Assembly: GCA_028713325.1 (NCBI GenBank)
Contig: JAQTON010000001.1
Location: 62,001 to 126,000, forward strand
Length of the DNA: 64,000 bases
Direction of reading: 5' to 3'
Source of the DNA: Candidatus Altimarinota bacterium
GTDB lineage: Bacteria > Patescibacteriota > Gracilibacteria > BD1-5 > UBA2023
The notes beneath the pieces were generated by a model. The model was given only the letters and a program-made list of their open reading frames with translations. It was not told the origin of the DNA and searched no databases. A program made the position numbers and the translations under genes. Positions within the stretch are counted from its first letter, which is position 1; the number at the start of each line of letters is the position of its first letter. Shown here piece by piece: positions 1 through 64,000 of the stretch.

Positions 1-1497
1 GATGTTATCGAAAAAGCCGCTGAGCAATCCGACGAGCTTATGGAGGTATACATGGAGAATGAGACACTTACTGTGGAACAGATTAAGAAGGGCCTTCGAA
101 TCGGTACGGTTTCCAGCTCTATTTACCCACTTATGTGCGGATCTTCTCTTATGAATAAAGGAGTTCAACTCGTACTTGATGCGGTAGTAGATTATCTTCC
201 ATCACCTCTTGACGTAAACGAAGGAACGATTACCGGTTCTGACGAAGACGATATCGAGAAGAAAATCACCTATAAACAGGATAAAGATGAACCTCTTACG
301 GCTCTTGCGTTTAAGATTGCAACGGACCCTTTTGTCGGACGAATAACCTTTGTACGAGTGTATTCAGGGACTCTCAAATCAGGATCGTACGTATATAATC
401 CTATCTCTGGACAGAAAGAACGTATCGGGCGTCTCCTTCAAATGCATGCAAACAATCGACAAGAAATCGATGAAATCCCAGCGGGAAATATCGGAGCCGT
501 TATCGGACTTAAGGATACGAAAACGGGAGATACTCTCTGTGAAGTGGATAAGCCAGTCGTTCTTGAGCGAATGACATTCCCAGAGCCGGTTATTTCTATC
601 TCAGTAGAGCCAAAAACAAAAGCGGATCAGGAACGTATGGGTATGGCACTTAGCAAACTTGCCGAAGAGGACCCTTCCTTCCGTGTAACATCCAATCCGG
701 AAACGAACCAAACAATCATCTCAGGAATGGGAGAGCTCCATCTTGAAATCATCGTAGATCGAATGAAACGAGAATTCAAGGTAGAATCCAATGTCGGAGC
801 ACCTCAGGTTGCATACCGAGAAACCATTACTCAAAAAGTGGTGGACGCGGAATTTAAACATCAGAAACAAACGGGAGGTCGTGGACAGTACGGGCATGTT
901 ATCATCACCTTCGAGCCAATCACTTCAGATGAACGAAAGGCAGATCCAGAATTCAAAGAAGAGAATGTATTTATCAATAAGGTTGTCGGAGGAACGATTC
1001 CAAAGGAATACATCCCCGGTGTTGAAAAGGGTCTTCGTGATTCTTGGTCTCGAGGTATGATTGCTGGATATCCGGTGGTGGATGTTCGAGCGACTCTGAC
1101 ATTCGGTTCGTACCATGATGTCGATTCGAATGAACTTTCCTTTAAGATGGCAGCTTCAAAATGTTTCCGTGAGGCGGCAAAGAAAGCTCGACCAGCACTT
1201 CTCGAGCCAGTGATGCTTGTGGAAGTAAATACTCCAGAAGAATATATGGGAGACGTACTCGGAGGTATCAACTCGAAACGAGGTCAAATCATCGAGATGA
1301 CAGAACGGGGAATGGCGAAGATTATCAAGGCATACGTTCCACTTGGAGAAATGTTCGGATACTCAACAGACCTTCGGTCCATGTCACAGGGACGAGCGAC
1401 CTATGTTATGGAATTCTCTCATTACTCAGCAGTTCCGGCAGCTCTTACTGAAAAGATTCGAGCAGAACGTGGAGTGAAATTCGATGATGAAGAATAA
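1..1497 (+). CDS. fusA: Elongation factor G, 3' part (5' end outside window)
   Basis: The reading frame is open from base 1 and ends at TAA 1495-1497, leaving 498 codons of a protein that is normally about 690-700 residues. The missing part is the N-terminal end with the nucleotide-binding P-loop. What remains covers the end of the G domain, the OB-like domain II (around [13 protein letters not shown]), domain III, domain IV (GGRGQYGHV, then [15 protein letters not shown]) and domain V ([17 protein letters not shown]). EF-G is the GTPase that moves tRNA and mRNA through the ribosome after peptide bond formation. No TGA codon occurs in this highly expressed gene. A strong terminator follows within 15 bases of the stop, so tuf, which often follows fusA, is not in the same transcript here. 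Confidence 0.97.
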
Positions 1498-1507
1498 AAT
1501 GATTCAT

Positions 1508-1544
1508 AAAAAACTCCCCCGTTTTTCGAACGGGGGAGTTTTTT
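1508..1544 (+). terminator. Rho-independent terminator after fusA
   Basis: The arms AACTCCCCCGTT and AACGGGGGAGTT form a perfect stem with a very short loop and are followed by a T-run. It lies 11 bases after the fusA stop codon. Confidence 0.93.
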
Positions 1545-1779
1545 ATTCCGGATTTTTAATCCCCTCTATTGTATTTTCTTTTTTTCGTCTATAATAGGCT
1601 CAGTTTATTTCATAAACACTCTTTAATATTATCGGGCAAAATAAATGGATATGCTTTTGATATCAAGAGAATTACTGTATACAATTTTTGTTCTTGAGCA
1701 CCTTACGTAAGTGCTAAAGTTTGTACGACATAAGTTTTTAGTGTCTTTAATTACTTTCTATCTCATTACTTTTTTCTCT

Positions 1780-4700
1780 ATGAAAACTATTTTTCTGAAG
1801 AAATTAAGAAAAGCAACTTCCGGGACTCTTGTCTTCGCGTTGCTTTTTTCTATTTTAAGCCCATGGGGGAATGTGGCATTTGCTACTATAGACAGTACAT
1901 GAAATACCGTTTCCGGTTGAAATAGTGGGCATATAAATCTTTCAAACTCCGGTGTGTATCCTGTAAATTTTAGTTTCAGCGGTACTTTGGATGCATGAGA
2001 TGTTGTGAGTATAGACTTAAGCGGTTCCGTAATTTCATCATCAGGATTTACTGCTGCATGATGAGAAACCGGAGCTACGATTTACATTGATGCAACCGCA
2101 TTGGCAGATTGAATTATAACTTTAAGCTGAAGCGTACTCACATCAACTTGAGTGGAGGTTTCTACAGGTATAACCTCATCTGGAACAAAGGATACGGTAG
2201 TTCCAATTATTACTTCTACATGATCCGTGGTAACGAATACATGATCCGCTACATTCAGTGGAATTACCGTTACGGAAACAAATTTCTCTTGAGCTACACT
2301 TAGTTATTCATGAGTAGCAAATAGTTCTCTTACTGGAACGATTGATTTGAACGGAACAACGGCCGAGCTTACCGGATCCGTTTCTGGGCTTGATTCAAAT
2401 GCAACGTACTATTATGAAATCACCGCAATTGATGTAGTCGGAAATACTGTTACTTTGCCTGCCGGAACCTTCTCAACACCGTTTGATTTCGCGGCATTAT
2501 ATAACACTATTTGAACTGCCATCACCGCCTCCGGTATAGTGAATAACTTCACGGGAGTAACGAATGACAATGTAACCAATTTCTCTGGTCTCTATTTTGA
2601 AAAGTCCCAATACGGAAAGATATTATTCTCTACCTGATTGGATCTCACGAACTCCGGAACCATAGCATTCTTGCAAAGTCTTCCGAACTATCTCGATATG
2701 ACGGATGGTCATATAGGCTTCAATGCATCTGGTTCGGTGTTTCAAAATCACGGAGCAGAGCTTTTTATGTACTTTACCGGAGCAAATGTACCAAATTTCT
2801 CTGGAAATTCTCTTGATTACGTCACTGCAAGAGATGAAGCTGGTAACCTCGTAGTAGATGCACTCAGTGGTTCAACCTTGCTTTGTGCCGTTTGAGTGGG
2901 GATTCCCTATCAGGTATGTACATTTGGAAGCAATCATTTCACAACATTCGACTTCAATCCGTATTTAACCAGCGTACACATAGAGTCAAATAATGCTTCC
3001 TGAGCTCTTGCAAAAACCTGAGATACTATAAGCTTGAGTTTTTCATGAAGCGAAACTCTTAGTTGAGTTACCGCAACTGTTGCAGGTCAACAGGCAACGG
3101 TGACCTGAGCAACGAATTCTTGGGTAGCCACCTATACTCTGACTTGAGGTGAAGCTCAATGAGCGCTTCCATTTGCCATTAGCTATTTTGATGTAAATAA
3201 TAATATCGGAACATCCGTTACTGGAACAACCGATGGATCGAGCGTAACTTTTGATTCCGTAATTCCAACCGTCACTCTCTCCGGTTCCACTTCACAAACG
3301 CTCTCTGGAACGAGCGTTACCGCAGTAACTGTTGCTCTTTCCGAAACATCGACTAATTTCGCTTCCGGTGACGTAACCGTTACGAACGGAACTCTTTCTA
3401 ACTTTGCGGGTTCGGGAACCGGATATACCTTCGATGTAACAGCCACCGGAGCAACTCCGATGACTGCCGTTGTTAACACCGGATCGTTTAGCGACGCCGG
3501 AGGAAATGTAAACGCTTCCGCATCCAATATCCTGAGTTATACCGTAGATTTCACTATTCCAACCGTCACCCTCTCCGGTTCCACTTCACAAACGCTCTCT
3601 GGAACGAGCGTTACCGCAGTAACCGTTGTTCTTTCCGAAACATCGACCAATTTCGCTTCCGGTGACGTAACCGTTACGAACGGAACTCTTTCTAACTTTG
3701 CAAGTTCGGGAACCGGATATACCTTCGATGTAACAGCCACCGGAGCAACTCCGATGACTGCCGTTGTTAACACCGGATCGTTCAGCGACGCCGGAGGAAA
3801 TGTAAACGCTTCCGCATCCAATATCCTGAGTTATACCGTAGATTTCACTGCACCGGTAGTAGTACTGAGTTGATCAGCCACTGGAACTGTCAACTTCTGA
3901 AGCACCTATACGGATTCTGGAGCCACTTGGTCAGATAATCTGGATGGTACTGGTACACTCACTGCGAGTGGAACCGTCGATACTGCGACACTGGGAACCT
4001 ATACTCTCAGTTACATAAAGACAGATGCTGTCGGAAATGTATCCAATACTGTTACTCGGTCCATTGAGGTTATTGCGACTCTGGTGACGGCAAGTGGAAC
4101 CGTAGCATGACCAGCAGATTTAACTGGGTCTACAATAAGTTCAGGTAGCGGAATCGATACGAGTGCACTTGTATTGCTCGTCAATTCCACTTGATCGGAT
4201 AGTGCTTCACTATCCGGTACACTTACTATATCAGGAGTAACTCTCATCACGGTTTCCGGTTCTACTTGGGATGGAATCCTCCTTCCTCCTACCAGTATCG
4301 CCAGCGGATCTACGGACAATGCAACTCTTTGAGAGTTATGAAGTCTCGTATCCCAAGATACCTCAACAGTTGACTATACAAATACTGTTTTACAAACAAT
4401 ACAGGCCTGATGAGGAAGCGGAGTTTCGCTTATCGCCAGCGGTGCTAATTTCCAAATTAGCGTACTTGTTTCACTCGGAACCGCATGAGATGTACTGAAA
4501 CTCTTTAGATCTTCCAACGGTACAAGTTGGATTGCAAATACTCCCGATGCCACTTGTACATTGACCGCTTCAAAAATGTGTACATTCTCCACGGATCATT
4601 TGAGTTTCTTCTCTACGATAAAAACAACCTCTGTAGCGATTAGTCAATCCAGCTCAGGTGGTGGAGGGGGATCGATATCAAAGGATGTCTGTCCGAGTGG

Positions 4701-5397
4701 AGATTATACCGCAAGTTACTATGATGGATTATGCGGAACTCCCGAATCCCTTAGCGGAGCTGTTATTGATATACAAAAAACAAATAATGAAATTATCGTT
4801 ACTACTACCACCGCAAGTGGTACAGTTACGAACGTATTCAATATCCCTGGTCAGGTACTCAAAACACTGAAAGACATACAGTTCAAGGATATTTCGAGCA
4901 ACTGGGCAAAGGGATATATCGAAAAACTCGTTTCTCGATGAATCGTAAACAACACGGAGAAATACAATCCGGACAATAATCTGACTCGTGCAGAATTCCT
5001 CAAGATTGCCATGAATGCTGCTGGATGGAAGACAACGACTAACACGACAGTATTTAAAGATGTAGCATCTTCCGAATGGTATGCTCCATACGTTTCTCTG
5101 GCTCTTTCCAAGGGAATCATATCAAACAAGAATACGAATTTCCGTCCAAATGACACAATATCTCGTGCGGAAGCTGCAAAGATTATCGTGGGAATCTTCG
5201 GAGGAAACACGGCAAATAGGAAGATTACTTTCGCAGATGTCGATGCCTCTTCCGACCTTGCGAAATATATAGAGACTGCGAAGGAACTTGGTTTCTTCTC
5301 CGGACAGCTTATCGATGGAAAACTCAAATTCCGTCCAAACGATTCCATTACTCGTGCTGAAATTTCAAAAGTAGTCGTAAAAGCATTTAGTTTATAG
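1780..5397 (+). CDS. Secreted S-layer-homology protein with Ig-like repeats (1,205 aa)
   Basis: Read with TGA as Gly this is one open frame. Under the standard code it falls into about ten pieces. The ATG at 1780 starts a clear signal peptide (KK-LRK, hydrophobic core, cleavage near NVAFA at residue 33). The body is rich in Ser, Thr, Gly and Val and made of beta-sandwich Ig-like units, two of them nearly identical 98-residue copies. A Gly-rich linker (near residue 960) leads to three SLH domains at the C-terminus (about 1029-1085, 1090-1145 and 1149-1205), each with an FxD...RA.E pattern. SLH domains are known to anchor proteins to wall-linked polymers, so this is inferred to be an S-layer or adhesin-type surface protein. 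A GTG at 1711 is a possible earlier start but would put the signal peptide off the N-terminus. The gene lies between fusA and tuf, which are usually close, with its own terminator. Confidence 0.9.
3262..3849 (+). repeat. Two tandem 294-bp copies inside the SLH protein gene
   Basis: The segment starting ATTCCAACCGTCAC at 3262 recurs at 3556, so the period is 294 bp or exactly 98 codons. The two copies differ at only a few bases and encode one Ig-like unit each (from PTVTLSGSTSQ to ILSYTVDFT). Such near identity inside one gene suggests recent duplication and possible copy-number variation between strains. Confidence 0.92.
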
Positions 5398-5421
5398 TAT
5401 TGAAAACGCCATAATCAAGAA

Positions 5422-5457
5422 AAAACTCCCCTCTATTAAAAGCAGGGGAGTTTTTTT
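5422..5457 (+). terminator. Terminator after the SLH protein gene
   Basis: The arms AACTCCCCT and AGGGGAGTT surround a short loop and are followed by seven T residues, about 25 bases after the TAG stop at 5395-5397. Confidence 0.88.
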
Positions 5458-5532
5458 AAAATAAATTTGCATTTTCAATATTTTCTCATATACTCCTCCC
5501 CGCTTCTGTTAATCATAGACCTATTATATTAT

Positions 5533-5609
5533 GGAGCTGTAGCTCAATTGGTTAGAGCGTCCGCCTGTCACGCGGAAGGTCGCGAGTTCGAGTCTCGTCA
5601 GTTCCGCCA
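5533..5609 (+). tRNA. tRNA-Asp (GTC)
   Basis: The cloverleaf is complete. Acceptor arm GGAGCTG pairs with CAGTTCC, discriminator G, and CCA is encoded. The anticodon stem TCCGC/GCGGA encloses the loop CTGTCAC with anticodon GTC. The T arm carries GTTCGAGTC. It stands 20 bases before tRNA-Ala, probably in the same transcript. Confidence 0.97.
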
Positions 5610-5629
5610 TTACAATCAATTTTACACAT

Positions 5630-5707
5630 GGGGTCTTAGCTCAGTTGGTTTAGAGCACCTGCCTTGCACGCAGGGGGTCAAGAGTTCGACTCTCTTAGAC
5701 TCCACCA
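5630..5707 (+). tRNA. tRNA-Ala (TGC)
   Basis: Acceptor GGGGTCT pairs with AGACTCC, discriminator A, and CCA is encoded. The anticodon stem CCTGC/GCAGG encloses CTTGCAC, giving anticodon TGC. The T arm contains GTTCGACTC. It is followed after 39 bases by a small protein gene. Confidence 0.97.
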
Positions 5708-5746
5708 TTTTCATTTTTCTATCTTATCTATCTATTTTTTTCTCTT

Positions 5747-5959
5747 ATGGGAGTTAGTAACAAAAGACCTAGACAACTGAATTATTCGGTAAATGTCAAA
5801 GGGGCAAAATCTGGAAATAAGGTAGCAAATACCATTAAACACTATAAGAAACTCCAGGAACGCATTGCTTTTGAGGGACACACTACATGGCTTCTCAATG
5901 CTGTGGAAATCGTTCTCCGAAAGTTTAAAAAGTATTCTGTAAACATTAACAAAATCTAA
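5747..5959 (+). CDS. Small basic protein of unknown function (70 aa)
   Basis: The ATG follows a T/C-rich stretch, as at most starts in this window, and the frame ends at TAA. The product is rich in Lys, Arg and Asn (MGVSNKRPRQLNY at the start, then an amphipathic stretch around TIKHYKKLQERIAFEG) and has no membrane segment. I do not recognise a family. It sits between tRNA-Ala and tuf and is followed two bases later by another tiny basic gene, so the two are probably co-transcribed. The position and charge suggest nucleic-acid or ribosome binding, but that is only inference. Confidence 0.6.
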   Translation: MGVSNKRPRQLNYSVNVKGAKSGNKVANTIKHYKKLQERIAFEGHTTWLLNAVEIVLRKFKKYSVNINKI

Positions 5960-5961
5960 TT

Positions 5962-6048
5962 ATGGCACGTCTCACAACCCATGCACACAAAAAGCTCAAA
6001 CGAGCAGTAGACCGAATTACTCGAAAGATGAGAAAAGTTAACAAATAA
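5962..6048 (+). CDS. Tiny very basic peptide (28 aa), unknown
   Basis: The frame is ATG to TAA with 28 codons (MARLTTHAHKKLKRAV then DRITRKMRKVNK). Eleven residues are Lys or Arg. The start lies two bases after the stop of the preceding small gene, which argues for coupled expression. The size and charge resemble small ribosomal or RNA-binding peptides, but I recognise no family, and a chance ORF cannot be excluded at this length. Confidence 0.45.
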   Translation: MARLTTHAHKKLKRAVDRITRKMRKVNK

Positions 6049-6103
6049 TTATTTGCTTTTTTTGTTTTTTCCATATTATTTATAGGCTTTTTTATTTATT
6101 TTT

Positions 6104-6109
6104 TATAAT
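6104..6109 (+). promoter_or_regulatory. Possible -10 box of tuf with a near-leaderless start
   Basis: A perfect TATAAT lies 11 bases before the tuf ATG, in a very T-rich stretch. If it is used, transcription would start about 4-5 bases before the ATG. No clear -35 box stands at the usual distance, so the call is tentative. Confidence 0.35.
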
Positions 6110-6120
6110 TTTTTTCTATT

Positions 6121-7314
6121 ATGGCAACTTATGACCGTTCCAAACCACATATAAATATTGGTACTATCGGACACGTAGATCATGGTAAGACTACTACCAC
6201 TGCAGCTATCTCTATCGTTCTTGCAAAAAAGTTCGGAGGAGATGTTACTGCTTTTGATAAAATTGATGCAGCTCCAGAAGAAAAGGCACGTGGTATTACT
6301 ATCAATACTGCCCACATTGAGTATGCAACAGCTACTCGTCATTATGCACATGTTGACTGTCCAGGACATGCCGATTATGTTAAAAACATGATTACCGGTG
6401 CTGCACAGATGGATGCTGCGATTCTTATCGTTGCTGCAACTGACGGACCTATGGCACAGACTCGTGAACACATCCTTCTTGCTCGTCAGGTAGGTGTTCC
6501 ATACATCGTTGTATTTATGAATAAATGCGACATGGTAGATGATGCAGAAATGCTTGATCTCGTTGAGATGGAAATCCGAGAACTTCTTACGAAGTACGAA
6601 TTTCCTGGAGACACTCTTCCTGTTATCCGAGGTTCTGGAAAAGTCGCTCTTGACTTCCCGGAAGATATGGACAAGGCTTGGGGAGCAAAGACTATTCTTG
6701 AACTTTTCGAAGCTATCGAGAAATATGTACCAATCCCAGAACGAGCTCTTGATAAGCCATTTATCATGCCGGTTGAGGATGTATTCTCCATCAAAGGTCG
6801 AGGTACGGTAGTTACTGGTAAGATCGAACAAGGAGTGATCAAGGTAGGTGATACTATCGAAATCGTTGGAGTTCGAGATACTCAAACTACGACTGTTACT
6901 GGAATCGAAATGTTCCACAAACTTCTTGACCAAGGTCAAGCTGGAGATAATGCCGGTCTTCTTCTTCGAGGTATCGAACGAGAGCAGGTTGAACGAGGAC
7001 AAGTTCTTGCAAAACCAGGATCTATCAAACCACATACGAAGTTTACTGCCGAAGTATACGTACTTACAAAGGATGAAGGTGGACGACATACTCCATTCTT
7101 CAAGGGGTACAAACCACAATTCTACTTCCGAACTACTGACGTTACTGGAGCGATCGAGCTTCCTGCAGGAGTGGAAATGGTTATGCCTGGGGACAATATC
7201 CAAATGACTATCGAACTCGGTGCTCCGATTGCGATGGAACAAGGGCTTCGATTCGCGATCCGTGAAGGAGGACGAACGGTTGGTTCCGGAGTTGTTGCTA
7301 AAGTATTGGCCTAA
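6121..7314 (+). CDS. tuf: Elongation factor Tu
   Basis: The 397-residue product has the full family length. The GTPase motifs are GHVDHGKTT (P-loop, near residue 19), [12 protein letters not shown] (switch II, G3) and NKCDMVDD (G4), followed by the two beta-barrel domains ([16 protein letters not shown], then the C-terminal FRTTDVTG and GMRF-like [13 protein letters not shown] region). EF-Tu carries aminoacyl-tRNA to the ribosomal A site. There are no TGA codons. The gene has no Shine-Dalgarno sequence; the start is preceded by TTTTTTCTATT. Confidence 0.98.
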
Positions 7315-7350
7315 TCGAATTTAATTTACACATCTCGTGTATCTTCATCT

Positions 7351-7384
7351 GTCCAGTATCACTTTTATTAAAGTGGTACTGGAC
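7351..7384 (+). promoter_or_regulatory. Strong hairpin between tuf and rpsJ without a T-tract
   Basis: The arms 7351-7365 (GTCCAGTATCACTTT) and 7370-7384 (AAAGTGGTACTGGAC) pair over 15 bp with one G-U pair and a four-base loop. Nothing like a T-run follows, so it is not a normal terminator. It could be a processing site, an mRNA-stabilising end for tuf, or a leader structure that controls rpsJ 36 bases downstream. Confidence 0.6.
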
Positions 7385-7420
7385 GATGAGTATATACTTC
7401 TCTATTATCTTTCACTCTCT

Positions 7421-7741
7421 ATGGCTTCTAAGAAAACAGCAAACATTCGTATTATCGTACGAGCATTCGAACACAAACTCGTTGACGAAGCAGTGAAAAA
7501 AATCGTTACAACCGCACAGGATTCTGGGGCTACTGTTGTAGGACCAGTTCCACTTCCAACGAAGATTGAAAAGGTAACAGTTCACCGTTCAACATTCGTT
7601 AACTCCGATGCTCGTGAGCAATTTGAAATTCGTCGTCACAAAAGACTTATTGATATTGTAGAGCCAACTGCTAAAACTCTCGAGCTTCTTCAATCTATCA
7701 ATATCCCTTCTGGAGTAGGAGTAGAAATCAAAGTATCATAA
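7421..7741 (+). CDS. rpsJ: 30S ribosomal protein uS10
   Basis: The product has 106 residues, the usual S10 size, with the family pattern IRIIVRAFEHKLVDEA, GPVPLPTKIEKVTVHRS and REQFEIRRHKRLIDI. An upstream in-frame ATG at 7337 would add 28 residues without S10 similarity, so the ATG at 7421, preceded by TTTCACTCTCT, is chosen. S10 sits in the 30S head and also binds NusB in antitermination complexes. In most bacteria rpsJ opens a long ribosomal operon with rplC and rplD; here it is followed by rpmB instead, so the cluster has been broken up. Confidence 0.97.
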   Translation: MASKKTANIRIIVRAFEHKLVDEAVKKIVTTAQDSGATVVGPVPLPTKIEKVTVHRSTFVNSDAREQFEIRRHKRLIDIVEPTAKTLELLQSINIPSGVGVEIKVS

Positions 7742-7773
7742 TTTATTCGTTTTTGTAATAATCCCTCTCGACT

Positions 7774-7971
7774 ATGTCTCGCGTTTGTCAACTCACTGGT
7801 AAAAGAACCGCTGTTGGAAATAATGTTTCTCATTCTATGAGAAGAACAAAAAGAAAATTTTACCCAAATCTTTTTTGGAGAAATGTGAAAGATCCTGCTA
7901 CAGGGGTAACTTTCCGTGTGAAACTTTCCGCAACTGCTATTAAAACACTGAAGAAAAAAGGTATTTTATAA
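7774..7971 (+). CDS. rpmB: 50S ribosomal protein bL28
   Basis: The 65-residue product shows the L28 signature: [20 protein letters not shown] at the N-terminus, then [13 protein letters not shown] and a C-terminal [18 protein letters not shown]. There is one N-terminal Cys but no zinc-binding CxxC set. It lies 32 bases after rpsJ and 45 bases before tRNA-Leu. Confidence 0.95.
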
Positions 7972-8016
7972 GAGGGTAGAGAGGATGGTTTGTTCTATCT
8001 TCTTTTCACCGCTTTT

Positions 8017-8101
8017 GCCCTGGTGGTGGAATGGTAGACACGCAGGACTTAAAATCCTGTTCCTCATGGGAGTATGGGTTCAATTCCCATCCGGGGCACC
8101 A
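8017..8101 (+). tRNA. tRNA-Leu (TAA)
   Basis: Acceptor GCCCTGG pairs with CCGGGGC, discriminator A, and CCA is encoded. The anticodon stem CAGGA/TCCTG encloses CTTAAAA with anticodon TAA, and a long variable arm (around TTCCTCATGGGAGTA) marks a class II tRNA. The T arm is GGGTTCAATTCCC. Its 3' end is repeated 126 bp downstream. Confidence 0.97.
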
Positions 8102-8129
8102 AATAGAAGCTAACAATCAAATTGGTTGT

Positions 8130-8246
8130 CTGGATGGGAATTGAAACCGCAGCGATACCGACGAAATAATGAGTCGGGAAAAGAATGTCTTGAATGACAT
8201 TCTTCATCGCAAGGAGGTCCGAAGGAAATTCCCATCCGGGGCACCA
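8130..8246 (+). repeat. tRNA-Leu-derived element: inverted T-arm copy plus direct copy of the 3' end
   Basis: Bases 8227-8246 repeat exactly the last 20 bases of tRNA-Leu including CCA. Bases 8132-8148 are a near-perfect inverted copy of the tRNA T arm (GGATGGGAATTGAA), so 8132-8142 can pair with the direct copy. Between them lies a small hairpin (GAATGTC TTGAAT GACATTC, 8184-8203). No protein is credible here. It looks like a scar or remnant from integration at a tRNA 3' end, or a small tRNA-derived structured RNA. The sequence does not decide between them. Confidence 0.7.
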
Positions 8247-8295
8247 TATAATGATATATAATTTCAAAATAACTACTCATTAATAATTCTATTTT

Positions 8296-8526
8296 ATGTT
8301 GAAGATTCGACTTTCTCGCTCAGGAAGAAAACATGTTCCATTTTTTCACATCGTTCTCACTGAACACAAACAATCCGCAAAGCACGGATATATTAAAGTT
8401 CTCGGATTCTATAATCCTATCACCAAAGAACTTAAATTCGATGAAAAAGACGCGGCACCATACCTTGCGAATGGAGCACAATACTCTGAAACTCTCGTAA
8501 AAGTTCTTGCAAGAACGAAGAAATAA
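8296..8526 (+). CDS. rpsP: 30S ribosomal protein bS16
   Basis: The 76-residue product begins with the S16 pattern MLKIRLSRSGRKHVPFFHIV and continues with KVLGFYNPITKELKFDEKDA. It is a primary 30S assembly protein. The next gene is khpA 39 bases downstream, the order (rpsP - KH protein) known from Gram-positive bacteria. The start is preceded by TAATAATTCTATTTT with no Shine-Dalgarno sequence. Confidence 0.97.
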   Translation: MLKIRLSRSGRKHVPFFHIVLTEHKQSAKHGYIKVLGFYNPITKELKFDEKDAAPYLANGAQYSETLVKVLARTKK

Positions 8527-8565
8527 TATTTCAGAATAATCTCCTATTCCCTTATATTTTCTCCT

Positions 8566-8805
8566 ATGACACCAAAAGATTTCCTTTCTTTTATCATCAA
8601 TGCTCTGGTTTCTCATGAAGCGGATGTGGTAATAGAACAACGGGAGGACGAGCTTGGTACGCTCCTGACTCTGAAGGTAAATACTCAGGATATGGGTACT
8701 ATCATAGGAAAAGAAGGGAAGACTATCAACGCGATCCGTACGGTTCTTCGTGTATACGGTTCTAAAATGGATGCACGTGTGAATTTAAAGGTCATCGAAG
8801 ATTAA
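8566..8805 (+). CDS. khpA: KhpA-like single-KH-domain RNA-binding protein
   Basis: The 79-residue product has one KH domain with the loop GTIIGKEGKTINAIRTVLR (about residues 45-63). The lysine-containing GKEG loop and the position directly after rpsP match KhpA (YlqC), which binds RNA with KhpB and affects cell division and envelope growth in Firmicutes. No KhpB/Jag gene is seen in this window. The rpsP-khpA unit ends at a strong terminator. Confidence 0.92.
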   Translation: MTPKDFLSFIINALVSHEADVVIEQREDELGTLLTLKVNTQDMGTIIGKEGKTINAIRTVLRVYGSKMDARVNLKVIED

Positions 8806-8827
8806 TTCTCATTTTTTCTCAAAAAAA

Positions 8828-8860
8828 GGACTCTCTAAAAAAAACAGAGAGTCCTTTTTT
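8828..8860 (+). terminator. Terminator after khpA
   Basis: GGACTCTCT pairs perfectly with AGAGAGTCC around an A-rich loop, followed by six T residues, 22 bases after the khpA stop. Confidence 0.92.
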
Positions 8861-8931
8861 GTATTTAAAAACTTTACTTTTCTGCTTAGGTGAATATAGT
8901 ACGGAACAATACTTATTTCTCACCACTTTTT

Positions 8932-9357
8932 ATGATAGATATAGCTTTTGCCGCAGGTTCTGCCATTGATCCAAATCAGGTATACCAACTTGATGATATT
9001 ATTCGTGTAGGAATTGCTCTCGTGGTCCTTGTGTCCGGCTTTCTTTCCGTTATTTTTATCCTTTGGTGAGGGATGATGCTGATCTTATCCGGAGGAAAGG
9101 ATGAAAAAGTGAAGCCTGCCATCAATAGTATCCGGTACGCCGTAGTGGGACTCATCGTTATTATTCTCTCCATATTCGTCGCACCGAAGGTAGGAGATCT
9201 TCTCGGATTGAATGTTTCCACCTATGTTTCCCCGAAAGTGATTTTCTCGACAATCCAGGATCTTTCCGGAAAGTTCTTCGGAAATAAGAACGAAATAGAC
9301 CTCTCTCCAGGATCAACGGGAGGAGGAACTCTTCCTTCTGATTTTTCTGATTTATAA
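8932..9357 (+). CDS. Small two-helix membrane protein, T4SS-pilin-like (141 aa)
   Basis: The frame from ATG 8932 contains one in-frame TGA (Gly), giving the run ILW-Gly-GMMLILSGGKDEKV. There are two hydrophobic helices (about residues 27-54 and 65-85) separated by a short charged loop with KDEKVKPAINSIRYA. This layout and loop resemble the small two-helix proteins often annotated as type IV secretion pilins (TrbC/VirB2-like) in CPR genomes. The tail is Ser/Gly-rich. No other conjugation genes are nearby, so a role in secretion is unproven. It stands alone between two terminators, next to a convergent prepilin-like gene. Confidence 0.78.
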
Positions 9358-9394
9358 GAAAATAAAAAAAGTGTTACAATCACCTCACCCCTAA

Positions 9395-9427
9395 CCCCTC
9401 TCCTAAAATGAGAGGGGAGTTTTTTTA
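9395..9427. terminator. Shared terminator between convergent pilin-like genes
   Basis: CCCCTCTC pairs with GAGAGGGG around a seven-base loop and is followed by a T-run on the plus strand. The T-run overlaps the stop codon (9425-9427) of the reverse-strand prepilin gene. Confidence 0.85.
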
Positions 9428-10834
9428 TGGGAACAATACTTTTTTTATTTTCTCTTCTACTTGGTGTTTTCCGAGCAGACAGTCATAGTAACGATACTCA
9501 TGATACTTGATGGTGAGAATATTTCCTGTTTTTTCGAAGTTCAGATCTTGAACCGGAAAAGAAGAAAGCATCCCATTTTCCGAAGGATTTTGTCATAGAA
9601 CAGTATTCCAATCGATATTCTCATTCCAGTTATTTGATTCGGTGATATTATGAGGATAGGGTATTCCCTCCGATATAACCTTGAGGATATTTCCAGCGGC
9701 ACCCTCCAGAGACCCTTCTCATTTTACGTAGTGATGAAAATTATCGGAATACTGAAGAGTACTTCCATTGTAAAAATCTACTTGTACGATATGATTTCCA
9801 AACGTTGTCGGCAAGGGCGATATATTGTTTATCGTAAATTTATAGATGCTTCCTGTTGAAAAAGATTGAGCTCCTCATGAAAGAGTGTATTGAAGATTGG
9901 TTCCCATACTTACGACATCATCGGATGTTTGGTTTATTCCACTGAAAGTAAAATTTCCAAACATTGTCGGTGAAACAATGGACGGTATTCCTGAGAATGT
10001 AAACTTCAGCGTATCGGCGGAAAAATTTTTTGCAACTTGGAACGTACTCGAAAAAACAGACCCGTCTCAATCTCCATCCTGCAAACCGTATATTTTCCCA
10101 TTTCCGCTACTCGCTATAAGGAGGGTATTCCCGGAGAAATACAAACTCGTCGGTTTTCGGATACCGTTTTCTCGTCCGAGAAGCTTCGTTATACTACCAG
10201 AAGGTATATCATAGGATAAAACCCGATCATTCATCGTATCGGCGATATACAGGTGGTTTCCGAACGATATAAGTGCACTCGGAGAGGAGAGTTCCGTATC
10301 GATTCCGGAATTTGTCAGGGTATTTCCCCGATGTCCCGTTCCTATGATTCGATTTGTTTCAGAAAAGACAGTGTTTTCGGATGATGAAAGAATGTATCCG
10401 GTAGCATTGTTTTGTTCTTGTGGAACCGCAAATTGTCGAAGAACGAGTTTCATGATGGTACCTGTTTCGCTTTCCGTCCCAGAATAACTATCGCAGTACC
10501 CGGTCTGGGTTTGAAGACCGAGAAAGGTTATCGGTGGATTCGGTCAATCAGTTGCGAGAAAAATACCAGTCAGATACCCTCCAGTAAAATCAGATCCTGT
10601 CGCATATATTCCGCTTTCGGAGATATTTCCGAGCACTCCTGTCAGTTGCTGTTCAAAAATATCATTTTTATTTCCTTCCCCCAACATTTTTTTTGTTGTC
10701 ATATTCGATCCGAGCGAACTCGAGACAAACACTATTATACTGGTCATAAGAATGGCCGAAAGCGTGATTCCGATGAGGAGTTCTATCAAAGTGAATCAGT
10801 CCTTTTTGAAATGAATATTTTTTTCGGGTGTCAT
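9425..10834 (-). CDS. Type IV prepilin-like protein with recoded cleavage-site glycine (469 aa)
   Basis: Reading TGA as Gly joins this into one frame from ATG 10834 to TAA 9425. The N-terminus is a short charged leader followed by Gly-FTLIELLIG and a hydrophobic helix, the classic class III signal of type IV pilins and pseudopilins. The glycine that prepilin peptidase needs just before the cut is encoded by TGA at 10796-10798 (residue 13). The remaining 440 residues are much longer than a major pilin (about 150) and are rich in Ser, Thr, Asn and Gly. They include repeated units such as NHLYIADTMNDRVLSYD and GNTLLIASSGNGKIYGL that resemble beta-propeller (NHL/SMP-30-type) blades. A minor pilin or pilus-tip adhesin is the best inference. 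The pilus assembly genes are not in this window. Confidence 0.85.
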
Positions 10835-10949
10835 TTTCAGTTTTTTTTAATGGCTATTTCCAGTTTTATTGTAAGAACTTTCATTTTTTTTGCAAAAGAA
10901 AGAAGGATGTGATAAGATACTAACAATTATTATTAAACATAAAAATTAT

Positions 10950-11708
10950 ATGGGAGACATTGATTCTCGCTATTGAAATAATCAACAGAAATTGTCTGAA
11001 TCTACAAAAAGTCAGATTGAATTTATGGTAAACGAATTTTTAACATCTACAGAAAAATGAAATCCTGAACAAGCGAATCAGCGAGAACTATTTTCAAGCT
11101 ATATCCAGGGTTTAAATAATCATGAAAAAACCGAAGTAATTAAATATTTGGATGAAAAATTTTTTATGGAATCCAATCCCCGTAAAAAAAATGGAATACT
11201 GCAATTGAAAAATGATATAAAAGAGCAATCTACTATGCACTCCTCTAAGGAAACAAATAACAATATCCCATTCAATGTTGTATCGGGATATTGTGATATC
11301 GATACAATTGGAGGCTTTGCTGATGGTCGCTACTCTGTAATCAATGTATTTTGACCGGCAAGTACTCAATCTACTCCACATTACAATGATGAAAAGTTTC
11401 TCCAGGAAGGTTTTCAAAGATATGATCTCCATCTAAAAATGGATCGAAAAAGAAATTATTTTACTACAAAACCAATCTATATTCGGTTTGAGTCAAATAT
11501 GACACGATTGGATCTAGGTTTTGAAGGAAAAATCTATTCAGTAATTATTCCAAGAGATTCAGTTATACGAGAGGGGATAGTTACATCACTTCCAAAAGGA
11601 GGTAGTATATACAGGGAATCCACTACTATTTCCAGACAGATGACGATTGATATATGATCAACCAATGCTAAACTTCATCTCGTTATTGATGTAGGAGTGA
11701 TTCGTTAA
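10950..11708 (+). CDS. Hypothetical protein (252 aa)
   Basis: With TGA as Gly the frame runs from ATG 10950 to TAA 11706-11708, with at least four recoded codons. No signal peptide or membrane helix is visible. The first 110 residues are polar and probably helical (QIEFMVNEFL, then NHEKTEVIKYLDEKFF); the second half alternates hydrophobic and polar residues like a beta-rich domain (RLDLGFEGKIYSVIIPRDS). I do not recognise a family. Its stop codon overlaps the stop of the convergent tatD gene. Confidence 0.75.
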
Positions 11709-12511
11709 GATTTTTCTCTTCCATACATTCGCAGGCTATTCTCATAAACCACCCTCTCAATTTCCGCACCATTTTCGGTTCGGAGATTTTTTATGGCATC
11801 GAGAACATATCGGACATTCGCCGGTTCGTTCACGGTTCAGCGAACCGCTTGCGGGGAGAGGAACGGAGCATCGGTTTCGATGAGGATTTTATTCAGAGGA
11901 AGGAGTTTTGCCGTTTCTTGCACGCTTGTGGCTTTCGAGTAGGTCACGATTCCCGAGAAACTGAAATATATCTCATCGGAGTACTCCATAAGTTCCCTCG
12001 CAAAACCGTAATCCTCGGAAAAACAGTGGATAATCGCTTTTTTCACTCCGAACTCTTTCAAGTATCGAAGAGTGTCTGTACGAGCCTCCCGAGTATGGAT
12101 AACCACCGGGAGATTGTATTTCCGGGCGAGTTCGGTCATCGCAAAGAACAGCACTCGTTGGGTTTCTTTCTGTTCCGCTTCTTTTCCCGCTTCGAGGTGA
12201 TAGTAGTCGAATCCAATCTCCCCGATAGCGACGATATATTCGCGATTCATAACAAGAAGTTGTTCGAGTTCTCGTACTTTCCCCGGGATTTCTTCAGTTG
12301 AGAGAGATTGTCCCTCGGTTGGATGGTATCCGATCGTGGCATAATAGGGTTCGTACTTCCTCGCGAGTTCTATCGCCTGTCGGCTCGTCTCGATATCGCA
12401 TCCTATTTGGGTCGCATAACGGATATTATTCGCTTGCATATTCGCAACAATCTCGTCCTGACGATCGGCGAGTTCGGGGAAATAGGAGTGGGTGTGGGTG
12501 TCGAAGAGCAT
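11705..12511 (-). CDS. tatD: TatD-family metal-dependent hydrolase
   Basis: The product has 268 residues, normal for TatD nucleases. Metal-binding motifs are MLFDTHTHSYF at the N-terminus, the glutamate in AIGEIGFDYY, the histidines in LPVVIHTREA and KAIIHCFSE, and the aspartate in LIETDAPFLSP. One TGA (11837-11839) encodes Gly in the C-terminal region. TatD proteins are 3'-5' exonucleases on DNA and RNA linked to repair and turnover. The gene is divergent from nth, another repair gene, with 78 bases between the starts, and its TAA (11705-11707) overlaps the TAA of the facing gene. Confidence 0.95.
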
Positions 12512-12589
12512 AAAGATTGTACCTAAAATAGATATGGTATTTCTGAAAATTTTTGTATAATAGGATTATTATATACATCAATAGGAAAA

Positions 12590-13246
12590 ATGAAAACCAA
12601 AAAAGAAATCTCCCACATCCTCACGGAAATCGCTCGAATGTACCCCGATATCCGAACGGAACTCCGGTATGAAACGCCGTTCCAGTTCTTGATTGCGGTG
12701 ATTCTCTCCGCTCAAACAACCGATAAGCAGGTCAATAAAATCACCCCCGCGATTTTTGCTCGCGTTCGCGAACCGGAGGATATGACGAAACTTTCTCTCG
12801 AAGAACTGGAAAGTATGGTGTCATCCGTGAATTTTTATCGAAACAAGGCGAAGTTTATATGGAAATCTGGAGAGAAACTCGCTCGGGAATTCGGCGGGGT
12901 GATTCCCAATGATCTCCATAAAATTCAGACGCTTCCGGGAGTCGGAATCAAGACTGCGAAAGTGGTGCTTGCGGTGCTTTACGATGCCCCGTATGTAGGA
13001 GTTGACACTCATGTGCATCGAGTCATGAACCGAATCGGTATCGTGAAAACGAAATCCCCCGAAGTGACGGACAGGATTCTCGAAAAGAAGCTGACGTATG
13101 AGCAAAAGATGATTATCCACCATCCTCTCGTGCTTTTCGGACGATACCACTGTATGGCGAGAAAACCGAAGTGCGGGAGTTGCCCGATTCGGGAAATGTG
13201 TGATTTCGGTCGACGAGGGTTGATTTCTGAGGGGAAATCGGTATAG
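12590..13246 (+). CDS. nth: Endonuclease III (DNA glycosylase/AP lyase)
   Basis: The 218-residue product has the family length. It shows the helix-hairpin-helix LPGVGIKTAKVV, whose Lys is the Schiff-base nucleophile, the catalytic Asp in VGVDTHVHRV, and the four-cysteine 4Fe-4S loop C-x6-C-x2-C-x5-C near the C-terminus (HCMARKPKCGSCPIREMC). It excises oxidised pyrimidines in base excision repair. A TATAAT at 12557-12562 may be its -10 box. The gene ends at TAG. Confidence 0.97.
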   Translation: MKTKKEISHILTEIARMYPDIRTELRYETPFQFLIAVILSAQTTDKQVNKITPAIFARVREPEDMTKLSLEELESMVSSVNFYRNKAKFIWKSGEKLAREFGGVIPNDLHKIQTLPGVGIKTAKVVLAVLYDAPYVGVDTHVHRVMNRIGIVKTKSPEVTDRILEKKLTYEQKMIIHHPLVLFGRYHCMARKPKCGSCPIREMCDFGRRGLISEGKSV

Positions 13247-13406
13247 TCAGAATAGTAAAAAATCATTCTCGCGAATAAGATATTTATTTCTCGTCCATAT
13301 GAAGCCGGTAGCTATACTGAAACTTGCCGAAGCCATATGAACATCGAAATAAAAATCGTATCCACTCAAATGGAATATTCATTCATCATTTTCATTTTCT
13401 TTTCTC

Positions 13407-14324
13407 ATGCACATCCTGAAATATGCTCTCAAAAATACGATTCGAAATCCCTTTCTGTCGTTCTCGTCGATTCTGGTGATATCACTTCTCGTGTTTTTTA
13501 TCAATATTCTTTTTTTCATCGAATATGTCACTTCTTCCATCACTTCCAATATCAACGATCGGATGAGTATATCGTTGAATCTGAAAGCGGGATATGACGG
13601 GGACAATGCCGAGGTTATCGAGTGTATTTCCGCTCTCAAACAGGCGAGTACCGTCGTTCAGATACAGTATATTTCCCGCGAAGAGGCGTTCGAGATTCTG
13701 AAAAAACGAGATCCGGAACTCTCGCGAGTTATCGAATGAGACAAGGATAATCCGCTTCCATCCTCGATTGTCATCAAAAATATCCCTCTCGGAGAATATC
13801 CGAATATCGATGCGGTCGTGAAACGGTACACGGGGATTATCCAGTACGACGAAGAACGGTCGAAAAAATCGTTGACCGATTATCACGCTCAGTACGAACG
13901 AATCCAAGGGCTCATAAACATCCTCTTGTCCGTGCATTATGGAATCTACTCAATCATCGGATTCTTTATATTTGCGGTGTTCATTATCATCTACAACAGC
14001 ATCGGAAACTTCGTATTTTTCTATCGCGATGAGATTAAAATCATTCGATTGGTGGGAGGAGAGAACTTCTTCATATACGGACCTTTTGCCATTCAGGGTG
14101 TACTCTATACCGGGCTTGCCTATATCATCGGGACTTTCGTATTTTCGCTTCTCGTGAAGAATATCAACTTCTCGCTCATTACAGATTTTCCCGTATTCAT
14201 CGATAAATTCTTCGTTCTTTACGGACAAGTATTTTTCTTGGAATTTTGCGTCATACTCTTTGTGGGGCTTCTTTCCGGATTTCTCTCGTCTCGCCGATTT
14301 ATCGGAAAAGAAAATTTGTCATAA
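13407..14324 (+). CDS. ftsX: FtsX-like cell-division ABC transporter permease
   Basis: One recoded TGA at 13737-13739 joins two pieces into a 305-residue protein. One N-terminal membrane helix (about 18-41) is followed by an extracytoplasmic domain of about 135 residues (including SREEAFEILKKRDPEL) and three helices (about 180-202, 225-250, 275-296). The segment RDEIKIIRLVGGENFFI is the usual FtsX coupling region. FtsX with the ATPase FtsE activates cell-wall hydrolases at the septum. ftsE, normally just upstream, is not here; nth is instead, 160 bp away, so the partner must lie elsewhere. Confidence 0.9.
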
Positions 14325-14341
14325 TCACCCCTTTTTTTATT

Positions 14342-14947
14342 ATGTTTGATTTTCAAAAAATATTCGCCTATATTCGTTTTCTCGATGAGTTCCGAAAAAT
14401 TAAGCGGGTTATGTACAATACTGGAGAAGATCGATTAGAAAATGATACAGAGCACAGTTATCAACTCACGATGGTTGCTTGGTATATTATGGAGGTATAT
14501 AAACTGAATTATAATAAAGATTTGGTGTTACAGTATTGTTTGGTTCATGATCTTGTAGAAGTATATGCGGGCGATACATATATATATTCGCAGGATAAAG
14601 AGCATTTCGAATTGAAGTCCCAGAGGGAGATGGATGCACTTTTACAGATTCAGAAAGAGTTCCCGGAGTTTCCTGACTTGCTCCGACTTATGGAACGATA
14701 TGAACACAAGAGTGACAAAGAGTCACTCTTTGTATATGCACTTGATAAAATTATTCCGGTCATGAATATGTACCTCGATAATTGACGAACATGGAAGGAT
14801 GTGGATCTTACTAAAATAGTCATTACTATTGAAAAATTACGGGAAGTCAAAGATGAGAAAATCAGACAATCACCGGAACTCTACGGCATGTGGATGGAAT
14901 TCGTTGCGATACTGGAAAGCCGGCGTTCGGAACTTTTTTTAGAATAA
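14342..14947 (+). CDS. HD-domain phosphohydrolase (YfbR/HDDC2-like)
   Basis: The ATG at 14342 follows a T-rich stretch 17 bases after ftsX; the 201-residue product includes one recoded TGA at 14783-14785. The metal-binding set of HD hydrolases is present: the His in TEHSYQL, the His-Asp pair in LVHDLVEVYAGD and the Asp in ALDKIIPVMN. The VYAGDTY and RFLDEFRKIKRV segments fit the HD_3 group, which contains 5'-deoxynucleotidases. A role in nucleotide turnover is likely; the substrate cannot be told. It is followed 15 bases later by murC. Confidence 0.85.
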
Positions 14948-14962
14948 TAATTACACACTTTT

Positions 14963-16315
14963 ATGTTTCCAAAACACTATCATTTTATCGGAATCGGAGG
15001 CATCGGGATTTCCGCCATCGCCCGATACTATAAACAACTCGGAGTCACTATTTCCGGATCTACGGACAGCGATTCGGAACTTATTCATGTGCTTCAAAAA
15101 GAGGGAATGAGTATTGCCATCGGACATCGAGCAGAGAATATCCCACCGAATACGGATCGCATCATCTACACCAAGGCGGTTCTCGGTACGGCAAACACTC
15201 TCGAAGAAGGGTATCGGAATAATATTGAAATGATTGTTGGAACGGAAAGAGATACTCCTCTCATATCCTATCCTGATGCTCTTGCAGAGATCGTGAATGC
15301 GAAAAAGTGCATCGCCATCACGGGGAGTCACGGGAAATCGACGACGACCGCCATGGTAGGAGTAATGCTTGCCGGCTCTTCAATAGGCGGATCCACTCTT
15401 GTCGGGACGCAAGTACCGCAGTTCGGGGGATCAAATATCCACATCGAGCAGAGCGATTATTTTGCCATCGAGGCATGCGAATATAAACGGGCTTTTCTCT
15501 CCTATCATCCGTATATCGCCGTTATCACGAATATCGATCTCGATCACCTCGATTATTATCGTAATCTTGAGGATTATATTTCCGCTTTTCAATCGCTCAT
15601 CAATCAAACGAGCGGATACGTGGTTTACGATATGGACGATGTAAATGCGCAGAAGCTCGATTTTTCGCAAACGGGAGCGAAACCGGTTCGAGTGAATCAC
15701 GAGGGGTTTTTTGATACAGAGGGGAGTTTTCACGCTTTTCCTCCGATGAACCTGCAGGTTCCCGGCAATCATCTGCTTTTCGATGCCAAACTCGCTTTTG
15801 TCGTCGGGAAACTTGTTGGATTCGCGGATACATATATTACAGAGAAACTCGAATCCTATATGGGGTGCTGGAGGCGATCGGAGATTATTCGGACGACTAA
15901 GTGTGGAAATATTCTCATGTCCGATTACGGACACCATCCGACCGAGATTCGTCTGACGCTCCAGGCAATACATGATAAATATTCGGACAAGAAACTTTTT
16001 GTGGCATTTCAACCCCATCAACATTCCCGCACCCGTGAGCTTCTCTCGGAGTTTTTGACTTGCTTTGATGCTGCCGATGAACTTATTATTCCCGATATTT
16101 ATTATTCCCGAGACAGTGATGAGGATGTCCGATATATGACCACCGAACGTTTTGTAGATACCCTGAAGAGTCGTTATCCGTTCGTACAGAATGGATGCGG
16201 TCTCAAAAAAACCGGAGAGTTCATAAAAAAATACGACAAAGAAAATCCAAGTAACACCATTATAGTGCTCCTTTGAGCGGGGGATATCGATATTCTTCGA
16301 GAAGAAATCATATAA
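14963..16315 (+). CDS. murC: UDP-N-acetylmuramate--L-alanine ligase
   Basis: The 450-residue protein has the Mur ligase layout. It starts with HFIGIGGIGISAIARYY, which binds the UDP-sugar, has the ATP loop AITGSHGKSTTTAM (about residues 115-128), and the motif DYGHHPTEIRLTL that marks MurC rather than MurD/E/F. The C-terminal FQPHQHSRTREL follows. The family ends with a GAGDI motif, and here its first glycine is the TGA at 16274-16276, so the protein needs table 25 to reach its natural end 13 codons later. MurC adds the first amino acid of the peptidoglycan stem peptide in the cytoplasm. Confidence 0.97.
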
Positions 16316-16438
16316 AAAAGCTTTTTTATTTGCATTTCTTATTTTTTACCATACAATACCCAGTAAGTGTATGGAAGCAGAAGTTTGTTAGAATTTTCAC
16401 CCCCTACATGGTTTTTATATTTTTTTTACATTTTTTTT

Positions 16439-16645
16439 ATGAACGGAATTATTAAAGTAAAGAAGGAACAGCAGGGTTTTGGTTTTATCACTCCAGCTGA
16501 TGGAAACAAAGATCTTTTCTTCCACTTCTCTGGATGTGTAGATAAGGTTGATGGATTCAACTCTCTTCAGGAAGGAATGGAAGTTTCTTTCGAAGTTCAA
16601 GATGGACAAAAAGGTCCTATGGCTGTTGATGTTCAAGCTATCTAA
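16439..16645 (+). CDS. csp: Cold-shock domain protein
   Basis: The 68-residue product is a single cold-shock domain with RNP1-like QGFGFITPADG and RNP2-like DLFFHFSG motifs. The ATG at 16439 is chosen because the cold-shock fold begins there (MNGIIKVKKEQ); an upstream in-frame start would add unrelated residues. Such proteins bind single-stranded RNA and melt mRNA structure. A 123-base AT-rich leader precedes the gene and a strong terminator follows it. Confidence 0.96.
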   Translation: MNGIIKVKKEQQGFGFITPADGNKDLFFHFSGCVDKVDGFNSLQEGMEVSFEVQDGQKGPMAVDVQAI

Positions 16646-16661
16646 TTTTCTTTTGAAAATC

Positions 16662-16698
16662 AAAAAAAGAGCCTCGAGTATTTGGGGCTCTTTTTTAA
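16662..16698. terminator. Bidirectional terminator between csp and the reverse-strand sod unit
   Basis: AGAGCCTC (16668-16675) pairs with GGGGCTCT (16684-16691), with a run of A before and a run of T after, so it can act in both directions. It overlaps the TAA (16695-16697) of the small reverse-strand gene. Confidence 0.85.
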
Positions 16699-16943
16699 TG
16701 TCTATTTTTGAGAATATATTCTACTTCTTCCTGAATCATCTCTTGAAGTCGTGGATAAAAAGACTTTTCAAAAGAGGTTCCTGTGTGAAGCCTTCGAAAC
16801 GAGAGAATATCTCGATACTTTTCGAGGTATTCCGTATCAGTGAAGTTTTTTGTCGGTCAGAAAAAACGCGAAAAATCCTCAGCCACATTTTTTATCGCCT
16901 GTATTTTGATATCATCCGATATATTGAAGGGCTTATTCTTCAT
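16695..16943 (-). CDS. Small hypothetical protein downstream of sod (82 aa)
   Basis: With TGA as Gly (one codon, 16857-16859) a frame runs from ATG 16943 to TAA 16695-16697. The start is ten bases after the sod stop, so the two are almost certainly one transcript. The product is polar and probably helical (SDDIKIQAIKNVAEDFSRFF, then YPRLQEMIQEEVEYILKN) with no membrane segment. I recognise no family. It is invisible as a single gene under the standard code. Confidence 0.65.
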
Positions 16944-16953
16944 AACTATGTAG

Positions 16954-17550
16954 TTATCTATTAAATCTCTCTTCCACTTTCCTCCAATCGACGATATTCC
17001 AGAAATTCTCGAGGTATTTTGCTCGGGCATTTCTGTAATCGATATAGTAGGCATGCTCCCAGACGTCGCAGGTGAGAAGCGGGACATTATCTGTCGTGAA
17101 AGGGGTAAGAGCATTGGAGGTGGAGATAATATCGAGTGAACCATCGGGTTTCTTCACGAGCCACGCCCATCAGGAACCGAAGGTTTTGAGAGCGATTTCG
17201 TTGAAAGCTTTTTGAAATGCCTCAAAGGTTTCCCATTTTTCCAAAATCAGTTCTCCGATATTGGTTCCTTCCAATGTATTTCCATAAGGAGTGAGTCCTT
17301 CAAAATAGAAGGTATGATTCCAAGTCTGAGCGGCATTATTGAAAAACGGTCCAGCTGGAGCGGTTTTTACAATCTCTTCGAGAGTCATATTTTCAAATTT
17401 CGTTCCAAGAATAAGTCCATTGAGATTATCAACATATGTTTTATGGTGCTTTCCATAATGGTACCCAAGTGTTTCCTGGGAGAGATAAGGTTCGAGTCCA
17501 TCAAGAGCGTAAGAGAGAGTGGGGAGTGTGTGAATCATAGGAATTTGCAT
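16954..17550 (-). CDS. sod: Superoxide dismutase (Fe/Mn family)
   Basis: The 198-residue product is a full Fe/Mn superoxide dismutase. Metal ligands are the His in [15 protein letters not shown], the His in [14 protein letters not shown], and the Asp and His in [14 protein letters not shown]. The motif before the third ligand, GSGWAWLV in the family, has its second glycine encoded by TGA at 17170-17172. It removes superoxide in the cytoplasm, which suggests exposure to oxygen. Whether it uses Fe or Mn cannot be decided by eye. A small unknown gene follows in the same transcript. Confidence 0.97.
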
Positions 17551-17667
17551 GAGAAATAAGATAAATCATTGTAATTATTTTCCGAGAGAAAGCAAAGAAT
17601 TGCTAAATATTTTGCATATTTCTTCGTTATCCATATATTACTCCAGTATATTTCTTCCCTATTTTTT

Positions 17668-18273
17668 ATGAAAAAACTCCTTTTCCTCCTTCTCCCATTT
17701 TTCCTCCTCTCCTGTGGTGAATCGACACCAGTCGCTCCTCAGATTTCCAAAGATATCGAGAGTGCTGTTTTCGGAGCTCCGTCGAGCAAAGTACAACTCA
17801 CTATTTTTGCGGATTACGAGTGTCCCGCCTGCATCTACTTCGAGAAAACCATCGGACAAGAGCTCTATGAGAAATATGTGCAGACGAATAAAATTTCGGT
17901 AACTTACAAAAACTTCCCCCTTCCGCAACACAAGAACGCCGAGCGGGATGCACTCGCGGCACTCTATGCCCTGTCTAACGGGAAGTACTGGGAATTCAAC
18001 CTTCTTATGTACGATCTTGAAGATCAGAAGAAAGGGGATAAAGTGACCGACGAAGAACGAACAGTTCTCGGGAAAAAAGTGTGACTCGATCCGGTAGAGA
18101 TGCAGAAAAGTCTCGATGAAGGATGGTATCGGAATCAGATTGCCAAAGAAAAAAAAGAAGGAGAGGCTATGGGGCTCGAAGGAACCCCTTCGGTCTATCT
18201 CAATGGGAAGATTATGAAATTCAAATCCAAAGAGGAGTTTTTTGGAATAATCGATGCGGTATTGAAAATATAA
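17668..18273 (+). CDS. DsbA-like thiol-disulfide oxidoreductase, lipoprotein
   Basis: The 201-residue product starts with a lipoprotein signal (hydrophobic run then LLSC, Cys16), followed by a DsbA/thioredoxin-like domain of the DSBA_4 type with the active site ECPACIYFE (Cys52 and Cys55) and the cis-proline loop EGTPSVYLNG. One TGA at 18082-18084 encodes Gly. It probably oxidises cysteines in exported proteins. The VKOR gene 640 bases downstream would re-oxidise it; together they form a disulfide pathway. Confidence 0.92.
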
Positions 18274-18284
18274 AGATTGCCAAT

Positions 18285-18316
18285 AAAAAACTTCCGAAAT
18301 TTCGGAAGTTTTTTTT
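18285..18316. terminator. Bidirectional terminator after the DsbA-like gene
   Basis: AAAAAACTTCCGAAA and TTTCGGAAGTTTTTT form a perfect 15-bp palindrome. It serves the DsbA-like gene and the convergent reverse-strand gene that ends at 18323. Confidence 0.92.
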
Positions 18317-18322
18317 AGAAAA

Positions 18323-18787
18323 TTATTTTTTAAAGATTGTGAGGCTTCAAACGGAAAAAAGTTTTCAGAGGGGGAACATTGCTCTGTTTCCCTCCGGATT
18401 GCTGGAAATATTTTCCGGATTTGCTATAAAAATAACAGTCGTTCTCATAGCGGAAGCATTTTTTATTCCGTAGGTAATTTTTACTTCGTAGACGGTGCTC
18501 GATCCGTATTTTCCTTTCGACTCGATATTCTGGCTTATAATCTGACCGATATCTTCCAGATTTTGAACATTCGCGATAATGTCAATAGTATAGTGAGAAT
18601 CGCTTATGACATTGATTTTTTCACTTCGAGCCACTTTATAGGCCATTTGAATTCCCGGAACATTGGTGGACATTTCGGTATATCCCTTTTGTTTCATATA
18701 TTCCTGATACGAAAGCTGTTTTGCTTCGGTTTCCTCACGAAGTTTTTCGGTTGGAAGGGGCTGCGACTTTGTTTTTTCCGATGTCAT
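18323..18787 (-). CDS. Hypothetical protein (154 aa)
   Basis: The frame from ATG 18787 passes two recoded TGA codons and ends at TAA 18323-18325. The N-terminal 45 residues are hydrophilic (EKTKSQPLPTEKLREETEAK). The rest has alternating strands and helices (KINVISDSHYTIDIIANVQ, then YEVKITYGIKNASAMRTTV) without membrane segments. I recognise no family; the regular beta pattern suggests a small globular domain. It is divergent from the VKOR gene. Confidence 0.7.
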
Positions 18788-18908
18788 AATGGATATTGAT
18801 AAGAGATAATGTTCTTATTGTACCATACATGGAGAAATATTGCAAAAAATTGAGTTTTTCTATTTTTCCGTATAATCTTCCCCAGACACTATTCTTTATC
18901 TATTTTGT

Positions 18909-19355
18909 ATGAAAAAACTCTTTATCGCCGTTATGGTTCTTGCGACCATTGCCTTTGCAAATGCGGTGTACCTGACGAATCAAGCATACACACTCAAGAC
19001 GAAAATGACGGAATCCGCGGGAATGTATTCCACTTTCTGCGATTTGAACAGCACGTTCTCGTGTTCCAATGTCCTTCTCTCGCCGCGAGCTCAGTTTTTC
19101 GGATTTCCCTTTCCCGCTCTCGCGATGGTGGTCTATCCGATTATCTTCCTGGTAGCTCTTCTCGGATATCTCGGAATCTGCCGAAAAGCCTTCCCGATTC
19201 TTGCCGGAATGGCACTCGGGGGAATGTGTTTCAACGGGTACTATATCTATCAGGAAGCCTTTTATATCGGGTCGTACTGTCCGCTCTGTCTGGTGTGCTC
19301 CGCGATTATCGTGAGTATATTCTGGATTTCTTTGTATGGAATACAAAAGAAATAA
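18909..19355 (+). CDS. VKOR-family disulfide-generating membrane protein
   Basis: The 148-residue product has four membrane helices and the VKOR cysteine set: a loop pair (TFCDLNSTFSCSNVL, about residues 43-52) and the CPLC centre at the last helix (SYCPLCLVCS, about 123-130). VKOR homologues pass electrons from DsbA-like proteins to quinone. The DsbA-like lipoprotein gene next door is its likely partner. A possible -10 box TATAAT lies at 18871-18876, 32 bases before the start, and the leader between is pyrimidine-rich. Confidence 0.93.
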   Translation: MKKLFIAVMVLATIAFANAVYLTNQAYTLKTKMTESAGMYSTFCDLNSTFSCSNVLLSPRAQFFGFPFPALAMVVYPIIFLVALLGYLGICRKAFPILAGMALGGMCFNGYYIYQEAFYIGSYCPLCLVCSAIIVSIFWISLYGIQKK

Positions 19356-19377
19356 TTAACAAAATGAAGAATGAATT

Positions 19378-19404
19378 ATCCTCCAAAATATCGGAGGATT
19401 TTTT
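19378..19404 (+). terminator. Terminator after the VKOR gene
   Basis: ATCCTCC pairs with GGAGGAT around an AT-rich loop and is followed by six T residues. Confidence 0.85.
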
Positions 19405-19566
19405 ATTTCCTTTTTCCAGTTTTTTCCATATAATCTCCCTGATTCTTTTGCTCGCTTCATAGAATAAGGGATGCGGGATAGGACTGAGAAATACCTTCTC
19501 ATTCGTATCTCTCCACTCTTTCTATCTGACAGAAAAAGAAGATTTATCTTTTTATTTTTATGTTTT

Positions 19567-21723
19567 ATGATAGCAGGACTCTCCGATCAGAATGCCCTCA
19601 CCAAGGCAATGGTCACCAAGACGTACGACATCGGTGGACGAAAGATTACTTTTGAAAGCGGACGTCTCGCACTTCTTGCAGACGGTGCGGTGGTGGTACG
19701 CGATGAAGAAGGAAACTATCTTCTGACAACAGTGGGAATCAAGCGAGAGGTGAATCCCACTGCGAGTTTCTTTCCCCTCTCCGTGGAATTCCAAGAGAAA
19801 TACTATGCAACAGGAAAAATCGGGGGAAATCGATTTATGAAACGCGAAGGACGACCATCGGAAGCCGCGATTCTCAATAGCCGACTCATCGATCGTCCGA
19901 TCCGTCCGATGTTTCCGAAGGGAACCCTCAACGACATCCAGATTATCTCGACTATTATGTCCTCTTCCGGAGCTTCGGATTACGGATTCTATGGAGTGAC
20001 GGGGGCTTCGCTCGCTCTTCAATTGGCAGGTGTTACCGAGTTCGAATGACCGGTTGCGGGGGTTCGTATCGCACTTCTTCCAGATGGGACTTTTAAGTTT
20101 GATCCCACTTTTGTGGAGATTAAAACCGCTCTTCTCGATTTGACCGTTGCCGGAACCGAAGATGCCATAACTATGGTGGAAGCTCAGGGACAACAGGTGG
20201 ACGAGGCCACTATGGTTCGTGCATTCGAATTTGCTCACTCTATTATCCGAGAGCTCGTACAGGCACAATCCGATTTTTTAACGATGTACAAGCTCATTCA
20301 TACTCTTCCGGAGGTGATTTTGAGCGTTAAATCCATCGATGAATCGCTTTTTGATCGAGTGGATCGATATGTGACCGATGAAAAAATAGAACACCTCTAT
20401 CACGTGGGAAAAACAGAATTTCATGATCGACTCGTTATACTCGAGACGGAAGTGAAAATAGCTCTTGGGTATACCGGAGATTCAGAAGCGATGAATGCAG
20501 CGGAGATTGAAGATATCGTCTATAGTGTGGTCAAGAAACATATGCGAAAAAATATCCTCGAAAAGGGACTCCGTCTCGATGGTCGAAAGGCCGACGAGGT
20601 TCGTCCGGTTCGCGGAACCTTTGGGATTCTTCCGCGGGTACACGGATCCGCACTCTTTCAGCGGGGGATTACTCAATCGCTTTCGATTGCAACACTTGGA
20701 GGTCCCGGAGATATACAGATCGTTGACGATATGTTTGAAGAAAGTACGAAACGTTACATCCATCACTATAACTTCCCTCCGTTCTCCGTTGGTGAAGTGA
20801 AGCCGCTTCGCGGTATAGGACGACGCGAAATCGGACATGGACGACTCGCAGAAAAAGCTCTGGAACCGGTATTGCCGGAACTTACCGAGTTCCCCTATTT
20901 TATGCGTGTCGTATCGGAGATTACTACCTGTAACGGTTCGTCTTCCATGGCATCCGTTTGCGGATCGACCATGGCACTTATGGATGCAGGGGTGCCCATC
21001 AAGGCACTCGTATCGGGAGTTGCGATGGGGATGATATATGATGATGAAACAGGAAAATATGTGGTACTTTCCGATATCCAGGCTCAGGAGGATTTCCTCG
21101 GAGACCTCGATTTCAAAGTAGCAGGAACGAGCAAAGGTATCACGGCACTTCAGATGGATTGTAAAGTGAAGGGGCTTGCTATGGAAGTGATCGGAAAGGT
21201 ATTCGCCCAGGCGACCGGTTCACTCGCTCATATTCGAGCCGAGATGACTCAGGAATTGAAAGCTTCACGCCCAAATCTCTCTCCTTACGCACCGTTTATC
21301 CTCTCGATATTCGTTCCGGAAGCGAAGATGCGAGAAGTAATCGGAAAGGGAGGAGAAACGATTCAGGGAATAGAGCGAACCTATGGAGTGGAAGTGAATC
21401 TTGCCGATAACGGACAATGTTCCATTACCGCCAAGAATCAAGCATCCGGTCAAGCGGCACTCGATGTTATCAAGGGAATTCTCAAGGATGACGAAATAGG
21501 AGATATCCTCGAAGGGAAGGTCGTGAAGATTATCGAAGGAGTGGGAGCTATCACCGAATGGGCAAAAGGAAAATCCGGAATGATTCATATTTCTAAAATC
21601 GCGAAAGAGCGAGTGGTAAATATCGAAGATTTCCTCAAGGTCGGTGATGTGGTTCAAGTGAAGATTATCGCGGTAGATAAGGAGAAAGGACGAGTGGGAC
21701 TCGAAAGGATTATCGCAGAATAG
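19567..21723 (+). CDS. pnp: Polynucleotide phosphorylase
   Basis: One TGA at 20047-20049 is read as Gly, giving 718 residues from ATG 19567 or 704 from ATG 19609 (MVTKTYDIGG), where family similarity begins; both starts are possible. Two RNase PH domains flank a helical linker: RPIRPMFPKG in the first, GILPRVHGSALFQRG and CNGSSSMASVCGSTMALMDAG in the second, which holds the catalytic site. A KH domain (MREVIGKGGETIQGIE) and an S1 domain (GVGAITEWAKGKSGMIHIS) follow. PNPase degrades RNA from the 3' end with phosphate and is the core of RNA turnover. A terminator follows at once. Confidence 0.97.
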
Positions 21724-21731
21724 GGCAAAAT

Positions 21732-21760
21732 AAAAGGACGGCCAATGACCGTCCTTTTCC
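21732..21760 (+). terminator. Terminator after pnp
   Basis: AAAAGGACGG and CCGTCCTTTT form a perfect 10-bp stem with a seven-base loop, nine bases after the pnp stop. Confidence 0.9.
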
Positions 21761-22068
21761 CTTTATATGAGTGCTCTCTTCATACGATTCTTTGCACTGT
21801 GTCAGTCGTCACCAGACAGGGGCGGGAGCACGTCTCACCCTGCGAATCGAGATAGATTGTCAACCTCCTTTATTGATTGATTTCCCCCGAGCCTTCGCCG
21901 GGATTCCTTTTGGTATCTTCCGAACCATCATCGCCCGGAAGGCCGTCGTTTTTGTTCAAGAAACCTATTGTGAGTTTTATGATTTGTTCACACCTCCATA
22001 TTTTTGTTAACGGGGAAAGCCCATCCTTTATAGTCTAAATTGTTCTTTAGTCAATTAATTTTTCAAAA
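21761..22068. other. 308-bp stretch without a recognised gene; richer in G+C than its flanks
   Basis: Bases 21770-21965 look clearly more G+C-rich than the surrounding intergenic DNA. With TGA as Gly an 88-codon frame (ATG 21767 to TAG 22031-22033) is open on the plus strand, and two other frames are also open for 60-80 codons, so openness alone proves nothing. The translations match nothing I know. The segment does not match conserved cores of RNase P RNA, tmRNA or SRP RNA that I could check. The last 60 bases before 22069 are AT-rich and probably hold the promoter of the next gene. Confidence 0.4.
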
Positions 22069-23292
22069 ATGTTTGTATTTATCCTCGGTCGGGAGTTCCG
22101 GCTCTCACTCGCAGAAATCTATAGTCTTTTTCCTGGAGCAGTTTTTTCAGGAGCCAATGAACAGATAGCTCTTATAACGAACGTTTCCGAAAAGGAGGTT
22201 TGTGCGAGATTTGCTCATATGGGCGGGATTATTAAAGTGATTAAAATCCTCGATGAAGTGAAAGATGTGCCGGATTTCATGACGGTGGCAAAGAACTATC
22301 TCGAACGGGTCGATCGGACAAATAAGGTTCCATTTGCTGTTGCGGGATATGGAGAGAAATTTGATAACTTTGCCACCGGACTTCGTATCAAGAAATTCCT
22401 CAAGTCTTGCGAAGATAAATCTTTCCGACTCGTCAATAAAGAGCCGAAGAATATTAACTCGGCAGTATATAAGAAAGAACATCTTGCCGAATCTCATACG
22501 GAATTGAACTATGTAAAAATAGGAAAGAGCTCCTATATGGGAATCACGATTGCGTATCAGGATGTGGATGCATATGCAGCTCGAGATATGGACAAGACCC
22601 GCGATATGGGAGTCGGGATGCTCCCTCCGAAACTTGCTCAGACCCTCATCAATCTCGTAGGAATTCAATCCAATGACCATTCTGCAATATATGATCCGTT
22701 CTGTGGACTCGGAACGGTGCTTATAGAAGCGGCTCATATGGGATATGACACCGTATATGGAAGTGATCTTTCCTCTGCCATGGTTGTGGCAGCGAATAAG
22801 AGTATGGGGGAATTTGCCATTAAAAACGATATCGATCTCGATGGATGTATCTTCGAGTCAGATGCTTCAAAAATCGCGGCAACCATTCCGGAAAAAATGA
22901 ATATAAAAACAACCTCCATCGTCTCGGAATGATATCTTGGGGATGTTCTCGGTGCAAAAACGGTTGCCCCCGACAAGATTACGGAACAATGTCGAAAACT
23001 TGCCCGAATCTATGATTCTATGTTTCGAGATCTCCGAACCATCGGATGGAGAGGAACGATTATCCTCTGTTTCCCATTCTGGGATAATCGAGGAAAAGAT
23101 GTCTTCTTTGAGGATATCATCCCGATTATCGACCGATACGGATTTGAACGAAAGGAACTTCTCTGAGAGAATATTCCATTCCGCACAACTCCACATTGAA
23201 GCCTTCTTTACAGGCGTCCCGGACAGACGGTCGGACGTGAGATATACAAGCTCCAACTCCTTCCGAAAGGGGAGCTTGGACTCAAGCTCTAG
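22069..23292 (+). CDS. Trm11/RlmL-like SAM-dependent RNA methyltransferase
   Basis: Three recoded TGA codons join this into 407 residues ending at TAG 23290-23292. The N-terminal half may carry a THUMP-like RNA-binding region (GREFRLSLAEIYSLFPGA, then RIKKFLKSCEDKSFR). The C-terminal half is a Rossmann methyltransferase with motif I YDPFCGLGTVLIEAA preceded by MLPPKLAQTLINL, as in the UPF0020 group that includes Trm11 and RlmL/K. The usual catalytic (N/D)PPY is replaced by SE-Gly-YLGDVL, as in some Trm11 relatives, so activity needs testing. tRNA or rRNA guanosine methylation is the likely role. Confidence 0.78.
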
Positions 23293-23339
23293 AATAAAAA
23301 CACTCCCGAAAATTCGGGAGTGTTTTTATTCTAGAGCTT
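23284..23339. terminator. 27-bp perfect palindrome, shared bidirectional terminator
   Basis: Bases 23284-23310 and 23313-23339 are exact reverse complements around a two-base centre, with ACACTCCCGAA at the tip. The outer part encodes the last codons of both convergent genes, so the stem is also coding sequence. Confidence 0.92.
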
Positions 23340-23805
23340 CTTTTTCTACAGGAAGTATCTGAATATTTTTGATAAAATAGGTTTTAATTTTCGGATTCTG
23401 TTTGAAGTCGAGAGAGAGGATATATTCAGGTGTATCTTTTTTGTTTTGTAAGATATCAAGTTTCTTCAACTCTGTTGGATTGTGTTTATTTCGGAGAGTG
23501 AACAGGTAACTTATAGGTTTGATAAGAAAATCTATATTTTCGGTTTTCTCTTTTTTTGTAAGAGTAATTCGGACACCCCCATCAGGGAGGAAATTACGAA
23601 ATCCGTTGATGATAGTATCTTCAGCCTCACATATAGTTGCGAACTCATTCTCTAAAATACCCTTTCTTACGGTTGTATCTAATTTTGAAAGCTGTTGCCT
23701 TGAAAGATACTGAATGGCTCCGAGCGTCCCTTCCGGAAAATCTTGATATTTGGATGTTTCTATGAGCTCGGCAGAGAGTTCTTCGAGAAAAAGTTCTGGA
23801 TTCAT
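23326..23805 (-). CDS. Hypothetical protein (159 aa)
   Basis: The frame from ATG 23805 to TAA 23326-23328 needs no recoding. The product is hydrophilic, with a helical first half (ELFLEELSAELIETSKYQ) and a beta-like second half (GGVRITLTKKEKTENIDFLI). No signal, helix span or motif is recognised. Two more small unknown genes lie upstream on the same strand. Confidence 0.65.
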   Translation of the reverse strand: MNPELFLEELSAELIETSKYQDFPEGTLGAIQYLSRQQLSKLDTTVRKGILENEFATICEAEDTIINGFRNFLPDGGVRITLTKKEKTENIDFLIKPISYLFTLRNKHNPTELKKLDILQNKKDTPEYILSLDFKQNPKIKTYFIKNIQILPVEKEALE

Positions 23806-23832
23806 AAAAATGATATGATTATTGGGTTTTTA

Positions 23833-24189
23833 TTATTCTCCTCCTCGTCAATATTTTCCTAAATTTGGAAAAATCTTATTCATAAGTCCATAAGCTCAGC
23901 TCTCCTTATATTTTGGAGCTTCCGCTGTTGGTGATTTTGCAACTACATTAAATGACAAAGCTTTAATTCAGAGTTCTGTCTTAAGTTCATCTGCATCACA
24001 TTGATTTAGAAATTTTGCAAGATTTTTTTTATCTTGTTCAGATGTATGGGTATCTTTCTTATATTCTCCAAGTGCGGTTTGCAGTGTCTCCGTTGTTGTA
24101 CCAAGAGCACTAGCTATTTTATTTGGATCTTTTGCTTTTAAAGATACGCCTTCTGCCTCAAAATTCCTTCCTATATCAAGACCTGCCAT
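23833..24189 (-). CDS. Hypothetical protein (118 aa)
   Basis: Three recoded TGA codons join the frame from ATG 24189 to TAA 23833-23835. The N-terminal two thirds are hydrophilic and helical (KIASALGTTTETLQTALGE, then EQDKKNLAKFLNQ); the tail is short and Gly/Lys-rich. No family is recognised. It sits 27 bases before the next small unknown gene and 38 after the previous one, so the three are probably one transcript. Confidence 0.6.
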
Positions 24190-24227
24190 ATATATAAAGT
24201 TAACAAATAATAAATATGTTGAAATTT

Positions 24228-24491
24228 CTAAAAATCAAGATTCATATCAAGATTTTTACGCTCCTCTTCCTCTTTTTTTATGGTTTTCTCTTGGTTATTA
24301 ACTCTATTGAAAGCATGAACATTTTGAAGTTGTTTAGTTCTAAACTCCAAAAGTTTTTCTAATACTTCGGTGAGTTTCTCGTCCGATGATTCAGAAAGTT
24401 CTGTGTATGTATTCTTAAGAGTATCGTCATCAAGTTCATAGAGGGAATTTAATTGTTCGAGTATTGTTTGTAGAATTTGTTCTTTTTCCAT
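24228..24491 (-). CDS. Hypothetical coiled-coil protein (87 aa)
   Basis: The frame from ATG 24491 to TAG 24228-24230 needs no recoding. Heptad-like spacing of Leu (ILQTILEQLNSLYELDD, LEKLLEFRTKQLQN) predicts a helical, possibly coiled-coil protein with an acidic and basic tail (KKEEEERKN). It is the first gene of the small reverse-strand group and is divergent from dnaK. Function unknown. Confidence 0.65.
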   Translation of the reverse strand: MEKEQILQTILEQLNSLYELDDDTLKNTYTELSESSDEKLTEVLEKLLEFRTKQLQNVHAFNRVNNQEKTIKKEEEERKNLDMNLDF

Positions 24492-24625
24492 AATGGATTA
24501 TTTATTTGGTACACTGTAATAATACTTCATATACCTCTTTTTGTCAAAAAAATCACCTCTTTTCTCCAAACCACCCTCCAAAACTCATCCATTAGCACCA
24601 AAATACAAAATGTGCTAAAAAAGTT

Positions 24626-24653
24626 TTGACAGGAGAAAAAATATCGATATTAT
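24626..24653 (+). promoter_or_regulatory. Probable promoter of dnaK
   Basis: TTGACA (24626-24631) and TATTAT (24648-24653) are separated by 16 bases, a good housekeeping-type promoter, 52 bases before the dnaK ATG. I see no CIRCE repeat for HrcA control. Confidence 0.6.
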
Positions 24654-24705
24654 AGGGGCAAGAGTTTTTTTAAGACTCATTTTTACTCATTTATCTATTA
24701 CTCAC

Positions 24706-26601
24706 ATGGCAAAAATTATTGGAATCGACCTTGGAACCACGAACTCGTGTGTTGCCTTTATGGAAGGAGGACAGGCGAAGGTTATCCCGAACTCGGAAGG
24801 GGGACGGACGACTCCTTCGATTGTAGCGAATAAGAAGGGAGAAACTATCGTCGGGATGCCTGCAAAACGTCAAGCGGTCGTGAATCCTGCTCAGACTATC
24901 TACTCTGCGAAACGTTTCATCGGACGGAAGTTCTCGGAAGTTACGGAGGAACTCAAGAATATCTCCTTCAAAGTAACCGAAGGTCCGGACGGAGGATGTC
25001 TCATCGAATGGGACGGAAAGGGTGTTCGACCGGAGGAAATCTCCGCAAAGGTTCTTGAAAAACTCAAGAGCGATGCCGAGAAATTTCTCGGTACGACTAT
25101 TACGGAAGCGGTTATCACCGTTCCCGCATACTTCAATGACTCGGAACGTCAGGCAACGATTAATGCCGGAAAGATTGCCGGACTCGATGTAAAACGAATC
25201 GTGAATGAACCGACTGCCGCAGCTCTTGCCTACGGTATCGACAAATCTCACGACCATAAGATCGCCGTGTACGACTTCGGAGGAGGAACCTTCGATATCT
25301 CCATTCTCGATATCGGATCGGAAGGGACGTTTGAAGTACTTGCCACCAATGGAGACACGCATCTCGGAGGAGACGACTTCGACCAACGTATTTTCGAATG
25401 GGTGATGTCTGAATTTCAGGCAAAAGAAGGAATCGATCTCCGAAAGGACGCAAGTGCCGTACAGCGAGTACGAAGTGCTTCGGAACAGGCGAAAATCGAA
25501 CTCTCGAGTGCGACTTCGACTGAGATCAATCAACCGTTTATCGCGATGAACGACGGGGTTCCGAGTAATCTTAATGTGACGCTCACTCGTCAAAAGTTCG
25601 AAGAACTTATCGCCGATCTCGTGGAGCGTTCCATCGAGCCGTGCCGAAAAGTTCTGAAAGACGCCGGAGTGAATATCAGTCAAATCGACGAGGTTATTCT
25701 CGTCGGAGGTTCGACTCGCGTACCGCTCGTCCTCTCCAAAGTGGAGGCATTCTTCGGAAAGAAACCAAATGCATCAGTGAATCCCGATGAAGCGGTGGCT
25801 CTCGGAGCCGCGATTCAAGCAGGTATTATTCAGGGAGACGTAAAAGACGTCCTCCTCCTCGATGTTACCCCGCTCTCTCTCGGAATCGAGACACTCGGAG
25901 GAGTCATGACTCGGATGATCGAGCGAAACACGACTATCCCGACTTCGAAATCTCAGGTGTATTCCACCGCAATGGACAATCAGGATTCCGTAGAAATCCA
26001 TGTTCTCCAAGGAGAACGCGAGATGGCTTCGGACAACAAAGATCTCGGACGATTCGTCCTCTCCGGTATCGCCTGAGCTCCACGAGGAGTTCCGCAGATT
26101 GAAGTGACTTTCGATATCGATGCTTCCGGAGTCCTTCATGTGACTGCCAAGGATAAGGGAACCGGAAAAGAACAGAAAATCACCATCCAAGGTTCGACCG
26201 GTATGGACGACAAGGAGGTTGACCGACTCGTAAAAGAGGCGGAAGCGAACCGAGAATCCGACCAGAAGAAGAAAGAATCCATCGAAGCCCGCAATCACGC
26301 CGATAGTGCCGTGTACCAAGCCGAGAAGACTCTCAAAGACAACGAAGGCAAGTTCGACGCCGCTCTCGGAACCGAAGCTCAGGCGAAGATCGAGGAACTT
26401 CGAAAAGTGCTCGGAGAAGCCGACGCTTCCAAGGAATCCATCGATGCTGCTATGAATCCACTCAATGAAGTCATGATGAAAATCGGACAGGAGATCTACT
26501 CCAAAGGCGGAACTCCCGAGACGGAAGAGGGAGTGAACGTAAAAGACAATAACGAGAAGAAAGAAGATGAAAGCGTAGATGCGGAAGTTGAGGAGAAATA
26601 A
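24706..26601 (+). CDS. dnaK: Chaperone DnaK (Hsp70)
   Basis: The 631-residue protein has the complete Hsp70 layout: phosphate loop [27 protein letters not shown], the second loop [26 protein letters not shown] and the [11 protein letters not shown] hinge region, then the substrate-binding domain. The TGA at 26074-26076 encodes Gly just before [18 protein letters not shown], a strongly conserved stretch. The acidic C-terminus (AEVEEK) is typical. DnaK folds and refolds proteins with DnaJ and GrpE, whose genes are not adjacent here. The gene has its own promoter and terminator. Confidence 0.98.
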
Positions 26602-26615
26602 GATATTTTTGAAAG

Positions 26616-26646
26616 AAAAATCCCCAACGAAAGTTGAGGATTTTTT
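26616..26646 (+). terminator. Terminator after dnaK
   Basis: AAAAATCC-CAAC pairs with GTTG-GGATTTTT around GAAA, with one internal C-A mismatch, followed by T residues. Confidence 0.82.
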
Positions 26647-26664
26647 GTAATATGGATTTGAATT

Positions 26665-27273
26665 TTAATTTTTCACACAATAAAGAAGAGCAACATTACG
26701 GGGACGAGTTTCAGAGCCTCCTGTTGAAGATACACCCATCCCAGGAACTATACCACTATTATTTGAATCTGTAGCTGCCGGATAATATGTATTTGCATCA
26801 TTCCATGAGGTAGAAGAAGTATCAACAACATTAGACGTATTATGAGTATGATTAGCAAATATATCAGCTTGCGAACTTCTAAGAGTACGCCCTATATCCA
26901 CCCCTCTTCCGTTATCAAGTCCACGGATGAATTCCCCTCGGAGATCAGGTCTTCCTCCGCCCCCGTCTGCTATAGTCCATCCTGTCGGACAACTTGCGAG
27001 ATTGAAAGCAATGACAGCCCCCGATGGTGAGAGAGTAGAAATAGTCGTCGTTTGAGAAGTAATAGTTGCTTCTGCACTTGTGAGACGGGTATTTAGTTCG
27101 TTTACATTGCTCATGATTGTTTGCATAAGAGTGCTCGTTAATGGTTTCCCCGAGTCCGCATCGCTGAGTACGAGATTGGTATAAGCAAATACGAGTACAT
27201 ATCCTGTCACAAGTGTGAGAGAGGTTATGAGGGAGAGACGAGAATAGAGACTTATATTTTTAAAGAGTTTCAT
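26665..27273 (-). CDS. Membrane-anchored phage tail-collar-like protein (202 aa)
   Basis: The ATG at 27273 is chosen because the protein then starts with a short basic stretch and one hydrophobic helix (about residues 12-36), a signal anchor. A helical, probably trimeric coiled-coil segment follows (TIMSNVNELNTRLTSAEATI). The C-terminal domain (SCPTGWTIADGGGGRPDLRGEF, ending RPRNVALLYCVKN) matches the tail-collar pattern seen in phage fibres and in bacterial surface proteins. There are no other phage genes nearby, so it is read as a host surface fibre or adhesin. It needs no recoded codon. Confidence 0.82.
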   Translation of the reverse strand: MKLFKNISLYSRLSLITSLTLVTGYVLVFAYTNLVLSDADSGKPLTSTLMQTIMSNVNELNTRLTSAEATITSQTTTISTLSPSGAVIAFNLASCPTGWTIADGGGGRPDLRGEFIRGLDNGRGVDIGRTLRSSQADIFANHTHNTSNVVDTSSTSWNDANTYYPAATDSNNSGIVPGMGVSSTGGSETRPRNVALLYCVKN

Positions 27274-27357
27274 ACGATGAAAAAGTAAAAAAATAAAATA
27301 CAAGCACAAATAGAATCTATTATCGTTTTTTTTTTTTTGTAAATCAAGTTTCATTTA

Positions 27358-27387
27358 AATAATCCCCCAAATTTTTGGGGGATTATT
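27358..27387 (-). terminator. Hairpin terminator after the 295-aa gene
   Basis: AATAATCCCCCAAA and TTTGGGGGATTATT form a perfect 14-bp stem with a two-base loop, 17 bases after the reverse-strand stop at 27405. Confidence 0.82.
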
Positions 27388-27404
27388 CGTGATTTCTGAG
27401 GTGA

Positions 27405-28292
27405 TTAGAATCCTCCTTCTGGGACTAGCTTATATTTTCGTTTCGGTTCCGGTTTGTTGTGTCCTCCTCCATCGAAACGTTTCTTCCATACGGGGATATC
27501 TCCGAGCCGATTATATGCGATGTTTCTCACAGCGGATTCTTCTTCCTCCAATCGAATAATCTTATTATATCGTCTGAGCACTTCTTCACTGATAAAAAGT
27601 AAAGAAACATGTATCTCATAGGATATAGCCTTCTCTTTTTCTCTGTCTATATCGATTACGAGCATCGACTGATTCTCAAATTGTATTCCTGGTATGGATC
27701 AGAGAGGTGCTATTTGTTCAGAATCTCATTCTGGAATAGCAAGAATATATCACTTTTTTCCGGTAATATCCCTTCATTCTTCCAGAGAAGTGCCCGGAAG
27801 CTGAAAAAGATCTATGAATTCGGTATTATGGGAAAAGAAACCCATCATTTGTTGCCATGTTTCATAAGGAATTCCCATTTCTTTTGCTATGATACGGTCC
27901 TGATCGTGGAGCGGAAGGCTTTGAGAGAGTGTATGGAGTACGAGAAATCTCGACTTCATTCGTTGCAAAAAAGAGGGATTTTCATGAAAGATGCGTATCT
28001 TCTCGGAAACGAAACCCAGGATATTTTTGCGTATCTGTGTTTTTATTCCATCCATTTCTTGATCTTCCACGGGCTCAAGGAGTATCATATAATCCTCTTT
28101 GGCAACCATGTATATCCATGCTTCCGCAAGCTCCAAAGGGGATTGCCATATGGTGGGACTGAGGAGAGAAAAGAATGTCTCAAAACCGCGGGCACTTTCT
28201 TGAAGTTGTTGTATTATTCGATCTCCGGATTCTATTATGTAGAGTGCGGATCGCACCATTCCTATATTATTATTTTCCGAAGGCATGTTCAT
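27405..28292 (-). CDS. Hypothetical protein (295 aa)
   Basis: Several recoded TGA codons (for example 27774-27776) join two blocks into one frame from ATG 28292 to TAA 27405-27407. The first 170 residues are helical and polar with aromatic patches (ESARGFETFFSLLSPTIW, then GIPYETWQQMMGFFSHN). The middle is Gly- and Pro-containing and beta-like. The tail is charged (VWKKRFDGGGHNKPEPKRK). No signal peptide or membrane helix. I recognise no family. It is divergent from the giant secreted protein gene, and the two share a 188-bp promoter region. Confidence 0.75.
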
Positions 28293-28371
28293 AAGAAGCG
28301 GAGTATTAATTAGTGCAAGTGTGTATAACGATATTTTTTACAAAGTCAAATATTATTCATAGGGGGTGAAA

Positions 28372-28391
28372 AATCCTTCAGGATTTTTCTT
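28372..28391. terminator. Short palindromic hairpin ahead of the giant gene
   Basis: GAAAAATCC and GGATTTTTC pair around TTCA, followed by TTCTGTTTTT. It has terminator-like shape, but it lies upstream of the probable promoter of the plus-strand gene, so it may instead insulate that gene from upstream transcription. Confidence 0.5.
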
Positions 28392-28413
28392 CTGTTTTTC
28401 CTTCAAAAATCTC

Positions 28414-28441
28414 TTGCAAATATCCCCAAATATGATACTAT
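28414..28441 (+). promoter_or_regulatory. Possible promoter of the giant gene
   Basis: TTGCAA (28414-28419) and TACTAT (28436-28441) with a 16-base spacer lie 39 bases before the ATG at 28481. Confidence 0.45.
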
Positions 28442-28480
28442 ACAAGGGAATTACTATAGAATCAAAACTCCAAAAAATCT

Positions 28481-31400
28481 ATGCACTATTCACGAATCCA
28501 AAAATGGCTCTCTTCCTTTTTGATTTTCTCTCTCCTTTTTCTCCAGACTTTCGAGGTTCCGGTGCTCAATACTACGCAAGCGGAAGCCAAGGTGAACGCG
28601 GATATCGTGTCTTTTATCGTGGATGATGCCATCTATAGCGGGGCGGTAAAATCCCGGGTTCTCCAGTACGCACAGGATGTGCAGGCGTACCTTCCGAACA
28701 CTCGGGTCGTTATTTTCCCGGTTCAAAAAACCGCGAATCCTTTTTCGATCGCTTCGGTTAATGAGAAGCTTTTTTACGAAGGGGACGGCGAAGGGCTTTC
28801 TCGACTCGTCGGAACCGTACTTATCGGAGAAGTTCCGCTCCCGGTAGTTCATAAGGAGGAAAGAGCGTTTATGAGCGTATATCCGTACGTGGATTTTGAC
28901 AATAAGAGTTTTGTGTACGATCAGACCAGGAATAGCTATGAATACACGACCAAAACTTTGATCGATGAGAAACCGGAGATTTGGCACTCGGTAATTCGAC
29001 CTAATACGGGTGACGCAACCAAGAACGAGAGTGAGCTCGTCACTTTTTTCAACAAAACGCATGATTTTTACAATAAACAGGGGCTTTTTTCTCCCGAAAA
29101 CACGCTCTTGGAACCGCGAGTTTTCTATATGGATACTTTTCATGATCAGGAAACCAGTAGTCCTGAGATGTGGAAATCGTACAATCTGTATCTCGAGAAT
29201 ATTGAAGACATCGCGTACAATCGTTTCAATAAATATCTTGCCAAGAAGCTTTATGATGCTTCGCAGGGGTTTTATAGTCTCGGTAGTGCATCGGCAACAA
29301 ATTCAGCTATCAAGTCCATTCTTGAGGCGTATTCCGGTTCCACTTTAGATATCTCTAAGGCTCCGGATATCACGACCAAAGACATCATAGAAAAATCGGT
29401 GAAACAATTTTTCGAAGTATTCAATGCGAAGTATATGGGGGATGTTCTTCGATATGTGTATAATGCCGGTCGATACGGGGATGCGAATAACGTTCGGGCA
29501 GACAGCACTCCGGTGATGATTGCCAAGAAAGATCTCTTCATGAGAACTACCCTGAAAGATGTGAATACCGCTCTTGAGTGAGCGATAGACACTCTTCTCA
29601 AAAACTCACTCGCAGAGAAAGTGAAGATTGCCACATCTTATGCAACCACCACTCGAACCCGCACACCCATATCTTCTGCCGGTACAACGGGCGGAACATC
29701 ATCCGCTCCTGCTTTTCGAACGAAAACTACCACAAAAATTTACAAAAATTACCTTTTTGGACAAGACGCCAGTACGATTACCGACATGAAACAATGTACC
29801 ATTGTTCGAGGAAGCACTCTTACCGTGGAAGCGAATCGCGGATACAATATAAAAAATGCGGAACTCGATGCGAATCTTTTGCAAGCGGACCTTCCGAATG
29901 CCGCATGTTTTCGCGGTGCTACCGCTGCGACGAGCTCCTACTGGTGAGGAAATTCTCCATTGAATTTTGATACAAACAAGGCACAAAGCGGAGAAATTGT
30001 CCTGAAATCTCATGGATATAAAGGCTTTGCAAAGCCGATTTATGATATGGCCGGTTCCCGAGAACTCGATTCCAATTCTCCTCTTCATATAGCGACTCCA
30101 CTGGATTGTCTCGATAACAGTATGTTGCTCCAACCGTACATTATTGGGACTAATGAAGACGGAACTCAGGAGGGTTGGCCGATAGAGACGAACGGAGAGC
30201 GTTTCAGCTGTATCACCGAACATGAGCCTCTTGCCACGCCCATTTCCGATTATTCTGCGTACCTCAATAATCTTCCCCTGGAAAACTGTACCACTTCGAA
30301 ACTGGAGCTCGACGGAGCGACGATACGAGAAGTTACCGATGACACTTGTGAATTCGTCAACAAGATAAAAGTATATAGTTTCAAAACACTCACCGGTTCC
30401 AGCATCATGGAGCACAAGTCTCCCACTGACGAGGAGTACGGTATAGAACTTTGAGAAATGGTAACCCCTTCCCTCCCATCTGATCGGGAGAGATATGTCG
30501 ATTATCTCGACAAAAACTTCGCCTATAAAAAAATAGTTTATCCGAATTTTTTTCGCATAACTCTCTCTGGATCCGAGCTTAATTATCCTGCTGCAACACT
30601 CAAGATCAAGAATCTTTTGGATGCAAAAACCGCAGAGATTCAAGCACTCGGCGGTACCATCGATCTCTACCGGATTTTGAGTGCCGATGAAAAAGTGTTG
30701 AATGCGGTTATAGAAGGAGTGATTTGGAATAATATGAAGAATGCGACTCTCAAGTATTCAAATACTTTGGAGCGAAGCCTCAATATCGATGGGGAGCAAA
30801 AAATCAGTGCCAACGATACAAAGAACGATTATGAGATTGCGTATCTCGGAGCACCCGGTGATGCGAAGAATATGTATCTCAAGGTGGATCCGGAGGCCAA
30901 GTCTCCTCCCTCGGCAGAAGTGGCCGGTATTATGGACCAAGTAAATAATTATCATGGACTTATTGACGGAACGAATATTGCCAATGTTTCGGGTGAACCG
31001 GTATTTACATGCGGACCGCCGGAATGAGTTCCTCTTTGGGAGTGGTTGCCGGCGATATTTTGTTGGCTTGGAACTATTCTCCCACCGACCATCAGTGCGG
31101 GAAGTTGTGGCGGATCCAACGGTAAAACAGGGAATCCACAGAATACTCCTTCCACTTTTGCGACTCCTGCAAATGCTCTCGATGCGAATGGAAACGGCGT
31201 ACTCGACGGGTATGAACTTATCGGTACCACCACCGGAGAATTGAAACTTCGAAATGGGGAGAAGGTTTTTGGATACGGAGAAAATGTGCCACTCGAAGCA
31301 GAACTCAGAAAAGACGGAAAGATTATCGATATCGACAGTTTTAACGTGATCTCTTTTGATATCAAAAAACTCACAGTACTGTCCTCGGCACAACATCCCG

Positions 31401-34400
31401 CTTCTACAGTGGTATACGACCGAAATGGAACCGGGACGATTGCCAATATCGACAATATCCTCCCCTATATCAATTTCCAACCGATGGAAATTCGGGCGCA
31501 AAATGGTCTTGCGAGCTATAATTTTTCTACGAAATACGATGACGTTGATGTAGTATTCGATGCACGCATTTTCACGAAAGATCGTTACGGAAAAATTATC
31601 GTCGACAAGAGATCAACACCGATGACTGTCTCCGTGCGTTCCGAGCGAATCTCTGTTCAGAGCAAAACAAAGAACCAAGCTCTTCCATTCGCTTTCAGTT
31701 CTATTATCGAAGCGGGAAACCCGAATGGTGCTCTTTTTAATCTCAAAAAGATAAATAAAGATGGAATAATACTTTCCGAAAATCTTCCCTATACTCTGAG
31801 TGTTTATGATGATATCGATAATACGCTTTTGCGTGGACCCATAAATGTTTCCGGGAATACCTATCTTTTCCGTGATGCATCGCTTTTGGATAGATCGGGA
31901 GTCTATCGTTTCGAATTCATCGACCAGAAAGGGATTAAAGGATTCACGACTCTCACCGTACTTCCTGCTTTGCCGACAAAAATAGAAGTGACTCCTTCTT
32001 CCAATACTTTTGTTGTTGGGCAAAAAACCACGGTTCTCGTACGTATTCTCGATGCCTTCGGGAATCTCGCACAAGGAGAAGTGTATAAGCTCGGCGGATC
32101 TATATCCTCTGGGGCAGAGTTCGTAGATTCGGATGGAAAGAAACTCGGAAGTACTCTGTCCAAGAATGTTATCCAATGATATGCGAGTTTTGACGTGACC
32201 AATTCCCAAACGAGCGATACTATGGATCTCTCGTTTCGTATCGACAGAGCCAATATCTCTTCCGATTCGGCACTCCTTCGTTCTATAGATTTCGCGAAAG
32301 TTTCCGTAGAAGTGGCAGACAGGGAGCATATAGTTGCCGGAAAAGAGAAACATGCCGTACGCATCAGGGTGCTGGATAGAAATAATCAAGTATTGAGCGG
32401 GTACAACGGGATTCTTTCCCTCGATTTTCCAAAACTTTCCGGAACTCTCAGTACCCCATTTGTACGCATTGCCAAAGGAGTTTCCGAAACAGATATTTTC
32501 CTCACTCCCGGATATGTTGCAGAAAAGAATCTCCGCATTTTATCGCAGATTCCCGGAGTCAGTGCTATGGAGGGGGACGTCGTTACCATTCTGCCCGATG
32601 TTCCTATGAGTTTCGCTTTTGTAAAAAAAGACGATCGCATGGAAGCACGAGAGGGAAATCTGAATACCACTCGAGCAACTCTCTATGACCGATATGGAAA
32701 TATTGCCTATACCGCAATGGGATATAACTTGACGCTCCGTATCCCGGAAGAATCTCAAAAATATGCGAGTATAGCGGATACGGAACACACCTTCTCCGGC
32801 GGTACTCTCGATTTCGACATAGGAGCCACTGCTCTTCCGGGAAAGGCGTATATCATAGGGAAAGTTGCTCCCGGACTCGAATCAAACAGTTTTACTATCA
32901 CCGATAAATCCAATAGAACTCTCACTGTCACGGGAATTTCAGAAAATGTCACTCCACTCGATACCTACTATATTTTCAACAAATCGAAGCTCGATGGCAT
33001 GCGATACGATGCTCAATATAGCGTCCTTCTCGGAGGAGAATACGGAGATGTGACGGTTGATGGATATCTGGGCGGTGAGATTCTCTTCAATCATGATTCC
33101 AAATCTCTGGCCGTTACCACGCTTCTGAATAATCCATGGAAAGAACAGGATATATTTGGATTCACTCCGGCAGGGAAATATTCCTATATAAAAAAAGCGG
33201 ATGATACGCAATCCCTGCAAACCAGTCTTATCGACAATGGATCAAAGAGTTACATCGCTTTTTATGACGCGTACCGTAAAGAATACATCGCTCGTGCCTG
33301 GCTCAATATCGACCCGAGCGTTACGAGATATCTTCCTTGTACGGGATCCGGGAATGATATAACGAATTGTGAAATCGCTTCACAGACGACCGTCTTTATG
33401 AAGGGATTCAATGGGAATACGAGTGTAGGAGAAAACGGATGACTTTCTCTTTATTCCCAGAATAATATACCGCTCCTTCGGATAAATCCGAGTGGAGGAA
33501 TGGAGAAATATCCGGGTATAAATCTGGAACTCGACGACAAAGGAATTTCCAATCTTCTCGGTATCCGCATCGTTTCAAATGGGGCTCAGATAGGGTATCT
33601 GGGTATCAGATTTTCGAGTGATACCGTAGAAACAGTTACTTCCTCCGGACTTGACTCAGCTCTTCGGTTACACAAAAATGCACTCGTGTTTGAAACTCTC
33701 TCCAATAGGTATATTTCTCATAAAACACACCTTGGGGTTTCGTCGAGAGGATCCGAAGGAATTATGTTTGCTTTCAAGGATAGTGCAACTGGTGAGATAG
33801 GTGCTCTCGATACTGCATATATTACAAAATCCGGACTGAACGGTTTGGAAGACTATCCGAAAAAAACAGGTATCGGATGGGAAGGAACAAATCGGATGCT
33901 TTTGGAAGTGTCTGCAGGAACCTCTATCGGTAATGCCACGAAGTTTTATCAGACGTTCTCGACTATCACTCTCGGAGATGCGGTTTCACATCTTCCGAGG
34001 GTTTCAACGACGAGCAATTTTGACCAGACTATTGGAACTCAGATTTCTGTCGGAAATGGAGAGCAGATAGAATCGTACAAAAAGATCGACATAAACGCAG
34101 ACGGAGTTCCGGATATGGTGATTTTCTATGAAAGCGGGAAGATCCAGCTTCTCATAAATTATTCGGGATCTTTCAAAGACATGGGGTATCTTGCCTATGT
34201 TTCGGACGGAGGGGCATGACGAAAATGAGTGGGAAATTTCTTCGGTGATGGGTACGATGACATCGTCCTCACCGATGCAAAATGAAAACTTATCGTCCTC
34301 GACAATATACAAGGAAAACTTACACGCACTTCTCCCATTATCATAAACTCTTCCGGAGCCACGGAGGATATTCACGGATACATCCAGCAATTGGAAGTAT

Positions 34401-37400
34401 TTGATATGGACAGCGATGGGAAATCCGACATCGTAACGCTCGACGATAGCGGAGAAATCAACATACTCTATGGAACCGAGCGTACAATAGCAGGAAAAAC
34501 AGAGCACTTTTTCACAAAACATCTTATAGAAAGCGGTCTCGGACTCAGACTCTCAACGGGAGTGCGAAATGATGGCGGGGCGTTTTCCTATACGGGACTC
34601 CAGTCTCCCAATTCATCCGGAAATTTTCTCTCGGCCGACAGTTCCACAGGAGCTATCAATGAGGGTATGATTAATAATATCATCTATTACGGATACAACT
34701 ATCAGTCCGACAACACTACGAACAATACTTCGCTCCGCAATGCGAATGCAGCGATCGGGGCGAGCGTCGGTACAAACGTCATAGATAATACGAACAATAC
34801 CCAACTGACAGCGGATATATCTCAGATGATAGCAGATACTGCTCTTCTCGCTGGTTCTGGAAATACTGATTTCAGTGCCCTTTCCGCTTCCAGCAGAGGA
34901 AGCGAGAGAACGTTCATTCGCTCGCCTTTTGCCGAGGGGAAGGGGTTGAAAGTAGAGAAAAATTACAAGATTATGACGAGTGAAACGAGAGATACAATGC
35001 AAACGGGTGATAAAATCCGGGTGGAAATCGTACTTACCAATACTTCAAATAAAACTTTTCGGGATGCCGTATATCTCGATTCCAATGACCGTAAGATTTT
35101 CTTGGAAGACCAGAGTGGGGTATATACTCTTGTGAGAAACGGAGGAACGGAAGAACAACGTCCTCTCAAATACCTCACAAATGGAGAATTTGATTATGGA
35201 TTTGATTTTACGAGTATCGCTTCGGGAGAAGTCATCAGGATACAATACCTCATAACCGCCACTCCCACGGCATTCGGAAAGATGGCTGTAGGACTTCTTG
35301 AAAAAGGAGAATGAGGGGATGATATATATGGCGATATCAGTCTCTCTCCCAACAATATATGCGGAGGAAGTCTTATGATGTGGCGATCCGTGGAGCCATT
35401 CGCCCGAAGTTATGAGAAAGGAAGCAAGAATTTTATAGATAATTCCGTTCTCCCTGATTCTCTCGCAAAAAATGCCATCGATCTCGATAAAAACGGCATT
35501 CCCGACTATATTGATGAGCTTATAAAAAGCGGAAAAGAAGGTACGTCGCTCCTGAAAACATATTCTGATACCCAACTCGGGATATACAATACAGATACGA
35601 ACGGCAATAGCATCCCGGATCGCGGAGATACGAAAGGATCGAAGATAGTCTCTTATAATCCGAGCAATGGAAGCATAGAAATAGGAGGACTCAGTTCCGG
35701 GAATATCGAAGCTATCAATTCTTGAATCGATGAAATCGTTCGATGACTCGGGTGTGGATTCGGATGAGGATCTTGTCTTTCTCTCCCGCTCAACTGGGCA
35801 CCTCTTGCTCCGGGATCTGCCCCCACGGCATTTGGATTTCCGCTCGGAGAGATGAGTCCGAGCACCGGTTTGCCTATATTTTCAGCACTTACGGGAGTTC
35901 CACTCTATGGTCCATGGGGATGTATTCCTATCCCAGCGGTATGGCCATTATCACCCATCGGTTATGAGAACACTTGCGGAAGTAATCTTCCCAATGCGGG
36001 TTGATGGCTTGGTGCAACGAGTCCGTTTAATTTCTTCCGACTCTATATCACCCCGACTATTACCGGTGCTGTCGGTATGGCAGCATGTTTTGGTGTGGTT
36101 CCAGCGGTAAGTGGAAGAATCCCCCCTCCGGGGGTTTCTCCGCTCGTTCCATGAGGGAATTGTATCGTCGCAGCGAAGCCACTTCTCGGCTGTAAAAGTG
36201 ACGGTTCTGATGGGAATGCCGGGTCTCTCGGTCTCGGAATGAATACAAATAACTCCTATGTCAATGCGAACGCCTGTATAAAACAGTGAGGAAATACCGC
36301 ACTTCTTCCAGAAGACAGGAAAAATATTATCTCCTATGTTGCGGGAGATAATGCACATCTTCCGGAGATCAATGCCAGTATGGCACAATGAAATCTCTCA
36401 AGTCTTTCCGCCGGACCGCTCGTCGGTATCGGACTTGGAGGGGGAGAAGAAGCGAATTTTGAAGTCTCTCTCGATACCGCGGCTATGAAAAACTTTGATT
36501 TTGGAAATATTATAAAAATCAAGAACTCACGAGTATCTGCCTTTCCGGATTTCCTTATGGATTGGGCGAATCGACAATTAGAAGAGATAGTAAATAAACT
36601 CACGAGTCTTCCGACTCTCTATATCATCCTTCCAGATTTCGATGGATTTGATCTTACCGGGTATGGTGAGATTTTCGATAAATTTTCAGCAGGAAAATCG
36701 GCCGACGGGAAAGATTATTCTGCATCGATGCTTTCAAATTCTCAATTGGAAAATCCCACTCTCTGATTAGCCCAATTGCAGTATAATTCTCTTGTCACGG
36801 ATAATAAAGATACGATTAATTCTCTCGGAAAAAATGTTTCCGGGATCAAAGCGGCATATGAATTTATGTCGCACCTTCCGCTCATCAAACTTCAAACGGA
36901 GATGATAGATATCGCGATACCGTGGCTTTCATTCGAAGAGATGGATAAGTGGCTCATCAGTGCGAAATTGACCATGAAGCAGTGGAAAATGGAGCTTGCG
37001 GATAAGCAGGACAAATGGTCCCGTCTCCAAAATCTGAGCGAGGCAGACAAGAAAGTTATGGTAGATACGGAGTGACTCATAGGATCTCTCCAGGAAAATA
37101 TTCAGATTATCGAGGAATATAAAAGATTCCCCGAGAAACTTCAGAAGTACCTCACTTGGAAAGAGCGGTATGCGAGTCAGATTCTCTGTAATATCGAAGC
37201 GATAGAAGAGATGATGGGGGGATGGCTATCCGACAACGGAAAGCGTTTCCGTACTTGGGTGGAACTCTATATCCTCATCAAAGCCATTCTCAAGTCTTGG
37301 CAACTTATCGTGGATCTTTTCTACGGATATGAGGCAGAATGCAGCGTATGTCGCAATGAGAGATACGATTTGAAGCACTTTGTTATGAAGCTTATTTCTG

Positions 37401-40400
37401 CGATTATTCCACAGATTCCCATTATCCAGTTCCCAAAATGGCCGGATATTTGGCTCGATCTGCATAATATTCGCGGATGACTTCGTATCCTTATGCCGGA
37501 GTTTCATTTCAACTTCGTGCCGATGATTCTCCCCGAGCTTCCTCGACTGTATCTTCCGGATGTTCCGACCGTGAACATCGGACTTCCGAATCTTCCGATA
37601 CTTCCTCGACTTCCGGAACTCCCGGAACTTCCCGATCTTCCGAGTCTTCCAAATATTAAACTTCCCGATCTTCCGCCACCGCCGACCATTCCGAAACTCT
37701 TCGGAGGTATCGCTGCGGTGCTCGATATCTTTAAGATTGTTGCGAAAATTCTCTGTATTATGCGTATCAATCCATTTGTACCGGAATGGAGAGCGGGTGA
37801 TCAAATCGCCCAGATTACCGAACGACAGGGAACTATGCCCGGACTTGATTTCCTCAATGTGGAGTTTCCGAATTTCTCACTCTCTTTTATCGATGCCATA
37901 AAAGTCACCACGTATGTGAATCTCGAGTTTGATATCGATTTCATCGTCGCTATGTCAAAAGCGACGCTTGATCCACTCAATCAGTTCACGAACGATCTTT
38001 CCAATATCGGATCCATTACGATACCGGATATTAATCTGCGAGACACTCTCCCGCAGAATATCAACGTGAATCTCGGACCTCAAGGGTATGTTCCAAAGAA
38101 AAAAGCGACTAAAAATGAAATAATGTCAGCGCTTCTCCAGAAATTCTCTTTTGATATACTCCATAATTTTATCGCTCTCAACCAGTATATGGAGAAACAT
38201 TCCAAAGAAGAGGTAACGGTGCAGGGATTGAAAGACGTATTGACAGAAAACATACAAAAAATCCGAGGTATCCACGAACCGAAAGCTCTTGCAATCGCTG
38301 AAACCCTTCAAAAAGCGGTGAATTATCAAGGGGAAAGCGAAACGAAATTCATACAAGAGCTGACAAAAGAAAATACGGAGAAATTCAATTTCATCAAGGA
38401 TTATATACTCTTGGAGAAAATGGAGGCGACGCGACTCAAGACAGAGATGGACACGATACTCAGAACCGGCACGATGAATAAGGAAACCACCCCTACGCTC
38501 ATCTCTATCGGAAGCGAGAATATAAAAGCCAGCTCTCTTTCCACCGATACCGGAGTCGCAGATGATTTAAAGAAAGAAATTCTCAGGGGCAATGCTCGCA
38601 TACTTCCCAGCCTCGAACGTATTAAAAATGGTGAGAAAGACAAAGCTACTCAGGAGATTCAAGAAATGGGGAATGTTCTTGTGACGGGGATTCAAGAGAG
38701 TCTCTCCTCTTTTGCTCGTGACACGAAGAGAAATGATTCGATCCATACCCTCGCTTACGCCGATAGTACGAAGAAACTTCTCGCTATCAACACCAGTGGA
38801 TCATCCCCATCTACGAGTACCTCCGCTCCTTCTCCATCGCAGTCAACACAACCGTCCACAACAGCAGCTTCTTATCAATACGAGGGTATTTATATTTTAG
38901 ACAAAAACAATAAACAGGTCCGACTTTTTGACTATATCGATGCGGTGGATGGGAAAGAAGAACTCGTATATAGCGATGTGGATAAAGACGGAGACGATGA
39001 TATCGTCTATCGAATGGATAATAGTCTCTATCTGAAGCAGAATTTCTCCAAAGATATCGAGACGAGTCATTCTTCCGATTCGCCAAAAGTACTTTCTCTG
39101 CAAGATTTTCTCAATACCGTGTCAGATGCCGGTTCTTCCAGAGTTCTTGCTGCTCCGAATCATTTCGAAGAGACGTTTATCACTTCCGGAGAGATTGATT
39201 TCTCTTTCCGCCCGGCAAACCCACTTCGAGACAATCTCTTTCGATTCGAATACTATGATTATATCGATCGATTCGATAGAATCACTTCCGGAGAAAATTC
39301 CCTTTCCATCTCCCCGAAAACAACGATTCATATGGTGGATTTGATTCCGGAACTTTCGAGTGAAACAGTTATGGATACCGCTCATACAGGGTTCGTCTGA
39401 CGACGAAATACCCTGACCTTTGGTCGCGGATCATGAGAGGCAACGGTAACCATGAATGCTTATCAGTATGCGACACCGGAAACAAATGGCACAAATCCCA
39501 TTATTATTGCCGAATGACGCACGGTATATACCGATGCCGGAGGTGCGACCATTTCTTATATTCGTGACGGTGAAACGGAAATGCAAACGCTTTCTTTTGA
39601 CCGAAATACGAATTATGAATTTCTGACAAACACCAAGATATGGGTACGGAGCGGAAAGCTTTATCTCTTCAAGAATTCTCAGGAACAAAAGACTCTCAAT
39701 GCGGGAGATATCTATGGTGTGCCCGTTCTTCCGGGAACAAAAGTGGAACTTGCAAATGAGAACAGCTTCATATCCTTCTTCTCTCATGACGGAAGTTCTC
39801 TGCGTTTGGACGGACCGGGAACCTACCAGTATTATTCACTTTGAAAAAAATCAGAGGAATATACAGTATCGCTTCCAGCTCCAAATGATTGGTACTATGC
39901 GAAACTGTACTCCACGGCAAAAAATATAAACAGCACTCCTGTTTCGCTCCACCTTCTCTCTCCTCAAAAACATACTGATATGGAAGGTCCGCTCATCACC
40001 TACGGGGATGCGATTCGAGTACCGGTATATCAAAAGCTCGTACTGAGTTTCGCGACCTATATGGAGGATATATCGGGAGTGAATAAGGTATGGATTGATG
40101 CAGATCTTATGAAAGATACGGACGGAGACGGAGACACGAAGAACGATAAAGACAGCCTCGATACTACGACGCTTCATGGAATCAGAAAAGGAAATACCCT
40201 TTCGAATTTTGAAGTGGGACCATTTGACACTCTCTTTACGAAAAAAATACGACTCTTTGCACAGGACGGGAATGGAAATATATCTTCAAAAGATCTGACT
40301 CTTACCGTGTATCCGCCAGTTCCAGAGATTGTATCTCTTTCTGGAAATGTGGTTTCCGGAGGTTTGAGTGAAATTCTCGGGAATGAACCCATTGATATAT

Positions 40401-41008
40401 TCCGACTCAGAAACGGTGCTCTTACTCGCATAGAACCTACTGCATCGGATTTGGCAAAAACAAAAGAAAATGGAACATTCACTCTTCCTACGCTTGAAAC
40501 AAGCGGTATTGTTCTTACGCAATCCGGACAAAATATCGCCACGATACAGGAACGAACCGGGAAGATTACCCTTGAAGATACTTCATTTCATATCTCTGTT
40601 CTTCCGGCAACCAAAGATTCGCCACTTCATATTCAAGTGCTTTCCCCAACCAATAACTTGGTATTTTCCGAGAGCATAAATATCTCAACCGTATCTCATA
40701 TGGAATCGGTATCGAGTCTCGATACTATCACCGGAACCGGCATATTTGTTTCTCCAATTATTGGATTTTCCTTTATAAAAAACACTCTATCGAGTCCGAA
40801 TCTTCCGGGTGGAGGATATGTCATCGATACAAATCATAAGGCAATCGCCGGTATCTCAAAATCGGGAGATATCTATATTCTCGACACGGACTATGAACTC
40901 TCCTATGCAACAAAAGGTTCGCATATCCTTCTTCGAATTCAAGATTCGAGGAAGAACACTGTCGCAGATATTTTGTATAAGATTGATGCGGAGTATGTTT
41001 TAAAATAA
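28481..41008 (+). CDS. Giant secreted surface protein (4,175 aa)
   Basis: All the large pieces from 28481 to 41008 lie in the same frame and are separated only by TGA (more than 20), never TAA or TAG, so this is one gene of 4,176 codons. It starts with a signal peptide (hydrophobic core SSFLIFSLLFLQ, cleavage near AEA, residue 36). Visible parts: an N-terminal globular region (about 37-370); Ig/invasin-like beta domains (about 1165-1480, around VLVRILDAFGNLAQG); FG-GAP or EF-hand-like calcium loops (NADGVPDMV near 1870, DMDSDGKSDIV near 1975, DTNGNSIPD near 2370, DVDKDGDDDIV near 3500, DTDGDGDTKND near 3878); a Leu-Pro tract (about 3015-3072); a Ser/Thr/Pro linker (about 3437-3465); and a FecR-like segment (about 3700-3790). 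No C-terminal anchor is seen. A calcium-dependent adhesin or attachment protein is inferred. Confidence 0.9.
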
Positions 41009-41023
41009 ATAACTTTACATTCT

Positions 41024-41593
41024 ATGTACCTCTTCATAGACACCATATCGGCCCCCGCGACTTATATCCTTTTCGATTCCGAAAGGACTATAGTGTCGCA
41101 AGAGTTTCTGAAGCTCTCTTGACGAGAATCGGAACATTTTCTCGTCTCTCTTATGGAGTTTCTTGAAAAGAATAATCTGGAGTACGGGGAACTGAAAGGG
41201 GTAGTCGTCGTGAACGGACCGGGGAGTTTTACCGCGATGCGTATTATTACACTCACCGTAAATACCCTCTCGTTCGTGCATCATATCCCATTGTACGGCA
41301 TCGATTATTTTACTCTCTCGGAACTTTCTATGAGTGGTTATCCCATACTCCTGCGGGCAAATCGGGGTGAGTACTTGATACAAAAAAAGAAAAATACTTC
41401 CCCAATATTTATTGCTGTCTCGGATATTCCGTCCGGATCCTATTTTTGAATAGGGGATGCAAATGATTTTACAAATGGCACGATTTCGATACAATCAAAT
41501 CTTCGATACGATGTATTTTGTAGGAATTTTCAAAATGAAAACCCGATACAAAAGGTAGAACCACTGTACATTAAAAAACCTAACATTTCCTAA
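41024..41593 (+). CDS. tsaB: TsaB-like tRNA t6A synthesis protein
   Basis: Two recoded TGA codons give 189 residues from ATG 41024 to TAA 41591-41593. The N-terminal YLFIDTISAPATYILFD and the motif VVVNGPGSFTAMRI are those of TsaB, the inactive paralogue that supports TsaD in making threonylcarbamoyl-adenosine at position 37 of tRNAs reading ANN codons. It is shorter than E. coli TsaB (about 230). TsaD and TsaE are not in the window. It starts 15 bases after the giant gene with no terminator between, so it may share that transcript. Confidence 0.88.
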
Positions 41594-41604
41594 TCCTTGT
41601 CAGT

Positions 41605-42171
41605 ATGTCACTTAATATTCACGGACTTAATCTCGTCGGTCTCAGAGATACCTTTCGTCCGAATGAAGAGCTGAAACTCGTTTTGAAGCGTCACTGGATA
41701 GTGTATCTATATCTGGGATTTTATGCGTTCTTTCTCTTTTTTTCTTCCGCTATACTCATTATCTATCATTCTTCGATATTTTCTTCTGATAACAGCAACT
41801 TTTTTACTCTATTTCTCATCGTATATTGGTCTGTATATCTCCTCTTTCTCTACATCACTTGGGCAAATAATGAACTGGATCTCTTTGTTATCACCGATCA
41901 GAGAATACGGGGAATAGAGCAAATCTCTTTTCTCAACCGAACTATTTCCGAATGTTCGCTCGATGATGTGAAGGAAGTAAATGCTCAAACCAAGGGTCTT
42001 CTCGAAAATCTCCTCAATTTCGGAACGGTTTCCATGCATACCGCTTCGGAAAACTCCAATTTCACTATGCATTTTGCCCCTTCCCCCATAGATAACGCGA
42101 GTATTATTCGGAATGTTATTCAAGATAACAAGGCGAAGAAAAAAGAGCAGACAGAAGAGAAGAAGGATTAG
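41605..42171 (+). CDS. Membrane protein with a bacterial PH-like domain (188 aa)
   Basis: Two membrane helices (about residues 30-52 and 61-82) are followed by a domain with LDLFVITDQRIRGIEQISFLNRT and SLDDVKEVNAQTKGLLENLLNFG, the pattern of the YdbS/bPH_2-type PH-like domains. The tail is strongly charged (KAKKKEQTEEKKD). The substrate or partner is unknown. It starts 11 bases after tsaB and is followed by trxB. Confidence 0.8.
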   Translation: MSLNIHGLNLVGLRDTFRPNEELKLVLKRHWIVYLYLGFYAFFLFFSSAILIIYHSSIFSSDNSNFFTLFLIVYWSVYLLFLYITWANNELDLFVITDQRIRGIEQISFLNRTISECSLDDVKEVNAQTKGLLENLLNFGTVSMHTASENSNFTMHFAPSPIDNASIIRNVIQDNKAKKKEQTEEKKD

Positions 42172-42277
42172 TGAGCGGTAATTCCTCTCTCGTTATCACT
42201 CGTTTTTCTTCGGATGAGGAGGATAAAGAGAAATGACCATTAATTCTATATTTTACATTCTAAATTCTCAATTATTT

Positions 42278-43183
42278 ATGTACGATCTCATCATTATCGG
42301 AGCTTGATCCGCCGGACTTCCGGCAGGAATGTATGCTTCTCGCTATAAACTCAAAAACTGCATCATCGGAGCTATGCCCGGTGGGGCACTCGCCACTTCC
42401 CATAAAGTGGAGAACTATCCGGGAACCCTCTCCGCTTCCGGACGCGAGATTATGGATCGATTCACCGAGCATGCCGTTTCCGCCGGATCGGAACTTATCC
42501 AGGACGAAGTGACGAAAGTGACGAAAAATGAAAATACTTTCACGGTAGCAACTGCGAGTGGAAAAACATTCGAATCCAGATTCGTGCTTCTTGCAATCGG
42601 GAACCGTTACCGACATCTCGGAATTCCAGGGGAAGAAAAATTCCTCGGAGCCGGGGTTTCCTACTGCGCTACGTGCGACGGAATGTTCTTTCGGAATCGT
42701 GTTGTTGCATTGGTGGGCGGAGGAAATAGTGCGGTAACCGAGGCGTTATTCCTTGCGGAAGTCTGCAAAGAGGTTCATATCCTCGTGCGCGGAGCGAAAT
42801 TCCGTGCGGAAACGGTATGGATTCACCAGATCGAGAAACACTCGAATATTCATGTTCATTTTGAAACCGGTGTCGCTTCCATAGAGGGAGGATTCAGCGT
42901 GGAAAAACTTGTTTTATCGGATGGAAATGAATTGGCAGTTGATGGAATTTTTGTTGCCATCGGAAATCAACCGAATACCACCCTCGTCGATGGTCTTAAT
43001 CCTGAAAAGGACGACTCCGGATATATCGTCGTGGATGCTCGTCAAGAGACGAGTGTTCCGGGACTCTATGCCGCAGGCGATATCACTACGGGCTCCAATA
43101 AGTTCCAACAAACCATTATGAGTGCCGCGGAGGGGTGTCTTGCGGCACATTCGATACATGAAGATATCCTCAGAGGTTTCTAA
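42278..43183 (+). CDS. trxB: Thioredoxin reductase-like flavoprotein
   Basis: The 301-residue product has the FAD loop LIIIGA-Gly-SAGLPAG, in which the middle glycine is TGA at 42305-42307. The redox pair is CATC in VSYCATCDGMFF (Cys130 and Cys133), the NADPH loop is ALVGGGNSAVTEA, and the FAD C-terminal motif is PGLYAAGDITTG. Length and order match TrxB. It reduces thioredoxin or a related partner with NADPH. Without table 25 the first nine residues, including the essential glycine, would be lost. Its TAA overlaps the TAG of smpB on the other strand. Confidence 0.96.
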
Positions 43184-43638
43184 AACCTTCCGATTTCTCG
43201 GTCCATATCACGACTCACATCCCGTTCTTTCAGCACCTGTTTCTTCTCGAAAACCTTTCGTCCCCGGGCGAGAGCAACGGATATTTTTATGAGATTTCCC
43301 TTGGAATAAACTTCCGTCGGGATAAGAGAAAAACCTTTTTCTTTCAGCTTTCCAGTGAGGTAATCGATATCCTTTTTCTTGAGAAATATCTCCCTATCGG
43401 CCGTCGGATTGATTCCGAGCTTGTGGGGAAGGTGCTCGTACGGGGAGATGTGAAAACTTTTCAGAATCGGCCGTCCGGAAGCAAGACTTACATAACTTCC
43501 TTTGAGATTGCATTGTTTTGCCCGTACGCTTTTTACTTCCGGTCCCGTGAGTTTGATTCACGCTTCGTAGCCCTGCACGATTTCATAATCGAACAGGGCT
43601 TTCTTATTGACGTGAAGTGAGGTGGTAGGGGATTTCAT
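43180..43638 (-). CDS. smpB: SsrA-binding protein SmpB
   Basis: With TGA at 43558-43560 as Gly, the 152-residue frame from ATG 43638 to TAG 43180-43182 reads ALFDYEIVQGYEA-Gly-IKLTGPEVKSVR, the SmpB signature, and continues with NLKGSYVSLASGRPILKSFH, HISPYEHL and DREIFLKKKDIDYLTGK. The basic tail (VFEKKQVLKERDVSRDMDRE) is typical. SmpB brings tmRNA to stalled ribosomes. The tmRNA gene was not found in this window. Confidence 0.96.
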
Positions 43639-43675
43639 AATGATGGTAAAAAATATTTGTTCTTTTCAGAAGTCT

Positions 43676-44350
43676 CTATTTTCCAAAATTTCTATTCGCG
43701 TCTTTTAGTGTTTCGAACGCTTTGTAGAATTCCCGTTCTTTGAAATCCGGCCAGAGAGTTTCTGTGAAATAATACTCGCTGTACTCGCTCTGATAGAGGA
43801 AATATCCGGAATGACGCGTATCTCCACCCGTCCGTACGATGAGATCCGGGGGTGGAAATCGTCCCGTATCAAGAAAGGAGAGAAAGGTGGTTTCATCGAG
43901 CAAGCGTATATCACCATTTTGCTCTATAAACTTCTGTATTCCTCGGATAATCTCATCCTGTCCTCCGTACCCGATGGCGAGAATACAGGTCATGTTCGTT
44001 CCGTTTTTTGTCTTTTCTCGGGCACTGTTCAGAAGTTCTGTAGTGTAAGAGGGGAGTATGAGGGGATTTCATACCCATTCAAACTTAATACTTTTTTCAA
44101 GAAGCTTCGGAAGGAGTTTCTCGATGCTTTCCGAAAAAAGTTTGTAGAGATACTCGAGCTCTTCTTTACTTCTATTTTCGATATTTTTTTTGGCAAGTGC
44201 CCAGAAACTGCAATACTCTATCCTCTCATTATAACAAAGTTCCACCATTTCCTCGAGTCGAATGCGTCATTCCTGATGTCCGAGAAGCGTTTGAAGCATA
44301 TGTTGCTTCGCCCATCGACGATTACCATCCATGATGAAAGAGAAGTGCAT
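43676..44350 (-). CDS. uppS: Undecaprenyl diphosphate synthase (cis-prenyltransferase)
   Basis: The ATG at 44350 gives 224 residues starting MHFSFIMDGNRRWAKQ, the catalytic Asp region of the family. The next motif, GHxxG, reads GHQE-Gly with TGA at 44267-44269. The C-terminal substrate motif DLIVRTGGDTRHSGYFLYQ and EYYFTETLWPDF follow. It makes the C55 lipid carrier for peptidoglycan and surface polymers. The product is slightly shorter than the usual 240-250 residues. It is 11 bases after ruvX in the same reverse-strand run. Confidence 0.96.
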
Positions 44351-44361
44351 GAGAGGAAAAA

Positions 44362-44775
44362 TTAAGAGTTAAAAGCCAAGCTTTTATTTGAATCCAAGTA
44401 ACTTTGAAGCAGGATACTCGCCGCAACATCATCGATGTTATCTCGAATGAATTTCGTCCCAATGTGCCCCATGGAGCTTCTCGCCTCAAAAGTCGTCAAT
44501 CGCTCGTCCCATTCGATATATTTCATATCTTTCGGGAGGATGTTTTGAAGTTTCTTCTGGAACTCTCGAGTCCGATTTGCCTGATCCGAAGTGGTTCCAT
44601 CCATATGATTGGCAATCCCGATGACAATCATATCTATCTTGCGTTCCTTGATGAGTTTCGGAAGAGAGGAAAATACTTCCTTGGTTGCGATAATCGCGAG
44701 CGGAAAGGCAATTCCCTCCACTTCTATTGCGAGTCCGATTTTTTTCGTCCCATAATCGATGGCAAGAGTGGGCAT
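44362..44775 (-). CDS. ruvX: YqgF/RuvX family nuclease
   Basis: The 137-residue product has the RNase H-like motifs of YqgF: LAIDYGTKKIGLAI with the first catalytic Asp, VIGIANHMDGTTS, the second acidic motif EWDERLTTFEA and the third DDVAASILLQSYLD. The family is linked to processing of the 5' end of pre-16S rRNA and to Holliday junction resolution. No recoding is needed. It lies 16 bases after rplI. Confidence 0.95.
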   Translation of the reverse strand: MPTLAIDYGTKKIGLAIEVEGIAFPLAIIATKEVFSSLPKLIKERKIDMIVIGIANHMDGTTSDQANRTREFQKKLQNILPKDMKYIEWDERLTTFEARSSMGHIGTKFIRDNIDDVAASILLQSYLDSNKSLAFNS

Positions 44776-44791
44776 AGAAGGCAGGTAAGTG

Positions 44792-45256
44792 TTATTTGCT
44801 CTTTATCTCGATGTGCATCTTTATATTCACATCGCTTCCGAGATTGATTTTGATATCGGTAACTCCCACTTGTTTGAGTTTATGTCCTTCGGGAAGGAGA
44901 ACGTGTTTTTTCTCAAGCTCTACTCCATATTTTTTCTTTATCTCCTGAGCAATCTCATGCTCTCCAAGTCAGCCGAAAATCTTGTCTTTGCTTCCAGCGA
45001 GCTCAAATGTAAGAGTGGTATTATGGAGTTTTTCTGCGATTTCATGACGGGCTTCTACGAGATGGCTCTTGTTATCCTGAGCCTTTTTCTTTTTCTCTGC
45101 CTCTCGTTTTATGAGCTCGGGGGTTGCAAGCCTGGCAAGGTTCTTGGCGATCAAAAAATTCCTCGCATACGCATGGCTTACCTCGATAATTTCTCCTTCC
45201 TTTCCCACATTGGCAATTCGCTCGAGGAGTTGCACAGACACCGTGTTATTTGCCAT
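44792..45256 (-). CDS. rplI: 50S ribosomal protein bL9
   Basis: One TGA is read as Gly inside KDKIFG-Gly-LGEHEIAQEI, giving 154 residues from ATG 45256 to TAA 44792-44794. The N-terminal domain has VQLLERIANVGKEGEIIEVS and ARNFLIAKNLA, the L9 signature, followed by the long connecting helix and the C-terminal RNA-binding domain. Under the standard code the C-terminal domain would be missing. Confidence 0.96.
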
Positions 45257-45293
45257 AATTTGAAATATTAGAATGTTAAATTACATAGAAAGA

Positions 45294-45605
45294 TTAGTGA
45301 CCGCGTGTTCCCATAACTCGACCGATGGGATGCTTGTCTGTCTGGGCTGAAATAGTATCATAGAGATTATCATTGGTATTTCCACAGTGTTCACACATAC
45401 TCTCTGTTTGAGAGAGGCTTCTTCCACATCCGGGACACGCATTTATAAAGATAAGTTCCAAAACTTTTGTGACGATATCGCCAGAAAGGTTTCGGAGATA
45501 TAGTTGTCCTTCCGGAGAATTAATATCAGGAAGTTTTTGGTATGCCTCAAAAGACACATCACGATTTTCTCTATCTTTTGGAAATTGGTCAGCAGAGATG
45601 AACAT
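45294..45605 (-). CDS. Small zinc-ribbon protein (103 aa)
   Basis: The C-terminal half holds two CxxC-type pairs (NACPGCGRSLSQTE and SMCEHCGNTNDN) that should bind one zinc ion. The N-terminal half is polar (DQFPKDRENRDVSFEAYQK). I recognise no family. It lies between nusA and rplI on the same strand, 37 bases before rplI, so a link to transcription or translation is plausible but unproven. Confidence 0.75.
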   Translation of the reverse strand: MFISADQFPKDRENRDVSFEAYQKLPDINSPEGQLYLRNLSGDIVTKVLELIFINACPGCGRSLSQTESMCEHCGNTNDNLYDTISAQTDKHPIGRVMGTRGH

Positions 45606-45652
45606 GTCAAAATAGTTATGTTTTGAAATAATGTTTTATTTAATCGTACGGA

Positions 45653-46714
45653 CTATACAACCTCTTTCGCATCCAAAATTATTTTATACCCGAGAAGCTC
45701 GGATGTAAGATTAATATTGGCTCCTCATTTTCCGAGGACTTTTGCCTTTTCTTCTTCGGTTACCGTGCATCGAATAATTTTATTCTCCTCATCAATCGTT
45801 ACTTTTTCGACCACTCCCGGTACGAGAGATTTTCGCACAAGTTCTTCTCGATTGGCAGTATAGTTAATAATATCGATTTTCTCTCCGGCGATTTCGTCGA
45901 CTACCGCACGAACACGGGCTCCTTTTGGTCCGATGAGACATCCTGCCGGGTCTACTTCTTCATATTCGGAAGCGACGATAATTTTGGTTTTGAATCCGGG
46001 AGTACGTGCGATGCTCACGATTTCGATGGTTCCATCTTCGAGTTCCGGAGCGTTCATCTCGAAGAGTTTCACGATGAGATTGGTATCTTTTCGAGTGAGC
46101 GTTACGCGAGGTCCGGAAAGAGTATCCTCCTCGAGTTTCGCAACCGAGAGGTAGATTCGTTGCCCCGGAGTGTATTTATCCTTGGAAACTTGCTCGGACT
46201 TCGGGAGAACTACTTGGTTTCCGTTGTAATCGAGAAGAACACGGTTTTTTTCTACGAGGTCTACTTTGAGACTGATAATTTCTCCTTCCTTTCCCTTAAA
46301 GAGATTAAAAATCTTTTCTTTTTCCGTTTCTTGTATCTTTTGGATGATGACTTGACGTGCTGCTTGGGACGCGATACGACCGAATCCCTCCGCATCTTCA
46401 AGAACTTCATCGCTTACATCGATTTCGATGGTATCTCCGATAGAGAAATTAACTGCGTCCTCTCCGAGGTCCGCGAGAGTCATCTCGGTATCCGGATTTT
46501 CCACAGTTTCCACGATAGTTTTTTCCACTGTGATTTCGATGGCACCCGTTTCGAAATCGAGATGGACATTTACCTCGCTATCTTTATTTCCAAAGTCTTT
46601 TCGGTACGCTGTTTTAATAGCAGATTCGATAATCTCCACGAGACGTTCGCGTGGTATTTTCTTTTCCGCGGAAATCTGATTAATGGCAGCTTCTATTTTT
46701 TTTATATCTATCAT
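45653..46714 (-). CDS. nusA: Transcription factor NusA
   Basis: The 353-residue protein has the NusA N-terminal domain (IPRERLVEIIESAIKTAYRK), an S1 domain (FKGKEGEIISLKVDLVEK), and two KH domains (RTPGFKTKIIVAS, DPAGCLIGPKGARVRAV; then KVLGK-Gly-GANINLTSELL). The second KH loop GKGG has a TGA-encoded Gly (45725-45727), so the standard code would cut the protein inside that loop. Length matches NusA without the extra C-terminal acidic repeats of E. coli. NusA controls pausing, termination and antitermination. It heads the run nusA - zinc ribbon - rplI - ruvX - uppS - smpB. Confidence 0.96.
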
Positions 46715-46754
46715 AATAGGGGGGATGAGGATAATAAATAACGTCTTGGTATAA

Positions 46755-46791
46755 AAAAAGAATCTGGAGGGAGATCCAAATTCTTTTTTCG
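46755..46791 (-). terminator. Terminator after the 413-aa membrane protein gene
   Basis: AAAAAAGAATCTGGA and TCCAAATTCTTTTTT pair around GGGAGA with one wobble pair. It lies between the reverse-strand gene ending at 46846 and the nusA start at 46714. Confidence 0.82.
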
Positions 46792-46845
46792 ACTTCCCAA
46801 ATACAAGAGAGAGTATATATGTATTTTTTATTTTATCAAATTTTT

Positions 46846-48087
46846 TTATAGAGTTGGTATTTCCGTTCCCGTGAGGGAACCAGTCGAAGTTTTATTTCGT
46901 ATATTTTTTTTGGTATTTTTTGTCACGCTGTAGTCACGTCCCATCTCATAATTCGTGGTTTCTACAGAAGGAGTAACGATAGGTTTTATCGTTTCTGTAT
47001 TGGGAATAGTTTCTGGCATAATTTCTCCTTGAGGAATATTTCCCTGATCAATATTCATTTCCCTGTTTTGTACTGTTTCTTGCACGCTGCTTTTTCAAGA
47101 TTTTTGTACATCGGTCTGGAAAAACGCTCCAGAGAACAGTGCTATTGCCGAAAGAGAGAGAACAACAATACCGGCACCGGCCAGAATTTTTGTTTTTTTC
47201 TGTAGGAAAAATCGAAATCCCGCACGACGCCCCTCGCTGAGCTCCATTTTTACTTCCGCAACATATTCCGGAGTGATAATACCGGTGTCTGTAGATTCCT
47301 CGGATACCGATATTGTCTCTGTACTTGATTCTTTTGGGGAAATTTCTGCAATATCCTGAACAATTATATTTTCCACATTGGAAATAGGGGAAAAAGTATC
47401 CGTAGATACTTCTATTGGAGAAATTTCTTCCGTTATAAGAATGGCTTCCTTGTTAATTATTGGTTTTTGATGATCTTTGATAGTGATGGAATCCTGAAGA
47501 TCGAGTAAATCTTCATCAAGATTTATCGTATCTGTGATTTGAAAATTTGGAAAAAACTCTTTTATCTCCGTCGGTTTTATATTTTCCTGTTTTATGTCTT
47601 TTGTTTCCATTGTTTCATCTATGATGATAATTGATTGCGGTTCTTCTGAAGAGTGTACCACTTCCTCCGTTATAGTGATTTCTACAGAAGGAGAAGATAT
47701 GATCATTTCTTTCTCGGACGGGATATCGATAATCTCCTCTTTTTGGAGAAGCTCTTCCGAATCGGAAGAGAATTCTGCTACTGTTTTCTCTTTTTCTGTT
47801 TGAAGGGAGACATTCTGAGAAAACACCTCTTTTTCTCTGGATTCTTCCACTATTATAACGGAATTTTCCAATCAGGAAGCTTTTTTTAGTTTCATGAGAG
47901 AAATTTTTGGACCGGTGGCAGGGATATTGTTCTCCTGAACACATTCCGAGACATTCGTGGCATTTTCGAAAATACTCGGTACCTCTTCTTTTGATATTTC
48001 TATCGGTGAAGGAAGAATATTTTCTCCACTAGAATCCTTTGTCGGTGCTACAGAGAGATTTTTAAGAGAACTAAGATTGAGTCCCAT
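46846..48087 (-). CDS. Single-span membrane protein with long acidic N-terminal region (413 aa)
   Basis: Two TGA codons (47872-47874 and near 47088) join three blocks into one frame ending at TAA 46846-46848. The first 290 residues or so are low-complexity and rich in Glu, Ser, Ile and Thr (SPIEISKEEVPSIFEN, EEVVHSSEEPQSIIIIDE), with a basic patch (RRAGFRFFLQKKTK) just before one hydrophobic helix (ILAGAGIVVLSLSAIALF). About 100 polar residues follow. By the positive-inside rule the acidic part is cytoplasmic. No family is recognised; a scaffold or regulator is possible but not shown. Confidence 0.75.
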
Positions 48088-48223
48088 GTTGCGGAGAATT
48101 ATGAAATATACGAGTGTATCATAACATATGATAATAATTCTGTCAAAAAAACAATGAGAAGAAAATATTGATATCTCTCTATTTTTTCGTACTATGGAGG
48201 TACATTAAAAATAACACACTTCT

Positions 48224-48499
48224 ATGACTCTCCTTCTTTTTTCTCTGCTTATGTTTCTATCGCTCATCCAATGGGTGGTTTTTATCGATGTGATACTCTC
48301 ATGGGGAACGCTCATTTGAATAAATTTCCGTCCAAAATTTATCGGGGCAATCACCCTCCCTCTCTATGAGACAGTGAGGCGGCTTATCCCTTCCTCGTTT
48401 GGGGGGATTGATTTTGCTCCGATTATTGTATTTATCGCCATTGAGCTTATAACGAAATTTATCCTAACAATAGATCCGGGTATAATGGGACTATTGTAA
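48224..48499 (+). CDS. yggT: YggT-family membrane protein
   Basis: With one TGA as Gly the frame from ATG 48224 to TAA 48497-48499 encodes 91 residues with two membrane helices. The pattern FIDVILSW, then ETVRRLIPSSFGGIDFAPIIV, is the YggT signature. The family is linked to osmotic tolerance and cell-division or chloroplast nucleoid functions in other organisms; the exact role is unknown. It lies 149 bases before ftsW/rodA, and yggT genes are often near division genes. Confidence 0.9.
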
Positions 48500-48648
48500 A
48501 TATCGTGCCAATGAACTTCATCGAGGCGGATAAGATTTTAATTTCGATAGTCATACGTTCTTGGTGAATTTCAGAACATTGCATTGGCTTCATATGGACG
48601 AGAAATAAAAACCTATCTGCTGAAAATAGACATAATTAACTTTCTCCT

Positions 48649-49866
48649 ATGCAAACGAAAAACATCGATTATTCCATATTTTTCATCGTTCTCTCGCTCG
48701 TGGTGTTCGGGATGATTATGATCAGCTCCGTAAGCGTTTATCCGTCCTTCAAGGTAACCTCCCTTATGGTAACGAAAGGATTGCTCGTTGAGCCGAATAA
48801 TTATTTCTATCTTCTCAAAAATATCACCCATGTATTTCTCAGTTTTCTGCTTTTTGCGTTCATTGTAAAAACTCCCTATTCTTTTTTTGAACGATATGCG
48901 AAACACATCTTTATTGCAGGAATATTTTCTCTTATCCTCGTATTTTTTATAGGAACCACCTATAACGGAGCCCGGGGATGGATCAATGTTCCGTTCCTTC
49001 CGTTCTCTCTCCAACCGGTGGAGTTTATGAAGTTCGGACTCATTGTCTATCTTGCTTATTTTCTCAAGAAACGTCATTCGCAAATCGCTGATTTTTTCAA
49101 CGGATTCCTTCCGTATATGTTCAATTTCGGGATTATTATGTTTCTCCTCATACTCCAACCGGATTTCGGTTCCATCCTCATCTGTACTCCTCTCGTTATC
49201 GCCATGTTTTTCGTCGGTTGAGGAAATGCCAAGCATCTTCTCGCTTCATTCGGGGTGTTTATGATATTTGCACTCTCTATTTACGGGCTCGGAAAACACA
49301 GTACCCCGACTGACAGAAATTCTCTCTCTTATATCACCGATCGAGTGGATAATTTTCTCGCGGATAATAAAAACGCCATACGAAACAAAACCATCAATTT
49401 TCAAACGGAGCAAGGGCTTATAGCTATCGGAAGCGGAGGGTTTTTCGGGCTCGGATTCGGGAAATCCATACAGAAGTTCTGATATCTTCCGGAAGTGGAA
49501 GGGGATTTTATCTTCTCGGTTATCGCCGAAGAGCTCGGTTTTCTCGGAGTGTTTTTCCTCGTATTCCTCTATCTCATCATCTGATGGCGCGGTTTCCTCA
49601 TCGCCGAAGCCACGCAGGATTTATTCTGAAAATACGTCGCCACAGGTATTACCACACTCATTCTTTCACAGGCTTTCATCAATATAGGAGTGAATTTGAA
49701 CATCCTTCCGCTCACGGGAATCACTCTTCCGTTCATCAGTTACGGAGGCTCCTCCCTCCTTTCTCTTATGCTTGCCGTGGGAGTGCTTCTGAATATCTCG
49801 CGAACCGCCGATTATGCGAGAGTGGAAAATAATATGGGGTTGTTTCGAAGGAATCGAATGAAATAA
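48649..49866 (+). CDS. ftsW: FtsW/RodA/SpoVE-family peptidoglycan polymerase
   Basis: Four TGA codons are read as Gly, giving 405 residues with about ten membrane helices. Conserved SEDS motifs are present: NGARGWINVPFLPFSLQPVEFMK cut here to its key residues (ARGW, QP.E), the FGLGFGKSIQKF-Gly-YLPEVEGDFIF loop, IAEELGFLG, and PLTGITLPFISYGGSS. These proteins polymerise glycan strands with a class B penicillin-binding protein. FtsW (septum) and RodA (side wall) are hard to separate by eye. The gene ends right before a strong terminator. Confidence 0.92.
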
Positions 49867-49901
49867 AAACCCCCCGCAATATCATTGCGGGGGGTTTTTC
49901 C
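49867..49901. terminator. Bidirectional terminator between ftsW and the chemotaxis gene
   Basis: AAAACCCCCCGCAAT pairs with ATTGCGGGGGGTTTTT around a short centre. It directly follows the ftsW stop and faces the end of the reverse-strand chemotaxis gene. Confidence 0.93.
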
Positions 49902-49935
49902 ATCCTCCTTACTGGATGTTTTCCTCCTTTTTTGG

Positions 49936-51600
49936 TTAATTTCAAATTTTGAATTTCGCTACCATGTCGGTTAAACTACCGGCGATATTTTGCAAGCCCT
50001 CGGCATTTTTGGCTACTGATTTGGTAGCGTTCGATGTTTCCTCGGTTGTTTGCGTAATATCTTCCATGGATATTGCCACTTGCCTCGCGGCCATATCCTG
50101 TTCTTGCATAGCATGGATAATTTCATTTACTTGACCATTGATTGCCGTTGCCCCGGTGGCAATTTCCTGAAGAATTTCCTCTGCCTTTTTGGAAAGACCG
50201 AAGCATTCGGATACAAGTCCCACATTGTGATTCATCAAATGAGCGGTATTTTCAACATCGTTCTGAATTCCCTTGATCATTCCAGAAATTTCTTTTGTTG
50301 CATTTCCGGTTTGTTCAGAGAGTTTTCGGACTTCATCGGCAACGACCGCAAATCCCCGACCAGACTCACCCGCTCTTGCCGCTTCAATTGCCGCATTAAG
50401 AGCGAGGAGATTTGTCTGTTCAGCGATTCCTTTGATTGTTTCCACAATCATGGTAATTTTCCCGGACCTTTCGGAGAGGGATCGAACCACGTTCGCCGTT
50501 TCTTTCGTGTTATCACTTAAACGAGTCATTCCTTCTTGAACATCTGAGATAGCCGTAGCACCTTGAAGGGCATTTTCGTGATTCTTTGCAATACCCTTTC
50601 CGCTTTGTTGAGCGGAATCTGTTACCGAAGTAATCGATACGGACATCTCCTCGATAGCAGCAGCCGTGGAAGCACTTTTTTCCGACTGTTTGAAAACCGC
50701 ATTGTTTATATGTCTTGATGCGACAGTCATATCTTCAGCATTCGCCTTAACTTTTTCCGAACTTTCTCGAACCGATGCAAGGGTAACGCGCATCTTTTCG
50801 AGAAGAACCTCAAATGCTTTGGTAATTCTCCCTATCTCATCACGGGATTCTATCCCCGTTGAAATGGTGAAATCGGTAGTTTCGCCAACCGCAACCATCG
50901 CACTTTCAAGTTTCTGTACCGAGGAAGAAATGGATCGAATAATCCAAAAACCCAGACCGAGACTTATACTGATGATAATCAGTACCAGCCCGATAATAAT
51001 TTTTTGGGTGAATTCGTACCGTTCATCCTTTTCCAGAATCTCGTTGTTCGTCGCTTTTTCAAGCAAAAGCACGAGTTCATGAATCCTTTGGAGGACCCTA
51101 ACGACTCTTGGCTCCATTTCCTGTAAAAGAATGGTTGTTCCCCGGTCGTAATTTCCTTCCTTTGCCGCCTTTGCCGCCTGCAGAAGTCCATTGGTAACAA
51201 AATCCTGCCTCCCTGACACAATTTCGCTAAAAAGAGCCTCCTCGCCATCAAAAAATTCATGATCACGATACTTTTTGAAAACATTATCGATCTTTTCTTT
51301 GTTTTCGGCGATCCTGTTGAGATGAACATCGATCCTGTGGTCGCCATGAAGGCCGGATGCGATTTTATCCTGGGGATTGTGTTGCAGTGCAAGTTTTATC
51401 TGGTTTCTATTGTCCTGGATGAGTGTTTGAATCTCAACCAAAACAATAGCGGGCAAGAAGTGATCGTGAATAACCATATCGCCAAAATCGTTGGCATTCC
51501 TCCAGGAAGCCATGAGAACACTTGTTATCAAAATGATGGCAAGAAGTGAACTTCCCACCAACAAAAAAAGTTTCTGTTTAATAGAAAAATTCATACGCAT
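49936..51600 (-). CDS. Methyl-accepting chemotaxis protein; apparent foreign gene
   Basis: ATG 51600 is chosen because a perfect AAGGAG lies 7 bases upstream, unlike other genes here. The product has a membrane helix near residues 12-32, a four-helix sensor domain, a second helix near 205-225, a HAMP linker and the signalling hairpin [20 protein letters not shown] with [17 protein letters not shown]. It reaches the usual receptor end (DMVAKFKI) exactly at TGA 49942-49944. With table 25 it would gain Gly-Asn and stop at TAA 49936-49938 (554 residues). No other TGA occurs in 552 codons. No che or flagellar genes are in the window and they are rare in this lineage. Recent transfer from a standard-code donor is inferred; its function here is unclear. 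Confidence 0.93.
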
Positions 51601-51607
51601 GATGTTG

Positions 51608-51613
51608 CTCCTT
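51608..51613 (-). promoter_or_regulatory. Shine-Dalgarno sequence of the chemotaxis gene
   Basis: AAGGAG stands 7 bases before the ATG at 51600 and decides that start over in-frame upstream codons. It is one of only two good Shine-Dalgarno sequences seen before genes in this window. Confidence 0.85.
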
Positions 51614-51697
51614 TTCAAAAATGAAACTGCTGTGAATATTAATGACCGATTGCGGAGTATTTGTATATCTTTTTTCATTAAAGTCAAATAGATCTAA

Positions 51698-51745
51698 GAA
51701 AAAATGTCCCTTTAACTTATTTCAAGATATGGGGACATTTTTTCT
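51698..51745. terminator. Hairpin ahead of clpB
   Basis: AAAAATGTCCC and GGGACATTTTTT pair around a 20-base loop and are followed by T residues. It lies in the 271-base gap between the chemotaxis gene start and clpB; no gene is seen in the rest of that gap. Confidence 0.7.
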
Positions 51746-51871
51746 CCGTTGTTTCATGTGTGACGGAACACGAACTTGTCAATTCATCAGATTTTTTCAT
51801 TTCCTCTTGCTTTTTAAATTGGCACGCATATACTGTATGTGCTAAATTATTTCATAATCTTCTCCTTTTTT

Positions 51872-54442
51872 ATGAATCTCGAACGCTATACCATATCGGC
51901 TTCCAAGCGACTGGAGGAAGCACAAAATCTTGCCATTGCCACATGAAATCCCTCGCTCGAAAGTATCCATCTCCTCTCCGCCATTCTCTCATCGAAGGAG
52001 AGTATCAACCACGAACTCCTCGGAAGAGTGGGAACAGATACGGAGCTTCTCACCAAACGGGCAATGGAACAACTCGAAAAACTCTCGAAAGTGAGCGGGC
52101 AATCGGGTATAATCCTTTCCGCCGAGCTTAATACAGTTATAACCTACGCCGATACGCTTGCAAAAACCATGCAGGATAGCTATATTACGGAAGAACACTT
52201 GTTTCTCGCACTCATCGAAAAAGCCGCAAGTCTTTCGGATCTTTTGGGCACTTTCAGTATCACATTTGCCAACTACAAAAAGGAAGTGGAGAATCTCCGC
52301 GGGGGCGAAAAAGTCACCTCCAATGATGCGGAAAATCTCTATGAAGCACTCAAAAAATACACCATAGACCTTGTGGAGATGGCGAAGAAAGGAAAAATCG
52401 ATCCCGTCATCGGACGAGAAGAGGAAATCCACCGAACCATTCAAATTCTCTCCCGAAGAACCAAAAATAATCCCGTTCTGATCGGAGATCCCGGAGTTGG
52501 GAAAACCGCCATTGTCGAGGGAATCGCCCGAAAAATTGTCGAGGGAGATGTGCCGGATGTCCTCAAAAATAAACGAATTCTCACACTTGATCTCGGAGCT
52601 CTCATTGCCGGGGCGAAGTACCGCGGAGAGTTCGAAGAACGGCTGAAAGGAGTACTGAAAGAAGTCGAGAAATCGGATGGAAACATTATTCTCTTTATCG
52701 ACGAGGTTCATACCATCGTCGGAGCGGGAAATCAGGAAGGTGGAGCGGATGCGGGAAACTTGCTCAAGCCCGCTCTCGCTCGCGGAGCGATCAAGGTTAT
52801 CGGAGCGACGACCATCAACGAATACCGAAAATACATCGAGAAAGATCAGGCTCTCGAACGACGGTTTCAGCAGGTTATGGTCGACGAACCGAATATGGAC
52901 GATGCGATAGCCATACTTCGTGGAATCAAGGATAAATACGAAGCATTTCACGGAATCAAGATTACCGATCGTGCCATTGTCGCTGCGGTGGAACTCTCGG
53001 TCAAATATATCGCCGACCGCAAACTCCCCGACAAAGCCATCGATCTCATAGATGAGGCGGCATCGAGCGTGAAGATGAGTTCGACTTCGAAACCGATTGA
53101 ACTCGATAAACTCGAGAAAGATATTCGATCGCTCGAAATTCAGAAAGAAGCAATAAAAGCCGAGAAGACTCAAGATCCGAAAATAATGAACGAGCTCGAA
53201 AAAAATCTCGCCGACCGCCAAGAAGAATTTCGTACCAAGCTCTCGAAGTGGCAACGGGAAAAAGACCTCATCATCTCGGTGAAAACCAATAAAGAAAAGA
53301 TCGAATCTCTCAAAAACGAAGCTCTCGAACTCGAACGGGATGCGGATTATGCGGGAGTTGCCCGCATCCGGTACGGGGAGATTCCCGTGCTCGAAAAAAT
53401 CATCGATTCCGTGGAACAGGAATTATTGGTTATCCAAAAAAAAGGAGAATCCTTTCTCCGAGAGAAAGTGGATATCGAGGATATTGCTCAGATTATCGCG
53501 AAATGGACTCGCATCCCGGTCGGGAAGCTCGTCGAAGGGGAAGGAGAAAAATACCTTCATCTCTTTGAACGACTCTCCTCCCATGTGGTCGGTCAAGACA
53601 ATGCTCTGAAACTTGTTTCTGAAGCTGTTGCTCGAAACAAGGCAGGACTCTCGGATCCCGAAAAACCCATCGGAAGCTTCCTCTTTCTCGGACCGACCGG
53701 AGTCGGAAAAACCGAGACGGCGAAAGCCCTTGCCACTGAGCTTTTCAACGACCCGCACGCGATGATTCGAATCGATATGAGCGAGTACGGAGAGGCTCAT
53801 ACGGTGGCGCGACTCATCGGTTCTCCTCCCGGATATATCGGACACGAGGAAGGCGGACAGCTCACCGAAGCAGTTCGCAGAAAACCCTATTCGGTCATCC
53901 TCTTCGATGAGATAGAGAAAGCCCATAGTGATGTGTTCAATGTATTCCTCCAGATACTCGACGACGGACGATTGACGGACGGAAAAGGACGAACCGTGAG
54001 CTTCAAGAATACGATTATCATCATGACCTCCAATGTGGGAAGTCGACTTATCGAGACGACAAACGATGAGAAAGAACTCACGAAGAAAATCATGGGCGAG
54101 CTCAAGGCGTATTTTCGTCCCGAGTTCCTCAATCGCATCGACGATATCGTTGTCTACAATCCTCTCTCGGAATCGGTTCTTTCTGGAATCGTGGATATTC
54201 TTCTGCAAGACGTGACTGCTCTGCTTGCAGAGAAACACATCACGGTCACCTATGACGTGAGCCTCAAAAAAGAACTCATCGCCACCGGCTATGATCGCGA
54301 ATTTGGAGCACGACCGCTCAAACGAGCGATTACCCGAATGGTCATAAATCCACTCTCGACGAAGATTCTTTTGGGGGAACTTATGGAGGGAATGAACGTG
54401 AAGCTGAAGATGAAAGAGGGGGAACTGGTAATCTCAAAGTAA
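51872..54442 (+). CDS. clpB: Disaggregase ClpB
   Basis: One TGA (51944-51946) encodes Gly in IAT[13 protein letters not shown], so the start is ATG 51872 and not the later ATG at 52028. The 856-residue protein has the Clp N-domain, a first AAA+ module ([30 protein letters not shown]), a coiled-coil middle domain (about residues 400-520, [13 protein letters not shown] onward) that separates ClpB from ClpA/C, and a second AAA+ module ([31 protein letters not shown]). ClpB pulls proteins out of aggregates with DnaK, whose gene is also in this window. Confidence 0.97.
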
Positions 54443-54477
54443 AAAAATAATCCGCCACCGGCGGATTATTTTTTTAG
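54443..54477. terminator. Bidirectional terminator after clpB
   Basis: AAAAAAATAATCCGCC and GGCGGATTATTTTTTT form a 16-bp stem directly after the clpB stop codon. Confidence 0.93.
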
Positions 54478-54530
54478 GTCAAGAAGATGTTGAATAACTC
54501 ATAGTCGAGTAACTACTTTGACAAAAGTCT

Positions 54531-54995
54531 CTAATTGGACTTTATGTCTAAGATACTTTGTAAAAGTCCTTCAAACACATCCGCTGCGGTGGCAATTACG
54601 ACAGAGATAAAAATCAGAAAGAGGCCTATGGCAACACCGCCCGCAATGTCATCGCCAGGCCGAGCTATAAATAGATAGGCTTCTGGCACTACGATAAAAA
54701 TGACGAGGGATACTGCACAGTATTTTATAGTCCGTAAAGCTCTCACGGAATTTAGTGAGAATATTTTATTCTCCCCGATGTATCCGAGTAATGTAAATAC
54801 TTGGTACAACACCACGAAAAACGGAATGGATGTCATATACGCATACACCAAAAATGGATCGTTGAAGTATATTTGAAAGAGGGTAGCGTGCACATTTCTG
54901 CCCTCGAGGTGAGGTTCCCAAAGTATAAGGGCAAGAGTACCCATACCGATAAGTATGATAAATATCTGGAGAAATATCGTTGAGCCTCGTTTCAT
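54531..54995 (-). CDS. DUF2975-like four-helix membrane protein (154 aa)
   Basis: The product has four hydrophobic helices (about residues 8-27, 46-73, 85-110 and 118-145) and the general look of DUF2975 proteins (FFVVLYQVFTLLGYIGENKIFSLNSVRALRTIKYC). In other bacteria such genes often sit next to a small helix-turn-helix regulator, which is absent here. The function is unknown. It ends at TAG. Confidence 0.75.
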   Translation of the reverse strand: MKRGSTIFLQIFIILIGMGTLALILWEPHLEGRNVHATLFQIYFNDPFLVYAYMTSIPFFVVLYQVFTLLGYIGENKIFSLNSVRALRTIKYCAVSLVIFIVVPEAYLFIARPGDDIAGGVAIGLFLIFISVVIATAADVFEGLLQSILDIKSN

Positions 54996-55044
54996 AAATA
55001 GAGTCTAATTAAATTTTATAACCACATACAAAAGGGGATGTTTT

Positions 55045-55959
55045 TTAATCCTTCTTCCCCTGACACACGAAATACTCCTCGAAACTTCGTTCTCGGCAGG
55101 CCTTCGGTTTGCATTTGTGGAGCACGGTATATCGGGTCTTTATGGGTCCGATGAGGTCATCGATATCCTCTCCGACGAAGACCTTGAGTACGAGAGTTCC
55201 TCATTTTTTCAGGAATATATCGGCGATATCGAGGATAGCGAGATTGAGTTCCACACTGCGGTACTGATCGACTCCCGTTTGCCCAGTGGTGTGGGTAGCA
55301 ATATCCGAAGTAATACAGTCCATCTTATAGACCTCTGAAAAATTCGTTCTTTGAACTCATCATTCTGTTCCTCATTCGTCGTATTTACCCTGTACGTCTC
55401 ATTTCTGTCCTCATTCTTCATTCAAATTACTTCGTTTTTGAGTGATCTCTTTATCATGAATTTCTTTCAAAAACTCAATAATAGGTTCCGTCACGAATAC
55501 ATCCCCCTGAAATACATGGACATTCTGGTACCCGAGTCCGGCAATCTTCTGGATATCCACTCCGGCAACGAGTCCGGTCGGACCGACCATCTTTGCGAGA
55601 ACCTGCAACCAGCTTCCCGGAGCGCTCGCGATATCGAGCACCTGCATTCCCGGTTTGATGATATGGTACTTTTCCTGAATATCGAGAAGCTTGAAAGCAC
55701 TTCGTGCACGATACCCGAGTTTCTTCGCCTCGTAGAAATACTCGTCACGCACGATATATTGGGGTTTCCCCGTTTTCTTTTTCTTTTTCGGAGCTTCCGC
55801 GAGGATATCCCGTGCTTTTTTGAGGGGGGCAGCACCGGAATTACGAACGGTTCGTATATTTTTTTGCTTTTGGGGAGTCTCTCAAGCGAGGATTTTATCC
55901 AATTTCGTACGACGTCTCGTACGGGCGAGTTTCTTCGGTGCGGATTTTACTGTTGACAT
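55045..55959 (-). CDS. rlmE: RlmE/FtsJ-like 2'-O-ribose methyltransferase with insertion
   Basis: TGA-recoded frame from ATG 55959 to TAA 55045-55047, 304 residues. A basic N-terminal extension of about 65 residues precedes the catalytic domain: RDEYFYEAKKLGYRARSAFK with the first catalytic Lys, SAM motif VLDIASAPGSWLQVLA, the Asp in CITSDIATHTTG, and GGTLVLKVFVGED with the second Lys. RlmE methylates U2552 of 23S rRNA. Between the VFQGDVFV and TSDIA motifs there are about 30 extra residues, and in that part five of 19 codons are TGA (55357-55413). It is divergent from the DHH gene. Confidence 0.9.
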
Positions 55960-56012
55960 AGATGAAATTATTATTAATATCTGCTCTTATTCTGCTCTTA
56001 AAATACACAAAA

Positions 56013-56993
56013 ATGGATAAAACACAACAAGAAATACGAAAAATCCGGGAAGTAATCGGAAAATGACAGAACTTTCTGATCGTAAGTCACAAAAATGTCG
56101 ACGGTGATGCCTATGGTTCAAGCATGAGCCTGTATTTCTCTCTTCAAAATTTGGGAAAAACCGTCGAAGTCGTGAATGAACTTCCTGTCACGCCTCTTTT
56201 TTATTTCCTCGATATTCATGCTTGTGTGACGAAAGAAATTCGAGGAAAAAAGTTCGATGCGATTTTCGTTTGCGATTGCGGAGAGCTTTCCATGATAGGA
56301 AAGTATCCGGAATTGTATGCGGACATTTTTATGAATACCCCCGTTGTCAATATCGATCATCACAACGGAAATACCATGTTCGGCACTTGTAATTTCGTCG
56401 ACTCCGAGGCGAGTTCCACCTGCGAACTTGTGTATGATCTCTTGCGAGCGGATGAAAAAAATATAACCCCACAGATAGCAACGCTTCTTTTATTTGGTGT
56501 TATACGCGACACCAACTGTTTCAAAAACAGCATCCGTCCCCACACTTTTGAGGTAACGGGAAAACTTCTGGCACTCGGTGCAGAGTATGACAAAATCATT
56601 TTTCACTCGTACAAGAGCGAGAAACTCAACTATCTCCAACTCTATGGGTGCGTTCTAGAAAATCTCATCTCTCTCAAAGAAGGCACGATTGTCGGAGGAA
56701 TCATCACGCAAGATATCTTCGAGCGATACGGTATTTCTGAAAACGAATTTGGACCGCAATTCATCAATGAAACACTCTCCTCCATCGAAGGAGCGGATTT
56801 TGCATTTCTCATCAAAGAAATGGAATCAGGAGAGAGAAAACTCAGTTTCCGTGCTCGTCGGAACGGATTCGACGTCTCTAAAATCGCTCGACACTTCGGA
56901 GGAGGTGGACACATTCAGTCAGCCGGAGCATATACAAGTGAGTCCATCGAGGAGATATTGAAAGTTATAGGGAATATGGATGTGGGGATATAA
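56013..56993 (+). CDS. DHH-family phosphoesterase (NrnA-like)
   Basis: One TGA (56064-56066) as Gly gives 326 residues from ATG 56013. Catalytic motifs are SHKNVDGDAYGS, the Asp in AIFVCDCGE, NIDHHNGNTMFG (DHH) and the C-terminal DHHA1 motif ARHFGGGGHIQSAGA. The family cleaves short oligoribonucleotides, 3'-phosphoadenosine phosphate or cyclic dinucleotides. NrnA (nanoRNase) is the nearest by length; a cyclic-di-AMP phosphodiesterase without its sensor domains is an alternative. Confidence 0.92.
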
Positions 56994-57025
56994 TGAAACT
57001 TGTAGAGAAAATTCTCAATTATCAC

Positions 57026-57055
57026 TTGACAATTTATTTATTTGCATACTATATA
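57026..57055 (+). promoter_or_regulatory. Probable promoter of ndk
   Basis: TTGACA (57026-57031) is followed after 18 bases by TATATA (57050-57055); CTATAT with a 17-base spacer is an alternative -10. It lies about 40 bases before the ndk start. Confidence 0.55.
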
Positions 57056-57082
57056 ACTTGCTATTTTTCAGCATAAACTATA

Positions 57083-57088
57083 AAGGAG
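57083..57088 (+). promoter_or_regulatory. Shine-Dalgarno sequence of ndk
   Basis: AAGGAG lies 7 bases before the ATG at 57096, a spacing identical to that of the chemotaxis gene and unlike the T/C-rich starts elsewhere. Confidence 0.8.
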
Positions 57089-57095
57089 AAGTGTC

Positions 57096-57518
57096 ATGAA
57101 ACCGCAAACTTTCGCAATACTCAAGCCAAACGGCAGAATCGTACAAGGAATGATTCTCAAGCAAATCAAAATCGCCGGCTTCAAGGTTATTCGTGAAGAA
57201 GTCCGAACGCTCGATATGGAAGTGTTGCGGGAACATTATGCACACCATGTAGACAAGCCTTTCTTCCAGCCGATGGCGGATTATCTCGTCTCCGGGTCGA
57301 GTATCCTGCTCATCCTCGAACGTGAGGACGATGCGGATCCGGTTCGGTTTCTCCGGGAAATGGTCGGTAAAACCGATCCGAAAAAGGGGGAACCCGGACA
57401 AATCCGCCATGATTTCGGCGTTCATCATCCGACGGTCATCTTCATGAATGCCATCCATGCAAGCGATGCTGGGGAAGTCGAGGAGGAAATAGCACGGTTC
57501 TTCCCGAACCATACATAA
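57096..57518 (+). CDS. ndk: Nucleoside diphosphate kinase
   Basis: The 140-residue product has the family length. It begins TFAILKPNGRIVQGMILKQI and carries the active-site His in MNAIHASDAGEVEEEIARFF (about residue 119), with GQIRHDFGVH before it. Ndk moves the terminal phosphate from ATP to other NDPs, which feeds the nucleotide pool used by the dcd and thyA genes nearby. There is no TGA codon. Arg and Gly codons are more mixed by eye than in the neighbours, and the promoter and Shine-Dalgarno sequence are of standard bacterial type, so recent acquisition is suspected. Confidence 0.95.
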   Translation: MKPQTFAILKPNGRIVQGMILKQIKIAGFKVIREEVRTLDMEVLREHYAHHVDKPFFQPMADYLVSGSSILLILEREDDADPVRFLREMVGKTDPKKGEPGQIRHDFGVHHPTVIFMNAIHASDAGEVEEEIARFFPNHT

Positions 57519-57569
57519 TCCGTTCTTGTTCTGAGAAACATCTCAGTGGCAAAATGGATTTCACCAACA

Positions 57570-57600
57570 AAAACCCCCGTTCAAAAAACGGGGGTTTTAA
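57570..57600. terminator. Bidirectional terminator between ndk and thyA
   Basis: AAAACCCCCGTT and AACGGGGGTTTT form a perfect 12-bp stem with a five-base loop, with A-rich and T-rich sides for both directions. Confidence 0.92.
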
Positions 57601-57619
57601 AAATATGATTACTATAAAC

Positions 57620-58603
57620 TTAAAATCAACCGACAGCAGTGATGTCTCACTTGAGAGTTGGCCAAGGGTCATACCCTTCGATCTGGAAGTCCTCGTATTT
57701 GAAATCATCGATATTTTTTACCGCTGTATTTATAATCATCTTCGGAAATGGTTTTGGTTCTCGAGTAATCTGTTCTTTTGCCTGCTCGATATGGTTGCTA
57801 TAGAGATGAACATCTCCGAAAGTATGGACAAATTCTCCTGGCTGAAGTCCCGTTACTTGTGCGAGCATCATGGTAAACAGTGCATAACTCGCGATGTTAA
57901 AGGGAACTCCGAGGAAGAGATCCGCAGATCGTTGATAGAGATGAAGCGAGAGTTTGTTATCGACTACACTGAACTGGAAGAGAGTGTGGCATGGTGGTAT
58001 CGCCATAGCGGTCTCTCGACTCGCTGCCATAGCATAGATAAATTCCGGATTCCATGCCGATACGACAATCGACTTTCGGAACGGATTCGTTTTGAGTTCG
58101 TTGATTGCCCATCCGAGCTGATCGATCGTTCGTCCATCACTGGATTTCCAACGTCTCCATTGGACTCCGTAGACATTTCCGAGATCCCCCCACTGGAGTG
58201 CGAAATCCGAACTTTCTTTGATTTTTGCTATGAACTCGGCTTGCGTGAGATCGGGAACTTCTCCTTTCATCATCGCCGCCTTGTAGTTCTTATACGGCCA
58301 TTCGTCCCAGATATGCACGTCATTGTCGACGAGATTTTTGATATTGGAATCTCCGCGAATGAACCAGAGAAGTTCGTGGATTATCCCGCGCAAAAACACC
58401 TTCTTGGTCGTGAGCAATGGGAATTCCCGTGACAAGTCATATCTCGTCTGTCTTCCGAAAAGAGAACGGATAAAAGGTGGTTGCTCGCCTTTCTCTTCAT
58501 ACTGTTTAAGTACCTCGGGAGCGAGAAATATTTTTTTTTCATTTCCATTTTCGAGAATCTCTTTCATAAGATCGAGATATTGGTATTCCTGATGTTTCAT
58601 CAT
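57620..58603 (-). CDS. thyA: Thymidylate synthase
   Basis: The product has 327 residues and all ThyA motifs: the folate and dUMP site RTRYDLS-like [32 protein letters not shown], the catalytic Cys in [28 protein letters not shown], and [16 protein letters not shown]. Under the standard code it would stop at TGA 57647-57649; with table 25 it continues nine residues (GDITAVGGF) to TAA 57620-57622. ThyA makes dTMP from dUMP. It follows dcd, whose product helps supply dUMP, by 24 bases. Confidence 0.97.
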
Positions 58604-58627
58604 AAAAAGAAAGAGAGAGATAAGATA

Positions 58628-59167
58628 TTATTCTTTTGCTTCATAACTGGTCCAGTTCTTGCTGTGGTATCTGCCGGTTTTCTTGTAATCTCCTTCCGGA
58701 GACGAGGACATTTCTGCAAAAATAAGCTGGGCGATCTCCATTTTCGGATGAAGGATAATGGGAACATTATTGAGGTTGCAAAGTTCAAAAACGATATTGA
58801 GATAATGCCCCGGATTGATGAGTCCCGCAGTGTTGTGAACGATGAGTCCGATGCGGGCGAGGGAACTTTTCCCAGAGAGTTGGATGAGATACTTGTCCGA
58901 TCCGAAATAATCGTGAGAAACACCGAGAACCGTTGCTCCTGGATGGAGCGTGAAGCTCTCATCATCCCGAAGGATGATTTCGTTATATTCCGGAAGGATT
59001 TTATTGACCGGATCTATAAAGGAAGTGGAATGAGCCTTTATTATAAGGAACTTGTTTCCGAGGAGGATATCATAACTTGCAGGTCAGAGTCGCTTGGGGT
59101 CAAAATCGCTCAGTGTGATGGATTCATCAAGAACTGCTTTTTTTATGTCCAGATCAGAGAGAAACAT
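58628..59167 (-). CDS. dcd: dCTP deaminase
   Basis: With one TGA as Gly in KRL-Gly-PASYDILLG the frame from ATG 59167 to TAA 58628-58630 encodes 179 residues, the family size. The signature LSGKSSLARIGLIVHNTAGLINPG and the catalytic Glu region HYLNIVFELCN are clear. It converts dCTP to dUTP, or to dUMP if bifunctional, feeding thymidylate synthase encoded next. No separate dUTPase gene is seen nearby. The gene cannot be seen whole under the standard code. Confidence 0.93.
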
Positions 59168-59174
59168 GGGGTTG

Positions 59175-59855
59175 TTAATTAATGGTAAATATCTTATCCG
59201 TTCCGTAATAATCACGCCAATTGGCATTGTAATGAGCGAACATTCGCTCAAGCCTGTCCTGCGGAAGTTCCGAAAATTCGAGAGATTCTATGAGGGATCT
59301 CAGATCTTTTTTTATCGTGTCGATTTCGTTCGCGTCTTCGACGACCCGTTCAAACTCCGCGAGATACCCGTATCCGGCATTTTTATCAATGCAAACAACC
59401 GTATCTCCGTAGGAGTATTCTTCTCGTGCACGCGACCATTTCGCCTGATATTCGAATCCTGTATCGAGCAGCATTTGATCGACTTTGTCGATATGCGTAC
59501 CGGGAAAATCCATCTCCCATTCGATTCGAGCGGTCCCATTCGAACTCGTGGTATCGTCAATCGAAGCCTTGATGACAAGAATAGTTTTCCCGTCAACATA
59601 CCGAGTACGAACCGAAAGTTTTTTTCCATCTTTCACTATGTGATGAAAACTTGCCTTTTTATCCTCGGGAACACTATCCCATATCGTTTTCTCAAGCTTC
59701 GTCACATCTCCTCCGATGAAATAATGATTGAGTTGGGCATTTTCTCCGGTAAAAACAAGGACGTTTCCGTTTGATCGAAGATTTCAAAGAAGTCGTTCTT
59801 TTTCCGTAAGCGAACCGAGAAGAACCTTGATCTCGATCTCGTATTGTGAAGCCAT
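59175..59855 (-). CDS. CYTH-domain protein (triphosphate-tunnel family)
   Basis: A recoded TGA extends the frame to ATG 59855, giving 226 residues that start with the family signature YEIEIKVLL. Further basic and acidic tunnel residues are in LNHYFIGGD, LSVRTRYVDGKTILVIKA and ARIEWEMDF, and a later RAREEYSYGDTVVCID strand. CYTH enzymes act on organic or inorganic triphosphates (thiamine triphosphatase, adenylate cyclase type IV, tripolyphosphatase). The substrate cannot be told. It lies 7 bases before dcd and 58 after relA/spoT on the same strand. Confidence 0.88.
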
Positions 59856-59913
59856 GGTAGTGATGAAATCAAATAAAACATCGTAGAGTATAATGAAAAT
59901 ACAGAAAACACAA

Positions 59914-62163
59914 CTATTTCATCTCCAAGAGTTTTCCTTCTTTGAATTCCCTGATAGAAAGTCTTACTCGTTCCATAAGGCGTTCGAAGAGATAGTAATC
60001 TTCCTCTTCCGTTTTGAGGGAGAATATAACATGAGAAAGCCCGTCTTTATCGGTATTCGCACTCATCTCGTCGATATTTATCCGCATAAGAAAAAATATC
60101 TCCGTGAGTTTCTTCAGAACTCCGATTTTATTTTCGAAAATCATCTCCGCCCGTATGTGAAGCCCTTGGGTCTTCATGCCTTCCCAATACGCCGGAATAT
60201 ATCGATCGAAATCCTTTTCTCGGAGGGAGATACAGTCGATTTTATGGATATTTACCCCGTTTCTGGTGATATATCCGACAACTTTGTCTCCTGTTTTTGG
60301 AGTGCAACAATGAGCGAATCGATAGGGGATGTGTTTTTCTCCGCCGATGATAAGTTCTCTCGTTTCTCACTCACTTGAAAGAGCGGAAGGAGTTTTTGTT
60401 TCGTGAATCTTCTTTTCTTTCCTTACTTTTTCCTGTATTTCCTTGAGTTTATGGAATTCCGAACCACTGTTTTCGAGGATGCTTTTCGTTATCGATGACG
60501 GTTTTCGAGAAAGATTTCAGAGTTGTACGAGCACGTTTTCCCGTCCTTCCGTATCGAGGGTTTTTCCGTCGATAATTTTCAAGAGCGAGAGATCTTTATC
60601 GAGTGTTTTATTGAAATGCTTGAGAAGATGGGCATTGAGAATAAATCGCCCCTTTTCTATGAGCTCATCTCGATTGGCCCGATTGCTGTATGCTTTTATG
60701 CATTCTTTTGCACGAGTCGTTTTTACAAAAGAAAGCCAGGTGATATTCGGATGTTTGTTTTTGTCCGTGACTATCTCCACACTTTCTCCATTTCGCAGCT
60801 CATAATCGAGAGGCACTACTCGACCGTTGACCCGGGCAACCGTGATATGGTCTCCGAGCTTGGAATGCACGGAATAGGCAAAATCGACCGGAGTCGAGCC
60901 TTTCGGAAGCACCTGGATTTCTCCTTTCGGAGTAAATGCAAAAATACGATCATCGAATACTCCGATTTTCATCTGAGTCATGAAATCGGAATCCTCCGAG
61001 TTATTGAGAATCTCTTTGAGCTCTGCCGCCCAATACGCATCCTGGGCGGTTTTCGATTGTCCCGTTTCCGAGTAGGAAAAATGTGCCGCGACTCCGATCT
61101 CCGCTTGACGATGCATGGCAAGCGTACGGATTTGAATCTCGGTCGGTTGCGTTCGAAATTCATGAAACATTCCGACAACGGTGGTATGGAGACTCTGGTA
61201 TCCATTTTCTTTCGGGAGGGCGATATAATCCTTGAAACGGTTCGGAACCGGAGTCCAAACGGTATGTATGGTACCGAGAACATCATAACAATTATGCACC
61301 GAATCGGTGATGATACGAAGAGCGAAAAGATCATAGAGATCCTGCACTCGTTCATACCCCTTTCGTTGCATCTTCTTGTAGATGCTCCAAGGGGATTTTA
61401 CTCGATACGATATATCGACGATAGGAACTCCTTCCGGCATCGTATCTATGATGAGTTGTTTCACTTTCGTTGCGAAAATTTCCTGAGCCTCTTTAAATAC
61501 ATCCAATTCCTCTCTGATTCGATTGTATTCAATCGGATAAAGAATTTTGAAACACTCGGTTTCCAGTGCTTCTTTGAAATCAAAGATTCCGAGACGATCG
61601 GCAATCGGAGCGTAGACATTCAGTGTTTCCAGAGCGATTCGCTCTCTTTTTTCTTTGTCCGGATGGAATTCTATCGTTTTCATATTATGGAGACGATCGG
61701 CAAGTTTCACGAAGATAACACGAACGTCCTCGCTCATAGCGACGAACATCTTTCGGAGACTTCCAACGGTACGCTCCTCTCCGCGATATTTGAGATGAGA
61801 GAGTTTCTCCATTCCCGCGGTGATATGTGCCACTTCGTCGCCGAATATAGCACGTATATCCTCCACCGTCTTGTCGGTATCTTCGGGAACGTCATGGAGG
61901 AGACAAGATTGGATAGTGACGATATCGGGTCGCAAGATAAGAAGTTCCCTCGTTGCTTCAACCGGATGAAGAATATACGGATCGCCTGACTTCCGAAACT
62001 GTCCTTCGTGGGCATTTCGAGCGTAGATATACGCTTTTTGTACCTCTTCGGCGATAATTTCCTTTGACGTATTTTTCATATACCCAGCCACCTCATCGAT
62101 GATGGATTTGACGAGGATATTGATATGGAAATAGTCGGGAGCGATGGGAAGATTTTTGATCAT
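59914..62163 (-). CDS. RelA/SpoT bifunctional (p)ppGpp synthetase/hydrolase
   Basis: Two TGA codons join three blocks into a 749-residue protein of full Rel length. The hydrolase domain has an intact HD motif in CLLHDVPEDTDKT and VKLADRLHNMKT. The synthetase domain has NRFKDYIALPKENGYQSLHTTV and EIQIRTLAMHRQAEIG. The TGS domain has VLPKGSTPVDFAYSVH, a Cys-containing region RFAHCCTPKTGDKVVGYI follows, and an ACT domain ends the protein. With both active sites intact it should make and degrade the starvation alarmone. It heads the reverse-strand group leading to CYTH, dcd and thyA. Confidence 0.96.
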
Positions 62164-62243
62164 GTGGAGAGTTTTGTTTATGTATTATATATGGAAGAGT
62201 ATACAGGTTTTTGGGAAGTTTTCAAGTGGGAAAAAGAAAAATA

Positions 62244-62280
62244 AAACCCCCATTTCTTCTTGGAAAAAGTGGGGGTTTGT
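62244..62280 (-). terminator. Terminator after the SPRY protein gene
   Basis: AAACCCCCA pairs with TGGGGGTTT around a loop of about 17 bases. It lies between the reverse-strand SPRY gene (stop at 62352) and the relA/spoT start. Confidence 0.8.
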
Positions 62281-62351
62281 GGAGTTATTACAGCAATGAC
62301 TAATGTGTTGCGAGATAGACATAACTCGCTTTCGGTATTATTGATTGTCGA

Positions 62352-64000
62352 CTACTGGTATATTCCGGTATTATAGGTCGTGGAATCCCATGCGGAATAC
62401 CCGGAAGGGAGCGGATAAACAAAAGAGGTGACTCCGGTGTTGAGAGTCCCAGCTCCGTGTAAATTATTACCACTAGAGATAAACAATGTTCCAGAAAGTC
62501 CGGTAAAAGAATTGGTTTGCAATACTCCGTTTTTATACATTGACAAAGTACCTACATTAGCATCCAATGCAAAACCCAAAACATCTCCTGCTGAAAATGT
62601 TTCATTATTTGATGATACTATACCACTATGATATATTTTTCCATCTCCACCGTTCCATCCCCAACTGTTCGCACTTGAACCATTCCAGGATCCTGCTGAA
62701 GCATTGGCAACCCCAGGAGACAGTCCTGCCGTATTAATAGTAACCTCCCAATACCATTTTCCAATAGACTTGCTAGTATTGGTCCTAATCAACGCCAGAG
62801 TGGTGCTATCGGTAGTAGTAAGATTATTATTCGATGTTGTAATTCCTATGCCAGCACTCTTCGGATTCCAGAATGTTCCATTCGGTGGAGTATAAGTCAT
62901 TGGAGTGGCTCCGAAATTGGCGGTAGCAGCCACTCCTCCTCCTCAATCACTTCCTGTTGCTGGGTAAATCGCACCCGTGAGTCCAGTATATGCAATTCCT
63001 TGGAATATATTGTTCTTGAGAAAACTCACTGTTCCATTATCCATATCCAACATGACACCGAGTGTATCGGTACTAATGTACGATGCTCCATAAGCAGTGG
63101 CGATATAATTGGTATATTTTGTTCCTAAGTTATAGTACATCCATCCGTTGGCTGTTCCGCCCAAATAGTTATCGAGTGAAGCAGTACTGTTCGCAATGCC
63201 CGGTTCTATACTGGTTGTATTTTGTAGATACTCCCAATACCATTTTCCAGAAGATTTTCCTATCGTTGCCCTAATCGTATTAGCACCACTAGGACATGTA
63301 GCGGTAAGATTTCCATTGGAAAGAACAATACCGGAATTCTTATCATTCGGATTCCATGTCGCATAGATTTTCGAACAATTGCTAGTGCTTGCACTACTGA
63401 GTGTTGTCGCTGTACTACAATTTCCGGCATTGCAAGCTTTTACATATCGTGTATAGCTTGTTGCACAAACGAGTCCCGTTTCACTAAAACTTGTGACGTT
63501 TCCTTTGTCGCTCCATGTGGTGTTGTTATTGCTAAACTGGTAGCTTGTGGCATTTTCGGATGATTGCCAGTTCCAAGTGATGCTGGTTGTAGTGACGTTA
63601 CTTACCGCACTTGCGGTCGGAGCAGTTTGACCAGTAAAATTGATAGAAGTGACATTGGTGGTTTTTCCAAAAACCGCAGCTTCTATGACGGAGATGTTTC
63701 CTCCGAAACTTGCAAGAAGTGCTCCAGTAAAGAGGGAAGATACTTCAGTTGGGATATTTGTTGCGATGACGGCGGTGATATTCACTCCTGTGAGAGTGGC
63801 AGTCGTTGTATTGGTGATGGCCCGTATAATTTCTGTTGCATTTTTGTTCTGTGTTGGGATTTTACTGTCTATTGCATAGGGAAGATTATGTTGTTTATCT
63901 ACGACGAAATAGGTGGTGGTTCCAAGAAGATTGGTACTGCCGGTATTGTTGAAAAGGAGAGAAGGAATATTCGTGAGCCAAGTTTGTGCTGCTCCATTAT
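62352..64000 (-). CDS. Surface protein with tandem SPRY domains, 3' part (5' end outside window)
   Basis: The reverse-strand frame enters at the right window edge and ends at TAG 62352-62354, with one recoded TGA (62940-62942 region) between two blocks; about 549 residues are visible. From the visible N-side there is an Asn/Thr-rich region, a fibronectin III-like domain (SITWNWQSSENATSYQFSN), and two SPRY-type domains, each with a GKWYWE core (GKWYWEYLQNTTSIEPGIAN and GKWYWEVTINTAGLSPGVAN), a GVMLDMDNGTVSFLKNN-like strand and a final ANFG. SPRY domains bind proteins and are mainly known from eukaryotes, so contact with a host is a tempting inference. The signal peptide, if any, lies outside the window. 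Confidence 0.88.

Follow-up and report, generated by a model that had tools for sequence, protein, structure and literature searches.

Can a gene from a bacterium with the standard genetic code settle in a genome that reads TGA as glycine, and does its former stop codon remain recognizable there? Alternative genetic codes have often been suggested to hinder the exchange of genes. The question is raised by an MCP-type chemoreceptor gene of a Candidatus Altimarinota bacterium (Gracilibacteria; assembly GCA_028713325.1, here G000), located at 49936–51600 of the window, the 64,000-nucleotide stretch of contig JAQTON010000001.1 that was analyzed. From the sequence alone, the gene had been described as a rare case of a receptor freshly imported from a standard-code donor and read through its old TGA stop. 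Our analysis indicates that, very probably, a receptor gene carrying its own Shine-Dalgarno (SD) sequence and a TGA stop came from a standard-code donor, was inserted in the slot between ftsW and clpB, and is read through to a TAA.

Results

Use of genetic code 25 is expected to be reflected in TGA sense codons within resident genes, and in the absence of RF2 together with the presence of a tRNA with a UCA anticodon. Both were found in G000, a 1.05 Mb genome in 5 contigs that is 94.9% complete. In called resident genes (~97,000 codons), TGA makes up 667 of 6881 Gly codons (9.7%), and these codons are spread along the genes, consistent with sense-codon use throughout. A giant open frame in the window (28481–41008, plus strand, 4175 codons) contains 24 in-frame TGA codons. 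A tRNA with a UCA anticodon lies at about position 506736 of the first contig (G000:C1); it is labeled SeC by ARAGORN and is predicted to be charged with Gly. No RF2 (prfB, TIGR00020) was found above cut-off in G000, only a sub-threshold match at the level of RF1; this absence, like that of CheW below, is judged on an assembly of 5 contigs that is 95% complete. Among 59 genomes, TIGR00020 exceeded the cut-off in a single 2.7 Mb, 500-contig bin, and nearly all others gave one RF1-level sub-threshold match. Because no RF2 was detected and a UCA-anticodon tRNA is present, the terminal TGA of the receptor gene is expected to be read as Gly.

The receptor gene itself occupies the minus strand from 51600 to 49936, with 552 sense codons from the ATG at 51600, followed by TGA, AAT and TAA. 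Its product contains an N-terminal transmembrane segment and four-helix-bundle (TarH/4HB) sensor domain (51073–51600; PF02203/PF12729), a HAMP domain (50791–50946; PF00672) and an MCP signaling domain with a consensus hairpin tip (50047–50580; PF00015, 4.4e-42), all on the minus strand. The PF00015 match spans residues 342–519 and scores 144 bits against a cut-off of 34.6, with the hairpin tip conserved, and the HAMP and periplasmic sensor domains of the same polypeptide likewise exceed their Pfam cut-offs. The nearest solved structures in the PDB are MCPs. By these measures the gene encodes a complete 4HB/TarH-HAMP-MCP receptor.

If the TGA (49942–49944, minus strand) is a former stop codon, it is expected to fall where homologous receptors end. 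In standard-code receptors from Nitrospirota (L165, L167, L170), Zixibacteria (L129, L132) and Enterobacter (L176), the stop lies exactly 151 residues past the hairpin-tip motif, and the same distance is found in the TAA-ended receptors of code-25 genomes (G004a, G004b, G006a, G016a and G037b). In G000, and in two further code-25 receptors, G014a and G280, the single TGA of each gene stands at exactly residue 151 past the tip; G013a, G016b and G031a, which end at or near a TGA, were left out of this position-exact count. Reading past this TGA in code 25 adds GN in G000, G plus 14 residues in G014a, and GKKEEN in G280. Since the resident TGA rate in G000 is 0.7% per codon, the occurrence of a sole TGA at position 151 in each of three receptors is not attributable to chance. 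The proposal that the natural C-terminus is reached exactly at the TGA is thus upheld, and the position of this codon is the strongest of the import signs.

With TGA expected as Gly and a TAA two codons further on (49936–49938, minus strand) as the effective stop in code 25, the predicted protein ends in ...KFKI-GN, as originally proposed. Glycine would thus be inserted at the TGA in vivo. Alternatively, TGA could still terminate translation at this site in the host, through a leaky RF1 or its context, and no extension would be made. The predicted readthrough rests on sequence, and the extensions of G014a and G013a enter terminator hairpins, which might select for termination; however, RF2 was not found, the UCA-anticodon tRNA is present, and resident genes use TGA throughout as a regular Gly codon. 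Termination at the TGA is therefore considered very unlikely. The predicted Gly-Asn tail lies past the end of the signaling helix and is probably harmless.

Translation signals of a donor may also be retained upstream of an imported gene. An SD sequence, AAGGAG, is located 7 nt 5' of the receptor ATG (51608–51613, minus strand), whereas in the resident comparison set, sampled stretches covering about 400 kb of G000, AGGAG precedes only 3 of 227 ATG-started genes. The observation that the receptor has an SD sequence where residents have none is therefore confirmed, and it is a strong sign of import. No 16S gene was found in the G000 assembly, hence the anti-SD could not be read. In the comparison of codon use with residents that had been suggested, the receptor departs only mildly from the common pattern, 16 of 172 resident genes being more atypical. 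Thus, of the foreign translation signals expected after horizontal transfer, an SD sequence within an SD-less genome is accompanied by mildly atypical codon usage.

The lack of TGA in 552 codons had also been put forward as a sign of import. The absence is real, with none of the 33 Gly codons of the receptor being TGA, but as evidence of import it is weak: P0 is about 0.034 at the resident rate of 9.7%, and TGA is likewise missing from 7 of the 68 residents that have 25–45 Gly codons. Zero internal TGA was accordingly dropped as the main evidence in this low-TGA genome.

Several other genes of G000 share these features. A nucleoside diphosphate kinase gene (PF00334; window 57096–57518, plus strand) has the SD sequence AAAGGAG, no TGA and a TAA end, and no counterpart was found in the syntenic stretches of four congeners; it is a further gene that was probably imported on its own, 5 kb from the receptor. 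A stand-alone response-regulator receiver gene (L090 7801–8193, plus strand; G000:C1:467801–468193) also has an SD sequence and no TGA, and is followed by a second ATG with AGGAG upstream; together they look like an imported small operon. A gene for a small basic protein of 67 aa (L079 11419–11622, minus strand) has an SD sequence in this SD-less genome as well. It was considered as a candidate for bS21, for which Pfam and NCBIfam gave no confirmation.

A horizontally acquired gene is expected to be present sporadically against a background of conserved gene order. To the left of the receptor lies a resident ftsW/rodA with four in-frame TGA codons (48649–49866, plus strand; PF01098), and to the right a resident clpB identified with Pfam (51872–54442, plus strand); no chemotaxis gene is nearby, as had been noted. 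In four genomes of the same genus (G001, G003, G004 and G006), ftsW and clpB are kept in the same arrangement and are 87–91% identical to those of G000 (89–91% for ftsW, 87–91% for clpB). In none of the four is an MCP found between them; other minus-strand genes are present there, some of them surface- or pilin-like by inspection. The interval (window 49867–51871; L184–L187) is variable, with G001 and G006 sharing one gene and G003 and G004 differing. Presence of the receptor is thus sporadic at a syntenic locus.

The same comparison bears on the possibility that assembly or binning fused DNA of a different organism into the contig. The assembly is incomplete, in 5 contigs and with no detectable 16S gene, which counts in favor of such a chimera. 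However, both flanks are conserved in the genus in the expected order and strand, so that a chimera would require two joins; single-gene islands of this kind also occur in other assemblies, some of them in few contigs (G016, 8 contigs). Because resident flanks stand on both sides of a receptor that is present or absent at the level of the genus, chimerism appears unlikely from the sequence, and we give it only a very slight chance.

The ends of the interval contain several further elements. An intrinsic-terminator-like hairpin with a 16-pair stem and a T run on both strands separates the 3' ends of the MCP gene and ftsW (49865–49899). Directly past the receptor stop lies the SD-like sequence AAAAAAGGAGGAA (49921–49933, minus strand), with no gene after it, and a second SD-like sequence, AAGGAGG (49904–49910, minus strand), is partly within a small hairpin. 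GGAGG-type SD-like motifs are seen shortly 3' of many imported MCP genes (G001, G004, G006, G016, G037 and G280), with no gene after them and often with a terminator; in G280 the motif follows the fossil TGA. A conserved 3' hairpin around GGAG is present in some imports only. Upstream of the receptor, folding predicts a long hairpin, AGAAAAAAUGUCCC...GGGACAUUUUUUCU (51696–51746, minus strand; z -4.6), which is absent at the other fetched loci, including those of congeners. A mobile element was rejected as an explanation of this hairpin, as a second copy was found neither in the window nor at other loci.

If the receptor was imported recently, a close relative might be found among standard-code bacteria. 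Searches of general genome contigs gave four distant matches, none of them a donor; plasmids and phages gave full-length matches of about 27–29% identity at best; and 246 Nitrospirota genomes gave a best score of 188 bits, again with no donor. In the general contigs and Nitrospirota genomes, identities did not go much above about 35%; the sampling of donors is thin and lacks a wide range of Pseudomonadota or Desulfobacterota chromosomes. The nearest kin, from the same genus or family, is 37% identical. With this as the best identity, no donor found and codon usage only mildly atypical, the description of the import as fresh is not supported.

The tree that was to reveal the donor instead places the receptor with G004a, G014a, G004b and G006a, from code-25 genomes of the same family, at a support of 96/90 and with thin donor sampling. 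This grouping raises the possibility that a single MCP lineage entered the family early and spread vertically and laterally, with its few TGA codons and SD sequences kept by chance or regulation. The sparing use of TGA in G000 would fit such a history, as would the more distant MCPs of G292 and G018b, which stayed long enough for TGA to accumulate in them. However, the clade mates are only 28–47% identical, and those compared for position are at other loci, the receptors of G004b and G006a having different neighboring genes. Internal TGA, which in close orthologs would have spoken against import, is absent from all four mates, and SD sequences are kept in G004b, G006a and G014a; divergence within code-25, SD-less genomes should have erased these marks. 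In G004b, none of the 31 Gly codons is TGA, beside neighbors that use TGA for 28% of Gly (P0 3e-5). A stretch of G004 (L063; G004:C1:212001–230000) is TGA-rich and AT-rich, with TGA for 28% of its Gly codons and about 3% in other sampled stretches of that genome. As the ftsW-clpB slot is also free of MCPs in the four congeners, long residence is considered unlikely, and separate imports from related, unsampled donors are favored.

Import of receptors is expected to leave similar traces in other code-25 genomes. MCPs above cut-off were found in 13 of 59 relatives and, within the class, in 19 of 288 genomes sampled. Internal TGA is lacking from most full-length receptors of code-25 genomes, also where 45–70% of the Gly codons of their neighbors are TGA. 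No TGA was seen among the Gly codons of G016a (0/21, P0 2e-10), G016b (0/12), G037b (0/17) or G049a (0/17). SD sequences precede 12 of 20 low-TGA MCP genes and, by the same rule, 30 of 473 neighboring genes (p=2e-9), but none of the five TGA-rich MCP genes. One of the latter kind, the full-length receptor of G292 (L189, G292:C17, minus strand), uses TGA for 41 of 54 Gly codons and has a consensus hairpin tip and no SD sequence, which suggests that some imports are retained. The MCP set can be read as a gradient of imports, from recent ones to old ones, although their order in time is inferred. Import thus appears to be recurrent across the order, with the same fossil stop in two other code-25 genera (G014 and G280), and the description of the event in G000 as rare is not supported.

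Such recurrence could be explained by neutral sampling with occasional retention, because receptors make up one of the largest gene families in candidate donors (up to tens of candidates per Nitrospirota genome); the prominence of this family among imports may therefore reflect sampling rather than selection. Receptors might instead be kept readable to donors (SD, no internal TGA, ends that work in both codes) by selection instead of by recency of import, being useful in, or shuttling to, standard-code host or prey cells, which we regard as most improbable. In three code-25 genomes, Aer-like receptors are present as overlapping PAS and MCP frames (L066 8838–10395, L067 8851–10771, L073 8693–10496), representing either real split genes or frameshifts.

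A functional chemoreceptor is expected to be accompanied by CheA and CheW. The receptor is the only MCP above cut-off in G000, with a second, sub-threshold match, and the search of the genome for cheA and cheW that had been suggested revealed no CheA/CheW-type domain in the 94.9% complete assembly; a CheW domain was found in 3 of 59 relatives. The protein is thus a receptor by sequence, for which a role in chemotaxis is unsupported. Because no CheA or CheW domain was detected, it is probably an orphan, which may either signal via another partner or be in transit.

Discussion

The SD sequence, the absence of an MCP from the slot in congeners and the TGA at position 151 together support the proposed origin from a lineage that uses the standard code and SD sequences. 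One chemoreceptor gene, together with its SD, would have been acquired from such a bacterium, possibly by uptake of DNA from prey or host cells, and inserted into the variable ftsW-clpB slot of a code-25, Gracilibacteria-type genome. The stop codon of the donor would have been TGA. Host ribosomes would then insert Gly at TGA and Asn at AAT and stop at TAA, giving a 554-residue receptor that ends in -KFKIGN.

These observations imply that a code change of TGA to Gly does not keep foreign genes out. For three receptors, each of a different code-25 genus, the place of the donor stop can be pinpointed to a single residue. The added tail then gives a direct measure of what the crossing costs, and SD loss and TGA gain give one of how long ago it took place. 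The range from receptors with an SD and no TGA (G000, G016a) to one in which TGA accounts for 41 of 54 Gly codons and no SD is present (G292) could serve as a usable clock of assimilation.

A word search of the literature returned no paper on MCPs in Gracilibacteria. Gene acquisition in code-25 bacteria has been described for Vampirococcus lugosii, with 126 genes (PMC8080830), and horizontal acquisition for a Gracilibacteria BD1-5 genome (PMC6851277). There, as here, genes of foreign origin have come into genomes in which TGA stands for Gly; however, in the parts of these papers considered here, acquisition is established by phylogeny or similarity, and neither donor stops read through at their ancestral position nor imported SD sequences serve as markers. 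Phages of Gracilibacteria and Absconditabacteria that are compatible with the standard code (PMC10746230) likewise indicate that TGA-free genes work across the code boundary, but that work, in the parts considered, concerns phage genomes and describes no fossil stop codons, whereas single chromosomal genes are concerned here. Finally, the G000 receptor shares with Tar/Tsr-like 4HB/TarH-HAMP-MCPsignal receptors its domain order, consensus tip and tip-to-end distance of 151 residues, and differs from them in residing in a genome without a detected CheW/CheA domain and in its predicted C-terminal Gly-Asn extension.
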